Below the pieces are notes generated by a model, which was not told the origin of the DNA, searched no databases, and saw only the letters and a program-made list of their open reading frames with translations. Positions 1 through 58,421 of a stretch of DNA of 58,421 nucleotides are shown here, in pieces (positions within the stretch are counted from its first letter, which is position 1; every line of letters starts with the position of its first letter). The position numbers and the translations under genes were made by a program. This stretch comes from a virus. Where the stretch lies: positions 1-58,421 of the IMG/VR virus record IMGVR_UViG_3300032284_001308. One strand, written 5' to 3'.

Positions 1-1
1 A

Positions 2-106
2 CTCTTTACGAATTTTATCAACAAAAGATTTTTCGGGTCGGCTATCGAAACAATCATCCTACTTGGCATTGCAGAGTACCGAACCTATAGCCATAATGGC
101 GGTTAA
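2..106 (+). CDS. possible 3' end of a truncated gene
   Basis: An open frame runs from the left edge to a TAA and encodes 34 residues ending ...GIAEYRTYSHNGG, which reads like ordinary protein. No start codon lies inside the window. If real it is the tail of a gene cut by the window edge. It ends just before the small terminase gene. Joining the right edge to the left meets a stop soon upstream, so a circular continuation is not supported. The promoter candidate at 63-91 overlaps it. Confidence 0.3.
   Translation, partial: LFTNFINKRFFGSAIETIILLGIAEYRTYSHNGG
63..91 (+). promoter_or_regulatory. candidate sigma70-like promoter for the packaging genes
   Basis: TTGGCA (63-68), a 17-base spacer and TATAGC (86-91) lie 34 bases before the small terminase start, which has its own AAAGGAGTG ribosome site. 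The match to the -35/-10 consensus is seen directly; activity is inferred. Confidence 0.4.
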
Positions 107-124
107 GCTGAAAGGAGTGACGCT

Positions 125-550
125 ATGGGCGGCAGAGGAAGCGGCCAATATCCGGGAAACGCGAACCAACGCGGTGGAAAAACCAAGAAGTCAGCGATAG
201 ACGTTGTCGGTCGCGGCCATCCTGTAATGCCTGCGGATTTTCCAGAAGAGGCGAAGGACTTCTGGTATGATATAGTCGATCAGACAGACGGCGTAGCTTT
301 TTCGCAAGACTCCGCAGCCATTGCTACACTAGCCGGATATTACTGGCGTCGGACTAAATTCGATGAAGCGCTGCGGCAAGATCCGTTAGATCACCAATTG
401 AATGTTGACGCAAACTCGCTCGACCGCTGCATCCTGCGTATGTGGGAGAAGTTCGGTCTGACCCCAAGGGATAGGCAAGTGTTAGTCGTTCCCACAGAAG
501 AGGTTGAGGAACTGGACGAACTGGAAAAGCTACAGCAGTTCGGGACGTGA
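125..550 (+). CDS. terS: terminase small subunit, P27 family
   Basis: DNA-recognition subunit of the packaging motor; it binds phage DNA and hands it to the large subunit. The 141 residues have a basic Gly/Asn-rich N-terminus (MGGRGSGQYPGN), a helical middle, and the family signature near the end, GLTPRDR at residues 111-117, typical of P27-type small terminases. The C-terminus is acidic and probably contacts TerL. ATG at 125 follows AAGGAGTG. An HNH gene comes next, an arrangement common in HK97-like phages. The stop codon abuts a perfect 20-bp palindrome. Confidence 0.85.
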   Translation: MGGRGSGQYPGNANQRGGKTKKSAIDVVGRGHPVMPADFPEEAKDFWYDIVDQTDGVAFSQDSAAIATLAGYYWRRTKFDEALRQDPLDHQLNVDANSLDRCILRMWEKFGLTPRDRQVLVVPTEEVEELDELEKLQQFGT

Positions 551-570
551 ATGTCTAAAATTTTAGACAT
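551..570. repeat. 20-bp perfect palindrome, copy 1 (operator-like)
   Basis: ATGTCTAAAATTTTAGACAT begins on the base after the terS stop. The inner 18 bp recur perfectly at 22170-22187 and 26146-26163, with one mismatch at 45653-45670, and a half site lies at 28754-28763. The AT-only centre would make a weak hairpin, so a protein-binding site is more likely than a terminator. Confidence 0.75.
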
Positions 571-581
571 TCCGGCGGATG

Positions 582-607
582 AAAAGTTCCCCTAAAAGGG
601 AAGTTTT
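582..607 (+). repeat. hairpin repeat, copy 1, over the HNH ribosome site
   Basis: A 26-base inverted repeat (AAAAGTTCCC, loop CTAAAA, GGGAAGTTTT, one G-G mismatch) matches 32747-32772 at 24 of 26 positions. Its right arm contains GGGAAG, the likely ribosome site for the HNH ATG at 610. If folded in mRNA it would hide that site, so it may control HNH translation; that role is inferred. Confidence 0.6.
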
Positions 608-609
608 GA

Positions 610-990
610 ATGGCAAATGCACCCAAGTATCGGCGGCTGAAAACGAGCGAGCAGCGTCAGCCGTGCGTTCGCGAGAAGTCTGCTGCCGAGCGTGGTTACG
701 ACAACTATTGGTCAACGGTGATTGCTCCTGCGGTTCGTGAGCGGGATGAGTGGCTATGTCAGGAATGCTTGCGTGAGGGCGGCTTAGGCATGGCGATGGA
801 AGAGATGATGTCGCGTCCGAGGACCAAGACTGGCAAGACACTGGAGCCAATCGTGGACCATATTGTCCCGGCACACAGGCGTCCGATGTCGCAGTTTCAC
901 GATTGGGATAACTTGCAAACCATCTGCTTTCGTCATCATGCGTTGAAGACGGCGGATGACCTCAAGAAGTATGGAGCGGCCCCGCGATGA
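610..990 (+). CDS. HNH endonuclease next to terminase
   Basis: A 126-residue HNH nuclease. The motif is visible as CQEC (Cys50, Cys53), VDHIVP (Asp83, His84), then DWDNLQTICFRHH (Asn101, Cys106, His109-110): a zinc-stabilised beta-beta-alpha metal fold that nicks DNA. HNH proteins beside terminase genes of HK97-like phages are known to assist TerL cleavage at packaging ends, so a packaging role is more likely than a homing one. ATG at 610 follows GGGAAG inside a hairpin. The gene ends with ATGA overlap to the next frame. Confidence 0.85.
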   Translation: MANAPKYRRLKTSEQRQPCVREKSAAERGYDNYWSTVIAPAVRERDEWLCQECLREGGLGMAMEEMMSRPRTKTGKTLEPIVDHIVPAHRRPMSQFHDWDNLQTICFRHHALKTADDLKKYGAAPR

Positions 991-1175
991 ATCCCGACGA
1001 ACTCCGCTACCACATCTCCATGACCCGATCCGGTAACGCGGACAGCGAGAAGTTCTTACGTGTTGCGATTGTGCTTGCGGCTGATTTATTGCCGGTGGAA
1101 GTGGTTGTGGAGATGTGCGACGAGTGGGCGCACTATGAGGATCTGGCGTTGAAAGCGGGGGCGAAAACGAGATGA
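987..1175 (+). CDS. small acidic protein, function unknown
   Basis: 62 residues starting at the ATGA overlap with the HNH stop and ending at another ATGA junction. It has no Cys-rich motif or clear membrane span. The helix LRVAIVLAADLLPVEVVVEMCDEW looks amphipathic and could be a packing interface. Its place between HNH and terminase suggests a packaging accessory, but nothing in the sequence proves it. Confidence 0.6.
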   Translation: MNPDELRYHISMTRSGNADSEKFLRVAIVLAADLLPVEVVVEMCDEWAHYEDLALKAGAKTR

Positions 1176-1181
1176 CATCCG

Positions 1182-1271
1182 ATGACGAAAATGAACATTG
1201 AGTTCGTGCCCGGCTCATTTCCCATTGTGCGATGCGATTTTGTCGCCGCGATGCCAAAGGTCTCCGATTGA
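1182..1271 (+). CDS. tiny ORF upstream of terL, possible leader peptide
   Basis: ATG at 1182 opens 29 codons (MTKMNIEFVPGSFPIV...) ending in TGA at 1269-1271, which overlaps the TTG at 1268 that best starts TerL. It fills the gap between the previous gene and TerL. Coupled translation would explain a TTG start, but a peptide this short may have no function of its own. Confidence 0.35.
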   Translation: MTKMNIEFVPGSFPIVRCDFVAAMPKVSD

Positions 1272-3100
1272 CTCACGCAGAAGACGTCCAGAAGTATATC
1301 GACGGCGTTCTCGACGGCTCGATTGTGACGGGTCGGCTTGAACGCTTGGCGGTATGGCGGCACGTCGATGACATTGAGAAATGGAAAAACGATCCGTCGT
1401 ATCCATTTGAGTTCAGTGAAGCGATTGCTGACAAGTCAATTCGGTTTTCATCAATGTGTCGCCAGTTCGAGGGCGAGTGGGCGAATCATCCGCTGCAACT
1501 AAGACGCGATCAAAAGTTCGTAGTCTGGTGCATGATGGGGTGGCGTCGAAAAGAAGATAAGCTGCGACGGTTCCGACAAGTGCAATGGGAGATGGCCAGG
1601 AAGGGGGGCAAGTCGACTGTAACGGCTTATTTGGCTTGTTTGCTGCTGTTTTGCGATACCCCAATTGAGGAAGGGGCACAAATCTATGTCGCGGCCACAA
1701 AGCAAAAACAGGCAAAAATCGTCTGGAACCATGCGTTAAAGATGATCGAAAAAAGCCCTGATTTGAGGAAGTTATGCACTATCACTCCGTCGCAAAACTT
1801 CATTCAGTATGACGCTAAAAACTCTCGGTTTGAACCCCTTGCGGCAGACAAAACCCCTGACGGCTTCAATCCTCATTGCATCATAAAGGACGAAGAACAC
1901 GCATGGCGGCAGGAACATCGCAGCCAAGCCGAAACACTCGCTTCCGGTTTCGGTGCTCGAATGCAACCGATCACGATCACGATTACGACGTATGGTGACA
2001 CTGACTCACTGATCTGGAAAGAAAATCACGACTATGCCGTGCGATGTCTCGAATCCGTGATCGACGGAAATATCGTCGACGATTCGTGGTTCGCGTTTAT
2101 ATGTGCTCTCGACTATCGGACGGCAGATTCGCAGCCGGTTCCGTGCTTCAGATGCAAGGGCGAGAACTGTCCGTGGTGCGGCGGTGCGGGTGAATTGCCG
2201 ATAGACGATCCGTTCGATGAAAAGGTTTGGATCAAGGCGAATCCCGGCATCGGTCCCGGCAAAGGATACACGCCGAAGCTGCATATCATGCAAGGCGATG
2301 CGTTGCTGGCAAAACAGCGGCCAGACAAGCTGTCGGAGTTCCTTCAGAAGAACTGCAATATCATCGTCGCGTCGGGGTTCAGGCTGTTGACTCCGGACTC
2401 GTGGGCGAAGTCTGCTGGTGAGCTGTCGCTGTTGTCGACGGTCACAGGGCATGCCGCTATCGACCTCGGAAGAACTAACGACTTCGCATCCATCGCGGGA
2501 GTCTGGTCATTCACGGAAACTGATGACGATGGCGAGAACTTTGTCCGATACGAAGCACTGACGAAAAGCTGGACCGTCGAGGACCGTCCGAAAGAGTTGC
2601 AACTGTCCATGATTGATACCTGGATCGGCAACGGAGACATCATCGCCTCGCACGGTGACGCGGTTGATTTTCTCGACGTTTATGACACTTGCAAGGAATG
2701 GCACAGCGAATATTCAATCCGGACGTGGGCATACGACAAAACCTACGCTCACCAACTGGCACAAATGTTGACTGCGGACGGATTGGAGATGTTTGTTTTT
2801 GGCCAGTCGCACAAGTTCTATACAGCACCGATCAAGGAATTACTGCGGTGCGTCGGTAAAACTAGGACTGTAAACGGCGTCGAGGTTCCGCTGTTCAAGC
2901 ACAATGGCAATCCATGTCTCGCGTGGCAGGCCGGTAATCTGTGCGTCGACAAGAACACGCGAGGCGAAATGATGCCGGATAAATCTCAGGACATCAACAA
3001 AATCGACGCGATGGTGGCTGTTCTGATGGCACTCAGCGAGTGTTTGTACCACCAAGACGACGGCGTATGGAACTATCAACCAGGATCTCTCGCATTATAG
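1268..3100 (+). CDS. terL: terminase large subunit (HK97-like ATPase/nuclease)
   Basis: Packaging motor and headful/cos nuclease. The ATPase shows the deviant Walker A ARKGGKS and the Walker B-type stretch IIKDEEHAW. The nuclease half has AIDLGRTNDFA, an RNase H-like first Asp, and a late Asp in DINKIDAMVA. A Cys-rich insert (CFRCKGENCPWCGG) between the halves may bind zinc, which is less usual. The frame is open from ATG 1232, but I prefer TTG 1268: it overlaps the preceding TGA, has AAGGT seven bases upstream, and gives the usual family N-terminus (AEDVQKYIDGVLDGSIV). Length is about 610 residues. Confidence 0.9.
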   Translation: MTHAEDVQKYIDGVLDGSIVTGRLERLAVWRHVDDIEKWKNDPSYPFEFSEAIADKSIRFSSMCRQFEGEWANHPLQLRRDQKFVVWCMMGWRRKEDKLRRFRQVQWEMARKGGKSTVTAYLACLLLFCDTPIEEGAQIYVAATKQKQAKIVWNHALKMIEKSPDLRKLCTITPSQNFIQYDAKNSRFEPLAADKTPDGFNPHCIIKDEEHAWRQEHRSQAETLASGFGARMQPITITITTYGDTDSLIWKENHDYAVRCLESVIDGNIVDDSWFAFICALDYRTADSQPVPCFRCKGENCPWCGGAGELPIDDPFDEKVWIKANPGIGPGKGYTPKLHIMQGDALLAKQRPDKLSEFLQKNCNIIVASGFRLLTPDSWAKSAGELSLLSTVTGHAAIDLGRTNDFASIAGVWSFTETDDDGENFVRYEALTKSWTVEDRPKELQLSMIDTWIGNGDIIASHGDAVDFLDVYDTCKEWHSEYSIRTWAYDKTYAHQLAQMLTADGLEMFVFGQSHKFYTAPIKELLRCVGKTRTVNGVEVPLFKHNGNPCLAWQAGNLCVDKNTRGEMMPDKSQDINKIDAMVAVLMALSECLYHQDDGVWNYQPGSLAL

Positions 3101-3110
3101 GAAAGTGGTA

Positions 3111-3278
3111 ATGACGGCAGCAGTTCAGGCGGTTATACTTTTCGTGTCGTTGTCAATGCTAAGTTACGGATTGTGGTTGATTTCACCCGCGTCAATGTTT
3201 ATTGGCGTTGGATCGCTCCTGTTATTGCTCATTATCGTCACGCGATTGTTGCACGCTTCCGCACCTAAGAGGTCTTGA
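3111..3278 (+). CDS. small two-span membrane protein
   Basis: 55 residues (MTAAVQAVILFVSLSMLSYG...) with two hydrophobic stretches, about residues 4-25 and 28-47, and a short basic tail ending KRS. It lies between terL and portal and its end overlaps possible portal starts. Two-span proteins of this size can be holins, but nothing next to it looks like a lysis enzyme, so the role is open. Confidence 0.55.
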   Translation: MTAAVQAVILFVSLSMLSYGLWLISPASMFIGVGSLLLLLIIVTRLLHASAPKRS

Positions 3279-3280
3279 AA

Positions 3281-4987
3281 ATGCTCGGCGCAATCCTTGA
3301 CGCACTTGTTCCGGGACGCAGTTCGTATGACTGGATGGATGACCCTGCGAACATGTCGCCAGCGGGTCAGTTCTGGTATACGCCGCTCGGCATTCCTGAA
3401 ATGGCGGGGCAACCGACCGCTAACAGCCATTTGTTCGTTGGCGGATGCTTTGCTGCGACACGATTGCTTTGCGGTATCGGCGCGACGTCTCCCTTGAACC
3501 TTGTGCGAAAAACGGTTGTGAATGGTCGTATCGTCCGCGAAGTGCAGGACCAGCATCCAGTTCATCAGATTGTTAGCTTTCGACCGAACCTCGATCAAAC
3601 CGCCGTGCAATGGAAAGCACAGCAGATCGCATGGCAAGTCAATTGGGGTACGACGTTCTCGGAAATCCAGCGGGACATCTCAACTGATGTTCCAATGTAC
3701 TTAAATTCGATTCATCCTCGGCGAATGCGACCGTTTCGCGATATTGATAAGGATCTTTGGTGGCACGTCACAAATCCGGACGGTACACAATCGGACCTGA
3801 AGGATGGTGAGTTGGTGCGGGCACCGTACATCGTATCTGAGGACGGCGGAATTACTGGTCTTGGTGTTGCTTACCAGGCTCGCCGTTCAATCGGTCTGAA
3901 TCTGACGATGGAGCGGTCAGAACAACAGGCGTCGAAGGCTGGCGTGCCGCGAATCGTCGTCGAAACACCGAAAGTCATGTCAGAGGCATCTCGCGTCAAC
4001 TTCCGCCGTGAATGGAAGGAATTGTATGAGATGGGCGGCGAGGGCGTGGCATTGCTTACGGAAGGGTCGGTTGCCAAGCCGTTCGACTGGAAGATGACAG
4101 ACCAGCAGCACGTCCAGCGTCGAGAATTCCTGATCGAAGAGATTGCTCGATGGTACGACATTCCGTTGGCGATGTTGCGGCGGGCGATTAAGGAAATCTC
4201 GTCCAGTATCGAGCAGCAGGGTATCGACTTCAAGACTTACTCGCTGCGGTTTCTCGACATCTGGCTTCAGGAACTCGCGTACAAATTGCTGACGGAACAG
4301 GAGCGTCGGGACGGGTATTACTTCGCGTTCGACTTCTCGGATCTCCTGCGTGGCGATTTGGCGGCTCTGAGCGAGTTCTACCGTTCGATGAACGCAATCG
4401 GTGTCTATTCCGCCAACGATATCCTCGACAAGCTCGGGGAGAATCCGCACGACAAAGGGGATACCTACTTTGTGCAGGGTGCAATGCGTCCGATTGACGA
4501 GCCATACAATGCCACGGAACCGCAAACGCCACCAGTTGACCCCAATAATGGCAAGAAAGAACCTGGGTCGGAGTCGATCGAGGTTCCCATCACGATCTCC
4601 ACTGGACAGAATGAAGCGGTCGTGAAAGCCGTCAATATCATGCTGAAGGATACGCTTTCACGGTTCTCAACGAAGGAAATTAAGGCGGTTTCGACGGCGG
4701 CGACGAAGCCGAAAGAATTCACAGACTTCATCGAGACGTTTTACGAAAAGCACCAGTCTCAAATGCAGGAAGCATTGACGGCAGTTTGTACGGCTTCGCA
4801 GGCGATTGGTGGTGAACATTCCGAATGGTCGATCTCGACCGAATGGTGCTTGGCGTCGAAGGCCGACCTCATAAAAGTGTCGGAAACGGCGACGATGGCA
4901 ACGCTGTCTGACGAAGTGGCGAAACAACTCGAATCATGGCCGAATCGAATCGAATCTTACGTGAAGGAAGTCTCATGCACCCACTGA
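3281..4987 (+). CDS. portal protein (HK97 family)
   Basis: Dodecameric ring at one capsid vertex through which DNA enters and leaves. The fold is recognisable from the clip/stem/wing pattern: an N-terminal FVGGCFAATRLLCGIG segment, LVRAPYIVSEDG, then YDIPLAMLR and EQQGIDFKTYSLRFLDIWLQELAYKLL, which match HK97 portals. About 568 residues; the last 150 form a less typical extension with Thr/Glu-rich helices. ATG 3281 is preferred over TTG 3275 because AGAGG lies eight bases before it. The end overlaps the protease gene. Confidence 0.9.
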   Translation: MLGAILDALVPGRSSYDWMDDPANMSPAGQFWYTPLGIPEMAGQPTANSHLFVGGCFAATRLLCGIGATSPLNLVRKTVVNGRIVREVQDQHPVHQIVSFRPNLDQTAVQWKAQQIAWQVNWGTTFSEIQRDISTDVPMYLNSIHPRRMRPFRDIDKDLWWHVTNPDGTQSDLKDGELVRAPYIVSEDGGITGLGVAYQARRSIGLNLTMERSEQQASKAGVPRIVVETPKVMSEASRVNFRREWKELYEMGGEGVALLTEGSVAKPFDWKMTDQQHVQRREFLIEEIARWYDIPLAMLRRAIKEISSSIEQQGIDFKTYSLRFLDIWLQELAYKLLTEQERRDGYYFAFDFSDLLRGDLAALSEFYRSMNAIGVYSANDILDKLGENPHDKGDTYFVQGAMRPIDEPYNATEPQTPPVDPNNGKKEPGSESIEVPITISTGQNEAVVKAVNIMLKDTLSRFSTKEIKAVSTAATKPKEFTDFIETFYEKHQSQMQEALTAVCTASQAIGGEHSEWSISTEWCLASKADLIKVSETATMATLSDEVAKQLESWPNRIESYVKEVSCTH

Positions 4988-5922
4988 TTAAGTCGTTTCT
5001 CGCCGGTCCCTATATGCTGTCATCGACGTATGAGGCATTGCTTCAAAAAATGGATCAGCCTCGCAAACTTTTCGATGCTCCGTGTCCATTGACGGCGGCG
5101 ACGAAAGCAGCGACGGCGGCGCGACAGCAGCCGAAGTCAGCGAAGTATACGGCGGTGTTGCCGATGTTCGGGATGATCGACCAGCACGGCGGATGGATAG
5201 TGGACATGATGGGCGGGACGTCTCTCGCATCGTTAAATGAAGCGTTCGACCTTTGCATGAGCGAGGATCGAATCTCGAATGTTATGTTGCACGTCCACAG
5301 TCCAGGCGGAAGCGTCTATGGCGTCAAGGAAATGGCGGACAAGATCCATGCGGCGCGCGGTACAAAGCCCGTGTGCGCGGTCGCCAACTCAATGATGGCA
5401 TCGGCAGCGTATTACATTGGGTCGGCGTGTGACAGGGTTTATGCGACAGTTGGGGCGGACGTCGGCTCTGTGGGCGTGTATCAAATGCACTTCAATTACT
5501 CCGCTGCATTGAAAGACGACGGGATTGAATGCACCATCATTCGCGAGCCTGAATTCAAGGCTGAAGGCAACCCGTATGAGCCATTGACTGATGAAGCAAC
5601 ACAGGAAATGAAGTCGGACGTACATCGGATCTATCAGCAGTTCACGTCTGATGTCGCCAGATATCGCGGAATGGATGTCGGCGTGGTCCGCGACACGTTC
5701 GGGAAGGGTCGCACGATGGATGCGGCGTCGGCACAGAAATGCGGGATGATTAACCGCGTAGCGACGTATGGCGACGTGCTCGCTCGGATGCAGGCGGGAA
5801 CGATTCGTCCAAGTTCCGGTAACGCCGCTGATGATGGATGGGATTCGCCGATGTTGGAAGATTTCAGCGATCAGCGTCGGCGCAAACTCAATCTGATTGG
5901 CGTGCGGTTCGACGAACGGTAA
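4975..5922 (+). CDS. prohead maturation protease, S49/SppA-like
   Basis: Serine-lysine protease that trims the capsid protein delta domain during prohead maturation. Seen: a ClpP-crotonase fold with SPGGS near residues 109-113, the nucleophile Ser143 in NSMMASAAYY, and the general base Lys195 in EPEFKAEGNP, the S49 dyad. The length of 315 residues fits the family. ATG 4975 is preferred over the longer frame from 4936 because AAGGAAG lies four bases upstream. The gene overlaps the portal end by 13 bases. The capsid gene follows after an oppositely oriented insert. Confidence 0.85.
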   Translation: MHPLIKSFLAGPYMLSSTYEALLQKMDQPRKLFDAPCPLTAATKAATAARQQPKSAKYTAVLPMFGMIDQHGGWIVDMMGGTSLASLNEAFDLCMSEDRISNVMLHVHSPGGSVYGVKEMADKIHAARGTKPVCAVANSMMASAAYYIGSACDRVYATVGADVGSVGVYQMHFNYSAALKDDGIECTIIREPEFKAEGNPYEPLTDEATQEMKSDVHRIYQQFTSDVARYRGMDVGVVRDTFGKGRTMDAASAQKCGMINRVATYGDVLARMQAGTIRPSSGNAADDGWDSPMLEDFSDQRRRKLNLIGVRFDER

Positions 5923-5928
5923 TAGAAA

Positions 5929-6006
5929 CAGTCGGCGTCACGGTGCTACCATGTACGTCCCGCGACGGCATTGTGCGACATCCGCCTGCGGGTACAACGC
6001 CGACTG
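5929..6006. terminator. nested stem-loop between convergent genes
   Basis: CAGTCGGCGT (5929-5938) pairs perfectly with ACGCCGACTG (5997-6006). Inside, GTACgtCCCGC and GCGGGTAC form a second stem with a two-base bulge. It sits exactly between the protease stop and the stop of the leftward gene at 6007. There is no strong T run on either side, so it is either a weak bidirectional terminator or a structured RNA element. Confidence 0.5.
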
Positions 6007-6258
6007 CTAGTTACTCTCCGCGATCTTATCAATCGCCGCTTTCTTGCACGCATAGAAGATGCCGGGAAGGTGACGCCAGTATCGCCGATCCGACAAGAAC
6101 TCGCTCGACAGAAACAGTTTTTGCATGAACACGCTGTCTCGAAGTTCGCAGTTGATACCCTTCTCGACATCTTCAATCGCCCACACGCTGATTTGGTGGA
6201 ACAATCCCATGAACGAGATCAGGGCCGCGATTGCTTCGTTGGTTTCGCGTGTGTTCAA
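6007..6258 (-). CDS. unknown protein in a leftward cassette
   Basis: 83 residues from a TTG start with AGGA about eight bases upstream. The sequence (NEAIAALISFMGLFHQISVW...) looks helical, has a basic C-terminal half (FLSDRRYWRH, ACKKAAIDKIAESN), and resembles no family I know. It follows the HTH gene at 6325-6546 on the same strand, with a 66-base gap, and is antisense to the structural operon. The pair looks like a later insertion ('moron') between protease and capsid genes. Confidence 0.55.
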   Translation of the reverse strand: MNTRETNEAIAALISFMGLFHQISVWAIEDVEKGINCELRDSVFMQKLFLSSEFLSDRRYWRHLPGIFYACKKAAIDKIAESN

Positions 6259-6324
6259 ACGTCACGTTTCCTAAAGAAGTGTTGTTCGCAGAACGCTCGA
6301 AATGGCGATTCTCTCCGCACGGAA

Positions 6325-6546
6325 TCACTCCCCATTCAGTTTCGCTAGGAATTCTTTCAGGTCGGATGCGAAGTAGACATACCGGCCACCTTCCTTACGT
6401 CGCGACAGTTTCACTGTTTCGCTACCAATCCGAATGCCGATTCGGGACCAGCGATAGACGGTTTGAACAGTCGGGCGGCACTCGCAAAGCTGTGCTATCT
6501 CTCCCGCAGACATCGATTGTGACGCGTCCGTGCTCATATCGGCCAT
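6325..6546 (-). CDS. small HTH DNA-binding protein, DUF1580-like
   Basis: 73 residues with a winged-helix/excisionase-like core: SAGEIAQLC, TVYRWSRIGIRIGSETVKLS, then RYVYFASDLKEFLAKL. The pattern (HTH, 'YRW..GI', beta wing with a 'GGR(R/Y)Y' step) resembles DUF1580 proteins, which I know mainly from Planctomycetota. It probably controls its own cassette or neighbouring transcription. Start ATG at 6546 or MSTDAS at 6537. It reads leftward inside a rightward head-gene operon, unlike its neighbours. Confidence 0.7.
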   Translation of the reverse strand: MADMSTDASQSMSAGEIAQLCECRPTVQTVYRWSRIGIRIGSETVKLSRRKEGGRYVYFASDLKEFLAKLNGE

Positions 6547-6829
6547 CTTAGCAATCTGAAAACTATGAACAAGCTGAAAACAATCGCTTGCGACAGATAT
6601 TTACAAAGTCGGTCGCATAGATAGACTCCAAGCACAATTTGAAAATGCTGGCACGAGTCGTACCGTCCTTTGATGAGTCGCCTGCCAGAACGATTACTCT
6701 GCTAATGCCGTTGCATGATGCGAGTTTTCAGGACGCAACCAAATCAAATGGCTGCGCCGGAAACCGTCAACGGCGTTCTCTCTCGCCCTTGTCTTGCGAG
6801 TTCCCGGTGCTCACTAAGGAATCAAGACA
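6547..6829 (+). promoter_or_regulatory. intergenic region feeding capsid operon and leftward cassette
   Basis: No convincing gene. It lies between divergent genes, so it must hold the leftward promoter for the 6325-6546 gene and probably a fresh rightward promoter for the capsid gene. The AT-rich part at 6560-6650 (TTTACA at 6600, TAGATAGACT near 6617-6626) is the likeliest location. Exact boxes are not certain. Confidence 0.3.
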
Positions 6830-8188
6830 ATGGACCCTCGGATTCAAGCTCTCAATGACCGACGCACAGAACTGCATGGCAAATGCAAGGCGTTGTCCGA
6901 AAAGGAAACCGCAGGCACGGCGCTGACCGCCGAAGAAGTTGCTGAATTCGATGCGATGGTCGCCGAAATGGAAGCGATCCCCGCCAAGATTTCCGCCGTC
7001 CGCGAAGAAATCCGTGCTGCTGAACAACGACGCAATCGAGTCTCTTCGATGGCTAATACGCAAACCGCATCCCCACGGCGAACCGCTGGAGACTCATTGC
7101 CAAACGCTCCCGCGCCAATGGCAACGACCCCTGCGTGGGAAAACGATCCCGCCAAAGGATTCAAATCGCCTCGTGAGTTCATCCTCGCTGTTATCGATGT
7201 TGGGTCAAACTCATCCCGCATCGAGAACTATGACAATCTGAAATATTTGACCGCTGGTTCCGACGAACAACGCGGAAACAGCGATCCATACGGCGGATTC
7301 TTAGTGCCCGAGGCGTTCTCTCCAGACCTCTTGACTGTCAAGCCGGAAGATGATTGGCTCGCCGGAATGACAACCAAGATCCCAATGAAGTCGCCAATTG
7401 TACCGATTCCCGCACGAACCGACAAAGACCATACCACCAGCGTCAGCGGCGGCCTGACTGTCACCCGTAAGCCGGAAACGGTCGCAGCGACATCTTCCGT
7501 CATGCAGTTGGAACGCGTGGTCCTGAATGCCACAAATCTGTTCGGACTGTCCTATGCGTCGGAAGAAATTCTGACCGACTCGCCGATCTCGTTCGCCGCA
7601 ATCCTTGCTCAAGGTTACGGCCAGCAATTCGGTGCTCAGTTGATCAAGGAACGTCTCCGAGGAACTGGAGTTGGCGAATACCAGGGTGTTATCAACGCTC
7701 CCGGAACCGTCACTGTCTCGGCAATGTCCAACCAGCAAACAAAGACCATCACCAAAGAGAACATCGATCAGATGCACGCTCAGTGTTGGGGTTATGAAAA
7801 GGCTGTCTGGATCACGAACTATGACTGCTTGCCGCAGTTGTCGTCCATCGTCCAGAACATCGGCGTGGCCGGTTCGCTGGTGCCATACTTCCAGACCGAC
7901 ATGGCGTCTGGCAAGAGCTATCTGAAGGGGCGTCCCGTCATCTTCACCGAGTTCGCGTCAACGCTCGGGACTGTTGGCGACCTGATCCTCGGGAACTGGT
8001 CCGAATACCTCGAAGGCATCTACCAACCGATGCAGTCCGCCGAATCGATGCACGTTCGGTTCATCAATCACGAACGCACCTTCAAGTTCTGGACCAGAAA
8101 CGCTGGCCAGTTCTGGTGGAAATCGGCTCTGACCCCGCAGAACGGTGCCAACAAGCTGTCTCCAATGTGCGTCCTCGCGACTCGCTAA
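6830..8188 (+). CDS. major capsid protein (HK97 fold)
   Basis: 452 residues. The first ~85 form a charged coiled-coil delta/scaffold domain (LNDRRTELHGKCKALSEKE... KISAVREEIRAAEQRR), expected to be removed by the S49 protease. The mature part carries HK97 capsid features: GGFLVPEAFS, a GTGVGEYQGVINAPGTV loop region, WITNYDCLPQL and the C-terminal RFINHERTFKFWTRNAGQFWWK. It builds the icosahedral shell. ATG 6830 follows AAGGAAT. Codon use is strongly C-ending, as for a highly expressed structural gene. Confidence 0.92.
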   Translation: MDPRIQALNDRRTELHGKCKALSEKETAGTALTAEEVAEFDAMVAEMEAIPAKISAVREEIRAAEQRRNRVSSMANTQTASPRRTAGDSLPNAPAPMATTPAWENDPAKGFKSPREFILAVIDVGSNSSRIENYDNLKYLTAGSDEQRGNSDPYGGFLVPEAFSPDLLTVKPEDDWLAGMTTKIPMKSPIVPIPARTDKDHTTSVSGGLTVTRKPETVAATSSVMQLERVVLNATNLFGLSYASEEILTDSPISFAAILAQGYGQQFGAQLIKERLRGTGVGEYQGVINAPGTVTVSAMSNQQTKTITKENIDQMHAQCWGYEKAVWITNYDCLPQLSSIVQNIGVAGSLVPYFQTDMASGKSYLKGRPVIFTEFASTLGTVGDLILGNWSEYLEGIYQPMQSAESMHVRFINHERTFKFWTRNAGQFWWKSALTPQNGANKLSPMCVLATR

Positions 8189-8231
8189 TACTCGGTTTAA
8201 CTAACAACTCACTCCCAGCGGAGATTTTGCA

Positions 8232-8708
8232 ATGGCTTCAGCGGTTACAACTCAAAAGATCGGGGCGGAGCGTAACCTTCGCCAAGTGTTTCACGTTCCT
8301 GGTGCAACATCCGCAACGGTGTTGACGGACGGTTCGGCGACGTACTGGTTCGATATGACGGGGTACAATTGGGTCGGCTTTGTTGTCGGCACGGTGGTTT
8401 CCGCCAGTTCCAGCGGGCCAACTCTTTTGGAAATCGTCGCCGCAGACGACTCAAGCGGGACTAACACTGTGGCGGTGGTCACTTCGACAATCGCATCAAC
8501 CGCCGTGAACGGTTCATACTTCATCGAATGCTCGGCTGCTCAGGTGCGCGAAGTATCGGCGGCTGCTGGCTATACGAGCCGATATGTCTCGATCCGAATT
8601 ACGACCAGCAACTCTGGTGATAAGCAGTGTGTCCTGGTGGATCTCGATTACCCGCGAGCACCACAACTGAACCTGACCACAAACCATACCTCCGGCGTTT
8701 CTAACTGA
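8232..8708 (+). CDS. probable head decoration or minor head protein
   Basis: 158 residues, rich in Ser/Thr/Val beta strands (SATYWFDMTGYNWVGFVVG, TLLEIVAADDSSGTN) with no charged helices. It lies directly after the capsid gene, where decoration or head-spike proteins usually sit. No named family recognised. ATG follows GGAGATTTTGCA. The call comes from position and all-beta composition. Confidence 0.6.
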   Translation: MASAVTTQKIGAERNLRQVFHVPGATSATVLTDGSATYWFDMTGYNWVGFVVGTVVSASSSGPTLLEIVAADDSSGTNTVAVVTSTIASTAVNGSYFIECSAAQVREVSAAAGYTSRYVSIRITTSNSGDKQCVLVDLDYPRAPQLNLTTNHTSGVSN

Positions 8709-8719
8709 GGTCTGACCAA

Positions 8720-8917
8720 GTGGCTAACGAGAATCGCAATCAGGCGAAACAGCCGGTCGTGCAAAACGGGAGTGCCGTCGAGGAATTGGCGGCATCCCTG
8801 TTCGCTCGGAACTGGTCTCGCAACCTGCCGATCACTCCAGACGCATTCGCACTGGAGACACTGGAAGCGGCAAAGTCGTTTTACGACGCAGTTGCAAAAG
8901 TCAATAAACCCTCCTGA
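8720..8917 (+). CDS. small head-region protein, function unknown
   Basis: 65 residues from GTG 8720, with GAGG eight bases upstream. Low-complexity polar start (NENRNQAKQPVVQNGSAVEE) then one helix (AVEELAASLFARNWSRN) and LETLEAAKSFYDAVAKV. Small helical proteins with the 'A..L..RN' pattern are common between capsid and connector genes; I cannot name a function. Confidence 0.6.
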   Translation: MANENRNQAKQPVVQNGSAVEELAASLFARNWSRNLPITPDAFALETLEAAKSFYDAVAKVNKPS

Positions 8918-8928
8918 CGGGAACGATC

Positions 8929-9699
8929 ATGGCATATCCTTATGGTACTCGCGGATACACAGATCCTGGAACGCGGCGGACTCGTTCGTGTGACCCGAAT
9001 CTATCCTCATACTGGTCAACGAGCTTGTGGAACACTTGCCCGCTGATGGAAGACGAATCGGCCATTGATATCCTTGCCACATGCAATGAGCAGTGGATGG
9101 GATTCAATACGGTTGCCAGCACTGGCGACTATACGCTGACTACCGTGACGTCTGGTACGGCGGCGATTTCGACATCGGAACCGGGTGTCTTGCAAATTGA
9201 CTGCGGTGCTGCGACTGCCGGTCAAGGATGCAATCTCCAGCGACAGAAATCGAACTTTGTACCCGCGCTGACTCGTGATATTTGGGCGGAATTCCGCGTC
9301 AAACTCGTCACATCAGTGAACTCACAGTTCTTCGTTGGTCTTGCTGCTGTCAGTACGACTGTGATCGCATCAAACGCTTTGTCCTCAGCGAATTGCATCG
9401 GGTTCTCCAGTGTGACCACTAACGGTGTGTTGCTGGCTACATCAGTTAAGGCATCGACCGCAGCAACCCAAACGGCGACGACGATGGTTGCGGGAACGTA
9501 TCAAAACCTCGGGTTTTATTACAACTCGACGGCGGATACGGTCCAGTTCTACGTCAATGGCAAACCGAATGGTGCAGTCATGACGACGACCAATATTCCG
9601 AAGGTCGCGTTGTCTCCGACGTTCGTTAATCAGGGCAGCGGAAGCGGTCAGCCGGTTCTGTATTGCAATTCTTACCGAGTCATGCAACGACGAACCTAA
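8929..9699 (+). CDS. LamG/jelly-roll-like virion surface protein
   Basis: 256 residues, nearly all beta. The central part (RDIWAEFRVKLVTSVNSQFFVGLAA ... NLGFYYNSTADTVQFYVNGK) has the strand pattern of concanavalin/LamG folds, including 'YVNGK', common in carbohydrate-binding proteins. In the capsid-decoration position it may coat the head and bind host or mucus glycans. It resembles the LamG protein at 50597-51442 in fold type, not in sequence. ATG follows GACGGGAACGATC. Confidence 0.6.
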   Translation: MAYPYGTRGYTDPGTRRTRSCDPNLSSYWSTSLWNTCPLMEDESAIDILATCNEQWMGFNTVASTGDYTLTTVTSGTAAISTSEPGVLQIDCGAATAGQGCNLQRQKSNFVPALTRDIWAEFRVKLVTSVNSQFFVGLAAVSTTVIASNALSSANCIGFSSVTTNGVLLATSVKASTAATQTATTMVAGTYQNLGFYYNSTADTVQFYVNGKPNGAVMTTTNIPKVALSPTFVNQGSGSGQPVLYCNSYRVMQRRT

Positions 9700-9715
9700 T
9701 AGTGAGGGGCGATAA

Positions 9716-10183
9716 ATGGCCGGTTCGTCAATGACATTTACGGTTGACGCTGGACAGGCCACGTATGCTCCCGGAGCGCGTGGCCACTTCCGGCGACTGA
9801 TCGTCAACTGGACTTCGGATTCAGCAACAGGCGCCGTCACAGGGACGACTGCTAATGCCAATGGGTCGCCGATGCGATTCGTCGGTCGAATCATCCGTGC
9901 GATTACTTACAACGGCGCGGCGGCTCCGACAACTGGGTATTCGATCACGCTGACGGACGCCAATGGACTAAACATCCTCGGGAAGTGTCAGAGCACATTA
10001 TCGACAGTAGCGTCAAACGGATCAGGATTAAGTCCTGTTCAGACATATTTCTTCCTGCAGGATGCAACAGGAACGCCAGTCACTCAGGCGTCGCTTCCGA
10101 TCATTTTCGACACGATCACGATTGCGGTGGCAGGTGCCGGAAACTCGAAAAACGGCGTATTAATCCTGACGATTGAGGAATAG
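9716..10183 (+). CDS. all-beta structural protein, unknown
   Basis: 155 residues with a strong GAGGGG ribosome site. It opens SSMTFTVDAGQATY and ends NGVLILTIEE, alternating hydrophobic and polar residues, with a Gly/Thr-rich middle. Similar short beta proteins occur as decoration or neck proteins between capsid and connector genes in HK97-like phages. No family assigned. Confidence 0.6.
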   Translation: MAGSSMTFTVDAGQATYAPGARGHFRRLIVNWTSDSATGAVTGTTANANGSPMRFVGRIIRAITYNGAAAPTTGYSITLTDANGLNILGKCQSTLSTVASNGSGLSPVQTYFFLQDATGTPVTQASLPIIFDTITIAVAGAGNSKNGVLILTIEE

Positions 10184-10186
10184 CCC

Positions 10187-11029
10187 ATGTTTGGCAGTTG
10201 GAGCGGTCGACCGCCGTTCAAAACGCTGACGACGGACTATCGCCGAATCACAGAACCGTCCGTGGAACCGATTTCCATTATCGAAGCCAAGATGCAGGCC
10301 CGTCGCTCACCCGATGAGTTTGCAGAGGATTCGATGTGGGGGATTTATGTCAACGCGGCACGCAACCAAGTCGAAGTGGATGCGTGTCGCGCGGTGTGCT
10401 GGCAGCGATGGCAGCTATTACTTGATCGATGGCCCGACATTTTTGAGCTGTATCGATGCCCGGTGATTGCGGTGGAATCCGTCAAATATCTCGATCTCGG
10501 GGCAGATCCTGGAACATGGCAAACGGTTGACCCCTCGGTTTACACAGTCAGCTATTCCGAACCGTGCCGAATCACGCAGGCGTATGCTCACTATTGGCAA
10601 CCGAATCGTTTTCAGATGGGATCGATCTCCGTGACATTCACGGCGGGGTACTTGATTCCATTCACGGTCGATATCAATGCGGACACACTCACATTTACCG
10701 ATTACGTCCCAACGAATGGGGCGTCCTTCCGAGTCAGCAATAGCGGTGGGGCTTTACCAACTCCATTGGTGGCAGGGCAAACCTACTATGTCGTTGGCAC
10801 AAGCGGAAACACCTGTCAGCTTTCAACGACATCGAACGGATCTGCAATCAATTTCACCTACGCGGGATCAGGCCAAAACTTTCTCGGAACTCTTCCGGGT
10901 GGGTTGAGAATGGCGATGTTGAAACATATCGCGACGAACTTTGCTGATCGTGAAGGTTCGAGCATCGCGGCAGATTGTGAACGGTCGTATTTGCAGTCTC
11001 TTCGTGCTGTTCAGTATGCGGTGTTGTGA
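10187..11029 (+). CDS. head-tail connector (gp6-like) with an inserted beta domain
   Basis: 280 residues. The N-terminal 165 residues match head-tail adaptor proteins of the gp6/phiE125 gp8 type: EPISIIEAKMQARRSPDEF, then VDACRAVCWQRWQLLLDRWPD and VIAVESVKYLD, with the C-terminal helix GGLRMAMLKHIATNFADREG. About residues 163-240 are an insert (VDINADTLTFTDYVPTNGASF, TPLVAGQTYYVVGTSGNTC) of a repeat type usually seen in tail fibres. The insert probably projects from the neck. Stop overlaps the next ATG by one base. Confidence 0.75.
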   Translation: MFGSWSGRPPFKTLTTDYRRITEPSVEPISIIEAKMQARRSPDEFAEDSMWGIYVNAARNQVEVDACRAVCWQRWQLLLDRWPDIFELYRCPVIAVESVKYLDLGADPGTWQTVDPSVYTVSYSEPCRITQAYAHYWQPNRFQMGSISVTFTAGYLIPFTVDINADTLTFTDYVPTNGASFRVSNSGGALPTPLVAGQTYYVVGTSGNTCQLSTTSNGSAINFTYAGSGQNFLGTLPGGLRMAMLKHIATNFADREGSSIAADCERSYLQSLRAVQYAVL

Positions 11030-11388
11030 TGTTGCCAAAAAGCAAAATAGCGAACGCTGCGGGGCCAAGGAATAACTACATCCAGGTATATCGCGTTTCT
11101 GATTCGGACGCGAATGCAATTGGTGAAGTGCTTCCTCAATACACGAAACTTTGTGATCGGTTTGTGAGTGCGAAGATTACTGGCGGGACAGAGTTTTTAG
11201 CGGCAATGCAGCAACAGCCAAAACTGACGTGCATCCTCGAACTTCCCTATGACTCGGTGACAAAAACGATTCGTTCAAGGGATCAGATTCGCGACGAAGG
11301 ACGAATACAGCACATCGACCGTGCGACGAACCAAGGCGAGAACAACGAAAAGATTGTGCTCTGGATCATAGAAGCGGTGGCGACCTAA
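11029..11388 (+). CDS. head closure / head-tail joining protein
   Basis: 119 residues from ATG 11029, overlapping the previous TGA. Beta-rich with the pattern of SPP1 gp16/HK97 head-tail joining proteins (NYIQVYRVSDSD ... DRFVSAKITGG ... KIVLWIIEAVAT). It closes the connector after packaging and docks the tail. The stop TAA overlaps the next ATG (TAATG). Assigned from fold pattern and gene order. Confidence 0.7.
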   Translation: MLPKSKIANAAGPRNNYIQVYRVSDSDANAIGEVLPQYTKLCDRFVSAKITGGTEFLAAMQQQPKLTCILELPYDSVTKTIRSRDQIRDEGRIQHIDRATNQGENNEKIVLWIIEAVAT

Positions 11389-12029
11389 TGTCTGAAGTCA
11401 TTGGAATGCACGACCTGATCACGTTTCTCAAGGAGTTCCCTGAGAACGTGCAACGTCGTGTCTGCCGAATGGCACTGAAGAAGGCAGCGGCGATTGTTGT
11501 CGCGGAGGCGAAAAAGGAATATCCGAAAGCTGCAAAACTGGGTCGGATCTGGCTGAAGAAGGGGTTCTCAATACCCAAGACCTATCATACGGCGGACATG
11601 ATTACGAACAAAGCATGGAATAAACCTGATTACTCGATGCAGTTGATCAGTACCGCCAGCGGATATGGTCGGTTGAATCATCTTGTCGAGGACGGGACGG
11701 CGGATCGGTTTCATAACAGTTTCACGCCACTGAGAACAATGGTTGTCGGTACACGTATCAAAAACCGTCGAGTGAAGCAAGCCAACGGCGGTTACAAGAC
11801 CGTCAAGGAAGTCGCAAGCCAGTCCATTCGGCGAGGCCAAGGAAGCCGAGACAGACTGACGGGAAGTAAGTTGCGTGAAGGACGTGGAAAGTACGTAGGC
11901 CGGATGCCAGCACGACATCCGCTCGCACGAGCCATGTCAAACACTTCGATGCAGGTACAGGACATTATCGCCACGGAAGTTCGGGCTGGTCTCGACCGTG
12001 AAATTGCGAGGAATAATTCATCGACCTGA
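11388..12029 (+). CDS. tail completion protein, HK97 gp10-like
   Basis: 213 residues. The N-terminus (MHDLITFLKEFPENVQRRVCRMALKKAAAIVVAEAKKEYP) is characteristic of HK97 gp10-type neck/tail proteins, with two amphipathic helices then a beta region (YGRLNHLVEDGTADRF) seen in the same family. The middle is very basic (KNRRVKQANGGYKTVK). It acts where tail tube meets head. Translationally coupled to the gene before. Confidence 0.75.
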   Translation: MSEVIGMHDLITFLKEFPENVQRRVCRMALKKAAAIVVAEAKKEYPKAAKLGRIWLKKGFSIPKTYHTADMITNKAWNKPDYSMQLISTASGYGRLNHLVEDGTADRFHNSFTPLRTMVVGTRIKNRRVKQANGGYKTVKEVASQSIRRGQGSRDRLTGSKLREGRGKYVGRMPARHPLARAMSNTSMQVQDIIATEVRAGLDREIARNNSST

Positions 12030-12086
12030 TCGCGTCGGATTCGTCCGCAGGGTTTGGGTGTTGGATTCAGTTAGGGGTTATTTGTT

Positions 12087-12533
12087 GTGAGCGGTATCGC
12101 AGAAGCAGCAGTCGTGTGGAAACTCAAGTCCGCGAATACAAACGCGGGTACACGAGCATTCCCACGCATCGCTCCTGAAGGCTCCAGCAAAACCCCGTAT
12201 CTCATCGTTGATCGCCCTCCAGGTCAGCAGAACCCGCAAATCAGCACGGGACCATCATTTCTCAAAATTACTCCAATGACGGTCTATTGCGTCTGTGACG
12301 AGAAGTCTGGCGGATACATCGCGTCTCGCGCTCTCGGGCGACAAGTTGAAGCGGCACTCAATCCATCGAACGTCACCGGATCGGTTCAGTGGAACGGAAC
12401 CTGGATCGATCATTGCGTGGTGACGCAGACGTATGAGGCGAGTGCTCCACCACAATTAGCGGACGAAGTTGGTTGGCCTATCGAGGCAATAGATATCGTT
12501 TTGTACCACCTTAATTGCGACAGTTCGGGCTAA
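12087..12533 (+). CDS. tail terminator, DUF3168-like
   Basis: 148 residues from GTG 12087, with AGGGG about ten bases upstream. Pattern of tail terminators: a helix at the start, PYLIVDRPPG, then beta strands (KITPMTVYCVCDEKSGGYIASRALGRQVEAAL) and a closing strand. It caps the tail tube and joins it to the connector. It directly precedes the tail tube genes, as in HK97/lambda-type operons. Confidence 0.65.
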   Translation: MSGIAEAAVVWKLKSANTNAGTRAFPRIAPEGSSKTPYLIVDRPPGQQNPQISTGPSFLKITPMTVYCVCDEKSGGYIASRALGRQVEAALNPSNVTGSVQWNGTWIDHCVVTQTYEASAPPQLADEVGWPIEAIDIVLYHLNCDSSG

Positions 12534-12548
12534 TAAAGGAATTTCCAA

Positions 12549-13019
12549 ATGACAGCGGAAGCATTTACACAGGGCACGTTCTACGGTGGTCTCGCCGCTC
12601 TCACGACGGGAACTACCCTGATCGGCAATATCGTCGCGATTACTCCACCCGAGATGTCTCGGGAAGTGATCGAAACGACCGTTACCTCAACGGGTGCGAA
12701 CGGTATCAAGACGTTTATCGCTGGTGACCTCAAGGACATGGGCGAGATTAGCGTCACCGTCCAATACAACACTCAGGTTGATTATAACGCACTGATGGGC
12801 GCTCCGTCGTCGTCATTGACGGGATGCGACACTATCACCGTAACGTTCCCCAAGCGCGGGACGAGTTGTAACGGTTCCCTACCAACATCTGCGGCGACAT
12901 GGGCCGCTTCCGTCGTGACGACCAAGGTTTCACCGAAATGGGACTTCGAGTCTCAGATGGTTGTCACGCTCACGTTCAAGGTTGTCGGCATTCCTACATA
13001 CACGGCAGCGGTCGTATAA
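12549..13019 (+). CDS. major tail tube protein, paralogue 1
   Basis: 156 residues. Conserved with the next two genes: FTQGTFYGGLAALTTGTT, EMSREVIETT, GDLKDMGEISVTVQYNTQ.DYN, VTFPKR.TSCNG, KVSPKWDFESQMVVTLTFKV. The tube fold ends with the last beta strand FKVVGIPTYTAA. It forms hexameric rings of the non-contractile tube. First of three tandem copies with 15-20-base gaps, each with its own ribosome site. Confidence 0.8.
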   Translation: MTAEAFTQGTFYGGLAALTTGTTLIGNIVAITPPEMSREVIETTVTSTGANGIKTFIAGDLKDMGEISVTVQYNTQVDYNALMGAPSSSLTGCDTITVTFPKRGTSCNGSLPTSAATWAASVVTTKVSPKWDFESQMVVTLTFKVVGIPTYTAAVV

Positions 13020-13037
13020 TCCAGGAAAGGAACAAAA

Positions 13038-13508
13038 ATGGCCAATCAGTCATTTACTCAAGGTACGTTTTATGGTGGCTTGGCGGCACTGACGACCGGC
13101 ACAACCGTGATCGGAAACATCGTCGCAATCACGCCGCCGGAAATGAGCCGTGAAGCGATTGAAACGACATACACGACCACGAGCGCGAATGGGATTAAGA
13201 CTTACATCCCAGGCGACTTGAAGGATATGGGGGAAATGTCAGTGACGTGCCAATACAACACGCAACTCGACTACAACTCCCTGTTCGGTGCTCCTTCAAC
13301 GACAAATACCGGCTGTGACACAATGACGGTGACGTTTCCAAAACGGGCAACGACCTGTGGCGGTTCTGTCGCATCGTCGGCGGCAACATGGTCCGCCCCG
13401 GTGGTCATCACCAAACTAAGTCCCAAATGGGAATTCGATTCTCAAATGCTGATCACAATGACGTTCAAGGTGATTGGTGCTCCGACCTACACGGCGGCAG
13501 TGGCCTAA
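13038..13508 (+). CDS. major tail tube protein, paralogue 2
   Basis: 156 residues, the same length as paralogue 1 and closest to it: nearly identical FTQGTFYGGLAALTTGTT.IGNIVAITPPEMSRE and GDLKDMGE segments. Differences cluster in loops (TTYTTTSANGIKTYIPGD; GAPSTTNTGCDTM). DNA identity is clearly lower than protein identity, so the duplication is old, not an assembly artefact. AGGAAAGGAAC ribosome site. Confidence 0.8.
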   Translation: MANQSFTQGTFYGGLAALTTGTTVIGNIVAITPPEMSREAIETTYTTTSANGIKTYIPGDLKDMGEMSVTCQYNTQLDYNSLFGAPSTTNTGCDTMTVTFPKRATTCGGSVASSAATWSAPVVITKLSPKWEFDSQMLITMTFKVIGAPTYTAAVA

Positions 13509-13526
13509 TGCTGAAGGGCGGAAGAA

Positions 13527-13973
13527 ATGTCGCAGGCGTTCACGCAAGGGACATTCTATGGTGGCGCGGCAGCACTTTCCACGAATACGACGTTACTCGG
13601 AAACATCGTGGGCGTGGATACCGCTCCCGAGTTTTCTCGTGAAGTGATCGAGACGACGAACTCACGTAATACAAACCTTTGGGCGACGTTTGCAGCGGGC
13701 GATATCAAGGACGCGGGTTCGATCTCGATCACATGGCAATACAACACTCAGCTTGATTATGGAATCCTGTTCAACACTGGTAACGATGCGATTCAGATCA
13801 CGTTTCCAAAGCGTGCGACGAGTTGCGGCGGATCAGTAGCGACTAATGCGGCGACATGGACGGCTTATGTCGTGCTGGAAAAGTTGAGTCCGGCATGGAA
13901 GTTCGATCAGCAGATGGTGATTACAGGTACGTTCAAAATTAGTGGGCAACCCGCATTTGTTGCGGCGTCATAA
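13527..13973 (+). CDS. major tail tube protein, paralogue 3
   Basis: 148 residues; same core (FTQGTFYGG.AALSTNTTLLGNIVGV, REVIETTNSR, GDIKDAGSISITWQYNTQLDY, TFPKRATSCGG) but eight residues shorter: the loop after DYGILFNTGNDA is trimmed. Most divergent of the three. It could be a specialised ring, for example at the tip or neck. A 16-bp palindrome follows its stop. Confidence 0.78.
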   Translation: MSQAFTQGTFYGGAAALSTNTTLLGNIVGVDTAPEFSREVIETTNSRNTNLWATFAAGDIKDAGSISITWQYNTQLDYGILFNTGNDAIQITFPKRATSCGGSVATNAATWTAYVVLEKLSPAWKFDQQMVITGTFKISGQPAFVAAS

Positions 13974-13974
13974 A

Positions 13975-13990
13975 TTCCACAATTGTGGAA
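13975..13990. repeat. 16-bp palindrome after the tail tube genes
   Basis: TTCCACAATTGTGGAA starts one base after the TAA of the third tube gene and is followed by AAAAC. It could be a weak terminator/processing hairpin between tube genes and chaperones, tuning their ratio, or an operator. It differs from the TGTCTAAAA palindrome family. Confidence 0.5.
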
Positions 13991-14064
13991 AAACAGAAGC
14001 GGGATTGGCAGTGTGACACGGTTCGACCGCCGCATTGCAGATCCTACAAACCAAAGGACTGACG

Positions 14065-14505
14065 ATGATTCTTGACCGGCAATTGGTGATCTCTGCGGAT
14101 GATTCTGATTTCGAGTATGTCGATGTTCCCGAGTGGACTCCGAAAGGGTCTGCGGAAGTGGCTCAAGTTCGCGTCAAGTCGCTCAGTGGCGATCAGCGGG
14201 CGAGATTTTGGGCACGGATTGACCAGGACAAGAAAGGTCCGGTCAGCGGCAACGCCTACGCTCTGGCGTGTGCGATGGGAATGGTCGACGACAAGGGGGC
14301 GTATCTGTTCCCGAACGAAAACGAAGGGGCATTGCTCCTCGGCAAGAAGCATCCAGAAGTGATCGAACGGATTGCAGGCAAGATTCTCGACATGTCCGCG
14401 ATGACGAAAGCGAGTCGTGAGGCACTGGAAAAAAAGTCACAGGAGATGACGAACTCCAGTGGTGGTACTTCTTCGCCAGAACCGTCAACACCGGCTATGG
14501 AATGA
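14065..14505 (+). CDS. tail assembly chaperone (gpG-like)
   Basis: 146 residues from ATG 14065 with AAAGGACTGACG upstream. It begins with beta strands (LDRQLVISADDSDFEYVDVPEW) and continues with helices (YALACAMGMVDDKGAYLF, VIERIAGKILDMSAMTKASREALEKK), the pattern of gpG-type chaperones that coat the tape measure protein during tail assembly. The hydrophilic end (TNSSGGTSSPEPSTPAME) is replaced when the ribosome shifts at 14430-14436. Confidence 0.75.
   Translation: MILDRQLVISADDSDFEYVDVPEWTPKGSAEVAQVRVKSLSGDQRARFWARIDQDKKGPVSGNAYALACAMGMVDDKGAYLFPNENEGALLLGKKHPEVIERIAGKILDMSAMTKASREALEKKSQEMTNSSGGTSSPEPSTPAME
14430..14436 (+). promoter_or_regulatory. programmed -1 frameshift site A AAA AAG
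   Basis: In the chaperone frame the codons read GAA AAA AAG, giving the canonical slippery heptamer A AAA AAG, the same as in E. coli dnaX. After a -1 slip the new frame is open from the site straight through 14502 to 14747. This yields a gpGT-type fusion of about 227 residues. It sits before the tape measure gene, as in lambda-like phages. Confidence 0.82.
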
Positions 14506-14747
14506 ACGTCAAGTCGCTCATGCGGGACACTCCGTCTGAGTGCTTTCAGGAATGGATTGCGGCCTACAAAAACGAACCGTGGGGCGATGACTGGCAGCAG
14601 ACGGCGGATATTGCGTGTGCGGCGATTAACCCGCATATCAAGAAACCGCTGACACGGGCCGACTTCATTCCGTTTGCAAAACAGGCAGTCGGAATGACGG
14701 ATTTGGATGAGATGGAAAAAGCACTCGCCAATATGTGCGTGAGGTAA
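14502..14747 (+). CDS. tail assembly chaperone, frameshift extension (gpT-like)
   Basis: 81 residues if started at ATG 14502 (ATGA overlap), but the frame is open upstream to the slippery site and the upstream part (VTGDDELQWWYFFARTV) looks like real protein, so it is most likely made as the C-terminal half of a -1 frameshift product with the preceding gene. It is helical with Trp-rich start and ends FIPFAKQAVGMTDLDEMEKAL. The T part of such fusions recruits the tail tube protein to the tape measure. Confidence 0.78.
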   Translation: MNVKSLMRDTPSECFQEWIAAYKNEPWGDDWQQTADIACAAINPHIKKPLTRADFIPFAKQAVGMTDLDEMEKALANMCVR

Positions 14748-14750
14748 AGC

Positions 14751-17303
14751 ATGGCTGGAAATGTCAGCGGCAGCGGTTCATCGGGCTTAGTGATTCCATT
14801 GGCAATGGACACGAAGCAACTCCGCGCTGACGTAAAGGATGCGGCGGCATATCTCGAATCGCTCAAGACCGATCTCCAGAAGGCTGAAGAACGTTTTCTC
14901 GCATCGCAGATTCGCCTGAATCATCTTCGTGATACAGGGCGAATAAATCCCGAGCAGTACGAAAAACTGCATGTGATGAATCAGGCGACTCTACATACCG
15001 AATCTGGACGGGAAGCACAGGAACAGGCGGCACTTGCCCAAGCGGAAGCATCTGCAAAGCGGATCTCGGATGCTCGCGTTTACGTGAACATGGAACTCCA
15101 GAGATTGGAACAAGAGAAGGCAGCACAAGCGGAACTATCTGCCAAACGACTCTCCGATGCTCGGGTCTATGCTCAGCAAGAAATGCAGCGGATGGAGGCT
15201 GAAAAGTCATCGCAAGATGAAGCGTCAGCCAAGCGGCTATCTGACGCAAAAATCTATGCGAACTCCGAAATTCAACGCATGGAAGCCGAGCAAGCGTCCC
15301 AAGCGGAAGCATCCGCAAAGCGGATCTCGGATGCCAAGATTTATGCACAGCAGGAGATTCAGCGGCAAGAAGCGGAAAAGGCGGCGGCTGCCGAACAATC
15401 CGCAAAGAGATTGTCTGATGCCCGCGTTTATGTTCAGCAGGAACTAGCAAGAATCGAAACAGAGCAGTCGTCGGAAGCGGAAGCGTCAGCCAAAAGATTG
15501 TCCGATGCGAAAATTTACGCAACGTCAGAGATTCGACGCATTGAGCAGGAAAAGGAAGCGAAGCAGAACGCGGACAATGAACGTCGCTCCGCATTGAAAA
15601 TGGAAGTCACCGAACGACTTAACGCAATGCGACTCGAAGGCGAAAACCTCAAGTGGCAATTCTTGACAGAGCAGGAAAAGTTCAATCTACGCCGACAATC
15701 CGACATCGAGCACCTGGAAATGCTCCAGCGTGCCGGCGCATTGACGGACGCCGAAGTCAAGAAGATGTCCATGCAAGCCGGGCGTCTCGGTCTCGGAAAC
15801 ATTCCCGGCGACAATAACGCCAACAACAAAGGGTTCCAAGGTGCGATGATGGCACAGCAACTCGGCTTCGGGTTGCAAGACTTCATGTCACAAGTGTCGA
15901 ACTCAAAAAATATGGTTGACGGTCTCGGTCGCGGCATTATGGCCGTGTCGAACAACGTCCAAATGCTCGGTTCTGCGTTCGGTCCCACTGGATTGGCTGT
16001 GACGGCAATTGGCGGTGCTCTGGCTGGGATCGTATTACCTGCTGCGATCAAGTGGCTCTATAACACCGAAGAGATCGAAAAAGAAACCAAAAAGATCGTC
16101 GATCATTACGGCGTTCTTGCTGATCGCATGGAAGCGGTTACGCGGGTTCGAATGGATCAGCCCGACGCATTAATCGCGGAAGCGAGACAACTCGAACACA
16201 TCGCATTGCTGAAAGAACAGCAAGCCCGTGCCGAGACGCAGCGAACTGCCGAACAACGGAAAAAACACGACGACCTGATTGCCGAACAGCAACGCGATGA
16301 AGCTGCCGTCAAACGTGAAATCGAACGCGGAGGAATGATCGCCCACCCCGAACTTAACGAAGAGGCTCTTGCGGCACGAAACGCGGCAAGAAAAGTTAAG
16401 TTCGATGAGATGAAGCCCGAGATGGATGCGGCAAACGAACGCATCAACAAACAGCAGCAAGAAGCCATCGACGCTCGTGCGAAACTGAATCAACTTGCCG
16501 GTGACATTGAGATCGCAGAACGCCGAAGTGTCGAACTCGAAATCCGCAAACTGTTAATGGATCAGACAGCGGAACAGGTGCTCGCCAATCAGAAACGACT
16601 GGAGGACACGCGGGATGTTCTCAAGCTCGAAATCAAATTGTTTGAGCAAGCGGCGGCAGATGAAACTGAAGTCGGCAGAAAAGCCCGTGAACAACGATTG
16701 TCTGACCTTAAACGAGATGCGGAGCGGAACGCGGAAATCCTGGCGACGGTGCAACGACGCGCCAACGCAGAAGCAGCCGGAAACCGTCTCGCCGAAGAAC
16801 GCGACCGCCAAGAAAAGATGATGCTTGCTGCCGAAAAAGACATGAAGAAGATGGCGCAGGCGGAATTCGAAAAGTTCGTCGACAACAAGTTCGACGACCC
16901 CGAACTTCGCAAACAGGATCAAGCACGCGAACGTGACGCATTGGCCGCTAAACAGGCTCGGGAAGAAAAAGAACTTGCTCGACGTGATCGAGTGTTGCCG
17001 CAGGACCAGCAAGACGCGGCGATGAAACTTCTGAAGCTGCAACAGGACGCCGAACGTAAACGGTTAGATGTGAAGCAGAAGGAAGAAGATATCTCGAAGC
17101 TCAGCCCACTCAATAAGGGTGCGGCTGGCGTCGATGTGAACTCTTCCGAGGGCGTTTCGGCAATCAACCGTGCCGTCTCAGGAACGCGATCAGAGCAAGA
17201 CGTGCAAAAGCAGCAGCTTGAAGAGTTAAAGAAGATTGCCGCTGACATGAACGAACAAGCCAGAAATGCTGCGGAGTCAATTATCGTTCAACTCGGTCAA
17301 TAA
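14751..17303 (+). CDS. tape measure protein
   Basis: 850 residues, the longest gene. It sets tail length and ejects with the DNA. Seen: N-terminal helices, six 29-residue coiled-coil repeats (residues 101-274), a hydrophobic middle (about 400-440: IMAVSNNVQMLGSAFG, GLAVTAIGGALAGIVLPAAIKW) typical of tape measure proteins, and a long Glu/Arg/Ala-rich C-terminal coiled coil. 850 residues predict a tail of roughly 125 nm at 1.5 angstrom per residue. No peptidoglycan hydrolase or peptidase domain is visible. Confidence 0.9.
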   Translation: MAGNVSGSGSSGLVIPLAMDTKQLRADVKDAAAYLESLKTDLQKAEERFLASQIRLNHLRDTGRINPEQYEKLHVMNQATLHTESGREAQEQAALAQAEASAKRISDARVYVNMELQRLEQEKAAQAELSAKRLSDARVYAQQEMQRMEAEKSSQDEASAKRLSDAKIYANSEIQRMEAEQASQAEASAKRISDAKIYAQQEIQRQEAEKAAAAEQSAKRLSDARVYVQQELARIETEQSSEAEASAKRLSDAKIYATSEIRRIEQEKEAKQNADNERRSALKMEVTERLNAMRLEGENLKWQFLTEQEKFNLRRQSDIEHLEMLQRAGALTDAEVKKMSMQAGRLGLGNIPGDNNANNKGFQGAMMAQQLGFGLQDFMSQVSNSKNMVDGLGRGIMAVSNNVQMLGSAFGPTGLAVTAIGGALAGIVLPAAIKWLYNTEEIEKETKKIVDHYGVLADRMEAVTRVRMDQPDALIAEARQLEHIALLKEQQARAETQRTAEQRKKHDDLIAEQQRDEAAVKREIERGGMIAHPELNEEALAARNAARKVKFDEMKPEMDAANERINKQQQEAIDARAKLNQLAGDIEIAERRSVELEIRKLLMDQTAEQVLANQKRLEDTRDVLKLEIKLFEQAAADETEVGRKAREQRLSDLKRDAERNAEILATVQRRANAEAAGNRLAEERDRQEKMMLAAEKDMKKMAQAEFEKFVDNKFDDPELRKQDQARERDALAAKQAREEKELARRDRVLPQDQQDAAMKLLKLQQDAERKRLDVKQKEEDISKLSPLNKGAAGVDVNSSEGVSAINRAVSGTRSEQDVQKQQLEELKKIAADMNEQARNAAESIIVQLGQ
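15051..15572 (+). repeat. six tandem 87-bp repeats inside the tape measure gene
   Basis: Each unit encodes 29 residues on the pattern SAKR(I/L)SDA(R/K)(V/I)Y... E.QR.E.E...., in perfect register from residue 101 to 274. 29 residues equal about eight alpha-helical turns (7+11+11), which suits a straight helix. Units vary at synonymous and coding positions, so they are old. Gain or loss of units would change tail length by about 4 nm each. Confidence 0.85.
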
Positions 17304-17314
17304 GGATCGTCAGG

Positions 17315-18313
17315 ATGGCCGTTGTTTCATGTAAAGAACTAGACCTGAAAGGAACGAGGTCGTGGCGTGTCGCACTCCTTGAGGGAACGACATGTCGGCG
17401 CACTTTTCAAATATTCACGGACTCATCGGCGGATACTGAGAACGATGTGTTCCATGGGGCACAGTCTGTCGGACCCGATAATCTTCCATCGCCATTGACG
17501 TTCTTTCCTGGATCGTCAATTTCTCGGGCGTACCAGTATGACGTGTCGCGGGACAAGCTATCTTCTAAGGAATGGATTGTAACCGTCGACCACAAGACGA
17601 TTTTCAATCAGCAGGAACTCGACAGAAACGCGAACGTCGATCCAACACAGCGACCGACCCGAATTAGCGGTGCCTCACGAACAATCATGATTCCGGTGCG
17701 TGCGTGCTTGCGGGCGGGGCCATACAACACATACCCAGCATCTCCATCATTCACAATGGCATTGGCGAGAAACTCAGCCAATGATCCTCTAGATCCTCCG
17801 ATTGAAGTAGCCTCAACAGAATGGGAAATCCATTGTGAAAAGAATGTTGGATCGCTGCCGTCGTGGATTCTGACGTATGGAAACGGAGTAAACACGGCAG
17901 ATCAAGTTGTCACAATCATGGGAACGCCAGTGACGATCCCTAAAGGGTGCGGCAAGCTATCCAATTTGACATTCAGCGACAGGAAACAAGAAAACGACAT
18001 CGATTTCATCACGCTAACATGGAACGTGACGGTGCGAGTTCCGAGACAAAAGTTCGCCACGGAATCGCAAGTCCCAAGCCCGTGGGATGAGGAGCGTCTC
18101 GATGAAGGCACAAAATCCTACAACACATCAACAAACGCATGGGATAATTTCGTCGATTCAAACAAACACACTACAATAACAACTCCAATTCCGCTGGACG
18201 GCACAGGGGTTCCGATCAATACATCCGGTTCACCAATTGCGGAAACGGCGTTCCAGAGATATTGCTATCGGCCATTTCCGCAAGTTAGTTATTCAGTAAT
18301 TCCGTGGGCATAA
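17315..18313 (+). CDS. tail protein following the tape measure (distal tail candidate)
   Basis: 332 residues, beta-rich, no recognised motif. It follows the tape measure directly, where distal tail or baseplate hub proteins usually lie. Features: SRAYQYDVSRDKLSSKEWIVTV, RTIMIPVRACLRAGPY, EWEIHCEKNVGSLPSW, and a Pro/Arg-rich end. Lower GC than the capsid genes. Distal-tail assignment rests on order alone. Confidence 0.55.
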   Translation: MAVVSCKELDLKGTRSWRVALLEGTTCRRTFQIFTDSSADTENDVFHGAQSVGPDNLPSPLTFFPGSSISRAYQYDVSRDKLSSKEWIVTVDHKTIFNQQELDRNANVDPTQRPTRISGASRTIMIPVRACLRAGPYNTYPASPSFTMALARNSANDPLDPPIEVASTEWEIHCEKNVGSLPSWILTYGNGVNTADQVVTIMGTPVTIPKGCGKLSNLTFSDRKQENDIDFITLTWNVTVRVPRQKFATESQVPSPWDEERLDEGTKSYNTSTNAWDNFVDSNKHTTITTPIPLDGTGVPINTSGSPIAETAFQRYCYRPFPQVSYSVIPWA

Positions 18314-18326
18314 TAGGGGTTTTATC

Positions 18327-18800
18327 ATGGCATCTGGATTGAGCACGTCACAGACGGTTTTGCAGGCTGGTGCGGTAGGCAATTTGCACATCAGCAATCA
18401 GGCGTTAGACATCATTGGAACGGACAAGGTGCAGCCGACATACAAGCATGGAACGTGTTTCGGTTTTGCAATAGGCGCAACGCCAACAACACGAGAAGAG
18501 ATCGTGTATGTTGCTCAGTCGACGGGAACGATTCGCGGACTTAACGCACTCCTGAATAATACTGGATCATCAACGGCGGTGACGTTTGACTTAAAGAAAA
18601 ACGGAACGACCGTGTTGTCGGCGACAGCGTCCGTTACCAACTCCGATTCGTCGAAGGCAATTAAAACAGGTACGCTGTCCGTGACAACATTTTCCGCTGG
18701 GGATGTGTTTTCAATTGCCATGACGGTCAGTTCGTCAACTGGCGCTCAGGGGCCGTATGCGTGGGCGACATTAGTTGAAGCGAACGCACCAACAAGCTGA
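18327..18800 (+). CDS. beta-sandwich tail tip or fibre protein
   Basis: 157 residues. A short N-terminal segment (LSTSQTVLQAGAVGNLHISNQAL) is followed by a sandwich with IVYVAQSTGTIRGLNALLNNTGSSTAVTFDLKKNGTTV and TFSAGDVFSIAMTVSSSTG. This pattern, a beta sandwich with 'DLKKNG', is common in phage tail fibre and appendage C-terminal domains. It may be a trimeric receptor-contact protein. Strong AGGGG site. Confidence 0.55.
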   Translation: MASGLSTSQTVLQAGAVGNLHISNQALDIIGTDKVQPTYKHGTCFGFAIGATPTTREEIVYVAQSTGTIRGLNALLNNTGSSTAVTFDLKKNGTTVLSATASVTNSDSSKAIKTGTLSVTTFSAGDVFSIAMTVSSSTGAQGPYAWATLVEANAPTS

Positions 18801-18808
18801 GGTGTGCA

Positions 18809-19441
18809 ATGACGGACGCAACGCAAGGGGCGATGTTCACGGTTCCGGATGCACAGCGGATTAACCGGACTGTTGGCGCGGTCGAGCATCAATTGATGCC
18901 AATTCGACCAAATATCGGCACGCATAAAAATCTAACGCCGCAAACATTTTGGTATTGGGCGAAGCTCGGCGGTGATCTTCATGCGGGAACACTCGAAAGT
19001 CCGACAACATTCCATTTCGATGTTTGGGTTCCCGATCCAACAAGCATGACAAACCCAAAGGCGTTCATAGTTTCTCCAGATTCAACGCTTGTAGGAGTCG
19101 CTGGCACAAACAGATCTCCATTTACTGCGAGATCGGGCACTGTTATTAAGGTTGAATATTCTTATGGCGAGTGGTCCCCAAAATGGGAACCGACGGTGTG
19201 GTATTGGGGTAAGACGACATCGGCAATTGCTGCGGCAACATCCCTATCGGTTGCGTCGACATACACTGCCGATTTATGGCTTCCCACTGGAACCAGTGCT
19301 GGCGGAACCTATGCCGTTTCAAGTATGACGAATTTGACAATCCAAAATCGTGACCCAAACTTTTCAACTACCACGACTGGATTAACGGGTCGCTTTGAGT
19401 TTGCGTGGTATGAGTGGACGGGGCTAATCGGATGCGGATGA
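18809..19441 (+). CDS. tail-region protein, unknown
   Basis: 210 residues containing two similar stretches, each with an aromatic 'FWYWAKLGGDL...SPTTFHFDVWVPD' or 'VWYWGKTTSAI...TYTADLWLPTG' and then 'YSYGEW' or 'FAWYEW', which suggests an internal duplication of a ~100-residue beta domain. Aromatic-rich surface loops fit sugar or protein binding. Its stop overlaps the adhesin start. Confidence 0.55.
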   Translation: MTDATQGAMFTVPDAQRINRTVGAVEHQLMPIRPNIGTHKNLTPQTFWYWAKLGGDLHAGTLESPTTFHFDVWVPDPTSMTNPKAFIVSPDSTLVGVAGTNRSPFTARSGTVIKVEYSYGEWSPKWEPTVWYWGKTTSAIAAATSLSVASTYTADLWLPTGTSAGGTYAVSSMTNLTIQNRDPNFSTTTTGLTGRFEFAWYEWTGLIGCG

Positions 19442-21411
19442 CTCGCCAGTGTTGCGCCTCCTATTACACAACCCGTTCTTACGACGGCAGCGGTAATACG
19501 CTCTGGTCCGCGAACTATTCTCCGAATCTCGTCAGTTCCGAGAGCAACGGCGGGGTGACGTGTCAGGTCGTCGGAACGTCAAACGTGTTTGTGGGCGGTG
19601 TCCGGTACAGCGGATCTTACGGGTACTTCTCGTTGGTCGCGTTTGACCTTTCAACGGGTGCGGTGAGTTGGGTTCGTGACCTGCAAACAGACGCTGCGGG
19701 AACGGTATCCAGTTATGACACTGGCGTTCCGGTGAAATTGTGCCTCGACAACAGCGGCAACATCGTCTGCATGTTGCAGGAAGACTCTCACGCGAATCAG
19801 GCATTCGTCACGGTCACGCAATCCGGATCATTGGTGGTCGTCAAAAACATCACGATCCCGGCAGCGTATCCGGCAACTCCCGCGACCGATTTCGTGGTTG
19901 CATCGGATGACAGTTATCACATCTTGAGGCCGTACCATCGATACGGGAGTCCCGGAAGCTCGAATATCCAAGGCGTCATCGACTGGTGGCAAAGTCCATT
20001 CAGTTCCGCACCAACATCCTACGAGATTGAGTACAACGACGCCACATACGGCGACAGTGCGTCGATCCTTCATTCGTTCATTCGCAACAGCAATCGAAAC
20101 TATTACGGGTTCCACTACGACACGGGACCAACTCGGCTTTCATTGCTGAAGGGAAAGTCACAATCCGCACCATCAAAAGTACGTTCTGATTTCGACTGGA
20201 AACAGTTGGCGTTAGCCGTGGTGACTGGAATCGCTGTTGATGGCTCCGGAAACGTCTATGTTGTTGGCGCGTCATCAACAGCCAGCCCGCCAAGCTACCT
20301 GCAAAAGTACAATTCATCCGGGACTCTGATGTGGTCTACCGAATGCGGCGGATTGCTCGTTGCCATTGGTTCAGACGGGTACATTTACACGTTCGGCGAA
20401 GACTTTCCGTCACCGTATCCACAAGGGGCGACCGTTCAGCAGTATACTACTGGAGGAACATTCAATTGGGGGCACAAGCACGTTGCGTCCACATCATCCA
20501 GCGGCACATACCAAGCAGCATTGATCGGATCGTCGAGCAATCCCGGTGTGATCGTTTCCGGGCAGGCTCACGCTTACACGTCCTATGCGTCGAAACTGTC
20601 GTCAACGGATGTCAACTTCCTTTCAAACCCATGCACGACGACGCCGGGATGCACGGGCGATTGCAACTACACGGCATCCGTCGACACGATAACCACGACA
20701 ACCTACGACAGCGGTTCAGGATCGTTCACGACATCCGAAAATTGTCAAATAGAAATCCATTCGTGGGGCGGTGGCGGCGGCGGTGCCGGAACTGATACTG
20801 GCACACATGGATGGCAAGGGGGAGGCTCGGGCGGATATGTGATCACCGGACCATATCCAGCTTTAGCAGGAGAAACAGTCAACTACTCCATTGGCGTGGG
20901 GGGCAATCCCGGTACAAATTCCGGTGTGTCAGATGGATCAAATGGTGGAGATACAATGCTCACCGGATTCTTCACGGCAACGGCAGGCGGAGGCAAAGGT
21001 GGCCTTGGCGACAATCCGGGTACAAACACCGGGGCAGGAGGGATTGCATCTGGCGATACAACGGCGACGAATGGCAATACCGGCTTGACGTCGGCAACCA
21101 GCGGCGGAGGTAATGGTGGGTCCGCGCCAGGAGGCGGCGGATCTGGTGGAACTGGTGGAGCGTCGTCAGGTTCAGACGGGTCTCCCGGTACAGTACCTGG
21201 CGGCGGCGGCGGCGGCAGCGGAAAACACGGAACCAGCGGGGGTGCCGGTGCTCACGGTCGCGTAACGATTACGATCACGCTCTATAAATGGGTAACTGGA
21301 TCAAATAGTTGCTCGGGAAGCTGCTCGTCATGCCCATCGGCGGCCACAATCCAGTCTGAAATCGGACGGCCTACGTCATCAACAGACACATTCGCATTGC
21401 CATGTTCATGA
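19432..21411 (+). CDS. tail adhesin: beta-propeller-like body plus glycine-rich tip
   Basis: About 659 residues. The first ~400 show repeated strands of the type 'GNTLWSANYSP', 'GSLVVVKNITIP', 'GIAVDGSGNVYVVGAS', 'GTLMWSTECGG...IGSDGYIYTFGE', like SBBP/PQQ-type propeller blades. From about residue 440 to 615 it is extremely Gly-rich (GGGGGG, GGGNGG, PGGGGSGGTGG) and should form a polyglycine-II sandwich as in T-even adhesins, then a Cys-rich end (CSGSCSSCPS). Likely receptor-binding. ATG 19432 or 19438 (ATGA overlap). Confidence 0.7.
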   Translation: MRMTRQCCASYYTTRSYDGSGNTLWSANYSPNLVSSESNGGVTCQVVGTSNVFVGGVRYSGSYGYFSLVAFDLSTGAVSWVRDLQTDAAGTVSSYDTGVPVKLCLDNSGNIVCMLQEDSHANQAFVTVTQSGSLVVVKNITIPAAYPATPATDFVVASDDSYHILRPYHRYGSPGSSNIQGVIDWWQSPFSSAPTSYEIEYNDATYGDSASILHSFIRNSNRNYYGFHYDTGPTRLSLLKGKSQSAPSKVRSDFDWKQLALAVVTGIAVDGSGNVYVVGASSTASPPSYLQKYNSSGTLMWSTECGGLLVAIGSDGYIYTFGEDFPSPYPQGATVQQYTTGGTFNWGHKHVASTSSSGTYQAALIGSSSNPGVIVSGQAHAYTSYASKLSSTDVNFLSNPCTTTPGCTGDCNYTASVDTITTTTYDSGSGSFTTSENCQIEIHSWGGGGGGAGTDTGTHGWQGGGSGGYVITGPYPALAGETVNYSIGVGGNPGTNSGVSDGSNGGDTMLTGFFTATAGGGKGGLGDNPGTNTGAGGIASGDTTATNGNTGLTSATSGGGNGGSAPGGGGSGGTGGASSGSDGSPGTVPGGGGGGSGKHGTSGGAGAHGRVTITITLYKWVTGSNSCSGSCSSCPSAATIQSEIGRPTSSTDTFALPCS

Positions 21412-21794
21412 TTGATTGTCGTCACAATCTCGGAGTCTATGGGACGATCTCGCGCGATGAATACTCGGCAGTCACGATCTATACTTGCAACGAACTCGGA
21501 AGATGCGTTTTGGCGGCATCAGAACTGAAGCTGGTCAGATTGCCGGGCGCGGTGACGTGCGAGGGATGCAAGATATTCACGGCACGCACGCGGCCAGATT
21601 TCCTTGCCTGCTCCAATCGCGGCGACGAAACCGGAAAACGGCTTGATTGCCAATGCGGAGTTGACAAGTCTATTTATCGCTGCAGCATCCACGGCGAGTG
21701 CTTGAAACGATTACCGCCAGCGAAGACGAAAGAAGACTTCGGAGCAGCACTGGACGGAGTGTCCATCTGCTCAACGTGTCGGGATGTGGCCTAA
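21408..21794 (+). CDS. cysteine-rich protein after the adhesin
   Basis: About 128 residues with roughly a dozen cysteines (CRHN, CNELGRC, CEGCKIF, CSNRG, CQCGVDKS, CSIHGEC, CSTCRD). The spacing suggests two or three zinc- or disulfide-stabilised knuckles. It starts at ATGA overlapping the adhesin stop and its TAA overlaps the stop of the leftward gene. Co-expression with the adhesin suggests a chaperone or tail-tip partner; its true function is unknown. Confidence 0.6.
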   Translation: MIDCRHNLGVYGTISRDEYSAVTIYTCNELGRCVLAASELKLVRLPGAVTCEGCKIFTARTRPDFLACSNRGDETGKRLDCQCGVDKSIYRCSIHGECLKRLPPAKTKEDFGAALDGVSICSTCRDVA

Positions 21795-22063
21795 TCAGCC
21801 TTGTGCGCGAATGACGGCAGGTTCTTGATCAGCGGTGCGGATAGATCGCCGTTGACATGCTCAGACTGAAGAATCGCGTTCGAGGTCTCGTTGAATTTGT
21901 TCGCTGCTTTGTTGTCGGCGTTCATCTGCTGAACTTGCCGGAAGCTCTCGCAACCGAGCATCAGTCCAAACGCAGCCACGCCAGCGAGTCCAGGTCCGAT
22001 CACGTCACCGATCACGGGCGTGCCAAGTATCGCGGACAGCAGTTTTTTCAGGTCACGGAACAT
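21791..22063 (-). CDS. small membrane protein with Gly-rich span
   Basis: 90 residues from ATG 22063 with AAAGGG upstream. An amphipathic start (FRDLKKLLSAILGTP), one hydrophobic Gly/Ala-rich span (IGDVIGPGLAGVAAFGLMLGC, about 18-40), then a polar helix. The Cys after the span could be a lipidation site, but the span is far from the N-terminus. Last gene of the leftward operon, convergent with the tail genes. A holin-like role is possible but unproven. Confidence 0.55.
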   Translation of the reverse strand: MFRDLKKLLSAILGTPVIGDVIGPGLAGVAAFGLMLGCESFRQVQQMNADNKAANKFNETSNAILQSEHVNGDLSAPLIKNLPSFAHKAD

Positions 22064-22169
22064 GGTCAAGCCCTTTTGTGAAGTGGATCACGTCATAGCA
22101 ACGGGATTCACGCTCGATCGGATCACAGGATACAAAGCGTTTGCGGAATTGTCAGCGAAATTGTGGCCG

Positions 22170-22187
22170 TGTCTAAAATTTTAGACA
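22170..22187. repeat. 18-bp perfect palindrome, copy 2
   Basis: TGTCTAAAATTTTAGACA; the TAA inside it is the stop codon of the leftward gene 22181-22378, so the site lies exactly at a gene end, like copies 1 and 3. Confidence 0.75.
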
Positions 22188-22378
22188 TTTGCGGCGTCAG
22201 TTCGTTTTTCGTCTAGGATCTCGTCAATGGTCTCGATCTCGTTCTGGATACATTCCAGCATCGATTCGAGTTCTCGGATTCGTATCAATCGAATATTCCA
22301 CATCCGTTTTAGAGTGTCGGAACTCATTGTTCTCCACAATGCAGCCTCGCTGAAGATCGTATCTGTTTGTCCGCTCAT
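22181..22378 (-). CDS. small coiled-coil protein, unknown
   Basis: 65 residues starting at ATG 22378 (GGGGGA just upstream; the frame is open further to 22411). Mostly one helix: SDTLKRMWNIRLIRIRELESMLECIQNEIETIDEILDEKR, a likely dimeric coiled coil. Start overlaps the stop of the gene before (ATGA). It may cap or inhibit a partner of the same operon; no family recognised. Confidence 0.6.
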   Translation of the reverse strand: MSGQTDTIFSEAALWRTMSSDTLKRMWNIRLIRIRELESMLECIQNEIETIDEILDEKRTDAANV

Positions 22379-22530
22379 TCCCCCGCCTCCGTAAGCTGTT
22401 CGATCACCCACTCAACGGCAGCGTCTCCGTCAGTTACGGCGGGATTGTCGCGGAGTGCTTCCAGCGTCTCTAACACTCGTTTGAGCGTGTCCGTGCGGTG
22501 TCGCATGTCGAGTGATTGTTCTGATGTCAC
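22375..22530 (-). CDS. 51-residue helical protein, unknown
   Basis: GTG at 22530 overlaps the preceding TGA (GTGA) and its own TGA overlaps the next ATG (ATGA), a fully coupled chain. The sequence starts MTSEQSLDMRHRTDTLKRVL and reads as two helices, the second with a conserved-looking VEWVIEQL. Real by its overlaps and coding bias; function not evident. Confidence 0.6.
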   Translation of the reverse strand: MTSEQSLDMRHRTDTLKRVLETLEALRDNPAVTDGDAAVEWVIEQLTEAGE

Positions 22531-22730
22531 TTGTCCCCCTCCTGTTTCTTCGCACGCTTTCCGGGTTCGGTGCGTGCCACAAACTTGATCTTGAGCCGTT
22601 TCCGTGCTGATTCCAGTCGCGGACTCTCCCGCAACAACTCTTCCACAAGCGGGCCGAATTTCGCGTTGGAGGCCATGTCTCGCAGCACGGACTCAAGCTC
22701 CTCCGTGATGTTGATCGTGATCCGTTTCAA
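22527..22730 (-). CDS. ribbon-helix-helix-like DNA-binding protein
   Basis: 67 residues from a TTG start (TTGA overlap, GGGAGG ribosome site). MKRITINITEELESVLRDMA is a typical RHH beginning, one beta strand followed by two helices (LVEELLRESPRLESARKRLKI), and the tail is basic (KRAKKQEGDK). RHH proteins dimerise and repress. It may regulate the leftward operon. No toxin partner is evident nearby. Confidence 0.7.
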   Translation of the reverse strand: MKRITINITEELESVLRDMASNAKFGPLVEELLRESPRLESARKRLKIKFVARTEPGKRAKKQEGDK

Positions 22731-22879
22731 CCTGCCTCCCGTGCGTTCTTATTGGAGTGCATCGATTCCCATCCCGCAAACCATTCGTCACGGGCAAACG
22801 ATCCGGTGCAATATGGGTTTGTTTCCCTAAGATGCCCATTCAAAAAAGCGTCTCGTCCGTTTTTGTATGCGTCGCTCAT
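22727..22879 (-). CDS. Rmf/CrpP-like small protein
   Basis: 50 residues. The pattern A-YKNGRDAFLNG...NPY....ARDEWFAGWE matches the short family that includes ribosome modulation factor and CrpP-like proteins common in phages and plasmids ('G..A...G...NPY......WL.GW'). Possible ribosome or nucleic-acid binding. GGGGG sits four bases before ATG 22879. It is too short for ordinary ORF callers. Its TGA overlaps the RHH TTG. Confidence 0.7.
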   Translation of the reverse strand: MSDAYKNGRDAFLNGHLRETNPYCTGSFARDEWFAGWESMHSNKNAREAG

Positions 22880-22909
22880 CATTCCCCCTATTGCGTGACC
22901 CGCCGCGAG

Positions 22910-23173
22910 TTAAGAATTAAAACCGAACATTGCAGCCGCTGCCGCATTGGATTCTTCAACTGAATCGTCAAAGCCGGGAAGTTCTTTGATCTGTCGCAAG
23001 ATTTCTTTTTCTGCCGCGTCCGCTGCGAGGTAAGCGACGTGAACACCATCAGCAGCAGCGGGTCCATACTCTTTCGCCAACTCCCACGCCTTCAGTAGTG
23101 ACTGTGCGTCGTCACGACATTTATTTGCGCTGGCGAATGCTCGTTTAATCACGTCTTGTTGAGTTGCGTCCAT
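22910..23173 (-). CDS. helical protein, unknown
   Basis: 87 residues from ATG 23173 with GGGAG upstream. Alanine-rich helices (VIKRAFASANKCRDDAQSLL, AAADGVHVAYLAADAAEKEIL), ending in NAAAAAMFGFNS. The 23 bases just upstream of the start (23175-23197) are identical to those upstream of the next gene (23529-23551), so the two units share a duplicated leader. Confidence 0.6.
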   Translation of the reverse strand: MDATQQDVIKRAFASANKCRDDAQSLLKAWELAKEYGPAAADGVHVAYLAADAAEKEILRQIKELPGFDDSVEESNAAAAAMFGFNS

Positions 23174-23234
23174 GTTCTCGTCTCCCGTTCGGTGTTGACC
23201 CGCCGCGAGATTGCGGACGGGTGCGGTTATCGTA

Positions 23235-23528
23235 TTATTGCTGTGAATTCTTATCGCGAATCGCCTGAAGTTCTTTCGCTTTGACGGTGAACTGCTGTTT
23301 TCTAGCTCCAGCACTGGCTGTGTGTGCCCCGACAGTTTCCGGCAAATCAACAGCAGTTATCACAGATCGCTCAAGCCATCGGGCACACGCAACTGCCGTG
23401 TCTTCTTCAACTCCCGCTTCAACGGCCAGTGACTTTGCTAATTCTACTGCATGAGCAGCTTCAGCCTTTCGGGCTGCTCGGTACTCACTGTCGCTCACAA
23501 CGATTGCGTCAGTTTGTTCGTATCTCAT
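23235..23528 (-). CDS. helical protein, unknown
   Basis: 97 residues from ATG 23528, using the same leader/ribosome site as the gene at 22910. The sequence is charged and helical (YRAARKAEAAHAVELAKSLAVEAG, DTAVACARWLERSVITAVDLP). The shared leader and similar Ala-rich composition suggest that this and the previous gene may be distant paralogues or were co-acquired. Confidence 0.6.
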   Translation of the reverse strand: MRYEQTDAIVVSDSEYRAARKAEAAHAVELAKSLAVEAGVEEDTAVACARWLERSVITAVDLPETVGAHTASAGARKQQFTVKAKELQAIRDKNSQQ

Positions 23529-23665
23529 TTCTCGTCTCCCGTTCGGTGTTGGTTGCTGCCACGTCTCCAAATATACAGACGATATCGGCGACAGTCAATC
23601 TAATTATGCAGACATTTGCGAAATAATTCTGGAATTCGCGAAAACCTCGGGAAATCATGGGCGAA

Positions 23666-24097
23666 TCAGAACGGCACTTCATCCGGCGTGACACCAGCGG
23701 CCACAGATTCCATCGCGGGAGCACTCTCGACGGCGGCTCGTGGCGTTTTGTGCGATTCCGTGCGTGATCCCAAGAGTTGCATGGTCTCGCCGATCACCTT
23801 CAGCTTCGAGCGATTCTGGCCGGTCGCTTTGTCGGTCCAGGTCTCGGTTCTTAACTTGCCCTCGATCAGAACGGACGATCCTTTGCTGGTGTACTTCTCG
23901 AATATGCCACAGACCACGCCGAAGAACGAGCATTCAAGGTAAGTCACGCTCTCGACTTTGTTGCCGTCCTTGCCCTTATAGCTGTCGTTGATCGCGAGGC
24001 TGATCTCACAGACCTGCGTGCCGGACGGAAGCGTTTTTATGTCTGGGTCGCGTGTCAAATTGCCAACGGCGATTACTTTTGAAAAACTTGCGGCCAC
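23666..24097 (-). CDS. ssb: single-stranded DNA-binding protein
   Basis: 143 residues with the OB-fold signature: SKVIAVGNLTRDPDIKTLPSGTQVCEISLAIND, VTYLECSFFG, KGSSVLIEGKLRTETWTDKATGQNRSKLKVIGE. The disordered tail ends DEVPF, the acidic tip that recruits partner enzymes. GTG 24097 follows AAAGGA. It coats ssDNA during replication and recombination and should work with ERF, YqaJ and RusA at 38-40 kb although it is encoded on the other strand. Confidence 0.93.
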   Translation of the reverse strand: MAASFSKVIAVGNLTRDPDIKTLPSGTQVCEISLAINDSYKGKDGNKVESVTYLECSFFGVVCGIFEKYTSKGSSVLIEGKLRTETWTDKATGQNRSKLKVIGETMQLLGSRTESHKTPRAAVESAPAMESVAAGVTPDEVPF

Positions 24098-24126
24098 TGT
24101 CTGTTCCTTTGAGTATTGACGAGCTT

Positions 24127-24420
24127 CTAAACGCCTTCTTCGTCGTGACCGTTTTCACGCAAGTTCCGGTACTCGGAAAACTCGCGTTCAAGGTCCATGT
24201 AATCTTTTGCGCAATCGTTGATCGTTTTTTGGTAATCGATCAGCAGGTCCATATACGCAATCGGCTTCAGTCCGACATGGAAGCACTCTTCCACGAAGTC
24301 GAACATCTTGTTGCGTGCGGAATCGTTCATTCCATCGTAAACGCATTGGGAATCAATCGCCTCGTTAGCCTCAATGTACTCGACGGCCCAGCATTCAGCC
24401 TCTTCTCTCATGCTCGCCAT
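24127..24420 (-). CDS. acidic helical protein, unknown
   Basis: 97 residues, strongly acidic (EEAECWAVEYIEANEAIDS, MFDFVEECFHVGLKPIAYMDLLIDYQKTINDCAKDYMDLE). TAATG coupling to the gene before. Acidic helical early proteins are often anti-host or DNA mimics, but that is speculation here. Confidence 0.6.
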   Translation of the reverse strand: MASMREEAECWAVEYIEANEAIDSQCVYDGMNDSARNKMFDFVEECFHVGLKPIAYMDLLIDYQKTINDCAKDYMDLEREFSEYRNLRENGHDEEGV

Positions 24421-24662
24421 TATGCGGCCTCCTGAATCATTTCAAACGAGTGTTTAATCTCACGCACCATCTGTTCGATCAATTCGAGCGACGAATCTCC
24501 GGGCATTTCGAGGTCACGGAATCCGCCACGATTTTTGACTGTCGCCACGGCAAACGCGACTGCGGCGAAAATCTTCTGATCGTCGGTATACGGTCGTTCA
24601 GTGACCTCGATTCGCGCGGATTCTGTCAATGCGTTCAAAAGTGTGATCGTGTTTTCGTCCAT
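24420..24662 (-). CDS. small acidic protein, unknown
   Basis: 80 residues from ATG 24662 with AAGGA about eight bases upstream; the frame extends to 24707. One hydrophobic helix (DQKIFAAVAFAVATVKN), then EMPGDSSLELIEQMVREIKHSFEMIQEAA. Coupled to the next gene by TAATG. No family recognised. Confidence 0.6.
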   Translation of the reverse strand: MDENTITLLNALTESARIEVTERPYTDDQKIFAAVAFAVATVKNRGGFRDLEMPGDSSLELIEQMVREIKHSFEMIQEAA

Positions 24663-24703
24663 TGAGGGTGTCCTTTTGTTGTTACTGAAATAGATGCCGG
24701 TAC

Positions 24704-25141
24704 TCATTGTCCAGCAGCACGCCTTGATCCAGCCACGGGGCCGGTTTCGTTGAATTGTTCCGCATTCTTTTTCCGTCGCTCGTAATGCTCGTATGCGGCG
24801 TCGAGATCATGGTTCAAGCCGGTTGCAAGTCCAGCGGCTTGTCCGACCGTTAGGCGCATAAACACGCCACCAATGCGAACTGTAATCTTGCCCGTCGATG
24901 GTTCATATGCGGTTTCTGGTTCGTCGTTGTCGGTAACGACGGTCGCCTTTCCGTTTCTCTGTCGAATGTTTCTGGCTTCGACGAATCGGGCGGCTAAATC
25001 ATCGTCAATGTTTTTACCGATGACGGTCGATTTCCATCCCATTCGCGGCGGCGTTTGCACTCCGATAATCTCAAGCTGCGCATATGTCCACGATCCTTTT
25101 TCCGTCGAGTTCTCAATCAACCATTTGTCAGTGATGATCAT
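24704..25141 (-). CDS. unknown early protein
   Basis: 145 residues with a strong AGGAGAG site before ATG 25141. It contains a long helix (NIDDDLAARFVEARNIRQRNGKA), a beta part (TAYEPSTGKITVRIGGVFMRLTVGQAAGLATGLNHDLDAAYEHYERRKK) and a flexible tail. First gene of the operon running to 21791. Function not evident. Confidence 0.65.
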   Translation of the reverse strand: MIITDKWLIENSTEKGSWTYAQLEIIGVQTPPRMGWKSTVIGKNIDDDLAARFVEARNIRQRNGKATVVTDNDEPETAYEPSTGKITVRIGGVFMRLTVGQAAGLATGLNHDLDAAYEHYERRKKNAEQFNETGPVAGSRRAAGQ

Positions 25142-25200
25142 TATTCTCTCCTATTGTAGTGTTCTATGCCTATGCAGATTCCCATCTGAAGAAGGCTTGG

Positions 25201-25437
25201 ATGCCTGTCTTAGACTTGTCTGGGAATCGCGATCAGGGAGGCGTTTATGGCGTGGGGTTATACCGTTTCTGGCTTCTCTCGTTTGTGATCCAGCTTATAC
25301 AGCCGTTTTGGATACTTCAGATGATGACCGGGACGTATCTGCAATTACAGGATCGACTACCTGCCCGTTGCCCGGAAACTGTCTCACGACAGACGTACCT
25401 TTCGCTGATCACTATTAACAAGCTGCGGGAGTTGTGA
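25201..25437 (+). CDS. small membrane protein, rightward among leftward genes
   Basis: 78 residues from ATG 25201 with AGAAGG upstream (an upstream GTG at 25159 is less likely). A long hydrophobic/aromatic stretch (YGVGLYRFWLLSFVIQLIQPFWILQMM, about residues 16-42) is flanked by polar ends. It is the only rightward gene in this region, so it needs its own promoter. Composition supports a real membrane protein; a holin or superinfection-exclusion role is possible. Confidence 0.45.
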   Translation: MPVLDLSGNRDQGGVYGVGLYRFWLLSFVIQLIQPFWILQMMTGTYLQLQDRLPARCPETVSRQTYLSLITINKLREL

Positions 25438-25468
25438 ACCGCATCCACTCGGGGCTGAATACCCGCAG

Positions 25469-25573
25469 AGTTCTTTTGCGTGCAAAGTTCTCTGAAACAT
25501 AACGCGCCTCCGTGCTCTTGGACGGGTCCAGAAACGACTGAACCCGCAAACGCTAGCGGACGTCGCGGGTTCA
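25469..25573. terminator. two hairpins between convergent genes
   Basis: CAGAG...CTCTG with inner TTTGC/GCAAA at 25469-25497, and TGAACCCGC/GCGGGTTCA (9 bp, perfect) at 25539-25573 with a 17-base loop containing the palindrome CGCTAGCG. They lie in the 250-base gap between the rightward gene ending 25437 and the leftward gene ending 25689. No T run on either. Otherwise nothing coding is seen in this gap. Confidence 0.4.
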
Positions 25574-25688
25574 TTGAATGTCGTGCGAAAAATCGCGGGA
25601 GATTCTGATGATCGCTAATGCCGCTAGACATTGCAAGTCCCATCCTAAACTGACTCCGCATGTTGCCTAGATCAGTTTCGCAAGAATT

Positions 25689-26087
25689 TTATGGGACTGG
25701 CGAAATTGTTGGTTCGGAGACGGCAGCGACCGTGGGAAACATCCACGATTTAAGTGGATACCTGTCATCGCCACGCGAAACTTTGTCAATCGTCCATCCA
25801 GAATCGATCCAGCGCTGTTCATTGAATCGGCAACAATCATTATCGGGCGTACACTCGCAATCGTCGCCAAAATCAAGTTGTTGGTGTAACCAAAAACCTC
25901 CGTCGCATGTGTTGTATTCAATTTTTTCTACATCAAAAGACTCTATCTCGGGATCGTCATCATCTCCAAGGTTGATTCGCAAGCCCTTGAACGGCACGAA
26001 AGGCATTTCAACCCATCGCGAGAGACGGGCGATAGCGTCTTTTTCGCAAATAGTGAGATATAACCAGCAACCAAATGTGTCGCTCAT
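25689..26087 (-). CDS. acidic cysteine-containing protein, unknown
   Basis: 132 residues from ATG 26087 with GAGGGG upstream. It is very acidic in the middle (LGDDDDPEIESFDVEKIEYN), followed by a Cys cluster (CDGG...CECTPDNDCC) and Trp-rich stretches (EQRWIDSGWTIDK). Probably a small structured early protein. It lies just downstream of the LuxR-type gene. Function not evident. Confidence 0.6.
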   Translation of the reverse strand: MSDTFGCWLYLTICEKDAIARLSRWVEMPFVPFKGLRINLGDDDDPEIESFDVEKIEYNTCDGGFWLHQQLDFGDDCECTPDNDCCRFNEQRWIDSGWTIDKVSRGDDRYPLKSWMFPTVAAVSEPTISPVP

Positions 26088-26145
26088 TTTTTCCCCTCAT
26101 TGTCGTGTTTAAAACTGGCCGTAGCCCTGATCAGAGACTCACATT

Positions 26146-26163
26146 TGTCTAAAATTTTAGACA
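26146..26163. repeat. 18-bp perfect palindrome, copy 3
   Basis: TGTCTAAAATTTTAGACA abuts the stop codon of the LuxR-type gene, exactly as copy 1 abuts the terS stop. It separates that gene from the leftward gene at 25689. Confidence 0.75.
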
Positions 26164-26670
26164 TCAATCCAGCAACCCAACCCGAGCGGCGAACGCGATC
26201 AGGCCGTGATTGGTCGCGACCCCGCATTTTTCTCGCAGTCTGTTGCACTGAGCGGCTACAGTACCGTCAGAGACTCCGGCAGCGGCGGCAATATCCTTCA
26301 GCGTCATATCGTTCGCCAGTTGATCCAAGATCGATTTGTCAGCGTCACTGAGTGCGATATCGGGCGGGGCGACCTCAACGGCGTAGCAGACAACCTCGGC
26401 GCCGTGGCAGGGGAGCATGACGACCTTCCAGTGTTCGTACCGTCCACCGATAGCTGACGAGATTTCGTAGTCCTGCCGTTCCTGGTCGATCACACATTTC
26501 GCGAACGCGGTCCTGATCGTTTCAACGTGTTTCGGGTCAGGGTTAAAGTCCCACAGCGGGTGCCCGAGTGCCTGATGTTCTTTTAGTCCACCCTTTTTCG
26601 CCGCGATGCTCATGTTGCTGATCGCGACGAAGTTCCCGCGAAAATCGGCGGCACTTACAAGAGTTTGCAT
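26164..26670 (-). CDS. LuxR-type HTH transcription regulator
   Basis: 168 residues. The N-terminal ~105 form a PAS-like sensor (FVAISNMSIAAKKGGLKEHQALGHPLWDFNPDPKH ... YEHWKVVMLPCHG). The C-terminus is a GerE/LuxR helix-turn-helix: LSDADKSILDQLANDMTLKDIAAAAGVSDGTVAAQCNRLREKCGVATNHGLIAFAARVGL. It is divergent from the integrase unit and probably sets the lysis/lysogeny or early leftward programme, possibly sensing a small molecule. Promoter boxes lie at 26714-26742. Confidence 0.8.
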   Translation of the reverse strand: MQTLVSAADFRGNFVAISNMSIAAKKGGLKEHQALGHPLWDFNPDPKHVETIRTAFAKCVIDQERQDYEISSAIGGRYEHWKVVMLPCHGAEVVCYAVEVAPPDIALSDADKSILDQLANDMTLKDIAAAAGVSDGTVAAQCNRLREKCGVATNHGLIAFAARVGLLD

Positions 26671-26713
26671 TACGTTCCTTGCATGAAAACGATCATGGTG
26701 GTGGATGATGCAA

Positions 26714-26742
26714 GTTATATTCTAAAGAATTATCGTTTGCAA
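26714..26742 (-). promoter_or_regulatory. leftward promoter for the LuxR-type gene
   Basis: On the minus strand, TTGCAA (26737-26742), 17 bases, then TATAAC (26714-26719), about 45 bases before the gene start. It abuts the rightward promoter, so one bound regulator could control both. Confidence 0.55.
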
Positions 26743-26744
26743 TG

Positions 26745-26772
26745 TTGACAAAATCTAACCAAGCGGTAGATT
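26745..26772 (+). promoter_or_regulatory. rightward promoter for the integrase unit
   Basis: TTGACA (26745-26750), 16 bases, TAGATT (26767-26772). It is divergent from the LuxR promoter. The leader to the first gene at 27048 is about 270 bases and holds the hairpin at 26945-27005. Apart from these signals the 26671-27047 gap shows no gene I trust. Confidence 0.5.
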
Positions 26773-26944
26773 TCGATCCACAATTTCGAAATGCCATACT
26801 CTTGGTGGGGTTCAACTGTGCGTCTTACGTGGGCCAAAATCACAGCGACTTCGAGAACCGGCATGATGTGCCGTGGTTCCGGTCGGATCTCAAGCAGGGA
26901 GGCGATCATCTTTTAAGCGCTGCCCAACCCGCACCACACGACGG

Positions 26945-27005
26945 GCGGCGAAAGCGAAAAACCCCGGCGAGGACTGGCATCCTCACCGGGGCATTGATTC
27001 GCCGC
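26945..27005 (-). terminator. strong terminator on the minus strand with an outer stem
   Basis: On the minus strand CCCCGGTGAGGA / TCCTCGCCGGGG (26962-26991, loop six) pairs fully, with one U-G wobble, and is followed by TTTTTCGC, a classic rho-independent terminator. The plus-strand version has a C-A mismatch and no T run. An outer stem GCGGCGAA (26945-26952) / TTCGCCGC (26998-27005) encloses it. It should stop leftward read-through from the integrase side into the LuxR operon. Confidence 0.75.
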
Positions 27006-27047
27006 ATCATCGAAACTCCCCCAAGCACTACCAAAGGGTTTTTTCAC

Positions 27048-27317
27048 ATGCGTGACGAAACAATAGGCACTGTACGTATGGAAAGCAAGCGAAATCTTCC
27101 ACCGGGCCTTTCAGTAGGCGTGATTCCTCCAGACGGAACACAGCTATCGCTGTCAATCTGGATGCAGATTTTGGAAATTGACGAGACGGAGAAAGACGCT
27201 TTTCGGAAACAATTGCAACGGGACGGGATCGAGGTCAAGCCGTTCTGTCGTAATCCTTTTATCGACTCTACACACTTTCGACGTGTGATTTTTGCCGGAA
27301 AGAACGGGACCGAATGA
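27048..27317 (+). CDS. small protein coupled to integrase
   Basis: 89 residues from ATG 27048 (AAAGGG nine bases upstream; the open frame reaches back to 26742, but the earlier part is leader). A beta segment (LPPGLSVGVIPPDGTQLSLSIW) then a helix (EIDETEKDAFRKQLQRDG). It overlaps the integrase start by four bases, so both are made together. It could be a recombination directionality or modulating factor; no HTH is visible. Confidence 0.55.
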   Translation: MRDETIGTVRMESKRNLPPGLSVGVIPPDGTQLSLSIWMQILEIDETEKDAFRKQLQRDGIEVKPFCRNPFIDSTHFRRVIFAGKNGTE

Positions 27318-28423
27318 CACGACGACGCGCTAACGGCGAGGGCAGTATCTTCAAGGAAAAATCGGGCAGATACAGAATCGCGGTTAGCGTGTGGGTCGAT
27401 GGGAAACGGAAACAGGTGACGCGAACCGCATGGAAACATGCGGACGCGGTCGCCATTCTCAAAACGCTCTGCAACGACAAATCGAACCACAGTCTGTCGA
27501 ATGACCGGCTGACGTTCGGGGTATTTCTGACTCGGTGGCTGGATGATGTCGTTGTCCATCAGCGGTCGTTGAACACGCACAATTCCTATATGCGGACGTG
27601 CAATCGGTATCTGATTCCGCGACTCGGATCGGTGAAACTCTCGGCACTGTCGCCGATGCAGGTCCAATCGTTCCTGGGGGATCTTCAGCGGGAGGACGCG
27701 GGGCCGTCGTCGCGGGAGGCGGCGTACAGGATCGGAAAGACGGCATGTTCTCACGCGGTCAATCTCTGTCTGATGCGGTCGAATCCTTTCGCAAAAGTCG
27801 AGAAGCCGAAATATGTCGCCGAAACAATCAGGCCGTTCACCTTGCAGCAGGCCAAATTGATCTTGAGCGAGACACGCGGCACGAAGTTCCACGTCGTTTA
27901 TGCTCTGGCGTTCTACTGCGGGATGCGTCAGGGCGAAATCTTCGGGCTTCAGTGGGATCGGATCAATTGGGGAGACGGCCAAATCCGGATCGATCAGCAG
28001 TTGCTTGACGTCGAAGGTAGAACGTCGCTGGCGCGACCTAAGACTGCCGGAAGCGTTCGCACGATTGAGATGACGTCCGATTGTCAGCGAGCGTTGAAAG
28101 AGCATCAAGCGATCATGATGAAACTCGGGCACGCAGCATCGAAGCTGCTCGTGGTCGCGCCGAAGGGTGGCCACTTGAGCCGGGCGAACTTCTCGAGAAC
28201 TGTTTGGAAACCGCTCTTGGAACATCTGGCGATCGAGTATCGGGGTTTGCATCATGCGAGGCACACATACGCAACCTTGGCATTGGGTGCGGGTGTGCCT
28301 ATCGCAACGGTCGCCAAAAACCTCGGACACTCCAAAGTCACGACGACTCTAAACACGTACAGCCACGCGATTAAAAGCCATGAGATCGATTCTGTGAATA
28401 AGATCCAGAAACTTTTCGGCTGA
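27314..28423 (+). CDS. int: tyrosine integrase
   Basis: 369 residues. The N-terminal arm-binding domain starts MTRRRANGEGSIFKEKSGRY; core-binding helices follow (LTFGVFLTRWLDDVVVHQRS); the catalytic domain has Arg205 (CGMRQGEIFGLQW), Lys243 (RPKTAGSVRTI), His313-Ala-Arg316 (GLHHARHTYATLAL), His339 (NLGHSKVTTTLNTYSH) and nucleophile Tyr349, the full set. It joins attP to the host attB and makes this phage temperate. Its attP is probably the repeat-rich stretch just downstream. Confidence 0.95.
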   Translation: MTRRRANGEGSIFKEKSGRYRIAVSVWVDGKRKQVTRTAWKHADAVAILKTLCNDKSNHSLSNDRLTFGVFLTRWLDDVVVHQRSLNTHNSYMRTCNRYLIPRLGSVKLSALSPMQVQSFLGDLQREDAGPSSREAAYRIGKTACSHAVNLCLMRSNPFAKVEKPKYVAETIRPFTLQQAKLILSETRGTKFHVVYALAFYCGMRQGEIFGLQWDRINWGDGQIRIDQQLLDVEGRTSLARPKTAGSVRTIEMTSDCQRALKEHQAIMMKLGHAASKLLVVAPKGGHLSRANFSRTVWKPLLEHLAIEYRGLHHARHTYATLALGAGVPIATVAKNLGHSKVTTTLNTYSHAIKSHEIDSVNKIQKLFG

Positions 28424-28879
28424 CGTGACTACCCGACTACTCCAGACGGATCGAAAAAACGCTGGAAACAAGCGGAAAACACGCGATAACAAGGTATCTT
28501 CCAGATATGTAAACGCCGTAAACCGTTGTCCGTCGTTGTCTCGCAAACTTGACGCGAATACCGTGAAAACACGAGCGAAACCGCGATTCGACACCGACAA
28601 CGATTGCAATCTACGGACGCGCCGTGACTACCTCCGCGACTACCTCCGCGACTACCTGCGGAAACAAGTCAGACAACGCGACATCTACGGGAAGTACAAA
28701 AAACCTGTCAACGCTAAATCACGGACAAGCGTGGAGTGATCTGGACAAAAAGCATGTCTAAAAATCATCAGAAGGACACAAACGGACAAAACACGAGCAC
28801 GTCAAAAAACGTGGTGTACAACCCGCCCATCGCAAACGACAGCAAACGCTGAACAACGCGAAACGCAAAGGGTGAGGCA
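28424..28879. other. candidate attP region with direct repeats
   Basis: About 450 bases directly after the integrase without a convincing gene. It holds CGTGACTACC just after the int stop (28424-28433) and three tandem 12-mers, CGTGACTACCTC and two of CGCGACTACCT(C/G), at 28623-28658, like integrase arm sites. It is AT-rich with many AAAAC runs and ends with a half copy of the palindrome (ATGTCTAAAA, 28754-28763). The crossover core cannot be picked without the host site. Confidence 0.45.
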
Positions 28880-29122
28880 ATGACAACGATGACAAAACGA
28901 CCGGCGGTCTACGGAAGCGATGCCGACGAATCGCACGGTTACAAGTTCGGGGTCGATGGACTTCTGACTCCTGAAGATGCTGGCAAATATCTGGCCGTGA
29001 GCGGTCGCCAACTGGATCGGCTTGCGGCTGACGGAAAGATTCGCAAAGGACTCATGCCAAGCGGTGTTCGCCGGTTCTGCAAGCGGTCTGTCGAGAACTT
29101 CGCGCAATCATTGGAGAAGTGA
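28880..29122 (+). CDS. excisionase-like HTH protein
   Basis: 80 residues with a winged-helix core: LLTPEDAGKYLAVSGRQLDRLAADGKI then PSGVRRFCKRSVENFAQSL, the pattern of MerR/Xis-like HTH_17 proteins. GGGTGAGG precedes the ATG. Lying just after the attP candidate, it is the best candidate excisionase. It could equally be a transcription regulator of the rightward operon it heads. Confidence 0.7.
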   Translation: MTTMTKRPAVYGSDADESHGYKFGVDGLLTPEDAGKYLAVSGRQLDRLAADGKIRKGLMPSGVRRFCKRSVENFAQSLEK

Positions 29123-29124
29123 CC

Positions 29125-29313
29125 ATGAACGCATCCGAGCAGTACCGTGAATTCCACAGAAAAGCGATATCCGAGTGTGTCCGCAAAAAGGGCCAACCTC
29201 GCAAGTTGATAACGCGGCAACAGGTCGAGTACCTGGAACGGCACAACGACATCGAGCCACGTTCAGAACTGCGAGTCGAGGTCGGCAACGAAGACTATTT
29301 TAGTATTAGGTGA
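29125..29313 (+). CDS. small basic protein, unknown
   Basis: 62 residues from ATG 29125. Basic helical start (SEQYREFHRKAISECVRKKGQPRKLI), then RQQVEYLERHNDIEPRSELRVEV. A charged helical protein that could bind nucleic acid. Two bases separate its ATG from the preceding stop. No family recognised. Confidence 0.55.
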   Translation: MNASEQYREFHRKAISECVRKKGQPRKLITRQQVEYLERHNDIEPRSELRVEVGNEDYFSIR

Positions 29314-29317
29314 GATC

Positions 29318-30001
29318 ATGGTCGGCGAGTTGCCTCTGGTTGTTGAAGCAATTCCTCCGAGGGAAGCCGATCCGTGGATTTTGACAAGACATTACGCACA
29401 TCGAACATGCTCAATTTCGTATGCGTTTGGAGCTTACAGAGACAAGAAGCTGATTGGTGTTGTCACGTATGGAACGCCGTCAAGCTCGCCGCTAAGGAAG
29501 GGAGTTTGCGGTGAAAAATGGTGCGACAAGGTGTTAGAACTGAATCGCCTATGCTGTGAAAACACGCCAAACACGGCTAGCGCTTTGGTAGGAAGATCGC
29601 TGAGATTACTGCCGAAGCCTCGTATTGTCGTTAGTTATGCAGACACGCATCAAGGCCATATCGGATATGTGTATCAGGCAACGAATTTCGTCTATACGGG
29701 GTTGTCAGCGAAGCGAACCGACTGGAAGGTTAAAGGTAAAGAACATCTCCACGGTGCAACGATTGCCGACGAGTCACGAGGGCAGAAAAACCGCGCCGAA
29801 TGGATGCGAGAAAAGTACGGAGATGATTTTTATTTAGAAGATCGACCGCGAAAGCATCGATATGTATTCGTCTGCGGAAGCCGAAAAGACAGGCTAATGA
29901 TTTTAGCAGACCTGAAATATCGCGTGCTACCGTACCCGAAAGGCGAAAGTAGACGATCAAACGCTACAGGGTTAATTGAGACGCAAAACATCTTGTTTTA
30001 A
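29318..30001 (+). CDS. Mom-family DNA adenine modification protein
   Basis: 227 residues. The order ILTRHYAHRTCSISYAFGAY, GVVTYGTPSSSPLRKG, LELNRLCCEN, SALVGRSLRLLPKPRIVVSYADTHQGHIGYVYQATNFVYTG, EHLHGATIADE, REKYGDDFYLEDRPRKHRYVFV matches the family annotated as Mom adenine methylcarbamoylation proteins, which share a GNAT-like fold. Phage Mu Mom converts adenine to N6-methylcarbamoyl-adenine and blocks many restriction enzymes. Here it would protect virion DNA. ATG 29318 follows TTAGGTGAGATC. Confidence 0.8.
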   Translation: MVGELPLVVEAIPPREADPWILTRHYAHRTCSISYAFGAYRDKKLIGVVTYGTPSSSPLRKGVCGEKWCDKVLELNRLCCENTPNTASALVGRSLRLLPKPRIVVSYADTHQGHIGYVYQATNFVYTGLSAKRTDWKVKGKEHLHGATIADESRGQKNRAEWMREKYGDDFYLEDRPRKHRYVFVCGSRKDRLMILADLKYRVLPYPKGESRRSNATGLIETQNILF

Positions 30002-30020
30002 CGCGGAGTTAGGTGAGATC

Positions 30021-30095
30021 ATGGGCACGCTCGCGGCAATTTGGTTTGTGGCCGACGCTGCAATCGTGGCGTTCCTTTGGAAGATAAAGCACTGA
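30021..30095 (+). CDS. 24-residue one-span membrane peptide
   Basis: ATG 30021 has a good TTAGGTGAGATC site, the same leader as the Mom gene. The peptide MGTLAAIWFVADAAIVAFLW plus KIKH is one hydrophobic helix with a basic end. Too short for ORF callers, but the start signal and composition support translation. Possibly a membrane leader peptide. Confidence 0.4.
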   Translation: MGTLAAIWFVADAAIVAFLWKIKH

Positions 30096-30215
30096 CGGAA
30101 GCGGTGCAACCGGCGTAGGTCGAATCGGCGAATGAGTCGCTGAGGTAATCCAGCCGGTTTTTGAAACACGTTTTATTGTCTGCGTGGAAGGTACGTTTAC
30201 AGCAAAGGAATGCAA

Positions 30216-30413
30216 ATGTTAGTGCTAGGCAGGGAAGAACAGCAGACGATCTTAATTGGCGACGACATCGTAATCACGGTGGTTCGCGTTAAAGGTCGAG
30301 AGGCTCGGATTGGCATCGAAGCACCGAGACGTATGCGTGTTCTTCGCGGAGAACTGGACCGCGACGATTCACGATCCAGCCGTCCCGCTAACGACAGAAC
30401 GGAGAGCGACTAA
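30216..30413 (+). CDS. csrA: CsrA-family RNA-binding regulator
   Basis: 65 residues. MLVLGREEQQTILIGDDIVI..., VKGREARIGIEAPRRMRVLRGEL is the CsrA fold (five strands, a GxxArxGI core and the conserved Arg in 'P..(M/V)RVLR.E'), a dimer that binds GGA in mRNA hairpins and changes translation or stability. ATG 30216 follows AAAGGAATGCA. The tail (DRDDSRSSRPANDRTESD) is longer and more polar than usual. Its target may be host or phage messages whose ribosome sites hold GGA. Confidence 0.9.
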   Translation: MLVLGREEQQTILIGDDIVITVVRVKGREARIGIEAPRRMRVLRGELDRDDSRSSRPANDRTESD

Positions 30414-30502
30414 TGAGCGTGTTCGTGTTCCTCAAGTGCTGTTCGGTTCTCGTTGGCGTGTTGGTTGCGGCTTACAGTCGCGGATTGGGGGAATACCTGT
30501 GA
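30413..30502 (+). CDS. 29-residue membrane peptide coupled to CsrA
   Basis: ATG 30413 overlaps the csrA stop (TAATG) and its TGA overlaps the next GTG (GTGA). The peptide MSVFVFLKCCSVLVGVLVAA is one membrane span. The double overlap argues it is translated. Confidence 0.45.
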   Translation: MSVFVFLKCCSVLVGVLVAAYSRGLGEYL

Positions 30503-30786
30503 CGGAATTTGATCAATTAGTGCAAGCCGAACGAGAAATCACGGACGCACTGATCGCGGTATTGAAACAAGAACTATCAGACGAGCGATTGAAGCGGCTC
30601 GAACGCGACAAGGAGATCGGGGCACTGAACTACAAAGTCGGATACCTCGAAACGCGATTGCGGCAAGTCGATCCGCAATGGGTCGAGACGTTCGACGAGT
30701 GCCGATGCGAGGGCCAAGGTCGATGCCGTGTCTGCGGTGGTACCGGGATCAAGGTCAGCAGTTACATGGAAACAACGCCGCGCTAG
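30499..30786 (+). CDS. helical protein with DnaJ-like zinc knuckle
   Basis: 95 residues from GTG 30499. An N-terminal coiled coil (FDQLVQAEREITDALIAVLKQELSDERLKRLERDKEIG) is followed by CRCEGQGRCRVCGGTG, one CxC..CxxCxGxG repeat like the zinc-binding centre of DnaJ. It may bind a phage or host protein as an adaptor. The earlier open frame from 30310 overlaps csrA and is not the start. Confidence 0.6.
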   Translation: MTEFDQLVQAEREITDALIAVLKQELSDERLKRLERDKEIGALNYKVGYLETRLRQVDPQWVETFDECRCEGQGRCRVCGGTGIKVSSYMETTPR

Positions 30787-30855
30787 CCGGAGGGAAGACC
30801 GAAAAGCTGGCCTGACATATTACCTCGAAAGGGATGATTGTCTGAAGGCAGGCTG

Positions 30856-30876
30856 GCCGTTAGTGCGGCGTTTTTT
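30856..30876 (+). terminator. weak rho-independent terminator candidate
   Basis: GCCG (30856-30859), loop TTAGTG, CGGC (30866-30869), G, then six T (30871-30876). The stem is short. The same GCGGCGTTTTTT string recurs at 31409-31419. It would end the upstream operon before the XRE gene. Confidence 0.35.
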
Positions 30877-30915
30877 GAATTCACCGAGTCTGCCAGGTAG
30901 TTAAGGCCGTTTGCC

Positions 30916-31131
30916 ATGATTGAAGGATTCGGAATTCGATTGAGAGACATTAGGGAGGGGAAGTGTTGGTCTCAGGCATATTTAGCGGAAAAAGTTGGGA
31001 CGCAACAACAAAATGTTTACAAGTGGGAGAAAGAGAAAGACATCCCGTCCACGAGGTATCTGATCAAAATCTGCATAGCCTTGGGCGTAAGTTCAGATGA
31101 GTTACTCGGATTGAAAGTGGTTGCAAGATGA
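30916..31131 (+). CDS. XRE-family repressor-like HTH protein
   Basis: 71 residues, essentially one Cro/CI helix-turn-helix: GIRLRDIREGKCWSQAYLAEKVGTQQQNVYKWEKEKDIPSTRYLIKICIALGVSSDELLGL. No C-terminal oligomerisation or peptidase part. A candidate Cro-like switch protein and a possible reader of the TGTCTAAAATTTTAGACA sites. It overlaps the next gene by ATGA. Confidence 0.82.
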   Translation: MIEGFGIRLRDIREGKCWSQAYLAEKVGTQQQNVYKWEKEKDIPSTRYLIKICIALGVSSDELLGLKVVAR

Positions 31132-31328
31132 ATGCCGAATGGAACGACGCTCCTAGCAGCAGCGGGTGGTGGTGGATGTTCACTCCGAAAACAAACGGCG
31201 TTCACCCTGTACATGTGTTTGCGCTAAGTGAGATTTCACTGCGATGCTATGCAGGATGCAAATGGATGAAGCTGGAACCTCCTTCGGTTCCGCAAGTTGA
31301 AACTGAAACAACAGACCGCAGCGACTGA
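31128..31328 (+). CDS. small Trp-rich protein, unknown
   Basis: 66 residues; Trp run SSSGWWWMFTPKTNGVHPVHVF, then a compact beta-like part with one Cys (RCYAGCKWMKLE) and an acidic tail. It is coupled to the XRE gene. The 'GWWWM' pattern resembles small phage proteins of the DUF551-like type, but I cannot assign it firmly. Confidence 0.5.
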   Translation: MNAEWNDAPSSSGWWWMFTPKTNGVHPVHVFALSEISLRCYAGCKWMKLEPPSVPQVETETTDRSD

Positions 31329-31348
31329 TAAGCGGTGTAGCTGATGCA

Positions 31349-31419
31349 GTTCCTCGACCGTGCAGGGCATCCAACGGAAGGGACGTTCTGAGGAACACGG
31401 TTACGTTGCGGCGTTTTTT
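31349..31419 (+). other. nested stem-loop followed by T run in leader
   Basis: GTTCCTC (31349-31355) pairs with GAGGAAC (31390-31396) around an inner CCGT/ACGG stem, then GCGGCG and six T. It fills most of the gap before 31432 and looks like a terminator or attenuator. Confidence 0.4.
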
Positions 31420-31431
31420 ATTGGGGGCGTG

Positions 31432-31629
31432 ATGGACAGGTATCGAATCACAATCAAGAGCCTGGCACTGATCCCGGAATCGGCTCACGTCGAGATCGGG
31501 GTTGCGATTCCGAACACGAGTTTCGAATCGTGCGTGCAGTGGTCGCGGTCGCTGTTACCGCTCGAAGGAACGTATCTGGTGACGGTTGTTAGCAAGGGAT
31601 TCGTTCATAAGGACACGATCCGAAAATGA
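31432..31629 (+). CDS. small beta protein, unknown
   Basis: 65 residues from ATG 31432 (GGGGGCG upstream). Beta strands RYRITIKSLALIP, HVEIGVAIPNTS, EGTYLVTVVSKGFV. ATGA overlap to the HNH-like gene. No family recognised. Confidence 0.55.
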   Translation: MDRYRITIKSLALIPESAHVEIGVAIPNTSFESCVQWSRSLLPLEGTYLVTVVSKGFVHKDTIRK

Positions 31630-32090
31630 ACCGCGAATCATACCGTAAAAAGATGATGGATCAGTATCGCGCCGTGTTCGGTTACGAGTGCCAAGTCTCT
31701 GAGATCATGGGGTTTGGTAAACAGCCGGGTCGGGAAGTTCATCACATTTTCGGGCGTTCGACAGCGAACTGGAAAACGGACTGGTTTTGCAACTTGTGCT
31801 GGGTGTCGATTGGTTGCCACAGAACGGGACACGACTTCAACCCGAATCATTTAGAGATCGCGTGCCTGTTGTCGGCGGTGCGTCACGAACAGCAAGCGAG
31901 AGCGTTACGCGTGCCACCAATCGGCGAGGATCTGATGCGGTGGAACTTGCAAGCGATGAACGTGAATTGCGGTTGCATCGACTTAGCAGGGCGTGTCGGC
32001 GGGATACTGATCGACCGCGTTGCAGGTGATTCAAAGTATGTGCGGTATTGCGAAGAGATATTGGAATTTATCGAGAAGGAGAACGCATGA
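31626..32090 (+). CDS. HNH-like nuclease / recombination protein
   Basis: 154 residues. CQVSEIMGFGKQPGREVHHIFGR (paired His), NWKTDWFCNLCWVSIGCHRTGHDFN gives the second half of the metal site with Cys-x2-Cys and His. The order fits HNH proteins of the recombination/NinG type. The second half (LQAMNVNCGCIDLAGR...) is not typical. It precedes the helicase module, so a role in processing recombination intermediates is plausible. Confidence 0.65.
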   Translation: MNRESYRKKMMDQYRAVFGYECQVSEIMGFGKQPGREVHHIFGRSTANWKTDWFCNLCWVSIGCHRTGHDFNPNHLEIACLLSAVRHEQQARALRVPPIGEDLMRWNLQAMNVNCGCIDLAGRVGGILIDRVAGDSKYVRYCEEILEFIEKENA

Positions 32091-32446
32091 ACGTCGAGAT
32101 TGATGCCGGTGTTGTGCCGGATGGGTATGAGCCGGTGAGGGTTGGATCTCCGAAAAACGGCGAACAGTTCGTATCTATCAATCAGGAAGTGTTCGATTGC
32201 TACGATGAAAAATGCTTACATAAATGTCCGCGTCTGATCGTCCGCAAGGTATGGAAGCCGGAGATCAGCATTCCAAAAGGATGGTTCGTCTACAAGTCAC
32301 GCGGCGATGGCGGATGGTATGCCACGCCAAACGAGCCAAGGGAGCTTTGCGGCGGATATGTTTCAGAGACCAAAGCCCGGATATATCCATTAAGCGAACT
32401 TTGTTTTGTGCCACCACCAGACGGCAAGCCACGGCAGATTGTGTGA
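32087..32446 (+). CDS. unknown protein
   Basis: 119 residues from ATG 32087 (ATGA overlap). YEPVRVGSPKNGEQFVSIN, CYDEKCLHKCPRLIVRKVWK, then PKGWFVYKSRGDGGWYATPNEPRELCGG. Mixed beta with Cys pairs that may bind zinc. Similar short proteins with the 'GYEPVR.G.PK.GE.F' opening occur in phage operons; the function is unknown. Confidence 0.6.
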   Translation: MNVEIDAGVVPDGYEPVRVGSPKNGEQFVSINQEVFDCYDEKCLHKCPRLIVRKVWKPEISIPKGWFVYKSRGDGGWYATPNEPRELCGGYVSETKARIYPLSELCFVPPPDGKPRQIV

Positions 32447-32479
32447 CTGATTCGAGATTTCTCAAAGGACTGACAGCGA

Positions 32480-33418
32480 ATGAAAACGGTTGAATCAAAA
32501 GTGCTGACGGCGGATGACAAGAATGTGAATAGGGAGTTCCAAAAAGAACTTGCATTCATCCGCGACACGTCAAAGGAAGTTGACAAGCTCGATACGCAGA
32601 TCGTGGTGTCGTTGATCCGCATCCGTGACGAGAAATTGTATCGCGGAATGTATAAGAGTTTCGAGGATGCGTGCCGCGCTGAGCTGCGGATTGAGAAGTC
32701 GGAATGGTCTCGAAAACTGATCGCGGTTGAGGCTGCGGAGGCGATCAAAACTTCCCCTAAAGGGGAAGTTTTGCTCAAGGAATTGGACCTGAATCGGGCG
32801 CAGATTCTAGAGCTTGCGAACAACACGGACGACGTGGAATCGCAGGTAAAAGTGCTGCAACACATCAAAGATTCAGCATTAGAGCCGACTGCAAAACTGG
32901 TCAAAAGCGTTTGCGACGAACTTCTCCCGCCGACGAACGCGAGCCAGGAAGAGAAGGCAGAAAAGAAACGGGCGGCGGCTGCGGAACGGAAGCGACTTGC
33001 GGAAGAATCGAGGGCGGCAAAGGCTGAAGAAAAAAGACTCGCAGCCGAAAAGAAAGCAGCGGAAAAGGCGGCTGCGAAACAGGCCAGGGAAGCGGCAAAG
33101 CGTGCGTCTGGGGAAGCACCATCGGAACCAGTATCGCAATTCAACCCGGAAACGTTCGAGGAAAATCGCTCAGAACTTCCCGACGCAAAACTACGCCAGC
33201 GGATCGAGGGCGGATTAGCTGATCTGGCCGATAACATTCGAGGCGATCTGAAGCTGGTTGAGCGGACGATGAACGAGGTTGACGCATTCCACTCAAAAAC
33301 GGCGATGTCGAATCACAAAGCCTTCTGCGCGACGTTCCATCGAATCCACAACGAATTGACGACGGCGATTGAAACGGCTGTTCAGTGGGAACGAGCATGG
33401 AAAGCGGGGACTAAGTGA
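32480..33418 (+). CDS. coiled-coil protein next to helicases
   Basis: 312 residues. The N-terminal part SLIRIRDEKLYRGMYKSFEDACRAEL matches a widespread phage/plasmid segment ('L..IR...LYR...SFE.YC...'), perhaps DNA-binding. A long Glu/Lys/Ala coiled coil (about 155-215) and an acidic C-terminal domain follow. A 26-base hairpin repeat is embedded in frame (encoding KTSPKGEV) at 32747-32772. It is coupled to the SNF2 gene by a GTG overlap. Confidence 0.6.
   Translation: MKTVESKVLTADDKNVNREFQKELAFIRDTSKEVDKLDTQIVVSLIRIRDEKLYRGMYKSFEDACRAELRIEKSEWSRKLIAVEAAEAIKTSPKGEVLLKELDLNRAQILELANNTDDVESQVKVLQHIKDSALEPTAKLVKSVCDELLPPTNASQEEKAEKKRAAAAERKRLAEESRAAKAEEKRLAAEKKAAEKAAAKQAREAAKRASGEAPSEPVSQFNPETFEENRSELPDAKLRQRIEGGLADLADNIRGDLKLVERTMNEVDAFHSKTAMSNHKAFCATFHRIHNELTTAIETAVQWERAWKAGTK
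32747..32772 (+). repeat. hairpin repeat, copy 2, inside a gene
   Basis: AAAACTTCCCC, loop TAAA, GGGGAAGTTTT: an 11-bp perfect stem in frame inside the 32480 gene. It matches 582-607 at 24 of 26 positions. The compensated stem here and the mismatched one there suggest it is the cleaner copy. It has the shape of a small mobile palindromic element or a processing hairpin. Confidence 0.65.
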
Positions 33419-34803
33419 GTGACTATCGCGAGTTCATAGCACGGAAGCAGCAGGGTGGAAACGCGAACGGGTTTGAGCCGTCATTTATTCCTGAATGCAT
33501 GTTCCCGTTTCAAAAGCATCTTACGATGTGGGCAATCAGACAGGGCCGCGCGGCGTTGTTTGAGGATTGTGGCCTCGGAAAAACGCTTCAGGAGTTGGTG
33601 TTCGCGGAAAATTGTATCCGTCACACGAACCGACCAGCATTGATCCTGACTCCGCTGGCGGTCGCGGCTCAAACGGTTCGCGAAGCGGATAAGTTTGGCA
33701 TCGAGGCTGAGGTGTCTCGGAATGGCAAACCGGCATCGAACATTACTGTCACGAACTATGAATCACTGCATCGGTTTGACGAATCGGATTTCGCGGCGGT
33801 CATAGGTGATGAGATTAGTTGCCTGAAAGCGTTTGACGGCAAGAGACGAAAACAAGTCACGCGGTTCATGTCGAAGATGAAGTATCGTCTCGGTGGGACG
33901 GCGACGGCAGCGCCGAATGACTTCATCGAGTTGGGAACTATTGCTGAAGCGTTGGGCGAAATGACGCAATCCGATATGCTCGGGACGTTCTTTCTGTCGA
34001 GTGATAAGAAGCGGCATTCGCTGTTCAAGGAAGGTGACTTTTGGAACCGTGCCAAATACTTTTTCCGCGCTCATGCAGAACAGCCGTTTTGGAAGTGGGT
34101 GTGTTCGTGGGCTAGGGCGATCAGGAACCCTAGCGATCTTGGTTTTGATGATGATCGGTTTATTCTTCCCGAACTGATAGTCAATCAACAGGTCGTTGAA
34201 ACTACATTTCGATTCAATGGTGAATTGTTCGTGAGGATTGCCAGAACGCTGAAAGAGCAGCGGGAAGAACGCAAACGATCAATGCAGGATCGGTGCGAAC
34301 GAGTCGCCAAACTGGTTGACCATAAGGAACCCGCTCTCGTTTGGTGTCAGTATAACGAGGAGGGCGACATCCTCGAAAAGATGATACCAGGAGCGGTTCA
34401 GGTCGCTGGATGCAATAGCGACGATGAAAAAGCAGAACGACTGAACGGCTTCGCAACTGGTGAATTCCGGGTGCTCGTGACGAAACCGAAAATTGGTGCT
34501 TTTGGGATGAACTATCAGCACTGCGGGCATCAGACGTTCTTTCCAAGCCATTCGTTCGAACAGTGGTATCAGTGCGTGAGAAGGTCGTTGCGGTTCGGTC
34601 GAGTCGGGCCGGTTCGAGTCGATGTCGTTGCGACTGAGGGCGAAGCGGGAGTGACGGACAATTTGCAGGTGAAACAAGCCAAGGCGGACAGGATGTTTGC
34701 GAAACTCGTTCGGTACATGAACGACGCACAGAAGGTGACGCTTGTTGACAACTATACTAATCAAATGGGAGTACCATCATGGCTATCGCTGAACAATGCC
34801 TGA
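33415..34803 (+). CDS. SNF2-like helicase/translocase
   Basis: 462 residues. FQKHLTMWAIRQGRAALFEDCGLGKT (Q-motif and Walker A, Lys56), GDEISC as motif II (Asp132-Glu133), YRLGGTATAAPNDFIELG motif III, and late LVTKPKIGAFGMNYQ plus QWYQCVRRSLRFGR as motifs V/VI with the arginine finger. This compact SNF2 type is usual in phages just upstream of a methyltransferase, as here (24-base overlap). Role in DNA remodelling or recombination. Confidence 0.85.
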   Translation: MSDYREFIARKQQGGNANGFEPSFIPECMFPFQKHLTMWAIRQGRAALFEDCGLGKTLQELVFAENCIRHTNRPALILTPLAVAAQTVREADKFGIEAEVSRNGKPASNITVTNYESLHRFDESDFAAVIGDEISCLKAFDGKRRKQVTRFMSKMKYRLGGTATAAPNDFIELGTIAEALGEMTQSDMLGTFFLSSDKKRHSLFKEGDFWNRAKYFFRAHAEQPFWKWVCSWARAIRNPSDLGFDDDRFILPELIVNQQVVETTFRFNGELFVRIARTLKEQREERKRSMQDRCERVAKLVDHKEPALVWCQYNEEGDILEKMIPGAVQVAGCNSDDEKAERLNGFATGEFRVLVTKPKIGAFGMNYQHCGHQTFFPSHSFEQWYQCVRRSLRFGRVGPVRVDVVATEGEAGVTDNLQVKQAKADRMFAKLVRYMNDAQKVTLVDNYTNQMGVPSWLSLNNA

Positions 34804-35768
34804 CCGACGAATACGCTATTTACAACGCGGACTGCATGGAAGTACTGCCGGAGATTCCAGCAGAGTCGATTGACTTCACGATTTACTCTCCGCCGTTCCC
34901 GTTGATGTATGCTTACTCGAATGATCCGCGTGACATGTCGAACTGCACGTCGTATCAGGAAGGACTTGACCAGTATCAGTACGTCGTGAATGAGATTCAT
35001 CGGCTCACGAAGCCAGGACGGTTGACAGCCGTTCACTGCATGGACTTGCCAAAGTCGAAACTTACTAAAAACCCGTTTCCGGAAGATATCACGAGAGCAC
35101 ACATCAAAGCGGGATTCCATTACGACTGCACGATCACGATCTGGAAAGATCCTTGGTTGATCGCACGACGAACCAGGATGAAGACGCTACGTCACATGGA
35201 CCTTTGCAACGACTCAGCGGGTGTTCAGGTCGGTCCGGCGGATTACATCAAAGTCTTCATCAAGGGTGGGCAAAACGCCGAACCGATTCGACATCCTGAA
35301 GGGCTGAAGACTTACGCTGGTGAGCGTGAAATCCCTGCCGATCTCGTAGCACGGTTCAAGAATTACAAAGGCGATCAGAAAAAGAATCTTCTCAGTCACT
35401 GGATCTGGAGAAACTACGCTTCTCCGGTCTGGATGGACATTCGATTAGGCCGATTGCTTCCCTACATGGACTCTAAAGAGAACGAAGAGGAAAAGCACGT
35501 CTGCCCGTTGCAACTCGACGTTATCGAGCGGTTGTTGACTCTGTATTCAAATCCCGGTGACAAAGTGCTGACGCCGTTTATGGGCGTTGGGTCAGAACCG
35601 TTTCAATCTGTCTCGATGGGTCGTAAGGCTCTGGGCGTGGAGTTGAAACCATCGTATTACCGGCAGGCTAAAAAGAACCTCGAAGCGTGCAATGCTGGTG
35701 CGGAGATTCCGGTTGAGGCGTCGCTCTTAGATTTCATGGACGAAGAATCCGAGTTGCAGGAAGTTTGA
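34779..35768 (+). CDS. DNA methyltransferase, beta class (N4-cytosine or N6-adenine)
   Basis: 329 residues. Motif IV SPPF at 37-40 near the start and motif I TPFMGVGSEP (about 260) near the end make the beta-class order; EFKPSYYRQA-like motif X follows. SPP(F/Y) is more often N4-cytosine than N6-adenine, so base specificity is open. No restriction subunit is beside it, so it is an orphan enzyme giving anti-restriction or regulatory methylation along with the Mom protein. Confidence 0.85.
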   Translation: MAIAEQCLTDEYAIYNADCMEVLPEIPAESIDFTIYSPPFPLMYAYSNDPRDMSNCTSYQEGLDQYQYVVNEIHRLTKPGRLTAVHCMDLPKSKLTKNPFPEDITRAHIKAGFHYDCTITIWKDPWLIARRTRMKTLRHMDLCNDSAGVQVGPADYIKVFIKGGQNAEPIRHPEGLKTYAGEREIPADLVARFKNYKGDQKKNLLSHWIWRNYASPVWMDIRLGRLLPYMDSKENEEEKHVCPLQLDVIERLLTLYSNPGDKVLTPFMGVGSEPFQSVSMGRKALGVELKPSYYRQAKKNLEACNAGAEIPVEASLLDFMDEESELQEV

Positions 35769-35769
35769 G

Positions 35770-37383
35770 ATGGTCGGCGAGTACATACCACATATCGAGG
35801 ACTGGCCGCATCAAACGTATGCGGTCAGTGAATCGGTTCGGATGATCAACGAAGGGGCGACACGGTTTTGCGTGACAAGCCCGACAGGTGGGGGAAAGAG
35901 CCGAATCGTTCAGCGGTTGTGTGAGCACTACGTTGAGAATGGCAAGTCGGTCGTCGTGATGTCGAATCGTCGGCTGTTGACGGATCAACTGCTGAAGGGT
36001 TTGCACAAGAGCGGAATTCAAGTCGGTTGCCGTGCTGCTGATTTTGAATCGTGGACGGACGACTATGCTCCAGTTCAGGTTATTTCGGCACAGACTGAAG
36101 CGAGTCGGGTTCTTGAAGCAAGGCGGAAGCGTGGAGACGATATCCAGTTGCATCCAGCAGAACTCGTGTTAGTTGATGAAAGTCATTTACAAAAGGGCGA
36201 TCAGGCTATCGCCATTCTCAATGAGTACCATCAAAAGTATGGTGCGGTAATCGTAGGAATCACGGCAACTCCGTTAGGGATTGGACACATCTACAAGGAC
36301 GGGCTGATTGTCGCGGGTAACAATTCACAGTTGCGGGAGTGCGGTGCGTTGGTTTGGGCGAATCGTTTCGAGCCGTGCGTGATGGACCTGCACAAGATCA
36401 GGAAGTCACGAACTGGGATCGTATCGCAAGCGGCGGCAGAGAATGAGGCGAAGTCGATTTGGTCGCAGCATATCGTTGCGAACGTGCTGACCTCGTGGAA
36501 ACAGATGAATCCGCATGTTCGACCGTCAATCGGAATGGCTCCAGGTGTGAAAGAATCGCTCGGGCTGGCGATGGAATACTGGCGACATGGGATCAACGCC
36601 GCACACATCGACGCGGAAGGGATCTTTGTCAACGGGGCATACAAGCGGACCAACGATCAGCGTGATCGAGATGAACTGTTCGCGATGCTGAAAGATGGAA
36701 CCGTGCCGCAGATTTGGAATCGGTACGTGTTGCGGGAAGGGATCGATTTCCCGTGGTTATACATGCTCCAGCTTGCGACTCCGATTGCCGACATCAAGGG
36801 CTATTTGCAGACCTGCGGGCGAGTGCTTCGAGCGTTTCCCGGAAAGAAGATTGCGAAGATTGTCGATCATGCGGGATGTATTCGGATGCACGGTTCGCCG
36901 AACGATGATCGTGACGCGGATTGGAAACAATACTTTTTTGAGAATGACGAACAAAAGCTAACGAAGGATCGGCACGAACGGCTAACGAATCCAGCAAGCG
37001 ATGAACCACAGCCGATAACGTGCCCGAACTGCTCGCAAATCAGAGACGGCGGGGCGGTATGTCCTGCGTGTAAATTCGAGCATCCGAAGTCAGTCAGGAA
37101 GATCATCCAAGAGGATGGGACGCTGAAACCGGCGACAGGCGATGTTTACAAAAAACGTCGCGTGACAATGAAGCCGAACACGGAACAAATCTGGATCAGC
37201 GTTTATCACCGAATGAAGAACGCGAAAAATCCTAAGTCATTCAGGCAGGCGTTGGCATTGTTCAAGCGAGAGAACGGTTACTGGCCTCCGTCAGACCTTG
37301 GTTTTATGCCGAAAGATCCAAGTAATTTAAGCCGGAAAATCAAAGCTGTTCCACCAGATGAACTTCATTCAAGGAAGCAATAG
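35770..37383 (+). CDS. SF2 DEAD/DEAH-box helicase with zinc ribbon
   Basis: 537 residues. Walker A TSPTGGGKS (Gly40-Lys43), motif II VDESH (Asp136-His139), motif III GITATPLG, motif VI QTCGRVLRAFPGKK. After the helicase core come CPNCSQ...CPACKFE, a zinc ribbon, and a basic C-terminal region (FRQALALFKRENGYWPP). It resembles UvsW/RecG-type branch helicases of phages. Likely branch migration or replication restart together with ERF and the resolvase. Confidence 0.85.
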   Translation: MVGEYIPHIEDWPHQTYAVSESVRMINEGATRFCVTSPTGGGKSRIVQRLCEHYVENGKSVVVMSNRRLLTDQLLKGLHKSGIQVGCRAADFESWTDDYAPVQVISAQTEASRVLEARRKRGDDIQLHPAELVLVDESHLQKGDQAIAILNEYHQKYGAVIVGITATPLGIGHIYKDGLIVAGNNSQLRECGALVWANRFEPCVMDLHKIRKSRTGIVSQAAAENEAKSIWSQHIVANVLTSWKQMNPHVRPSIGMAPGVKESLGLAMEYWRHGINAAHIDAEGIFVNGAYKRTNDQRDRDELFAMLKDGTVPQIWNRYVLREGIDFPWLYMLQLATPIADIKGYLQTCGRVLRAFPGKKIAKIVDHAGCIRMHGSPNDDRDADWKQYFFENDEQKLTKDRHERLTNPASDEPQPITCPNCSQIRDGGAVCPACKFEHPKSVRKIIQEDGTLKPATGDVYKKRRVTMKPNTEQIWISVYHRMKNAKNPKSFRQALALFKRENGYWPPSDLGFMPKDPSNLSRKIKAVPPDELHSRKQ

Positions 37384-37616
37384 TGAACGACAGAAGCAAA
37401 CGCTCGCCATTCCGGGTAAACGTCGGTTCGCGGATCTATGCCGCGATGATCAAGAAGCAGTTGAATCACCCCGAACTCGGACGATTAGTCGGGCGAGGGC
37501 CGAAAGTTGTTTACGCGTGGACTGAGGGTTGGATCATGCCACGGTTGGATGTGTTTCCGAAGTTGTGCGAAGTGCTGGACGTGACGTGCGATCACTTGCT
37601 GGGGGTTGAGAAGTGA
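37383..37616 (+). CDS. HTH DNA-binding protein
   Basis: 77 residues from GTG overlapping the helicase stop. HTH: SRIYAAMIKKQLNHPELGRLVGRGPKVVYAWTEGWIMPRLDVFPKLCEVLDVTCDHLLGV, an XRE-like core with an aromatic recognition helix (VVYAW). Second XRE-type protein of the genome besides 30916; both end in '(C/S)DHLLG' / 'DELLG'. Probably regulates the recombination operon. Confidence 0.7.
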   Translation: MNDRSKRSPFRVNVGSRIYAAMIKKQLNHPELGRLVGRGPKVVYAWTEGWIMPRLDVFPKLCEVLDVTCDHLLGVEK

Positions 37617-38026
37617 AGCCATTTGAAGCATTAGCAATCGTCGTGATGTCGATGGTTCGTGACCGTGCGAAGTTCGACGCGGAATCGTTCTGTGAATCAA
37701 AGGCGGTCGTTACTGAGGTTATCGACGCTCCGACAGTTGCGATTCAGAAGGCACTGAAACAAGCTTTCGGGCTGGATTGGGACGGCAAGACGCCGTTGAG
37801 CGAGTTCATCATTGGAGAGTATCGAGACGATTGCATAGCCGAGAGGAACAGCCGTCTTTTCCGTAATCGGTTCAACGAAGTCGCAAAGGCTATCGAGTTC
37901 ATCGAAGGGCATCGACGGTTGCGAAACGTTGAACCGGACCAGCAGACGTTGGATCAGGTTGCACGGTGCAAAAAGATCATTAGCGGTGAGTTGTACGTGA
38001 GTGAAAACACAAAGGGAGCGGTATGA
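37613..38026 (+). CDS. helical protein upstream of ERF, unknown
   Basis: 137 residues from GTG 37613. Helical and charged; ALAIVVMSMVRDRAKFDAESFCESKAVVTEVIDAPTVA then FNEVAKAIEFIEGHRRLRNV. It lies between a regulator and the ERF gene and is coupled to both. No family recognised. Confidence 0.55.
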   Translation: MKPFEALAIVVMSMVRDRAKFDAESFCESKAVVTEVIDAPTVAIQKALKQAFGLDWDGKTPLSEFIIGEYRDDCIAERNSRLFRNRFNEVAKAIEFIEGHRRLRNVEPDQQTLDQVARCKKIISGELYVSENTKGAV

Positions 38027-38799
38027 CAGAAACGATATCAGAAATCATTGCGAGCCAGGATCAGACGGCGATTGTGCCGGGGAATTCACTGGTAAAAATT
38101 GCGATGGACAAAGGGTTTGACCTTGATCGTTTACAGCAGGTGATCGACATGCAGGAACGACAAGAGGCGAAAGCGGCAGAGCGTGAATATGTCGATGCTA
38201 TGAATCGATGTCAGGAGAAGATGCCGATTATTGTCCGCGACAAGGAAAACCAGTTGACGAAAAGTTCATACGCACGGCTCGAAACAGTCGCGGCGGCTAT
38301 TCGTCCGGTTTACACGTCGGAAGGGTTTACGCTGGAGTTCAGCGAGGGCGTGTCACCGTTGCCTAATCATCGGCGTGTATTGTGTCAGGTTCAGCATCGC
38401 GGCGGTCATAAGAAAGAGTTCCATCTCGATTCTCCGATTGACGACGTTGGAGCACAAGGCAAGGCAAACAAGACGGCAATTCAGGGACTTGGCTCGATGA
38501 TCAGCTATCTTCGACGGTATCTGACATTGATGATTTTCAACATCGTTGTTGCTGACGAGGACAACGACGGAAACGGTGCGAAAAACACGATCAGTGATGA
38601 AGCTGTCTCAACTCTTAACGGCATGATCGCCTCGTGCCGAGACGCTGGAAAACCAATCGATCACGAACGGTTCTTGCGAGCGGTCGGCGTTCAACCTGGG
38701 GGAGATCTTGGCGACATTCCGCAGAACAAGTTCCTTGTCGCGGTTGAGTTGTTGACGAAGAAGCTTTCGGCGAGAAAGGCCGATGCGGTGACGGCGTGA
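38023..38799 (+). CDS. erf: ERF-family single-strand annealing protein
   Basis: 258 residues. The ERF core reads EYVDAMNRCQEKMPIIVRDKENQLTKSSYARLETVAAAIRPVYTSEGFTLEFSEG ... HRGGHKKEFHLDSPIDDVGAQGKANKTAIQGLGSMISYLRRYLTLMIFNI, with the conserved 'Y(A)LE' and 'RYL.M..' steps. It anneals single strands during recombination or circularisation and partners the YqaJ exonuclease next door. The C-terminal ~70 residues are a linker and helices. Confidence 0.9.
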   Translation: MTETISEIIASQDQTAIVPGNSLVKIAMDKGFDLDRLQQVIDMQERQEAKAAEREYVDAMNRCQEKMPIIVRDKENQLTKSSYARLETVAAAIRPVYTSEGFTLEFSEGVSPLPNHRRVLCQVQHRGGHKKEFHLDSPIDDVGAQGKANKTAIQGLGSMISYLRRYLTLMIFNIVVADEDNDGNGAKNTISDEAVSTLNGMIASCRDAGKPIDHERFLRAVGVQPGGDLGDIPQNKFLVAVELLTKKLSARKADAVTA

Positions 38800-39410
38800 A
38801 AGTCATCGAGTGTGAGCAAAAGTCGAAAGAGTGGTGGGGCGCTCGCCGTGGTGTTCCAAGTGCCAGTGAGTTTCACAAGATCATCACTCCGAAAACCAAT
38901 AAGCCATCGGCACAGCAGGACGGATATATCTGCAAGCTGATTGCTGAGAAGTACGCAAACATCTGGCCGGATGAATCTGGATTCGTGTCGCCAGCGATGC
39001 AACACGGAATCGACAACGAGGAAGCGGCTCGGTTGTTTTATGAGTTCGATAACGATCTCGATGTGACGCAAGTCGGATTCTGTTTGTCAGACTGCGGGCG
39101 GTTTGGATGCAGTCCCGATGGACTTATCGGCGATGACGGCGGTTTGGAAATCAAGGTTCCTTCGCTCGAAACGCAGGCGAGGTACTTACTCGAAGGCGTG
39201 TTGCCTCCGGAGTATGCCTGCCAAGTCCACGGGAGTTTAGCGGTCACGGGCCGCAAATGGTGGGATTTTGTGAGCTACTCAGAACAGTTGCCCACGTTCA
39301 AGATCCGTGTGGAACCGGATGACTTCACGAAGCTATTGCATGACGAGGTTTTGAAGTTCGTCGAGAAGTATCGGCGAGCGTTGGAAGTGATCCAATCGAA
39401 AATGTGTTGA
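38796..39410 (+). CDS. YqaJ-like lambda exonuclease-type recombinase
   Basis: 204 residues from GTG 38796, overlapping ERF (GTGA). QKSKEWWGARRGVPSASEFHKIITP, MQHGIDNEEAARLFYE, CSPDGLIGDDGGLEIKVPS (catalytic Asp, Glu, Lys), ACQVHGSLAVTGRKWWDFVSY. This is the YqaJ/lambda-Exo fold, a 5'-3' dsDNA exonuclease making single strands for the annealing protein. Together they form a Red-type pair. Confidence 0.9.
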   Translation: MKVIECEQKSKEWWGARRGVPSASEFHKIITPKTNKPSAQQDGYICKLIAEKYANIWPDESGFVSPAMQHGIDNEEAARLFYEFDNDLDVTQVGFCLSDCGRFGCSPDGLIGDDGGLEIKVPSLETQARYLLEGVLPPEYACQVHGSLAVTGRKWWDFVSYSEQLPTFKIRVEPDDFTKLLHDEVLKFVEKYRRALEVIQSKMC

Positions 39411-39530
39411 GTGTGCGTAAGCAAGTGCCTGACCAGACGGATGATTCGCGGCACTTCACGGCGTAGTTGGCGCTATGCCGTTCGTTTCTCAGCGATGTCA
39501 TCCGGGCTTGCAACCAATGCCAGTAGCGGG

Positions 39531-39551
39531 GGCGAGATTGGTCCTCTCGCC
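39531..39551. terminator. hairpin in 39411-39611 gap
   Basis: GGCGAGA (39531-39537), loop TTGGTCC, TCTCGCC (39545-39551): a perfect 7-bp stem, without a T run. The 200-base gap after the YqaJ gene holds no gene I trust; the hairpin is its only clear signal and could separate or process the two halves of the operon. Confidence 0.4.
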
Positions 39552-39611
39552 ATAAGCGACCGACCTTACAAAAACGCATCGCCCGCAGTTTGAAAACACG
39601 AAGGGTTATGA

Positions 39612-40100
39612 ATGGAATCACAGGACGAGGTAAAGCGTATGTTCCCGCAGTTGGCGGTGACAAAGGTCGTGAAATCATCAACGACACTGACGACAACAGC
39701 GAAAGAAATTGAAGGCGTTAAAGGTTGTGTAGCGGCATGGTGGTTGCCAATCGGATTGACCAATGGAAACACCGGTCGCGGGTGGCATTGGGGATCGAAG
39801 CACAAGGAACGAAAAGCAATGGAATCGTTCCTGCGTGAATACTTCGGTGGGCAGCGAGTGCCGTTTGGGTTTCCAGTGTCGTTAGTAGTAACGCGGGTTC
39901 TCGGAAAGAATCAGCGGTTATGGGATAGCGATTCAGTTCTTCGCGGGAACTGGAAAGAGTTGCAGGACTCATTAGTGGCGGTCGGTTTTTTTCATGACGA
40001 CAGCCCGAAATGGATCAGCAACGTAATCGGACGGCAAGACGCAACGATGCGTGAATCGGGACCGGCAATCAACATCACGGTTATTAGGAGCGGAATGTGA
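39612..40100 (+). CDS. RusA-like Holliday junction resolvase
   Basis: 162 residues. The RusA core shows as GFPVSLVVTRVLGKNQRLWDSDSVLRGNWKELQDSLVAVGFFHDDSPKWISNVIG, with the acidic metal site (WDSD, DSL, HDD) and the W(I/V) strand after it. Resolves four-way junctions in phage recombination. The first ~55 residues are an extra Thr-rich part. ATGA/GTG coupling with the next gene. Confidence 0.8.
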   Translation: MESQDEVKRMFPQLAVTKVVKSSTTLTTTAKEIEGVKGCVAAWWLPIGLTNGNTGRGWHWGSKHKERKAMESFLREYFGGQRVPFGFPVSLVVTRVLGKNQRLWDSDSVLRGNWKELQDSLVAVGFFHDDSPKWISNVIGRQDATMRESGPAINITVIRSGM

Positions 40101-40480
40101 CACGGGAAGAGACGGCGAAACTGATCGAGTGGTATCGAAGGAACCTGCCAGCGATGGAGGCATATCGGGATGGGGTATCGATTGAATATGAATCGCACGC
40201 TATCAACGAATGGTGTGACGCGACCGCTCCCGGATGGGCTAAGGATTACGAATACCGCATCAAGCCAGCCCCAAAACTTCGGCCATACAACCGGGAGGAG
40301 TGCGAGGCGTTGGTGGGGAAGCCGTTGCGATTTCTCGCTGAAACAGACAAGCGTATCAGCATTGTGAACACAGTTGTTGGGTTGATGACACATGTTGCAA
40401 CGTGCGGAAAATATTTGCCAGAAGAACTATTGCGGTTTTTCGAGCATCTCGACGGCCAACCATGCGGGGTGGTGGAATGA
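40097..40480 (+). CDS. unknown protein after the resolvase
   Basis: 127 residues from GTG 40097. WYRRNLPAMEAYRDGVSIEYESHAINEWCDATAPGWAKDYEYRIKPAPK opens with a pattern seen in many small phage proteins that carry 'W.....W......YRIKP'. A helical C-terminus follows. It ends with ATGA overlap to the HTH gene. Function unknown. Confidence 0.6.
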   Translation: MTREETAKLIEWYRRNLPAMEAYRDGVSIEYESHAINEWCDATAPGWAKDYEYRIKPAPKLRPYNREECEALVGKPLRFLAETDKRISIVNTVVGLMTHVATCGKYLPEELLRFFEHLDGQPCGVVE

Positions 40481-40842
40481 CAAAAACCACAGACCGCAGC
40501 AGGGGCATCAATCGTCGATTGCCAATGTCGGCGATACTGACGGCAGAGAAAGCGAAAGCGATCATCCTGCGTGCTATCGAAGGAACGACATCGACCGAGC
40601 TTGCGACTGAATACGGAGTTGCCGACAGTACGATTCGCAACATCCTACGCGGGCAGGGATGGGCTAAACATACGGTTGAGGAACGGAAGGCATATCGGGC
40701 TAAGTATGGGACTTATGAGCCTCGATGCTCACCAAGTTCGATCCCGAATAAGACTGCGAGAGCGGTTTCGCGCGTGCCATCGAGTGCGGCTTGGGTGATG
40801 GTTTACGGGCCGGATGATGACGATGACCGATATGAGGATTGA
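40477..40842 (+). CDS. HTH protein with resolvase-type helix-turn-helix
   Basis: 121 residues from ATG 40477. The segment LTAEKAKAIILRAIEGTTSTELATEYGVADSTIRNILRGQGWAKHT is a clear trihelical HTH like those of resolvases and Hin-type proteins, here without a catalytic domain. The C-terminal half is disordered and ends in acidic DDDDDRYED. Probably a late-gene or operon regulator. Confidence 0.65.
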   Translation: MTKTTDRSRGINRRLPMSAILTAEKAKAIILRAIEGTTSTELATEYGVADSTIRNILRGQGWAKHTVEERKAYRAKYGTYEPRCSPSSIPNKTARAVSRVPSSAAWVMVYGPDDDDDRYED

Positions 40843-40844
40843 CC

Positions 40845-41126
40845 ATGCCACGTCAAGGCGACGAGAGCGGCATCCCGTGCGAGTGCGGGGGGATGCTGTT
40901 AGACATTCTCGACACTAAGCCACAGAACGAACACGCGAGGGTGCTTAGAATCCGCGAGTGCGACACTTGCGGCGGTCGTCAAAACACACGCGAAACTAAG
41001 TTTGGTCCATTGCGTCCGGGAGTTAAGCGTATAGATACGGCAGACCTCGATGAATATGGTATGAAGCGGTCAGATTCTTTTGGGCAGCGGACGTTTTCTG
41101 AGTTATTATCTGCATCAGGAGACTAA
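40845..41126 (+). CDS. zinc-ribbon protein, NrdR-like N-terminus
   Basis: 93 residues from ATG 40845 (GAGG seven bases upstream; a TTG at 40839 is less likely). PCECGGMLLDILDTK......VLRIRECDTCGGRQNTRET is a four-Cys ribbon like the NrdR zinc finger, without the ATP-cone. Such short ribbons in phages probably bind DNA or a polymerase. Confidence 0.6.
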   Translation: MPRQGDESGIPCECGGMLLDILDTKPQNEHARVLRIRECDTCGGRQNTRETKFGPLRPGVKRIDTADLDEYGMKRSDSFGQRTFSELLSASGD

Positions 41127-41128
41127 TC

Positions 41129-41557
41129 ATGTCAGCGATCAAACGCCACGCAGCAGCGATTGCCGAGCAGCCAACACGGGACGGCTACGGGTTCGCAATC
41201 TCGACGACGATCCTGCTGACGGTTGCGGAGTATGTGATTCCAGCAATCATCAAGTGCTGGATCAACAATCACGCGACGGCGGCGAACGCTGACCATGCCA
41301 GCGATCTGAAGTCTATCGCATCGGCTCAATGGATCGCGTCTCAACAAGAATACTCGACGTGGATTCTCGACCAGATGGAACCGCAGACACGGCACGCATT
41401 GCGACGGGCTGGAACGCGACATCCGAACGAGGATGAGATCAAAGCGTATTCGTCAGCGATTCTCGACGATGCACGGCTCGGGAACGTCGAGGACATTCGC
41501 GCGGACATCGGCGAGGTTCTGACGGAAGTGGCGACGGTCGATTTGGGGAATTCGTGA
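41129..41557 (+). CDS. protein with one membrane span, unknown
   Basis: 142 residues. A short basic start, one hydrophobic span (GFAISTTILLTVAEYVIPAIIKCWI, about residues 21-45), then a helical polar part (QWIASQQEYSTWILDQMEPQTRHALRRAG). It marks the beginning of a run of membrane-linked genes continuing to 46582. GGAG ribosome site. No family. Confidence 0.55.
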   Translation: MSAIKRHAAAIAEQPTRDGYGFAISTTILLTVAEYVIPAIIKCWINNHATAANADHASDLKSIASAQWIASQQEYSTWILDQMEPQTRHALRRAGTRHPNEDEIKAYSSAILDDARLGNVEDIRADIGEVLTEVATVDLGNS

Positions 41558-41748
41558 TGCCTATCTGCAATGTGTGCTCCGAAGACAAAGTCATTCAGAG
41601 TGGAGGAATGTGTCACGCTTGTTACGGAAGAAAATGGAGAGCGGCACACCCAGAAAATGTTGCAAAGCACAAGCAAACACAAGAAGAAAAATTGACAGGC
41701 ACGAAGCGACAACGCACGTTCCGTCGTAAATCGTGGCTAAATGGTTGA
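41557..41748 (+). CDS. small zinc-finger protein
   Basis: 63 residues from ATG 41557 overlapping the previous TGA. CNVCSEDKVIQSGGMCHACYGRKWRAAHPE: a Cys-x2-Cys...Cys-x2-Cys knuckle followed by a basic tail (KRQRTFRRKSW). This type is common in phage genomes and likely binds nucleic acid. Confidence 0.6.
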   Translation: MPICNVCSEDKVIQSGGMCHACYGRKWRAAHPENVAKHKQTQEEKLTGTKRQRTFRRKSWLNG

Positions 41749-41769
41749 TATCAAAAAGGACGTTTGAAA

Positions 41770-42003
41770 ATGGCAGTAAGCAGCGAACAGATTTTGGATT
41801 TCCTGGCGGAAGTGAATAAGGATCTTCCGGAGGTCGTCGATTTCGTGAATGAGTTGGAATCGAATACGGCATTGAATGCGAAGTTGATTGCCGCGTTTCC
41901 ATTGTTGAAAACAGCCGAAGACGCATTGCCGATCATCCAAAGTCGAATCGGTTTTTTTCAGCGGTTTGCGGCTGCGATCCTGAAATTCTGGCCAGCGTCT
42001 TGA
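41770..42003 (+). CDS. small helical protein, unknown
   Basis: 77 residues from ATG 41770 (AAAAAGGACG upstream). Helices EQILDFLAEVNKDLPEVVDFVNELE and AEDALPIIQSRIGFFQRFAAAILKFW, the last one hydrophobic and possibly membrane-touching. Its TGA overlaps a TTG of the next gene. It heads the protease cluster. Function unknown. Confidence 0.5.
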   Translation: MAVSSEQILDFLAEVNKDLPEVVDFVNELESNTALNAKLIAAFPLLKTAEDALPIIQSRIGFFQRFAAAILKFWPAS

Positions 42004-42014
42004 AAGAGATTGAG

Positions 42015-42824
42015 ATGTCAACCGGACCAGTAACGCCGAAAACTGAACCGATAATCCAGCCGTGGATGAACACGTTGCTTGGATTGGCGGTCGCGGCGTA
42101 CACGGCATACGTTCACGCATCGATTCAGGTTGTCGTTCCGACTCCCGACGTGAAGCCCGCGCCGGTTGTCGATCCGCACGGACTGACGATCACGGACAGG
42201 CACGGCAACACGATCACGGACACGGTTGACGCTGGGCATCAGTTCACAATCGACGGGTCTGCGGGAACGACACTGACGCCAATTCCGAGCGTTGCTGACG
42301 ATGCCGATATCACTGAGGTCAGCGACTCCAGGCTGATTTGCACGATGCGAAACGGTTGCAAACTTCAGATCGTCGTGACGGGTGCGGGTAAACCTTCGGT
42401 AATCGCGGTGACGTGCAATCATGCTCCGAATCCTCCACCAGTCGATCCAGTGAAGCCGGTTGTTGATCCGACTCCGAAACCATCAGGGGCCGTTCGTGTC
42501 GTCATATTCAAGGACGCGTTAGGCAAAGCTCTCACGAAAGATCAGGTCGCGGCGATTGGTTCCACAAAGATGAAAGCGTTACTTGACGAGCGATGTGCTA
42601 AGGATGCGGCGGGGCTTCCGGCGTGGCACGTTTGGGATAAGGACATCACGCCACCAGACGCGTGGGCAAAATTGGTCACGGCGACACGATCAGAGATCGC
42701 ATCGAAGAATCTCGACTTTCCCATTCTGGCAATCGAGGTCGGTAACACGCTGCATCTGTATGAGATCACGAACGAGACTGCGGTTCTGAATACACTCAAT
42801 TCTGTATTCGGGGAGGCGACGTGA
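42015..42824 (+). CDS. membrane-anchored protein with Pro-rich linker
   Basis: 269 residues from ATG 42015 (AGAG six bases upstream). One N-terminal membrane span (MNTLLGLAVAAYTAYVHASIQVVV, about 19-42), a beta domain (GLTITDRHGNTITDTVDAGHQFTIDGS), a cysteine pair (ICTMRNGCKL), a Pro/Val linker (PVDPVKPVVDPTPKPS) and a C-terminal alpha/beta domain (VRVVIFKDALGKAL...). Span first and domains after suggest N-in, C-out topology. It overlaps the papain-like gene, so the two are coupled. No known family. Confidence 0.6.
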   Translation: MSTGPVTPKTEPIIQPWMNTLLGLAVAAYTAYVHASIQVVVPTPDVKPAPVVDPHGLTITDRHGNTITDTVDAGHQFTIDGSAGTTLTPIPSVADDADITEVSDSRLICTMRNGCKLQIVVTGAGKPSVIAVTCNHAPNPPPVDPVKPVVDPTPKPSGAVRVVIFKDALGKALTKDQVAAIGSTKMKALLDERCAKDAAGLPAWHVWDKDITPPDAWAKLVTATRSEIASKNLDFPILAIEVGNTLHLYEITNETAVLNTLNSVFGEAT

Positions 42825-43588
42825 CCGAACTCGTTATCAACGACGATACGCATTGGCGAGAATACCACCCGCAGATACAGGGATTTGGTACAGGGTGGGA
42901 AAAAGCTGCGGACGTTGGCTATGGTGCGACAGCAGAGCCATTCCCGGACTCGTTGTTGTTGCCGTGGGATGAGATCAATCGACGGGCAGCGGAACGGGAA
43001 GCGACACAAACGCAACTGTCTCACAAGATTCGTGCGGCGGGGATGAAACCGCTCAATCAGCAAAACACGAATTTTTGCTTCGCGAACGCTCCGACAAATT
43101 GCGTCCGAATCTTGACGCTGTTGGCGAATCAACCGTTAGTCGAACTGTCTGCGGCGTCGGTTGGTTGCACGGTCACCGGATTCCGCAACGTCGGCGGATG
43201 GGCAAAAGACGCTCTCGATGTGATCCGAACGAAAGGCATCGTCCCGATTCAATACTGGCCATTGAACGCGATCAGCCAGCAATACAACACGACAGCGAAC
43301 TGGGCGAAAGCAGCGCCGTTCAAGGTCGATAAATGGATCGTGCTGGAGCAAGGAAACCTACAACAGCGGGCATCGTTGAACGTGCAAGATATTCCTGTCG
43401 CGGTCGCTTATGACTGGTGGGGTCACGAGGTTACTGGTTGCGATTACCTTCCCGATGGATCGTTCCGAGACTGGAACTCGTGGGGGCCAACATACGGCGA
43501 CAACGGTTTCTTCCTTGTGCAAGGTAATCGACGTGTATTCGCGGACGGAATCGCGGCGTTATCGGTCACAGGAGGGCTTTCGGTATGA
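42821..43588 (+). CDS. papain-like cysteine protease (C1 type)
   Basis: 255 residues from GTG 42821. Catalytic elements are in papain order: Gln80/81 and Cys86 in NQQNTNFCFANA, His202 in WWGHEVTGCDYL, Asn219 in RDWNSWGPTYGDNGFFLV, the last being the hallmark 'NSWG...G..G(Y/F)' of C1 peptidases. No signal peptide is seen, so it acts inside, is released by lysis or rides in the virion. Coupled on both sides (GTGA, ATGA). Possible roles: wall or surface proteolysis at lysis, or processing of phage or host proteins. Confidence 0.82.
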   Translation: MTELVINDDTHWREYHPQIQGFGTGWEKAADVGYGATAEPFPDSLLLPWDEINRRAAEREATQTQLSHKIRAAGMKPLNQQNTNFCFANAPTNCVRILTLLANQPLVELSAASVGCTVTGFRNVGGWAKDALDVIRTKGIVPIQYWPLNAISQQYNTTANWAKAAPFKVDKWIVLEQGNLQQRASLNVQDIPVAVAYDWWGHEVTGCDYLPDGSFRDWNSWGPTYGDNGFFLVQGNRRVFADGIAALSVTGGLSV

Positions 43589-43791
43589 GCAACCAAAAAC
43601 CATTCGGCGGCATCCTGTGCGGTGACGTGCTGTTCTATTACTGCCAGTTCAGCAATGTGAACGTGTCGTTCACGGCGAACTATCCAGCGGTGACGGTAGT
43701 GAATGGACTGTATACGCAAGTGATTAACGGTCGATCATCGCGCGGGGCTGACGTGATTGTTCCTGTCGGTAAGGTGCTCAGAAAAGAATGA
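43585..43791 (+). CDS. small beta protein, unknown
   Basis: 68 residues (ATGA overlap with the protease). KPFGGILCGDVLFYYCQFSNVNVSFTANYPAVTVVNGLYTQVINGRSSRGADVIVPVGKVL reads as beta strands with two cysteines. The size and coupling to the protease would suit a propeptide-like inhibitor or chaperone, but this is inferred. Confidence 0.5.
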   Translation: MSNQKPFGGILCGDVLFYYCQFSNVNVSFTANYPAVTVVNGLYTQVINGRSSRGADVIVPVGKVLRKE

Positions 43792-43848
43792 TCGAGGCGA
43801 CGAAAACGGCGGAACGGCTGATCGTGAAGTTTTGCAGGAGGCGGCAAC

Positions 43849-44817
43849 ATGCGGAAAACCATCGGAAATGTCGTGATAGGATTCACGATGTTTGCTTGCC
43901 AGTGCCTTGCTGCCGATCCGGTCGTGATCGTGCATCGCGGCTACGAAACGCAAGTCCACACGGCATCGAAACCGGACGTGATGCGGTACGCGGTCAAACT
44001 TCAGGCGGGGCATCGTGAGATGCTCGCAAGCGGCGTCAATGTCGCGGGCGGCATCGTGACGTGTGCCCATGTCGTTGATGGATTCAAAACATTCACGGTC
44101 GATTGTGACGGCGAGCGAGCGACGGCAACTGTCGCGCGGGTCGATAAAGAGCACGACCTCGCATTCATGACGGTCACATGGGCGAAACCGCATCCGGTCG
44201 CGGTGATTGCCACGAGCGGGCCAGCGGCGAAAGATACGATCCAATCTGCGGGACGGCATCGCGACGGGCTTCTGACGCTCGAATCGCACACGTATTTACG
44301 GACGGAAAACGGCGAGTATCTGTACTCGAATCCGCCACAAGAGGGACGCAGCGGAAGCGGAATCTTCAACGCGAACGGTCAGCTTGTCGGGATCGTGCTC
44401 GGGAAGATCGTTGACGAGGAGCCATTTATCGGGCGGTCGGCAACTGTTGAACAAATTCGCGGGATCGTTGGCGTTGGATCGTCCGGTTTAACCTGGGGAA
44501 CGGAATACAACGCGGCATTATTGGAGCGGTCGAAAGCGGAGAACAGGCCGATCCTGGTCATGCTCACGGCTAAATGGTGCATTCCCTGCAAGCAATTGAA
44601 GCAGACTCTCGAATCGATGGACCTGGACGGATATTTGCCGATCCTGATCGATACGGACGAGCAAAAGAACATAGCGGCGGCGTTTGGCGTTACGTCGATT
44701 CCGGTGATTCAGGTTGTCACACCAGACGCGAAGCTAGGCAAGCGGCTTGTCGGGAATCAATCGGCGGAAACATTGGAGAAAGAACTAACGGTCAGTGTCA
44801 CCCGCTCTAATAGGTAG
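43849..44817 (+). CDS. exported trypsin-like protease fused to thioredoxin
   Basis: 322 residues. A signal peptide (MRKTIGNVVIGFTMFACQCLAAD, cut near AA-D) leads to the periplasm or outside. The trypsin-like/HtrA-type domain has His74 (VTCAHVVDG), Asp103 (EHDLAFMTV) and Ser168 (EGRSGSGIF). From about residue 228 comes a thioredoxin fold with active site WCIPCK (Cys254, Cys257) and cis-Pro285 (TSIPVIQ). GGAGG precedes ATG 43849. A disulfide reductase joined to a protease would open and cut disulfide-bonded proteins. No PDZ domain. I do not know this fusion from other phages. Confidence 0.85.
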   Translation: MRKTIGNVVIGFTMFACQCLAADPVVIVHRGYETQVHTASKPDVMRYAVKLQAGHREMLASGVNVAGGIVTCAHVVDGFKTFTVDCDGERATATVARVDKEHDLAFMTVTWAKPHPVAVIATSGPAAKDTIQSAGRHRDGLLTLESHTYLRTENGEYLYSNPPQEGRSGSGIFNANGQLVGIVLGKIVDEEPFIGRSATVEQIRGIVGVGSSGLTWGTEYNAALLERSKAENRPILVMLTAKWCIPCKQLKQTLESMDLDGYLPILIDTDEQKNIAAAFGVTSIPVIQVVTPDAKLGKRLVGNQSAETLEKELTVSVTRSNR

Positions 44818-44893
44818 CGGCGACGGATCTGAGGATCGGACCGAGCCGTGATTAGGTGGGACTTTCGCGGCTGAATTTGAGGGGGAGTGAGAA

Positions 44894-45301
44894 ATGTTGG
44901 ATTCACTATTAGCGTTCATGGGATTAAGAATGAGACCATCACAGGGCGACATCGACCGCGACCAGGAATCGCCGTTGGTGGTCGGGTTGCGTGCGACGAT
45001 GACGACGCAGAAGGAATCCATCGAGTTCTGGCAGAAGGAAGCGAAACAACTCGACTTCGATCTCAAGGACAAGGAAACAGAAAACGCCAAACTCCGAAAC
45101 GCACTCACAAACGCGGACAAGTGCGAGCGTGTGAGGCTGGAGCAATTGCGGGAAATACAAGCGGCGAACGATGCCTTAGTGTCAGCACTCGACGACATTG
45201 CCGAACGTGCGAAATCCGTCAAGAGCAGTATCGACGGAATAGCGGTTGAGCCTTATGATACGCGGGGAATTATCGACACTAAGAGTTATGGAAGCGACTG
45301 A
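44894..45301 (+). CDS. coiled-coil protein, unknown
   Basis: 135 residues with a strong GGGGGAGTGAG site. A hydrophobic start (MLDSLLAFMGLRM) is followed by a long coiled coil (LRATMTTQKESIEFWQKEAKQLDFDLKDKETENAKLRNALTNADKCERVRLEQLREIQAANDAL). The start could be membrane-associated. It sits in the membrane cluster; spanin-like or structural roles are possible. Confidence 0.55.
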   Translation: MLDSLLAFMGLRMRPSQGDIDRDQESPLVVGLRATMTTQKESIEFWQKEAKQLDFDLKDKETENAKLRNALTNADKCERVRLEQLREIQAANDALVSALDDIAERAKSVKSSIDGIAVEPYDTRGIIDTKSYGSD

Positions 45302-45335
45302 TCGAACCTCTTTTACACACAGTTAGGGGGTGATC

Positions 45336-45638
45336 GTGAATCTGTGGACGTGGTGGCGAACTCTTGCTGCCGACATTTGGACTCTACGACAAAGGACGAA
45401 TCAGATGAGCGAAGTTGTTACAGCACTCAAAGCCGAATTCGAAGCCTACAAAGCCGACGTTGATAAGCGAGATAACGACCGACTCGCAAAAATCACTGAC
45501 CTTGGTGATACAATCGCTTCCCTCGAAAGCAAGATCGCGAACCTGCCATTGCCGGAAGTCGAAGTCGCCGAAGTTCAGGCGGTCCTCGAAGAAGTCAAAA
45601 CGGCACACGCGGCACTGAATCCAGCCGAACCGGCGTAA
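45336..45638 (+). CDS. coiled-coil protein with aromatic start
   Basis: 100 residues from GTG 45336 (AGGGGG five bases upstream; ATG 45405 is a shorter option). MNLWTWWRTLAADIWTLRQR is an amphipathic, membrane-seeking start, followed by a coiled coil (VVTALKAEFEAYKADVDKRDNDRLAKITDLGDTIASLESKIANL). Resembles small phage proteins encoded near lysis genes. The palindrome copy 4 lies 14 bases after it. Confidence 0.5.
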   Translation: MNLWTWWRTLAADIWTLRQRTNQMSEVVTALKAEFEAYKADVDKRDNDRLAKITDLGDTIASLESKIANLPLPEVEVAEVQAVLEEVKTAHAALNPAEPA

Positions 45639-45652
45639 TCCTTCCGCTGTTT

Positions 45653-45670
45653 TGTATAAAATTTTAGACA
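45653..45670. repeat. 18-bp palindrome, copy 4 (one mismatch)
   Basis: TGTATAAAATTTTAGACA; the left arm has A in place of C. It lies between the stop at 45638 and the start at 45687, again downstream of a gene end. Confidence 0.65.
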
Positions 45671-45686
45671 TTTGCAGGGCCGCAAC

Positions 45687-46025
45687 ATGGCTGAAGAACA
45701 ACATGCCGTTATCGTCGATTCATTTTCACCGTGGGAACGTCGGTTAGAGAAGCACGGCTGGCCGACATTGCTGCTGCTTATTGTCGGGCTTGTCGCGTGG
45801 CGGTTTTCGGACTGGTTTCAGCCGAAAGTAGACGAAGCGATCACAAAGCACTTCACGTTCATGGAAGCCGTCAAGAATACGCAGGAAAAACAGGCAGAAA
45901 ACGGGTCTGTTCTCGCAACTCAACAAACCAAGATCGGCGATATTCTGGAGAGACAGGAACGCCGAACAGAAGAAATGGCCGACAGGATCAAGGACGTTCA
46001 CAAAACACTCGTTAAGCCGAACTAA
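45687..46025 (+). CDS. one-span membrane protein with coiled coil
   Basis: 112 residues from ATG 45687. After a polar N-terminus comes one span (WPTLLLLIVGLVAWRFSDWF, about residues 25-44) and then a helical part with a coiled coil (VKNTQEKQAENGSVLATQQTKIGDILERQERRTEEMADRIKD). This shape occurs in holins and spanin-like proteins. Stop overlaps the next start (TAATG). Confidence 0.55.
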   Translation: MAEEQHAVIVDSFSPWERRLEKHGWPTLLLLIVGLVAWRFSDWFQPKVDEAITKHFTFMEAVKNTQEKQAENGSVLATQQTKIGDILERQERRTEEMADRIKDVHKTLVKPN

Positions 46026-46279
46026 TGCCAATACGTGCGGGCCGTCCTTTACGACTTGAGTTGTACGGTCTCGCGGTTGCAGGGACGGTAGTATGCTTTT
46101 GGTTGAGCGATAGGATTCGAGTTCAGTCAGAGATTCAGAAAAAGATCGTCAGCGAATTAGAGCGTCCGAACATTGTCCAAAACAACAATCAACAAGTGAC
46201 AATTGAATCGGACGCGATGAAACTTGCACGAGAGATTTTGATAAAGGAAGACAATGGCAACATGCCAGGAACTAAATGA
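46025..46279 (+). CDS. one-span membrane protein, unknown
   Basis: 84 residues. A short basic start (MPIRAGRPLRLELYG), a span (LAVAGTVVCFWLSDRI), then a polar helix with NNNQQ. ATGA-style overlap with the gene before, and its 3' end overlaps the next by 26 bases. Candidate holin, antiholin or spanin part. Confidence 0.5.
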   Translation: MPIRAGRPLRLELYGLAVAGTVVCFWLSDRIRVQSEIQKKIVSELERPNIVQNNNQQVTIESDAMKLAREILIKEDNGNMPGTK

Positions 46280-46493
46280 TCAGATGACGGCTGCACAAAA
46301 CGCAATCATCGCTCAGCAGGGCGTGGTGAGAGCAAAGCACGCGTTCACATTGGCGCAAATGGCGTTGTATGGGGCAGCGATGAATGACGAAAACGCGGCA
46401 CTGACGACGCTGAACCAATTGAATCAGGATCTTCAAAACATCCAGATGCAAATGTGGATGCAAAACTGTCCGTTTCAATCGGGGCAGGCGTGA
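46254..46493 (+). CDS. small helical protein, unknown
   Basis: 79 residues; Gln/Ala/Met-rich helices (ELNDQMTAAQNAIIAQQGVV, AFTLAQMALYGAAMNDENAAL, QDLQNIQMQMWMQNCPF). It overlaps genes on both sides and ends in a GTGA junction. Possibly cytoplasmic partner of the membrane peptides. Confidence 0.5.
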   Translation: MATCQELNDQMTAAQNAIIAQQGVVRAKHAFTLAQMALYGAAMNDENAALTTLNQLNQDLQNIQMQMWMQNCPFQSGQA

Positions 46494-46582
46494 AGTCGCT
46501 TCTCGGCAAAATGCTGGACCTGCTGGTGATGGTCGCGATAGTGGCTGCGGCGATGACGATCCTTTTTGGAATGTGTACGTGA
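46490..46582 (+). CDS. 30-residue membrane peptide
   Basis: GTG 46490 overlaps the previous TGA; MKSLLGKMLDLLVMVAIVAA continues to a short hydrophobic end (MTILFGMCT). An amphipathic start and one membrane span fit a pinholin-like or small regulatory peptide. Confidence 0.45.
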   Translation: MKSLLGKMLDLLVMVAIVAAAMTILFGMCT

Positions 46583-46624
46583 AGGAAAACGATCATCCAT
46601 GCTCTCGACTGGCTGGGATGGATC

Positions 46625-47140
46625 ATGGAGTCACTGTTGCAAGTGATTCCGCGTCTCCGTCACGTCAAGTCAACGCACGGCGCGGTGTTGTTCTGGTGGG
46701 GTCGATCATACTTGCTGAAATCGGGATTGCACGTTTACTGGCCGGTTTGCTCGGAGATTGTTGAAGCGTCAATGGTGCGTCGGACTCACAATCTAACGTA
46801 CCAGGATCTTGTCACGAGCGACGACGTTCAGGCGACGATAGCGGTGACGGTGGTATATCAAATCGTGGACGTTCACGCGGCGATTACAAAAACGGACGAT
46901 ATCGCGGACACGATCAGCGATCTTGCAGGGCGAGCGATCATTGAGATTTGCGGAGACTCGACAGCGAAAGAGGTAAGGCGACGGCGGAAGGATGACGGGC
47001 GCAAAATTGACTTACTGTTGCGTCGAATGATGAGTCACGATCTTGCAGAGTTTGGCGTCAAGGTTCGGCGGGCGTTTATTTGCGAAGTGTCAACACCACG
47101 GATGATACGACTCATAAGCAATCACGGGAGTTTTAATTGA
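46625..47140 (+). CDS. SPFH/Band 7-like protein
   Basis: 171 residues. The pattern GLHVYWPVCSEIVEASMVRRTHNLTYQDLVTSDDVQATIAVTVVYQIVDVHAAITKTDDIADTISDLAGRAI is typical of stomatin/prohibitin SPFH domains (early 'YWP', 'T.D.V...' strand, then a helix). It lacks the long C-terminal oligomerisation coil. SPFH proteins build membrane cages and guard proteases. In a phage it might remodel host membranes at lysis or block a host protease. Start ATG 46625; the protein may start further upstream at a non-standard codon. Confidence 0.65.
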   Translation: MESLLQVIPRLRHVKSTHGAVLFWWGRSYLLKSGLHVYWPVCSEIVEASMVRRTHNLTYQDLVTSDDVQATIAVTVVYQIVDVHAAITKTDDIADTISDLAGRAIIEICGDSTAKEVRRRRKDDGRKIDLLLRRMMSHDLAEFGVKVRRAFICEVSTPRMIRLISNHGSFN

Positions 47141-47334
47141 GCGACGAAACGGTTCCAAATCCCGGCAGCGATGCAGCGATAAGGCTGAAATGCAATTGTC
47201 CGGTAATGGACAATCATCACGGCAAAGGTTGCGGGCGCGTTGATGAGAACAGAAACCCGCTGTTTTACATTTCAGAAGATTGCCCTATCCATTCTTACAG
47301 TAATAGGTATGCGAATGAGCGAAACGGTAATTGA
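47137..47334 (+). CDS. Cys-rich small protein, unknown
   Basis: 65 residues from TTG 47137 (TTGA overlap). CNCPVMDNHHGKGCG...YISEDCPIHS: a Cys/His-rich metal-binding knuckle. Its end overlaps the next gene by 20 bases. Similar 'CNCP..DN..G.G......F....CP.H' proteins are frequent in phages, function unknown. Confidence 0.6.
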   Translation: MSDETVPNPGSDAAIRLKCNCPVMDNHHGKGCGRVDENRNPLFYISEDCPIHSYSNRYANERNGN

Positions 47335-47809
47335 TCGGACTCCGCACGGGCTTGCTCCGGCTGGATTCATGGAATGGGCGACGAAACGGGCGGCAGGAGT
47401 AACTCAAGAAATTCCATCGCTCAAGAAAGATGATGTTGATCTTATTGCGGCAATGGCTGGAGTTCCGGTTGACGATCATTTTGTCGACATCATGAAAAAT
47501 GTCGCAGAAGTCGCGAAACCGAAATCGATCCTGCAAGAAGCGGACGCGGTCGCCGGTGAATCTCGGTCGAGAGATTACGGTCATCCGCACATAAACCATC
47601 GACGAATCGCGGCAATTTGGAATGTCGTCGCAGAGCAGTATCTCAAGTCGCCACTGACACCGAGGGTGGTTGCGTTGATGATGATCGGATTGAAGCTGGC
47701 GAGAGAGGTCAACACGAAGAAACGCGATAATCTCGTTGATATGGCGGGATACATCAAATGTGTTGACATGATCGACGAACACATTGAAAAAGCATCTAAC
47801 GGCGTCTGA
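47315..47809 (+). CDS. DUF6378-like protein
   Basis: 164 residues from ATG 47315. The C-terminal ~90 residues read ILQEADAVAGESRSRDYGHPHINHRRIAAIWNVV...LTPRVVALMMIGLKLAREVNTKKRDNLVDMAGYIKCVDMI, the recognisable phage family (DUF6378) with conserved YGHP and DN-x2-D-x2-GY. This resembles MazG-like all-alpha pyrophosphohydrolases, so a nucleotide-pool role is possible. The N-terminus (MSETVIDRTPHGLAPAGFM) is extra. Confidence 0.75.
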   Translation: MSETVIDRTPHGLAPAGFMEWATKRAAGVTQEIPSLKKDDVDLIAAMAGVPVDDHFVDIMKNVAEVAKPKSILQEADAVAGESRSRDYGHPHINHRRIAAIWNVVAEQYLKSPLTPRVVALMMIGLKLAREVNTKKRDNLVDMAGYIKCVDMIDEHIEKASNGV

Positions 47810-47836
47810 CCTGCGAACCATTCAAGGACGTGATCA

Positions 47837-48091
47837 ATGGCCGTGGCGAAAACAAAGGCGTCTTTACTGGATATTGCCAAAGCAGCGGCAACTATTCAGC
47901 GAAAGCATAAGTGCTGGCTTGACGATCTCGACCAGGACTCAGCGGCACAAGTGATCGAAGGCGTCAGGCATCTTTACGAAACTGGCGGCAATCGGTCTGC
48001 GGTGGTTGCGGCATGGCAGAAAGCCGGAGTCCCGATCACGACCAATAAGATGGATCAACTCATCGATAAAGTTCGACGGGGGATTCTGTGA
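47837..48091 (+). CDS. helical protein coupled to phosphoesterase
   Basis: 84 residues (AAGGACGTGATCA upstream). SLLDIAKAAATIQRKHKCWLDDLDQDSAAQVIEGVRHLYETGGNRSAVVAAWQKAGVPITTNKMDQLIDKVRRG: helical, ending in a small HTH-like unit. It overlaps the phosphoesterase GTG. Likely a DNA-contact partner. Confidence 0.6.
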   Translation: MAVAKTKASLLDIAKAAATIQRKHKCWLDDLDQDSAAQVIEGVRHLYETGGNRSAVVAAWQKAGVPITTNKMDQLIDKVRRGIL

Positions 48092-49290
48092 AGAAACAAT
48101 CGCTCGTCGAGATCGCAAAAATGGCATCTGAAGACGCGAAACCGTCTGAGGATAAGCTGCAAGATGTCGAACATGGCGATGAACGGTCGTTGATTTATGT
48201 CGGAGCGAGAATCAAGACGGCGGAAGACCTTCTCAAGCACGCACAAATTGACATGCGGATTTGGGAGATTGAACGGCAAATCGTCAATATGTGGGAAGTG
48301 ACGGGTAAAAAATCACTCGGACAAGGACACGACCGTCGATGGCTAGGGGATAAGTTATGGGCCAACGGTAATTTACAAATTAAAGTCTGGCTGAAACGAC
48401 GAGCGCCAAAAGTCATTCAGGATGGGATTCTCGAATTGATCCAAGGGTGGAAACCCAATCCTGTTATTAAGAAACCGAAAATCATGTCGAACGACAAGTA
48501 TTTGCTGGCGATGCACTTGTCTGATTTACATTTCGGTAAACGCTGCTGGGATCTCGAAAGCGGCAACAACTATGACTTAAAAATAGCGGACGCAGTGTTT
48601 CGCGCAGCCTTCGACGATCTTTTGTTTAAGTGCCTGAAATATGCTCCGAATATTGATCGAGTGATATTCCCAATCGGTAACGACTTTTTCCACGTCAACG
48701 ATTGGAAGTCCCGCACAGCAAACGAAACGCGGGTTGATTCGACGGATGATCGGTTCCCGAAGGTGTTTGCGACGGGCGTCGATAGTGTCGTTTATGCGAT
48801 TGAGAAATTGGCCGCTGTTTGTCCTGCTGTAGATGTCGAATGGGTTCCCGGAAACCACGACCCTCATACAAGTTGGCATTTGGCGTTTTTGCTCCAATAC
48901 GCATTTCGCAATGTGGGGCACATCAAGGTCACGATCAACCAGCGAGCGAGAAAATACTACCGATATGGTTGCACGCTTGCGGGGATGACGCACGGCGAAG
49001 TCGTGAAAGAGGTTAAACTTCCTACGTTAATGGCAAGCGAAGCGGGTACGTTGCTGGATTCCGGAGTCAAGTTTCGAGAATGGTGGCTTGGACATCTCCA
49101 CAAATCGAAAGAAGTCGAGTTTTGCACTGAGGATAGTCAACCGAACGCGACGATTCGCAGGATTCCTTCATTGTGTGGAACGGACGGCTGGCACGATCAG
49201 CAAGGCTACACGGGAACATATAAGATGGCAGAGGCGTGGCTTTATAGTCATGATCGCGGGCCGGAAGCAAGGTTTTTGACTCACGCATAA
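48088..49290 (+). CDS. calcineurin-like metallophosphoesterase
   Basis: 400 residues from GTG 48088. All five motifs are present: SDLHFG (Asp146, His148), IGNDFFH, VPGNHDPH, GMTHGE and GHLHKS. The 135-residue N-terminal part is helical and begins with MKKQSLVEIAKMASEDAK, resembling the preceding gene. SbcD/Mre11-type nucleases share the motifs, but the usual Rad50/SbcC partner is absent. Likely processes DNA ends or nucleotides in phage replication. Confidence 0.88.
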   Translation: MKKQSLVEIAKMASEDAKPSEDKLQDVEHGDERSLIYVGARIKTAEDLLKHAQIDMRIWEIERQIVNMWEVTGKKSLGQGHDRRWLGDKLWANGNLQIKVWLKRRAPKVIQDGILELIQGWKPNPVIKKPKIMSNDKYLLAMHLSDLHFGKRCWDLESGNNYDLKIADAVFRAAFDDLLFKCLKYAPNIDRVIFPIGNDFFHVNDWKSRTANETRVDSTDDRFPKVFATGVDSVVYAIEKLAAVCPAVDVEWVPGNHDPHTSWHLAFLLQYAFRNVGHIKVTINQRARKYYRYGCTLAGMTHGEVVKEVKLPTLMASEAGTLLDSGVKFREWWLGHLHKSKEVEFCTEDSQPNATIRRIPSLCGTDGWHDQQGYTGTYKMAEAWLYSHDRGPEARFLTHA

Positions 49291-49394
49291 TGTCAGAAAA
49301 CCGACCTAGCGAATACACACGGACATCGTCATAGTTTAACATTGCAAGAACGCACAAGTAGTGAGGCGGGGGTTAAAGTCCCTCTGACGGTTTT

Positions 49395-49523
49395 ATGAGG
49401 ATTCAACGCGGGATCAGTTGGCTAGGCGTGGCGTTGATTTGGGTTGTGTTGTGCTCGCTGGCCACTGTTGGCGGCGTATCGATTCTGGTGATGTACTGGC
49501 TGTTCGTGAACGTTTGGAATTGA
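49395..49523 (+). CDS. 42-residue membrane peptide
   Basis: ATG 49395. RIQRGISWLGVALIWVVLC continues into a second hydrophobic half (SLATVGGVSILVMYWLFVNV): one or two spans. It follows a 100-base gap with a GTCAGA/TCTGAC inverted repeat (near 49292 and 49383), which may be a terminator. It opens the second structural module. Confidence 0.5.
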   Translation: MRIQRGISWLGVALIWVVLCSLATVGGVSILVMYWLFVNVWN

Positions 49524-49533
49524 GGGGATCGGC

Positions 49534-49977
49534 ATGACACCGGCAGATTTAAAGACGCTGATCCAAGGAGATTCCACGGCATTGGGGTTGTTTAATGGCC
49601 ATCACGATTATGATTGCGCACAATACTGCATGACGATCGCGCCAAAGGTGACGGTTGAGACTCGCGGATCTCGTCAATTCATCCTGTCGCTATTCGAGAG
49701 CAGTCCCGCCGACGGGATTACCGTTCTAACCACGATAGACACGGTTGCGGAATCGAATCCTGTGGTCGCGGAAATAAAGAAATTCATGGGGCCGGGGGAA
49801 CATCCGCAGTGCTTGCCGGATTGGTCGCTTGCTCCGATTCGTGCGGCATTGACGGCATCGGTTCAGGCTGGCGGATTGGGACTGAGTGATGCACTCGCAG
49901 GTCCGATTCTGCGTGCTTCCGAAAGGCCACAAACGATCACGGCGGCAGACGTCGAATTTGTGAGGAATAACCTGTGA
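49534..49977 (+). CDS. unknown protein at head of second structural module
   Basis: 147 residues. PADLKTLIQGDSTALGLFNGHHDYDCAQYCMTIAPKVTVE, then VAEIKKFMGPGEHPQCLPDWSLAPIRAALTASVQAGGLGLSDALAGPIL. I do not recognise a family. The segment pattern 'A.L..LI..D..A..L...G.D..CA' is seen in phage proteins encoded near tail fibres. It overlaps the following GTG. Confidence 0.6.
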   Translation: MTPADLKTLIQGDSTALGLFNGHHDYDCAQYCMTIAPKVTVETRGSRQFILSLFESSPADGITVLTTIDTVAESNPVVAEIKKFMGPGEHPQCLPDWSLAPIRAALTASVQAGGLGLSDALAGPILRASERPQTITAADVEFVRNNL

Positions 49978-50582
49978 CGAATACCATAACACCAACATCC
50001 CCAACATTCACCCAAGTCGTCGCACCAGTGGCGAAAGCGGCGAGCACGTTGACCGCTCCCGTGACGCTGGATCTGACAACGAAACGCGGTGCGTGGGTGA
50101 TCGGGCGTATTGGCCGAACAATCGCTACTGCGTTGACGAGATCGGCATACATTGCGATCAGGAACACAAACAACAGCGGCGGGAATTACCCGAACACTTC
50201 TCGCGACCTCGTATCGAGCACTACTGCGGCATCGGTTGCGGCAACGACGCTTAACGGGGCCACGAGTGTCGGGGCTGCAACATCGGTCGTCACGGCGGGC
50301 ACGTTCGGCATCGGCGATATGGTGACGCAGTGTCTTTCGGCGACGGATGCGACACGATTTGAAATCGCCAAAACTGCGAACGTATCGACGACGACGAGCA
50401 CATGGGAGCAACCGTTGATCTCCGCGCACAGTAATGGTGACTTGGTCGTCAATGCCGGTGACGTGCTTCGCGTATGGGTTCCCGGTGGCGACATCTATTC
50501 AATTTGGTGCGTGAATTACAGCGGTCAAGCGTTGATTTTCGCTGTCGATGCCATTGTAGATAACGGCGACACAATTACCTGA
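49974..50582 (+). CDS. beta-rich virion protein, unknown
   Basis: 202 residues from GTG 49974 (GTGA). Thr/Ala/Ser-rich: TFTQVVAPVAKAASTLTAPVTLDLTTKRGAWVIGRIGRTIATAL, then TTLNGATSVGAATSVVTAGTFGIGDMVTQCLSATDATRFEIAKT, which reads like a beta-sandwich 'appendage' protein. In the second structural module it is probably a tail fibre or decoration part. Confidence 0.55.
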   Translation: MTNTITPTSPTFTQVVAPVAKAASTLTAPVTLDLTTKRGAWVIGRIGRTIATALTRSAYIAIRNTNNSGGNYPNTSRDLVSSTTAASVAATTLNGATSVGAATSVVTAGTFGIGDMVTQCLSATDATRFEIAKTANVSTTTSTWEQPLISAHSNGDLVVNAGDVLRVWVPGGDIYSIWCVNYSGQALIFAVDAIVDNGDTIT

Positions 50583-50596
50583 TAGGAGGGCGAGAC

Positions 50597-51442
50597 ATGG
50601 CAAGGCTCGTCCTGCCATATTTATCAATTCAGCCTGATTTCGGCACGGTCGAAGTTGATTGGGGAGATTCCATAAACAACGGCTTGAAAGCGTGTTTTCT
50701 CTGCAATGAGGGGGCGGGAGGTAAGCTCTCAAACATTGCGGACGATCGCGCGTCAGGGCTGTTTGGTGCTGGTAATCCCACATGGAATCAATTAGCGAAC
50801 ACGTCCGTCTCGAAACGAGGTCTGGCGATGCCGGGCGGGACGACGGTTCCATTTGTTTCGTGTGGCTCATCAGTGCAGATTTCTGGTGAATGCACGGTCA
50901 GTGCGTGGGTGAATACAACAAATGTTTCGACGATTAATACCATATGCGAAATCGGCAACGCTTCTGCCGACGTGCAAATGAGATTGGAGATCGGGCGAAC
51001 GGCGGGAAAATTCGGGCTTTTGTGGGGAAACGCCGGAGCGGGATATGATACGCCGACCGCATCAAGCTCGTCATTGGTTGCGAATCAATGGGTTCATCTC
51101 GCGGCGACACGGTTCGGAAGCGGTACGGCGTGGACGTGTTATTTTCAGCAAAATGGCGTCGTCGTTAATGGGCCAGTTTCGGCAACACATGCGGTTCAGG
51201 GGTCTGGAGGAACGCTGTTTATTGGAAGTCAGAACGGCGTGACAACACAGACGTTTTCCGGGACAGTGGCAGACATCCGAGTATGGAATAGAGGGTTGAG
51301 CGGGCCGGAACTTGCCCGACTCTACACAGATGGTCCGCAAGTGGGATTGATGCCAGCGGGACGGCGGTTCTTTTCGATTGGTAAGTCAACTGGCAATCGT
51401 CGTCGTCGAGTTTTAATCGCAGGAGCGGCAATATGTGGTTGA
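50597..51442 (+). CDS. LamG/concanavalin-like virion lectin
   Basis: 281 residues. The LamG domain is clear: SGECTVSAWVNTTNVSTINTICEIG, VANQWVHLAATRFGSGTAWTCYFQQNGVVVNGPVS, GGTLFIGSQNGVTTQTFSGTVADIRVWNRGLSGPELARLYTDG, the last being the hallmark '..G.(I/V)DDVRI(Y/W)NRALS..E(I/L)..LY'. It should bind host surface sugar or protein. It ends in a basic tail (GNRRRRVLIAG) overlapping the fibre gene by 10 bases. Confidence 0.82.
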   Translation: MARLVLPYLSIQPDFGTVEVDWGDSINNGLKACFLCNEGAGGKLSNIADDRASGLFGAGNPTWNQLANTSVSKRGLAMPGGTTVPFVSCGSSVQISGECTVSAWVNTTNVSTINTICEIGNASADVQMRLEIGRTAGKFGLLWGNAGAGYDTPTASSSSLVANQWVHLAATRFGSGTAWTCYFQQNGVVVNGPVSATHAVQGSGGTLFIGSQNGVTTQTFSGTVADIRVWNRGLSGPELARLYTDGPQVGLMPAGRRFFSIGKSTGNRRRRVLIAGAAICG

Positions 51443-53262
51443 AACAATCGACGGCGGCAACGATGCGAATCGGGCCGATTTTGGACTCGACTGGTGCGGA
51501 GTATGCCAGTGCGGTTATCGGCGATATCTCCATCACGAAGAACGGGACAACGGCAGCACTCGCAGCGGCAGCGACACTGACCTACGACACGAACGGGTTT
51601 TATTCTCTCGTCCTGACGACGGGCAACACTGACACGCTCGGTCGATTGAAATTCACTTGCAACAAATCCACGTATCAGATGCCTCCCGAGCGGTTCATTG
51701 TGTTGACGGCTAAAACTTATGATGCACTCGTGACGAATTCTGCTGACGCTGCTGGCGGGTTGTGCGATCTCCAAAGGATTCTCGGGACTGCACCAACAAC
51801 GACAACTGCGGGCATTCTCGATGTCAACGCGAAGAATATCGGGAATCAGGCGGCGTCTCTCGATGCGAACAATCTGCTGAAAGTTGACGTTGAAGACATC
51901 AAAGGAACAGCATATTCAGGTGCAGCAGGCTACTTCCTCGATTGGTCGAAAATCCAGAACGCGACCGCAACAGTGGATTTCACGAATTCGACGATCAAGG
52001 GAATCGACGGCGTCACGTTTCCTTCAGTCGTGCCAACTCCTGCACAGATTGCTACTGGAGTTTGGCAGGACACAACGTCTGGAGATTTCACGGTTGCCTC
52101 ATCAATCGGGAAAAGCCTTTACACGTCAGGGAATGCTCCCGGCGCGGCGAGCGGTCTAGCTCTCGTTGGATCTGCCGTGTCTGCTCCCAGCGGTTATGCG
52201 TTTCTGTCAACAGCTCAGGCAGCGACTGTGCCAACATCAGGAACGATTAACACCACGACCCCGCCAACCGTGGCACAAGTGGCTGCGGCAGTCTGGCAGG
52301 ATACGACCTCCGCAGATTTCACAGTCGCGGGATCGATTGGAAAAAGCCTGTTTACCAGCGGAAACGCTCCTGGTGTAGCGAGCGGGCTTGCATTAGTTGG
52401 ATCAGCGGTGTCTGCACCTTCAGGCTATGCGTTCCTGTCGACGGCTCAAGCGGCGACGGTTCCGGCCAGTGGGACAATCAACACGACGACTCCGCCAACG
52501 GTTGCCGCGATCAGGTCCGAGATGGATGCGAACTCAATCAAACTGGCTCATCTGACGGGCGATGTGGCACTCCATACGGATGCGACGACGATCAATACGA
52601 ATGTGCTCGCCATCGGGACCGTACCGTCCCACTTTACGAACTCGACATTCTTTTCTGATGGTGTGTTCTCGACGGCGGCACTTGCAAACGCTGCAACAGG
52701 ATCAGGGGGCGGCAGCGGTTCATACAATGTCACACTGACGGTCAATGACGGCACGAATCCTATTCAGAACGCCACGGTGACACTTGCAATCAATTCCAGC
52801 AGGTACACGGCGACGACCAATTCCAGCGGTGTGGCAGTCCTCACGCCAACTGAGGGCAGCGGGACGTACACCGTGAGTCTGACCGCGATTGGATATCAGT
52901 TCACGCCGGTGAGTTTGGTTGTGAGCGGGAACACGTCACACACATATTCGATGACGGCACTGAATATCAATTCGGGGCCAGCGGGGACTGTGACGGTATA
53001 CGGTTACACTACCGATGCCACTGGTAGCACCGTTGTGGCAGGTGTTCGAGTGTATCTGAAGATGGAAACGCCACCATCAACGGCAGGATCAATCGTGAGT
53101 CCAAACCCGATCACGGCGACGTCAGATTCCAATGGTCTGTTTCAGATCACGGGTTGTCTACCGTCAACGCAATACTACATTCTGAGCGACCGATCATCGT
53201 CGTGGCAATCGTTCACCACGGGCACGGGATCGTCGTTCGAGGTTCCTTCCACAATCGTTTGA
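51433..53262 (+). CDS. long tail fibre-like protein with repeats and Ig-like end
   Basis: 609 residues. N-terminal beta domain (MRIGPILDSTGAEYASAVIGDISITKNGTTAAL, found at the start of many phage fibre proteins), a repeat region with two 77-residue units (about residues 210-360) starting VWQDTTS(G/A)DFTVA, then a carboxypeptidase-regulatory/prealbumin-like domain (NPIQNATVTLAINSSRYTATTNSSGVAVLTPTEGSGTYTVSL) and a second one (TVVAGVRVYLKM...SDSNGLFQITGCLP). It may extend from virion to host. Confidence 0.75.
   Translation: MWLKQSTAATMRIGPILDSTGAEYASAVIGDISITKNGTTAALAAAATLTYDTNGFYSLVLTTGNTDTLGRLKFTCNKSTYQMPPERFIVLTAKTYDALVTNSADAAGGLCDLQRILGTAPTTTTAGILDVNAKNIGNQAASLDANNLLKVDVEDIKGTAYSGAAGYFLDWSKIQNATATVDFTNSTIKGIDGVTFPSVVPTPAQIATGVWQDTTSGDFTVASSIGKSLYTSGNAPGAASGLALVGSAVSAPSGYAFLSTAQAATVPTSGTINTTTPPTVAQVAAAVWQDTTSADFTVAGSIGKSLFTSGNAPGVASGLALVGSAVSAPSGYAFLSTAQAATVPASGTINTTTPPTVAAIRSEMDANSIKLAHLTGDVALHTDATTINTNVLAIGTVPSHFTNSTFFSDGVFSTAALANAATGSGGGSGSYNVTLTVNDGTNPIQNATVTLAINSSRYTATTNSSGVAVLTPTEGSGTYTVSLTAIGYQFTPVSLVVSGNTSHTYSMTALNINSGPAGTVTVYGYTTDATGSTVVAGVRVYLKMETPPSTAGSIVSPNPITATSDSNGLFQITGCLPSTQYYILSDRSSSWQSFTTGTGSSFEVPSTIV
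52060..52500 (+). repeat. tandem 231-bp repeat in the fibre gene
   Basis: Copy 1 starts at 52060 and copy 2 at 52291, with a 231-bp (77-residue) period. Protein identity is high (GKSL.TSGNAPG.ASGLALVGSAVSAPSGYAFLSTAQAATVP.SGTINTTTPPTVA) while third positions differ often, so the repeat is under protein-level selection. Confidence 0.85.
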
Positions 53263-53269
53263 GGTAATC

Positions 53270-53551
53270 ATGCTGCTCGTTCACGCACAGGCATTAGCGG
53301 TCGAATACGTGGTCCTGAATGGGGTTCAGTTTCCGAAAGCGGGACCATTCACGCCGGATCAATTAGCATCCGAGGACTGGGTGCCGATTCAGGTCAGTTC
53401 GGACGTGTCGGTAGCGGCACCAGCTGGCGATTGCGGTTGCGGTGAGGCTAAGGCAGGTACGGCAGGAGTTTCCACGGAAGGGGTTTCTCCGCAGGGGGAT
53501 TCGAGCGCGAACGACACCATTACCTTACCGAGTGGCGAGTCTTCGATTTGA
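53270..53551 (+). CDS. small protein ending the fibre operon
   Basis: 93 residues with TGAGGTAATC before the ATG. It begins LLVHAQALAVEYVVLNGVQFPKAGPFTPDQLASEDWVPI, then a CGCGEAKAG patch and a disordered Ser/Gly end. The first half looks structured. The last 163 bases overlap the leftward zinc-ribbon gene on the other strand, so one of the two tails may not be translated as drawn. Confidence 0.5.
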   Translation: MLLVHAQALAVEYVVLNGVQFPKAGPFTPDQLASEDWVPIQVSSDVSVAAPAGDCGCGEAKAGTAGVSTEGVSPQGDSSANDTITLPSGESSI

Positions 53552-53829
53552 GATCGAAACGCGAACGGCTCGTTCTGCATCATCATTCGGCACACATCAT
53601 CAAAAAACGCTTCATCAAACTCGCCAGTTGATTGAAGCGTCATCTGCCAACCGAATGGGGATCGCTGCATTCTCTCAATCCGCGACACAAACGCGTGGCC
53701 AACTATAGGCGAGAGATCGTATTTATTCTTTTCGATACACTCCGGACATTCGATAAAAGCACGAACTATCACATCCTCCGGAACTTCGCTGGATACAACG
53801 CTTCCGCAAGAATGGCAAATCAAACGCAT
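53389..53829 (-). CDS. zinc-ribbon protein, end of the leftward early operon
   Basis: 146 residues from ATG 53829. RLICHSCGSVV...FIECPECIEKNKYDL is a four-Cys ribbon; the middle (VSRIERMQRSPFGWQMTLQSTGEFDEAFFDDVCRMM) is folded, and the tail is a Pro/Ala-rich linker (SPCGETPSVETPAVPALASPQPQ). The tail contains two copies of the CCCC..CCG.GGAAA motif of this cluster and overlaps the fibre operon. Confidence 0.6.
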   Translation of the reverse strand: MRLICHSCGSVVSSEVPEDVIVRAFIECPECIEKNKYDLSPIVGHAFVSRIERMQRSPFGWQMTLQSTGEFDEAFFDDVCRMMMQNEPFAFRSQIEDSPLGKVMVSFALESPCGETPSVETPAVPALASPQPQSPAGAATDTSELT

Positions 53830-53851
53830 AATGACTTTCTCCGCAAGGGGG

Positions 53852-54298
53852 TCAGGCGATTTCTTCCACTGCCGTGAACAGGTGCGATGATCGTTCGAGC
53901 AGGTTCTCCCATTCAAGATCCGCAAACTTGCACACGCTGGCATCATGAGACGTGAAGTCGCGACCGCCGTTGTGTTCTGGCATACCGTCACCGGGCCAGC
54001 CGACAACAAACTCCTCCGATGCCACGATAGCCTTCAGTTTGTCGAACAGAACTTCCCCGGAAGGGGCTACCACAACCATGTCACACGGTTCCTCACGACC
54101 GAGCTTGCTTCCGGCCCGATACTTGACATGAGCGACGAACGTTCCCTTAGTCGTGCGGTAGACATCAACCAGAAACCATTGCCGGTTCGATGATTCCTTC
54201 GTAGGGGAGTCGGCATTGCGGCTTTGTGCCGATCCGGTTAGTTCGCCAGTGATCTTAGCTGACGGCTCGCTCGTGCGGGTTAAAATGAAGTCGGTCAT
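53852..54298 (-). CDS. unknown early protein
   Basis: 148 residues. Disordered start (LTRTSEPSAKITGELTGSAQS), then a compact part: RQWFLVDVYRTTKGTFVAHVKYRAGSKLGREEPCDMVVVAPSGEVLFDKLKAIVASEEFVVGWPGD. The core reads like small phage proteins with the pattern 'LV..Y.T..G.FV..V.Y...' but I cannot name it. AAAGGATTGAACC upstream. Confidence 0.6.
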   Translation of the reverse strand: MTDFILTRTSEPSAKITGELTGSAQSRNADSPTKESSNRQWFLVDVYRTTKGTFVAHVKYRAGSKLGREEPCDMVVVAPSGEVLFDKLKAIVASEEFVVGWPGDGMPEHNGGRDFTSHDASVCKFADLEWENLLERSSHLFTAVEEIA

Positions 54299-54354
54299 GT
54301 CGGTTCAATCCTTTGCGGTTTCGTTACCTTCCCTCGGAGGGGGATTATAGCTAG

Positions 54355-54480
54355 TTACTGGTTTCGTTTGTACCGTGAATCCGCTTCCCGCATCGCTTGC
54401 ACGACGGCTTTCACGGCTTGTTCATGGATGTGGTCGCGTTGGTTGCGGGCGATGATTGCCAGTGCGGTTTCGAGACTCAT
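54355..54480 (-). CDS. 41-residue helical protein, unknown
   Basis: ATG 54480 overlaps the stop of the gene before (ATGA). LETALAIIARNQRDHIHEQA and VKAVVQAMREADSRYKRNQ form two charged helices. Real by coupling; function unknown. Confidence 0.5.
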   Translation of the reverse strand: MSLETALAIIARNQRDHIHEQAVKAVVQAMREADSRYKRNQ

Positions 54481-54749
54481 TTGGTGGTTTCCTCGGGACC
54501 GGGTGGCATGTTTCGGTCGATACTAGACTGTAGTTGCTGGATGACCTCGGATTTGATGAATTCGACAGCGTGCCGATCCAGGAACTTGAGCGGCAACCGT
54601 GACGAGTCGCAATGGTGGCAGCGGAACTGACGGAGATAGCCCACCACAATAGACGCATCGGTTTTCGTGCCGAACAATCGGACGATATCCCGGCATCCGC
54701 ACGCGAACGTCACGCCGTGCGATATGATCGTTATTTGCGGTTCTGTCAT
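54477..54749 (-). CDS. small zinc-binding protein
   Basis: 90 residues from ATG 54749. Beta start (TEPQITIISHGVTFACGC), a Cys pair (CGC) and FRCHHCDSS give a likely zinc site, then two helices (LDRHAVEFIKSEVIQQLQSSI). Conflicts with the long frame 54523-55311, which shares 227 bases in another frame. This gene looks the more natural of the two in the shared part. Confidence 0.6.
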   Translation of the reverse strand: MTEPQITIISHGVTFACGCRDIVRLFGTKTDASIVVGYLRQFRCHHCDSSRLPLKFLDRHAVEFIKSEVIQQLQSSIDRNMPPGPEETTK

Positions 54750-55311
54750 CGTCACCGTCGCTTTCCATCATAACGGGTATGGCTTCCACGGGAACGGGGT
54801 CGCACCATTCCTCGGGGTTGAACGAACAGTCGAGATCGTCGTCAGTGGTTTCCTCGGCAGGGGATGCACTCCATAACCATTGTGCCGCCAGCAACGCGAC
54901 TTCCGGACTCGACTTCAGCAGCGGAGCGGGTGCGCCACGTTTGATCAGTTCCCAAATGAGCGCGGGAACGTCGTGGGAATTGCGGTCGATTGCGAGTTCC
55001 GGATGTTCGTCGGCAATCTCCCTGGCCGAACAGTCGAAACCGTATCGTGTGGAGAAGTCGCGGCCAGAATCTTCCCATTGATTGCATCGGAGCGCGTTCA
55101 ATCCCGTCATCTGGCAAGCCCGCTTACGCGCATTGTTCCACAAGTCGCGCTCGTGCTTCAATTGCGCGTATGCATCCGGCATTAGCGCCTCTACGTCATC
55201 GGGATTCAAACCGTAACGTTCTGCGGCAAACTCGGCAGCGTCGGTTGTGCGCGTAAGCTTGCGAAACCATGACGGAGCGGGCGGAATTTCCACGGAAGGG
55301 CTTTCGATCAT
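54523..55311 (-). CDS. unknown early protein; 3' part out of frame with next gene
   Basis: 262 residues as an open frame, but the last ~75 overlap the 54477-54749 gene in another frame and read unnaturally (RPIVRHENRCVYCGGLSPSVPLPPLRL). The first ~185 look real: FRKLTRTTDAAEFAAERYGLNPDDVEALMPDAYAQLKHERDLWNNARKRACQ. Either a true overlap, or the stop near 54750 was lost by a frameshift or base error. The middle (WSASPAEETTDDDL) holds one copy of the cluster motif. Confidence 0.5.
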   Translation of the reverse strand: MIESPSVEIPPAPSWFRKLTRTTDAAEFAAERYGLNPDDVEALMPDAYAQLKHERDLWNNARKRACQMTGLNALRCNQWEDSGRDFSTRYGFDCSAREIADEHPELAIDRNSHDVPALIWELIKRGAPAPLLKSSPEVALLAAQWLWSASPAEETTDDDLDCSFNPEEWCDPVPVEAIPVMMESDGDDDRTANNDHIARRDVRVRMPGYRPIVRHENRCVYCGGLSPSVPLPPLRLVTVAAQVPGSARCRIHQIRGHPATTV

Positions 55312-55574
55312 GCTGCCACCGCCATTCCAACAGCAACATCACGAGAGCAAGCCATTAACCGATATTGAGCTTCAAAAATAGCGTCATCAATAGTGTCGCC
55401 AGATGACAGAAATTGTCCGTCAATCTTGATCTTGAACCATTCTTGAGGGTCAGTGGAGTCACCTGAACAACGATACAAATCAATCTCGACAGTTTTCATG
55501 ATATAAGCGGAAAACGGCGCACGATCCAATTGACCTGGAGTGTATTTGACGCAATGCGAATAAGTGATCTTCAT
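55308..55574 (-). CDS. unknown early protein
   Basis: 88 residues from ATG 55574; the frame is open further upstream but those codons belong to the neighbour's antisense. KITYSHCVKYTPGQLDRAPFSAYIMKTVEIDLYRCSGDSTDPQEWFKIKIDGQFLSSGDTIDDAIFEAQYRL: alternating strand and helix with two Cys. No family. Its stop overlaps the next start (ATGA). Confidence 0.55.
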   Translation of the reverse strand: MKITYSHCVKYTPGQLDRAPFSAYIMKTVEIDLYRCSGDSTDPQEWFKIKIDGQFLSSGDTIDDAIFEAQYRLMACSRDVAVGMAVAA

Positions 55575-55638
55575 TGTGTGTGCTTTCAAATATGGTTGCG
55601 GTTGCGGTTTCTGAATCGGTTTCTGCGGAAGGAAGTGT

Positions 55639-55854
55639 CTACCATCGTTCGCCAACGGGAGCGGGTAACCGACCGAATTCGAGAACGTGCGCGATATCGG
55701 ACGCGATTTCCACGGCATCCCCCCAACGGTTTCTATGGTACGGCCTGGAATAATTGAGGCTGAAAGTATCACGTGCGTGCTTTTTGACGTAGAACCTTTC
55801 GCCATTGGTCTCGAATTCAACACGCTGGCCGACTTGCTTAGGTAATGTGATCAT
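55639..55854 (-). CDS. unknown early protein
   Basis: 71 residues from ATG 55854 (AAGGAAATCACGATC). ITLPKQVGQRVEFETNGERFYVKKHARDTFSLNYSRPYHRNRWGDAVEIASDIAHVLEFG: compact, mixed alpha/beta, basic. A copy of the cluster motif lies about 25 bases before the start. No family. Confidence 0.55.
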   Translation of the reverse strand: MITLPKQVGQRVEFETNGERFYVKKHARDTFSLNYSRPYHRNRWGDAVEIASDIAHVLEFGRLPAPVGERW

Positions 55855-55891
55855 GATCGTGATTTCCTTACGGGATTTCCTCGGGACGGGG

Positions 55892-56305
55892 TCACACGAG
55901 AACGTATTGCCTCGGGTTTGTAGGTTTGTTGAGACTGAGAACGTGAGCGGACGCATCGTCGACAGAATCGAAATACGTGAGCGGTTCGTCACTACCGAAA
56001 CGATTGTCATCGTTCAGCGTATTGCCAGTGCGCTGCGAGGCGACAATAAACTTGCCGGGAGTCGCAAGAGCTGGAACAACAGTGACGGGAATATCGTTGA
56101 GACTGAATTCATTGGCGGGAACGCCAAACGATCGAAGTGTATGCCAATCGCCAGTCTCACTACATCGGCCCTGCAATTCGACGTTCCCGATATTGGCGTG
56201 AGAATTCTTGATGACACCAGCAGCGTATTCGGACCCGCCGTTTTTCGTGAAGAATGATCGTAGTGAAGAGCCGCCAGCAGTGACACGATACAAATCGGCT
56301 AACAT
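55892..56305 (-). CDS. unknown early protein
   Basis: 137 residues with GGAGAAATTCCC just before ATG 56305; the GGAG is part of the cluster motif. LADLYRVTAGGSSLRSFFTKNGGSEYAAGVIKNSHANIGNVELQGRC... TGKFIVASQRTGNTLNDDNRFG...YFDSVDDASAHVLSL. It looks folded, with strands and helices, but no family is evident. Confidence 0.55.
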   Translation of the reverse strand: MLADLYRVTAGGSSLRSFFTKNGGSEYAAGVIKNSHANIGNVELQGRCSETGDWHTLRSFGVPANEFSLNDIPVTVVPALATPGKFIVASQRTGNTLNDDNRFGSDEPLTYFDSVDDASAHVLSLNKPTNPRQYVLV

Positions 56306-56331
56306 GGGAATTTCTCCGGAAAGGGGTTTGA

Positions 56332-56529
56332 TTAAAACAGTCGATTCTGTCCAAGCATCGGAACGGTTTCGCGTTCGTGCAATTCGTCTGTGATCGTTTC
56401 CAGCAAGCTGGACTGAGTCGCGACCGACTTGCCGCGTTTGGGTGGCAGGCCGTTAAATAGCAGTTTTTGGCCATTTGGCGCGAAGTCGAATAGGGTCGAT
56501 TGTGTGCCGCAAATGCGTTCGGGTTTCAT
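56332..56529 (-). CDS. small basic protein, unknown
   Basis: 65 residues starting at the ATGA overlap with the gene before. KPERICGTQSTLFDFAPNGQKLLFNGLPPKRGKSVATQSSLLETITDELHERE: basic and mostly coil with one helix. No family; real by coupling. Confidence 0.5.
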   Translation of the reverse strand: MKPERICGTQSTLFDFAPNGQKLLFNGLPPKRGKSVATQSSLLETITDELHERETVPMLGQNRLF

Positions 56530-56738
56530 TGGGTCACACTCACGATCTCGAAACCGTTATCGCGGATTGCGTCGCTGATTGATGAATCAGAATCATCTGC
56601 AATCGGCTCCAGTGAATCGAAATTGATATCGCGTGAATCGTGGAGAAGAAAACCGCGATCCGGATCAAAATAGACCGTCAACTCTCGCGTGTCATTCCCG
56701 TCTGTCGTCGTTACTGTTCTGATGTTTTCGAGTGTCAT
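56526..56738 (-). CDS. small acidic protein, unknown
   Basis: 70 residues from ATG 56738 (AAGGAAA upstream). TLENIRTVTTTDGNDTRELTVYFDPDRGFLLHDSRDINFDSLEPIADDSDSSISDAIRDNGFEIVSV: beta start then acidic coil. Candidate DNA-mimic or adaptor, unproven. Confidence 0.5.
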   Translation of the reverse strand: MTLENIRTVTTTDGNDTRELTVYFDPDRGFLLHDSRDINFDSLEPIADDSDSSISDAIRDNGFEIVSVTQ

Positions 56739-56803
56739 AGTAAGCAATTTCCTTGCAAAAGGTTTTCTGGAACGGGTGGCTTGCATTTCAATCGTGAATT
56801 CGA

Positions 56804-57076
56804 TCATCCGACAAACGGGATGGATTCATATTCGACGGGTCCGTTCGGTCCGCGAACATAATCAATGATTCTGGCATCCCGATGGAACGATTCGTCGTCG
56901 AGATTGTGGAGTTGTTGGATTGCTTCGCGCGCGTCGTCAATCGTAAAAAACTGTTCGCGACCTATTCCAAGCGAGTCTGTCCAGGCTCCATTTCTGTCTT
57001 TCATTTCGATCGTGAATGTCACCATCCCGAAGTCTGCGCAATCGAGCGCTGGTAATGTTGGGTTTGATCCAGCCAT
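56804..57076 (-). CDS. unknown early protein
   Basis: 90 residues from ATG 57076 (GAAAGAGAG upstream). ALDCADFGMVTFTIEMKDRNGAWTDSLGIGREQFFTIDDAREAIQQLHNLDDESFHRDARIIDYV: beta-beta-helix with an acidic helix. Its beginning resembles that of the neighbouring reading frames (VTFTIEM / EFTIEM), suggesting these small genes are distant paralogues. Confidence 0.5.
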   Translation of the reverse strand: MAGSNPTLPALDCADFGMVTFTIEMKDRNGAWTDSLGIGREQFFTIDDAREAIQQLHNLDDESFHRDARIIDYVRGPNGPVEYESIPFVG

Positions 57077-57161
57077 GAAAAAACTCTCTTTCGTTTCGTG
57101 TTGCACGATTTCGGCTCGTGTTTGCCAGTGGCCTGGTTTGGCCTGGTGGGTCAAAGCGTAA

Positions 57162-57395
57162 TCAATTGCTGTTTTGCCATTCTTTCAATCCGGCCTCAGC
57201 TAATTTCAGGGCTTCTCTGGTTTCTTCTGCCTTTTCTCTCGCCCATTCAAGCCGATCGGCTCGCGTCCATTTCTGTCCGCCGAAATCGACATTCGCGGAC
57301 ATCCATCCGCAAATTGTTGTGTGGACAAATCCGTCCATATCGCACGGGAGATGGTCGCCAAATGACCCAAGATTTGTTTTGTGGAAAGTTGTCAT
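57162..57395 (-). CDS. unknown early protein
   Basis: 77 residues from ATG 57395 (AAAAGGAAACCGCAATT). TTFHKTNLGSFGDHLPCDMDGFVHTTICGWMSANVDFGGQKWTRADRLEWAREKAEETREALKLAEAGL: a short beta part and a charged helix. A motif copy lies before it at 57431-57445. No family. Confidence 0.5.
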   Translation of the reverse strand: MTTFHKTNLGSFGDHLPCDMDGFVHTTICGWMSANVDFGGQKWTRADRLEWAREKAEETREALKLAEAGLKEWQNSN

Positions 57396-57515
57396 AATTG
57401 CGGTTTCCTTTTGTGTAACGGTTTCGGGTGGTTTTCTCGGGACGGGGGGAGGCAAAAATCAGACTGAGGTTATTCGTCGGTTTCGGGAATAGTCCAGGTT
57501 CGCGTAGTCCATCGC

Positions 57516-57623
57516 TCATCGGTCGTGAATTTCGGCTCGCCAATCGCCACCAGATTGAAGTTTGTACGTTGCTGACATTGTTGGTTCCTTGCTTAAAACT
57601 GTGATTGCTTGGGAAAGTGTCAT
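57516..57623 (-). CDS. possible tiny protein
   Basis: 35 residues from ATG 57623: TLSQAITVLSKEPTMSATYK continuing to an acidic end. A shorter start at MSATYK is equally possible. Supported only by position and RNA start context (AAGGAACC); may not be translated. Confidence 0.3.
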   Translation of the reverse strand: MTLSQAITVLSKEPTMSATYKLQSGGDWRAEIHDR

Positions 57624-57670
57624 TGTTTCGGTTCCTTGAGCGGTTTCGGTTTCGGAAATGAGAGCGGGTA

Positions 57671-57916
57671 TCAATTCGATTGTGCGGAACGTTTGCGACC
57701 GCGAGAAAGTAGCTGGCTTGCAAGGAACCGAAGGTAATCGGCATTGCAAGCGTGCATGATCATCGGCATTGGAACGGTCTTAATCGTCCAATTGTCTTTT
57801 TTGACCATGAAGGAACCGTAGTCGTTTCCCTCTAGTCGAAACCCGAGACGATAGAGTCGCGAAACCCTACGATCAAAGCGAGTGTTGAGACCATGATAGA
57901 GTTGATTCGTTGTCAT
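57671..57916 (-). CDS. unknown early protein
   Basis: 81 residues. TTNQLYHGLNTRFDRRVSRLYRLGFRLEGNDYGSFMVKKDNWTIKTVPMPMIMHACNADYLRFLASQLLSRGRKR: basic, helical first half and a hydrophobic 'NADYLRFL' end. AAGGAACCGCAC upstream. No family. Confidence 0.55.
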   Translation of the reverse strand: MTTNQLYHGLNTRFDRRVSRLYRLGFRLEGNDYGSFMVKKDNWTIKTVPMPMIMHACNADYLRFLASQLLSRGRKRSAQSN

Positions 57917-58046
57917 TGTGCGGTTCCTTGGTTTCGGTTTCTGGTTTCGACGGTCGCGAATATGCGTCCCGATGAGAAGATAATAGTAAGTCTATCGGCA
58001 CAATCAACCCCACAATCAACAAAAATTATGGAATTGTTGGCAATAG

Positions 58047-58268
58047 CTATAAATCATGTGGTTTCGATTGTGTTGACGCCCATTGTTTGAACGCTATCGA
58101 CTCGCGAATAAGGCCGTCGACTAGGTCAGATCGGCTTGTGGTGAGAGTCTGGAGATAGGAAAAGACATCGCGCGTGAGCGTGAACGATGTGGGGCGACGT
58201 GAGCTGGGCGATTTCTTGCGTCCAGCACCGTCACGATAGCCACCATGATTGTTGCGTTGAGTATCCAT
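58047..58268 (-). CDS. ribbon-helix-helix-like protein, first of the leftward operon
   Basis: 73 residues from ATG 58268 (CAGGGAGCCGCA). It opens with NNHGGYRDGAGRKKSP, a basic Gly-rich arm like those of small phage DNA-binding proteins, then RRPTSFTLTRDVFSYLQTLTTSRSDLVDGLIRESIAF, a typical RHH strand-helix-helix. Lying first after the promoter at 58304-58331, it may repress its own operon through the inverted repeat at 58340-58371. Confidence 0.65.
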   Translation of the reverse strand: MDTQRNNHGGYRDGAGRKKSPSSRRPTSFTLTRDVFSYLQTLTTSRSDLVDGLIRESIAFKQWASTQSKPHDL

Positions 58269-58303
58269 TGCGGCTCCCTGGTTGATTGTGTGAACGATAG
58301 CCC

Positions 58304-58331
58304 ATTGTTGCGTGGCTATCGGCATTGTCAA
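58304..58331 (-). promoter_or_regulatory. leftward early promoter
   Basis: On the minus strand, TTGACA (58326-58331), 16 bases, AACAAT (58304-58309), about 36 bases before the first gene of the leftward operon. Consensus -35; -10 matches four of six positions. Confidence 0.5.
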
Positions 58332-58339
58332 GCGGGTGA

Positions 58340-58371
58340 TTGCGGGAAAAGAACGGTGGGAGATCCCGCAA
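58340..58371. promoter_or_regulatory. inverted repeat next to the early promoter (operator candidate)
   Basis: TTGCGGGA (58340-58347) and TCCCGCAA (58364-58371) are perfect 8-bp arms separated by 16 bases, just upstream of the leftward promoter. It could be an operator for an RHH or XRE protein, or a packaging-end structure since it is close to the window edge. The last 50 bases hold nothing else I can read. Confidence 0.4.
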
Positions 58372-58421
58372 CTATAGCATCGGGAGGGTAGGGTCAGGTC
58401 CTGGCAGACTCCCAGCGAAAC

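Follow-up and report, generated by a model that had tools for sequence, protein, structure and literature searches.

The locus studied here raises the question of how a phage without a recognisable endolysin might open its host cell, and whether a group of protease and thioredoxin-fold genes could do this work. The window, that is, the whole stretch of DNA analysed, is the 58,421-nucleotide IMG/VR record IMGVR_UViG_3300032284_001308 from an uncultured phage. It carries on its plus strand genes for an anchored thioredoxin-fold protein, a C1 protease and an exported trypsin-thioredoxin protein, which a preliminary description had taken as a candidate lysis system of three coupled genes. The features of the region are as follows.

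41129-41557, plus strand: 142-aa protein with one hydrophobic segment (ISTTILLTVAEYVIPAIIKCWI), tentatively a candidate holin or pore protein from its sequence
41764-42003, plus strand: 79-aa protein, no predicted membrane span, possibly a module member by its position
42000-42824 (or from an internal ATG at 42015), plus strand: membrane-anchored protein with a thioredoxin fold in the AlphaFold model
42821-43588, plus strand: C1 (papain-type) cysteine protease, Q80/C86/H202/N219, no signal peptide
43585-43791, plus strand: 68-aa ORF between the C1 and trypsin-thioredoxin genes, no family match
43849-44817, plus strand: predicted exported trypsin-like serine protease fused to thioredoxin (Pfam domains, residue positions)
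44894-46582, plus strand: five or six short ORFs of coiled-coil and one-span types, as read from sequence
46625-47140, plus strand: SPFH/Band_7 (HflK-like) domain protein (Pfam Band_7, 5.1e-14)

The anchor gene and the C1 gene overlap by 4 bp (GTGA), in agreement with the proposed coupling of the first two genes. The third gene is not strictly coupled, because it starts 261 bp past the C1 stop and the 68-aa ORF, which itself overlaps the C1 stop by 4 bp, lies in this gap. At the other end, the gene of the 79-aa protein overlaps the anchor gene by 4 bp, and family searches with its product gave no match. The 142-aa protein matched nothing in Pfam, PHROGs or NCBIfam, and no homolog of it was found by phmmer. 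Proteins with a similar hydrophobic segment, as judged by eye, precede the module in contigs L181 and L179. The short ORFs downstream, which have hydrophobic segments between 45.6 and 46.6 kb and gave no significant family match, are possible envelope accessory proteins. The SPFH protein reached 4e-7 against the NCBIfam HflK model, which is below that model's cut-off, and phmmer found no homolog of it in the C1 loci. These short hydrophobic ORFs and the Band_7 match bear out the earlier statement that one-span peptides and an SPFH-like protein follow up to 47 kb.

Products of the three main genes

The product of 42821-43588 matched Pfam Peptidase_C1 (PF00112) with 27 bits, above the cut-off of 20.7; this was its sole Pfam match, and searches of PHROGs and NCBIfam gave none. 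A profile built from 36 viral members of the family matched cathepsin K at 2.9e-16. Gln80, Cys86, His202 and Asn219 stand in the order known from the papain family and are invariant in all 36 aligned viral sequences. The structure model (pLDDT 91) has a papain fold and aligned with xylellain at Z 21.7 (rmsd 2.4, 210 aligned residues) and with pro-papain at Z 20.7. About 50 N-terminal residues precede the catalytic domain, and some of these residues overlay proenzymes, the range of the model beginning at residue 8-9. We concluded from catalytic residues, profile and predicted fold that this product is a peptidase C1A, nearest in sequence and modelled fold to true protein-cutting enzymes of this class (cathepsins, xylellain); Pfam, PHROGs and NCBIfam placed it in no known peptidoglycan-hydrolase family. 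With papain, the cathepsins and xylellain it shares the fold, the order and spacing of Gln/Cys/His/Asn and the NSWG motif, but it differs from them in being phage-encoded, in having no signal peptide and in its obligate anchored thioredoxin-fold neighbour, and it is 15-20% identical to the solved members.

The first gene had been described simply as encoding a membrane-anchored protein, and one transmembrane helix (residues 21-40) is indeed predicted in the model; the thioredoxin fold is a new addition. The helix is followed by a low-confidence beta region, a Pro-rich linker (about 143-162) and a thioredoxin-like domain (about 164-274), which was modelled with pLDDT above 90 and has the order b-a-b-a-b-b-a. 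Thioredoxins stood at the top of the VIA-align list for this domain, although the best Z was a modest 8.0, and the Foldseek match had an E value of 0.011; the domain thus models as a thioredoxin fold. The VIA-align structure lists were not used as an argument for absence. The only cysteines of the protein, at 114, 120, 139 and 199, form no redox-active CxxC, and Pro241 is invariant in 37 homologs. A profile search of the PDB with the anchor alignment returned low-complexity matches only.

The gene at 43849, whose ATG is preceded by AGGAGG, encodes a signal-like N-terminal segment followed by Trypsin_2 and Thioredoxin domains, as predicted from its sequence. The Trypsin_2 match (4.6e-16) includes the triad His74, Asp103 and Ser168 (G-R-S-G-S), and the Thioredoxin match (1.1e-10; 41.9 bits against a cut-off of 23.5) includes WCIPC at 243-247. 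Exported thioredoxins (periplasmic Trx, DsbE-like) and HtrA/MarP-type serine proteases are its known counterparts; its similarity to MarP and HtrA is weak, and it falls below the NCBIfam cut-offs for MarP and for the thioredoxin equivalogs. It departs from them in combining both domains in a single exported phage protein encoded beside C1. The C1-type protease with its Cys/His/Asn and the exported trypsin-like protease joined to a WCIPC thioredoxin were therefore correctly assigned in the preliminary description, whose sequence claims were all borne out and whose idea of a cassette was strengthened.

Recurrence of the cassette in other viral contigs

The observation was confirmed, and its extent exceeds that of the preliminary description. 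A motif scan detected the same C1 family in 73 IMG/VR contigs, which form 35 clusters at 70% identity. The pattern used was WWGH...NSWG, so that the presence of WWGH in the family members was set by the choice of pattern; it was derived from contig L038, which had been found with the pattern WNSWG. In 59 of the 60 loci with enough sequence upstream of C1, no more than about 620 bp separate C1 from an anchored thioredoxin-fold gene on that side; the remaining locus has this gene downstream. In most C1 loci the partner product is membrane-anchored or exported. All of the 28 thioredoxin-profile matches in about 770 kb scanned fell within 250 bp of a C1 gene and on the same strand. Since the partner is present in 59 of 60 loci and every thioredoxin-profile match lies beside C1, this layout is far beyond chance.

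A third gene is frequent; its product is exported and has a CxxC thioredoxin, a trypsin domain or, in the window and L194, both fused. In L194 the fusion gene begins 12 bp behind C1, and its product is 25% identical to that of the window; trypsin genes also follow C1 in L234 and L165. As judged from these sequences, C1 goes together across many unrelated viruses with an anchored thioredoxin-fold partner, to which an exported active thioredoxin or a trypsin is often added.

Searches with single sequences returned little. Scans of viral contigs with all three proteins and of genomes with C1 gave no match, and the one match of the trypsin-thioredoxin protein in the genomes was an unrelated Flavobacteriaceae thioredoxin. 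No relative of the window's C1 was found among GenBank phages and plasmids, where the fusion matched only plain thioredoxins or trypsins. The DNA pattern for WxVWDKD, tried for the anchor, was discarded, its matches being terminases and methylases by frame.

Genomic position, endolysin searches and the host

The neighbourhood of the terminase is a usual place for lysis genes. In about 29 C1 loci the terminase is 0.1-2.1 kb downstream of the module, whereas in the window some 40 kb separate module and terminase and the contig end is about 15 kb away; L038 and L160 have the module among head (capsid) genes. A Pfam holin (8e-25) is encoded about 1.3 kb upstream of C1 in L179 and nowhere else in that contig; this is the only locus with a Pfam holin beside the module. 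No protein of the window matched a holin family, and the window has membrane proteins that fall in no assigned family. Like holin-endolysin cassettes, the module is a compact gene group, beside the terminase in these loci, with a soluble enzyme lacking a signal peptide and, in this one locus, a Pfam holin. It differs from them in that its enzyme is a C1A protease belonging to no murein-hydrolase family and in that it contains redox proteins.

No conventional endolysin had been recognised in the window, and a Pfam check of its approximately 85 ORFs likewise found no peptidoglycan hydrolase; nor did full Pfam scans of two other C1 viruses (G005 and G008; 47 and 50 kb). Targeted searches of 30 records for Amidase_2, Phage_lysozyme, M15_4, NLPC_P60, SLT, M15_3, GH19 and Hydrolase_2 detected none, with a panel whose sensitivity was low (a lysin above the cut-off in 2 of 10 comparison phage contigs, plus one weak GH19 match) and which included no positive control genome for GH19. 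A GH108 search was uninformative because its control gave no match. The absence of an endolysin may thus reflect the limits of Pfam. Taken with the terminase position and the one adjacent holin, it gives indirect support to the lysis role, which had been put forward as inference.

The proposal that the host belongs to the Planctomycetota and has a cystine-linked protein wall gained no support, and such a host is not established. The window terminase is not nearer to a planctomycete element than to proteobacterial ones, and its relatives are taxonomically scattered. A search of the window for indications of the host revealed no tRNA gene, no recognised att site and no isolate relative; among 40 records no planctomycete marker family was found, but the control likewise gave no match. 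The Planctopirus limnophila phage-plasmid pPLIM01 (NC_014149: 21-2622) has a gene order reminiscent of the cassette, with a TM plus Pro-rich protein, a TM protein with papain-like motifs (NQGTGDC, WAHQ, WNSH), an exported CxxC protein, HNH and terminase. A papain-like reading of this TM protein found no support in hhalign, blastp, Pfam or a PDB sequence search; comparison with the C1 family gave no significant match, and the likeness consists of motifs and gene order only. Between pPLIM01 and the window there is only distant similarity of terminase and connector. Planctomycetes possess lysozyme-sensitive peptidoglycan (PMC4432640).

Function of the cassette

We lean towards the view that this is a late phage cassette which replaces a conventional endolysin and breaches the host envelope by proteolysis, helped by thioredoxin-fold proteins. 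The C1 enzyme would accumulate in the cytoplasm and be released by a holin-like membrane protein, while the anchored thioredoxin-fold domain might tether C1 or its substrate to the membrane or wall. The exported thioredoxin could keep the active-site cysteine of C1 reduced in an oxidising periplasm, open disulfides of the target, or both; the thioredoxins can hence be read in at least two ways, as reducers of wall disulfides or as protectors of the C1 cysteine. The proteases would then cut envelope protein or wall peptides, and the cell would burst. Both the nature of the target, a protein wall or murein peptide, and the part played by the thioredoxins are inferences. A bolder form of the proposal, possible but doubtful in our judgement, is that a widespread group of uncultured tailed phages lyses without any murein hydrolase. 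In this form C1, docked by a membrane-anchored, non-catalytic thioredoxin-fold arm and assisted by an exported thioredoxin and sometimes a trypsin-type protease, would dismantle a disulfide-stabilised protein layer of the envelope.

We regard it as rather unlikely that C1 is instead a new endolysin whose papain fold cuts stem or cross-bridge peptides of peptidoglycan, with lysis by holin and murein hydrolase as usual and thioredoxins that only keep the cysteine reduced. The papain superfamily already includes endolysins: PeiP and PeiW (C71) and the CHAP or NlpC/P60 enzymes are papain-like cysteine peptidases that phages use, or are thought to use, on wall peptides. Compared through Pfam only, these belong to other families with other motifs, and they have no paired anchored thioredoxin-fold gene. 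The failure to find another murein hydrolase in the window, G005 or G008 would suit an endolysin, as would the benefit that a thiol protease in an oxidising periplasm would draw from a dedicated exported thioredoxin. Yet C1 is closest in sequence and modelled fold to protein-cutting C1A enzymes, and in the window, L194, L234 and L165 the second exported protease, of trypsin type, suggests that the substrates are proteins. Because C1A proteases normally cut L-peptide bonds, a breach of murein by such an enzyme alone is hard to explain.

The other explanations place the cassette outside lysis. That it alters the host surface in lysogeny or early infection, its proteases and thioredoxin trimming or refolding outer proteins for superinfection exclusion or receptor removal, would suit a temperate phage, which the tyrosine integrase of the window indicates, and two membrane-bound or exported proteins. 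We think it improbable: C1 lacks a signal peptide, late expression is suggested by the location of the cassette just ahead of the terminase in about 29 loci, and a holin accompanies the cassette in L179. The capsid genes adjoining the module in L038 and L160 would fit a virion or head-assembly enzyme that matures structural proteins or enters with the particle. Such a role is very improbable: the window already encodes a separate S49 prohead protease (4936-5922) flanked by portal and capsid, with C1 some 35 kb away, and partners that are anchored or exported in most loci are ill-suited to head assembly. There is scarcely any likelihood, in our view, of a counter-defence or host-takeover module that acts on host membrane proteins without lysis; thiol proteases and proteins with a thioredoxin fold serve in many such roles, but direct support was not found, and the terminase linkage, the single holin and the anchored and exported partners speak against it.

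To our knowledge, every well-studied double-strand DNA phage which lyses bacteria achieves this through cleavage of peptidoglycan. If the lysis role is true, the cassette would represent a new lysis strategy, make lysis genes recognisable in a large group of uncultured phages and direct attention to hosts that depend on protein for the strength of their envelope. It makes testable whether some bacteria have a load-bearing, disulfide-linked wall protein. Even if the lysis role is wrong, the tightly linked two-gene unit of protease and thioredoxin-fold protein in 35 clusters is an undescribed phage system.

The cassette and its C1 protease

The 58,421-bp window contig has no end repeats and encodes TerL, an HK97-type portal, an S49 prohead protease, a major capsid protein, a tyrosine integrase, Mom, ERF and YqaJ, a gene set that marks the virus as a temperate tailed phage. 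Three tandem paralogous genes at 12549-13973 (starts 12549, 13038 and 13527; about 150 aa each; TQGTFYGG.AALTTGTT...) apparently encode repeated tail proteins. The preliminary description had placed a membrane anchor, a papain-like protease and an exported protease-thioredoxin in three coupled genes; their places were confirmed, and Peptidase_C1, Trypsin_2 and Thioredoxin were all matched in Pfam, as listed below.

42000-42824 (internal ATG at 42015): anchored partner gene; 4-base overlap (GTGA) with the C1 gene
42821-43588: C1 (papain-type cysteine) protease gene; Peptidase_C1, 27 bits against a cut-off of 20.7
Between the C1 gene and 43849-44817: ORF of 68 aa
43849-44817: trypsin-thioredoxin gene; Trypsin_2 (4.6e-16) and Thioredoxin (1.1e-10); starts 261 bp past the C1 stop, preceded by a clear AGGAGG
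46625-47140: Band_7 protein gene; Band_7 (5e-14)

The AlphaFold model of the window C1 has a mean pLDDT of 91, and its closest structural matches are xylellain, at Z 21.7 and rmsd 2.4 for 210 aligned positions, and pro-papain, at Z 20.7; a profile of 36 C1 sequences matches cathepsin K at 2.9e-16. Judged from sequence and model, the product belongs with the true C1A-type proteases, and its predicted active site is complete. C1 lacks a signal peptide, both in the window and in those relatives that were aligned.

Plain searches with single proteins gave no viral relatives of the three window proteins. A search with a DNA pattern for WNSWG, the motif that holds the Asn, led to a viral locus (L038). 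Its C1 aligns end-to-end with that of the window (29% identity, 1e-27), and the gene before this C1 encodes a match to the C-terminal domain of the 42000-42824 product. A second pattern, WWGH-x(12-22)-NSWG, returned 78 stretches; in 73 of them a C1 relative lies in frame (lowest blastp E 2e-57), and these relatives form 35 clusters at 70% identity. Because this pattern requires WWGH and NSWG, the family surely exceeds the 73-contig sample. The invariance of His, Asn, WWGH and NSWG in the aligned set is partly by construction; Gln80, Cys86, Gly125 and Gly229 are invariant without having been selected. A second viral C1 group (QG..GSC, GGHE, WNSWG), separate from the WWGH family, was seen at L029 473-1252, L035 8500-9189 and L039 2874-3797.

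Genes linked to C1

In the 42000-42824 product, a TM helix at 21-40 is followed by a beta region of poor model quality and by a Pro-rich linker that leads to the C-terminal domain, which has b-a-b-a-b-b-a order (pLDDT >90, AlphaFold). Thioredoxins head the structural list for this domain (best Z 8.0, Foldseek E 0.011), the sequence has no CxxC, and the sole invariant column among 37 homologs, Pro241, occupies the position of the thioredoxin cis-proline. We take the product for a thioredoxin-fold arm without catalytic function; given the modest Z, the fold assignment is good, not beyond doubt. Among the 60 C1 loci with more than 450 bp of upstream sequence, 59 have the partner domain upstream and on the strand of C1, no farther than about 620 bp away, and many pairs overlap by 4 bp; L218, the one exception, has it on the downstream side. 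Just 2 of 64 partner-domain matches fall elsewhere. One subgroup (L167, L212, L217 and L233) has a putatively DUF1353-like gene, marked by GYSWDGASIPRWAWS...HDWLCEHSET, that separates C1 from the gene of the anchored thioredoxin-fold partner.

The exported-thioredoxin profile matched 28 ORFs in about 770 kb (loci plus window), each on the C1 strand and no more than 250 bp from C1; since the loci are related, these are not 28 independent events, and counting clusters gives 10 of the 35, with the window in addition and the CPPC and CSAC groups uncounted. CPPC proteins occupy the same place beside C1 in 4 further loci and CSAC proteins in 2, all below the profile cut. The fusion of the window recurs, 25% identical, 12 bp behind C1 in L194 (signal, Trypsin_2 at 9.8e-10, thioredoxin at 5e-10). 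Other loci have an exported trypsin gene 18 bp behind C1 (L234), an anchored trypsin gene 784 bp behind it (L165), or a gene for a TM-anchored CAPC protein directly before it (L174). In G008, the virus carrying the second trypsin-thioredoxin fusion, one protein has an ADP-ribosyltransferase-exoenzyme domain (1.1e-8).

Gene context, lysin searches and host

The terminase large-subunit gene starts 0.1-2.1 kb past C1 in about 29 loci. The Pfam matches listed for 217 neighbouring proteins included thioredoxins, trypsins, terminase, portal and capsid proteins, together with a holin (PF05105, 8e-25) about 1.3 kb upstream of C1 in L179, the only holin of that contig; among the matches listed there was no murein hydrolase, such as a lysozyme or an amidase. 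Full Pfam scans of the window, G008 (47 kb) and a further C1 virus, G005 (50 kb), all listed completely, likewise gave no murein hydrolase; the preliminary description had recognised no conventional endolysin in the window. A targeted search that covered the window plus 29 C1 records found none of eight lysin families, the GH19 part having no responding control genome and GH108 lying outside the result. Because this panel has limited sensitivity, with lysins above cut-off in only 2 of 10 comparison phage contigs, the statement 'no recognisable endolysin' is firm for the window, G005 and G008 at Pfam sensitivity and suggestive for the remaining C1 records.

The Planctomycetota host proposed earlier did not find support: nothing found places the window there, and its terminase matches are scattered over Moraxella, Halomonas, Piscirickettsia and others. 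Older literature describes planctomycete walls as SDS-resistant and proteinaceous (reviewed in PMC3422733); lysozyme-sensitive peptidoglycan sacculi are also reported (PMC4432640). The annotation of pPLIM01 (NC_014149) of Planctopirus limnophila, with TerL, portal, ClpP-type protease, capsid, tape measure, integrase and ParB, shows it to be a phage-plasmid. Directly before its HNH and terminase genes, 21-2622 encodes three proteins, membrane-bound or exported, among which papain-like and CxxC motifs occur: one with a TM segment and Pro-rich sequence, a second TM protein that has NQGTGDC, WAHQ and WNSH, and an exported CLEC protein. This group is a suggestive lead on the host, and stays a lead because its likeness to the C1 family reached significance in no test run. 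A short window ORF (30165-30407) is distantly similar to a pPLIM01 ORF whose annotation reads carbon storage regulator; Pfam gave one CsrA match (2e-18) in the set of small window ORFs that includes 30165-30407. A Mom-family protein is encoded at window 29318-30001 (7.8e-40) and another in G005, so DNA modification may be common to these C1 phages.

Function of the cassette

The cassette parts belong to known families; the cassette as a whole had no match in PHROGs, GenBank phages or plasmids, and searches of a set of open-access papers found no such system, which may be described elsewhere. In the cassette, an intact C1 lacking a signal stands beside an anchored neighbour of thioredoxin fold; an exported thioredoxin or protease is frequently present as well, and linkage is tight. 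That C1 cuts murein peptides as a lysin is unlikely, though the foremost of the alternatives; modification of the surface is a less probable role of the cassette, a role of C1 in the virion is improbable, and counter-defence is very improbable.

We lean towards lysis by envelope proteolysis. C1 would be let out by a holin-type protein, for which the window has candidates at 41129 and 45672-46582, and might dock through the anchored thioredoxin-fold arm, and a reductant would hold Cys86 active, open disulfides, or both.

Follow-up and report, generated by a model that had tools for sequence, protein, structure and literature searches.

The phage genome IMGVR_UViG_3300032284_001308 encodes a genuine fusion, predicted to be exported, in which a trypsin-like serine protease is joined to a thioredoxin, both probably active, as the intact catalytic residues suggest. 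Gene order in related contigs places this fusion at the "thioredoxin slot" within a conserved cassette whose other members are a membrane anchor and a papain-like C1 peptidase; the slot can hold an exported thioredoxin, such a fusion, a protease or a small Cys-rich protein. The fusion consists of known domain families in a novel arrangement, and the cassette around it, widespread in uncultured phages (41 clusters), had no apparent description in the open-access literature searched.

The window, meaning the whole stretch of DNA analysed, spans an entire IMG/VR virus record, 58,421 bases long. It encoded a terminase, a portal protein, an S49 head protease, an HK97-type capsid protein and an integrase. 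The record is thus that of a temperate tailed phage, and its label as a phage stands.

The ORF of the fusion was uninterrupted over 322 codons, with an ATG start behind a strong ribosome-binding site (CAGGAGGCGGCAAC-ATG). The third-position GC content was close between its two halves (0.656 and 0.667). Both domains scored above their Pfam cut-offs in this one open frame, as the sequence-only reading had proposed: Trypsin_2 (PF13365) at residues 61–182 (E = 4.6e-16, 60.3 bits, cut-off 27.6) and Thioredoxin (PF00085) at residues 226–313 (E = 1.1e-10, 41.9 bits, cut-off 23.5). That reading had also allowed for a frameshift or an assembly join at about position 44530. We found neither; both are ruled out by the continuous ORF, its ribosome-binding site and an independent fusion at the equivalent locus of another contig, L135.

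The catalytic triad was recognized as His74 in TCAHVV, Asp103 in HDLAF and Ser168 in EGRSGSG, and it lined up in sequence with that of the MarP protease (PDB 3k6z). All aligned phage trypsin-like relatives retained these three residues. Cys72 lies two residues ahead of the catalytic His, and a redox switch at this position is possible. His74, Asp103, Ser168 and Pro285, the latter being the cis-Pro within SIP, are at the positions first given for them. The redox pair had been misplaced at residues 254 and 257, which are Leu and Met; the true CxxC is Cys244/Cys247. All aligned cassette thioredoxins retained the CxxC and the cis-Pro. The signal peptide claimed earlier corresponds to a hydrophobic helix at residues 2–20, as seen in the model and by hydropathy. 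The AlphaFold model, computed from an alignment of 22 sequences, had two folded domains (mean pLDDT 78.8).

The protease domain was structurally closest to the periplasmic serine proteases of the MarP/HtrA family (DegS, DegP and MarP, Rv3671c), at Z of about 22–24, and shares with them the fold and the catalytic triad. It differs from them in lacking a PDZ domain (no match at E up to 1, the C-terminus being the thioredoxin) and the N-terminal membrane domain of MarP, and in carrying the appended thioredoxin. Against the MarP family NF033740 (NCBIfam) the fusion scored 34.6 bits, below the 250-bit cut-off. The second domain has the CxxC (WCIPC), the cis-Pro and the fold in common with thioredoxins and periplasmic thioredoxin-like proteins; unlike these, it is predicted to be exported joined to a protease. 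Its score against the thioredoxin equivalog TIGR01068 was 46.9 bits, below the cut-off of 96.8.

Table 1 Features of the cassette and its surroundings in the window.
Feature	Coordinates	Strand	Basis
Stalk protein predicted to be membrane-anchored: TM helix, then a beta-rich Ig-like domain and, at the C-terminus, a thioredoxin-fold domain lacking CxxC	42000..42824	+	Model mcac64ba7a750
Papain-like C1 peptidase of 255 aa lacking a signal peptide; predicted catalytic Gln80/Cys86/His202/Asn219	42821..43588	+	PF00112, conservation
Small ORF, 68 aa, between C1 peptidase and fusion	43585..43791	+	ORF list
Predicted exported trypsin-like (HtrA/MarP-type) serine protease plus active-site thioredoxin, 322 aa	43849..44817	+	Single ORF with ribosome-binding site, Pfam, AlphaFold
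Signal-peptide-like hydrophobic N-terminus, residues 1–22	43849..43914	+	Model, hydropathy
Serine protease domain, His74/Asp103/Ser168	44029..44394	+	PF13365 match at exactly these coordinates; MarP alignment
Thioredoxin domain, Cys244/Cys247 (WCIPC), cis-Pro285	44524..44787	+	PF00085, residues 226–313; residue positions
Coiled-coil small protein, weak resemblance to Rz-like spanin	44894..45301	+	PHROG 9841 (E = 0.008), by itself not significant
Small protein with a single hydrophobic segment (putative TM) and a charged tail resembling a coiled coil; candidate holin/spanin partner	45672..46025	+	Sequence inspection
Small protein with a single hydrophobic segment (putative TM); candidate holin/spanin partner	46025..46279	+	Sequence inspection

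No full-length match to the fusion was found among 50,697 annotated phage genomes (INPHARED), which agrees with the earlier remark that this fusion is not known among phage proteins, nor among 72,556 plasmids (PLSDB). A direct pattern search of IMG/VR with the fusion protein gave no match, and in one genome-collection scan its sole match was a Flavobacteriaceae thioredoxin. Relatives in IMG/VR were reached through the phage-conserved helicase of the window (33415–34803), which as a query recovered 53 related contigs, and then through the C1 peptidase. The fusion of L135 has the same domain order as that of the window, lies directly 3′ of a C1 peptidase and matched it in a full-length comparison with E = 1e-9. 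Three contigs carried thioredoxin-first fusions: L039, which was among the 53 helicase-derived contigs, L170 and L171. The L039 protein has 410 aa, is exported, and runs from a thioredoxin (YCQPC) through the protease to a collagen-like tail. Those of L170 (879–2591) and L171 (2383–3927) have a hydrophobic segment at either terminus together with a Cys-rich motif; neither contig yielded a C1 peptidase. L168 is a possible further fusion: a trypsin domain followed by a CPPC stretch comes after its C1 peptidase, the stretch having no significant thioredoxin match by Pfam or by a custom profile. Most phage trypsin-like proteins recovered (L088–L101) had no thioredoxin, and exported thioredoxin-free forms were common. 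The existence of both domain orders implies at least two independent joinings, or a rearrangement between the orders, and this recurrence suggests a coupling of proteolysis to disulfide chemistry in the phages concerned.

The C1 peptidase matched PF00112 with E = 5.7e-6 (27 bits, cut-off 20.7). Scans with C1 alignments yielded 68 C1 proteins, which grouped into 41 clusters at 90% identity; the sampling favoured one motif. Equivalents of Gln80, Cys86, His202 and Asn219 were invariant in all 65 C1 sequences longer than 200 residues. One C1 member searched against the 50,697 annotated phage genomes had no match. In 36 of the 41 clusters a member of the anchor family immediately preceded C1; homologues of the two also adjoin each other in L040. 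An exported thioredoxin adjoined C1 in 13 clusters (nine downstream, four upstream), the protease-thioredoxin fusion filled the slot in two (the window and L135), and the protease alone in one (L126). All exported slot thioredoxins had a CxxC, and the slot of L144 held a CSVC thioredoxin-like protein missed by the profile. Other slots held small exported Cys-rich proteins, and some had neither thioredoxin nor protease. Counting ORFs of 100 aa or more in C1-bearing loci, with redundant loci counted separately, 30 of the 374 lying within 400 nt of C1 matched the thioredoxin profile, against none of the 1459 farther off. Most C1 proteins had no signal peptide. In L146, anchor and C1 form a single chain behind an N-terminal hydrophobic segment, which points to a location of C1 outside the cytoplasm.

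The genes following C1 in L104, L105, L106, L126, L137 and L151 encode small exported proteins with paired cysteines and then a basic tail (for example LFGRWR or RLFRR). In L040 the gene past C1 (14945–15697) encodes a secreted protein that combines a methyltransferase-like domain with a Cys-rich motif.

The anchor family had no Pfam match. The model of the anchor protein of the window had a TM helix at residues 17–37, followed by a beta-rich domain and, at the C-terminus, by a beta-alpha-beta-alpha-beta-beta-alpha domain, the last with pLDDT above 90. The best Foldseek match was a thioredoxin (probability 1.00, E = 0.027). Nearly all of the 50 VIA-align rows were thioredoxins or thioredoxin-like proteins, at modest Z values of 6.7–7.6 and in a comparison that effectively covered the C-terminal domain only. 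Since the anchor has a predicted thioredoxin fold and no CxxC, the models predict that the cassette pairs a stalked, membrane-bound thioredoxin fold that is non-catalytic with a separate thioredoxin carrying a redox-active CxxC.

The cassette was found on several distinct phage backbones, near terminase, portal or tail-fibre-like genes, and in several cases it directly adjoined terminase or portal genes from different families. Lysis cassettes often adjoin terminase genes. Around many cassettes lay small proteins, each with one or two hydrophobic segments; of the two of this type in the window, the one at 45672 had no PHROG lysis match and the one at 46025 no PHROG match. No peptidoglycan-hydrolase Pfam family was found among the about 70 ORFs of the window. 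Amidase_2, Phage_lysozyme, Peptidase_M15_4, Glyco_hydro_19, CHAP and SLT were absent from 20 cassette-bearing IMG/VR records, which may be fragments, so that the absence has limited meaning. The same six families were also missing from six of eight control phage records (two matched, one of them below the cut-off), which makes the contrast weak. Directly past the cassette of the window there is a gene for an SPFH/Band 7 family protein (46625–47140).

We tentatively favour, at somewhat under an even chance, an exported module of proteolysis and disulfide reduction that would target the host envelope, probably during lysis. The cassette would be expressed late in infection, and the anchor, perhaps also C1, would act on the periplasmic side. 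There the thioredoxin would reduce disulfides of envelope proteins, hold the catalytic cysteine of C1 reduced in the oxidising periplasm, or both, and the serine protease domain, tethered to the reductase, would digest the substrates thus opened. The purpose would be to take apart a protein-rich, disulfide-stabilised envelope for phage release, in the manner of an endolysin/spanin set but through proteolysis and reduction. This reading is argued for by the intact active sites, the recurrence of the fusion, its linkage to C1 and to the anchor, the confinement of thioredoxins to the neighbourhood of C1, the topology of L146, the hydrophobic small neighbours, the proximity to terminase and portal genes, and the lack of recognized peptidoglycan hydrolases in the window and of the six endolysin families in the 20 records. 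Against it stand the peptidoglycan of planctomycetes, the mostly signal-less C1 proteins, the slots with neither thioredoxin nor protease, and the absence of a PHROG lysis assignment. A periplasmic thioredoxin would also need an electron source. In a stronger version, possible but doubtful, the cassette would serve for lysis (or entry) without peptidoglycan hydrolysis, a protein-based envelope being reduced at its disulfides and proteolysed instead, with the fusion as a one-chain reductase and second protease. If true, such a class of phage lysis enzyme would have no description in the literature searched.

The putative lysis cassette described here resembles holin-endolysin-spanin cassettes in being compact, in its presumably late-gene neighbourhood, in its small proteins with hydrophobic segments, in its predicted membrane-anchored partner and in a hydrolase, C1, that lacks its own signal peptide. 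It differs in having a papain-like peptidase as hydrolase, a thioredoxin as partner enzyme and no known peptidoglycan hydrolase. Papain-like CHAP and cysteine-amidase endolysins share with C1 the Cys-His papain topology, there used in lysis, and an effect of DTT on such enzymes is reported (PMC8586454). In contrast to CHAP, the neighbour of the fusion has its match in Peptidase_C1 itself and carries the Gln-Cys-His-Asn and NSWG motifs.

For the host there was only a hint, towards the Planctomycetota. The head-tail connector matched the Planctopirus limnophila phage-plasmid pPLIM01 at 39% identity across 47% of the connector's length; no C1 match was found in pPLIM01. An at least equally good match was to a Paraburkholderia megaplasmid (32% over 86%), and the capsid matched Proteobacteria only, so that the planctomycete assignment is tentative. 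Neither a tRNA nor an Rfam match emerged from a search for tRNA/attP remnants as host clues, and T-loop-like motifs were at chance level. Planctomycete envelopes were reported to be made of disulfide-stabilised protein (PMC3035269), which would fit an envelope-directed module; according to later work, planctomycetes do contain peptidoglycan (PMC4432640). If the cassette dismantles envelopes, it would offer a testable route of phage exit from hosts whose walls are protein-rich and disulfide-linked, as well as a means to open these cells.

The resemblance of the protease fold to DegS, DegP and MarP also suits a helper in envelope folding and quality control, in which a DegP-like protease and thiol-disulfide exchange aid or clear exported Cys-containing phage proteins and have no direct role in lysis. 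The small exported Cys-rich proteins that fill the slot in other phages fit this as well. However, the fusion has no PDZ domain, and the constant C1 partner and the thioredoxin-fold anchor would be left unexplained; we regard such a helper as unlikely. The sequence-only reading had suggested an attack on host surface receptors, secreted toxins or defence proteins. Its exported enzyme pair stands, but the context of the C1 and anchor cassette moves the likely role from a stand-alone weapon towards a host-envelope module. Superinfection exclusion, by modification of host surface proteins, or inactivation of secreted toxins would suit a temperate phage with an integrase, and C1 and serine proteases would be able to strip surface proteins. 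Yet the cassette lies near terminase, portal and tail-fibre-like genes on several backbones and not as an isolated moron, and PADLOC matched the fusion only to RT-protease models (E = 4e-6), through a generic resemblance of the trypsin domain; we consider this role rather improbable.

We see a small chance that the thioredoxin domain mainly switches its own protease domain, for example through Cys72 or Cys86. A cysteine two residues ahead of the catalytic His is present also in L135, L090, L092 and L168, whereas many protease relatives, the thioredoxin-fused L039 included, have Ala at this site. The lack of full-length relatives in annotated phages and plasmids would be expected of an accidental or recent acquisition of a host gene, a moron whose domains are joined without a specific phage function. 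But the fusion recurs in both domain orders and at an equivalent position of the cassette; L135 already largely refutes such an acquisition, and we consider it very unlikely.

Elsewhere in the window, the helicase forms a gene pair with an N6/N4 DNA methylase (33415–35768), which had up to 84% identity across the 53 otherwise differing IMG/VR contigs. The ORFs of the window also included a Mom-family DNA-modification protein, a DUF6378 protein, and ERF and YqaJ recombination proteins.
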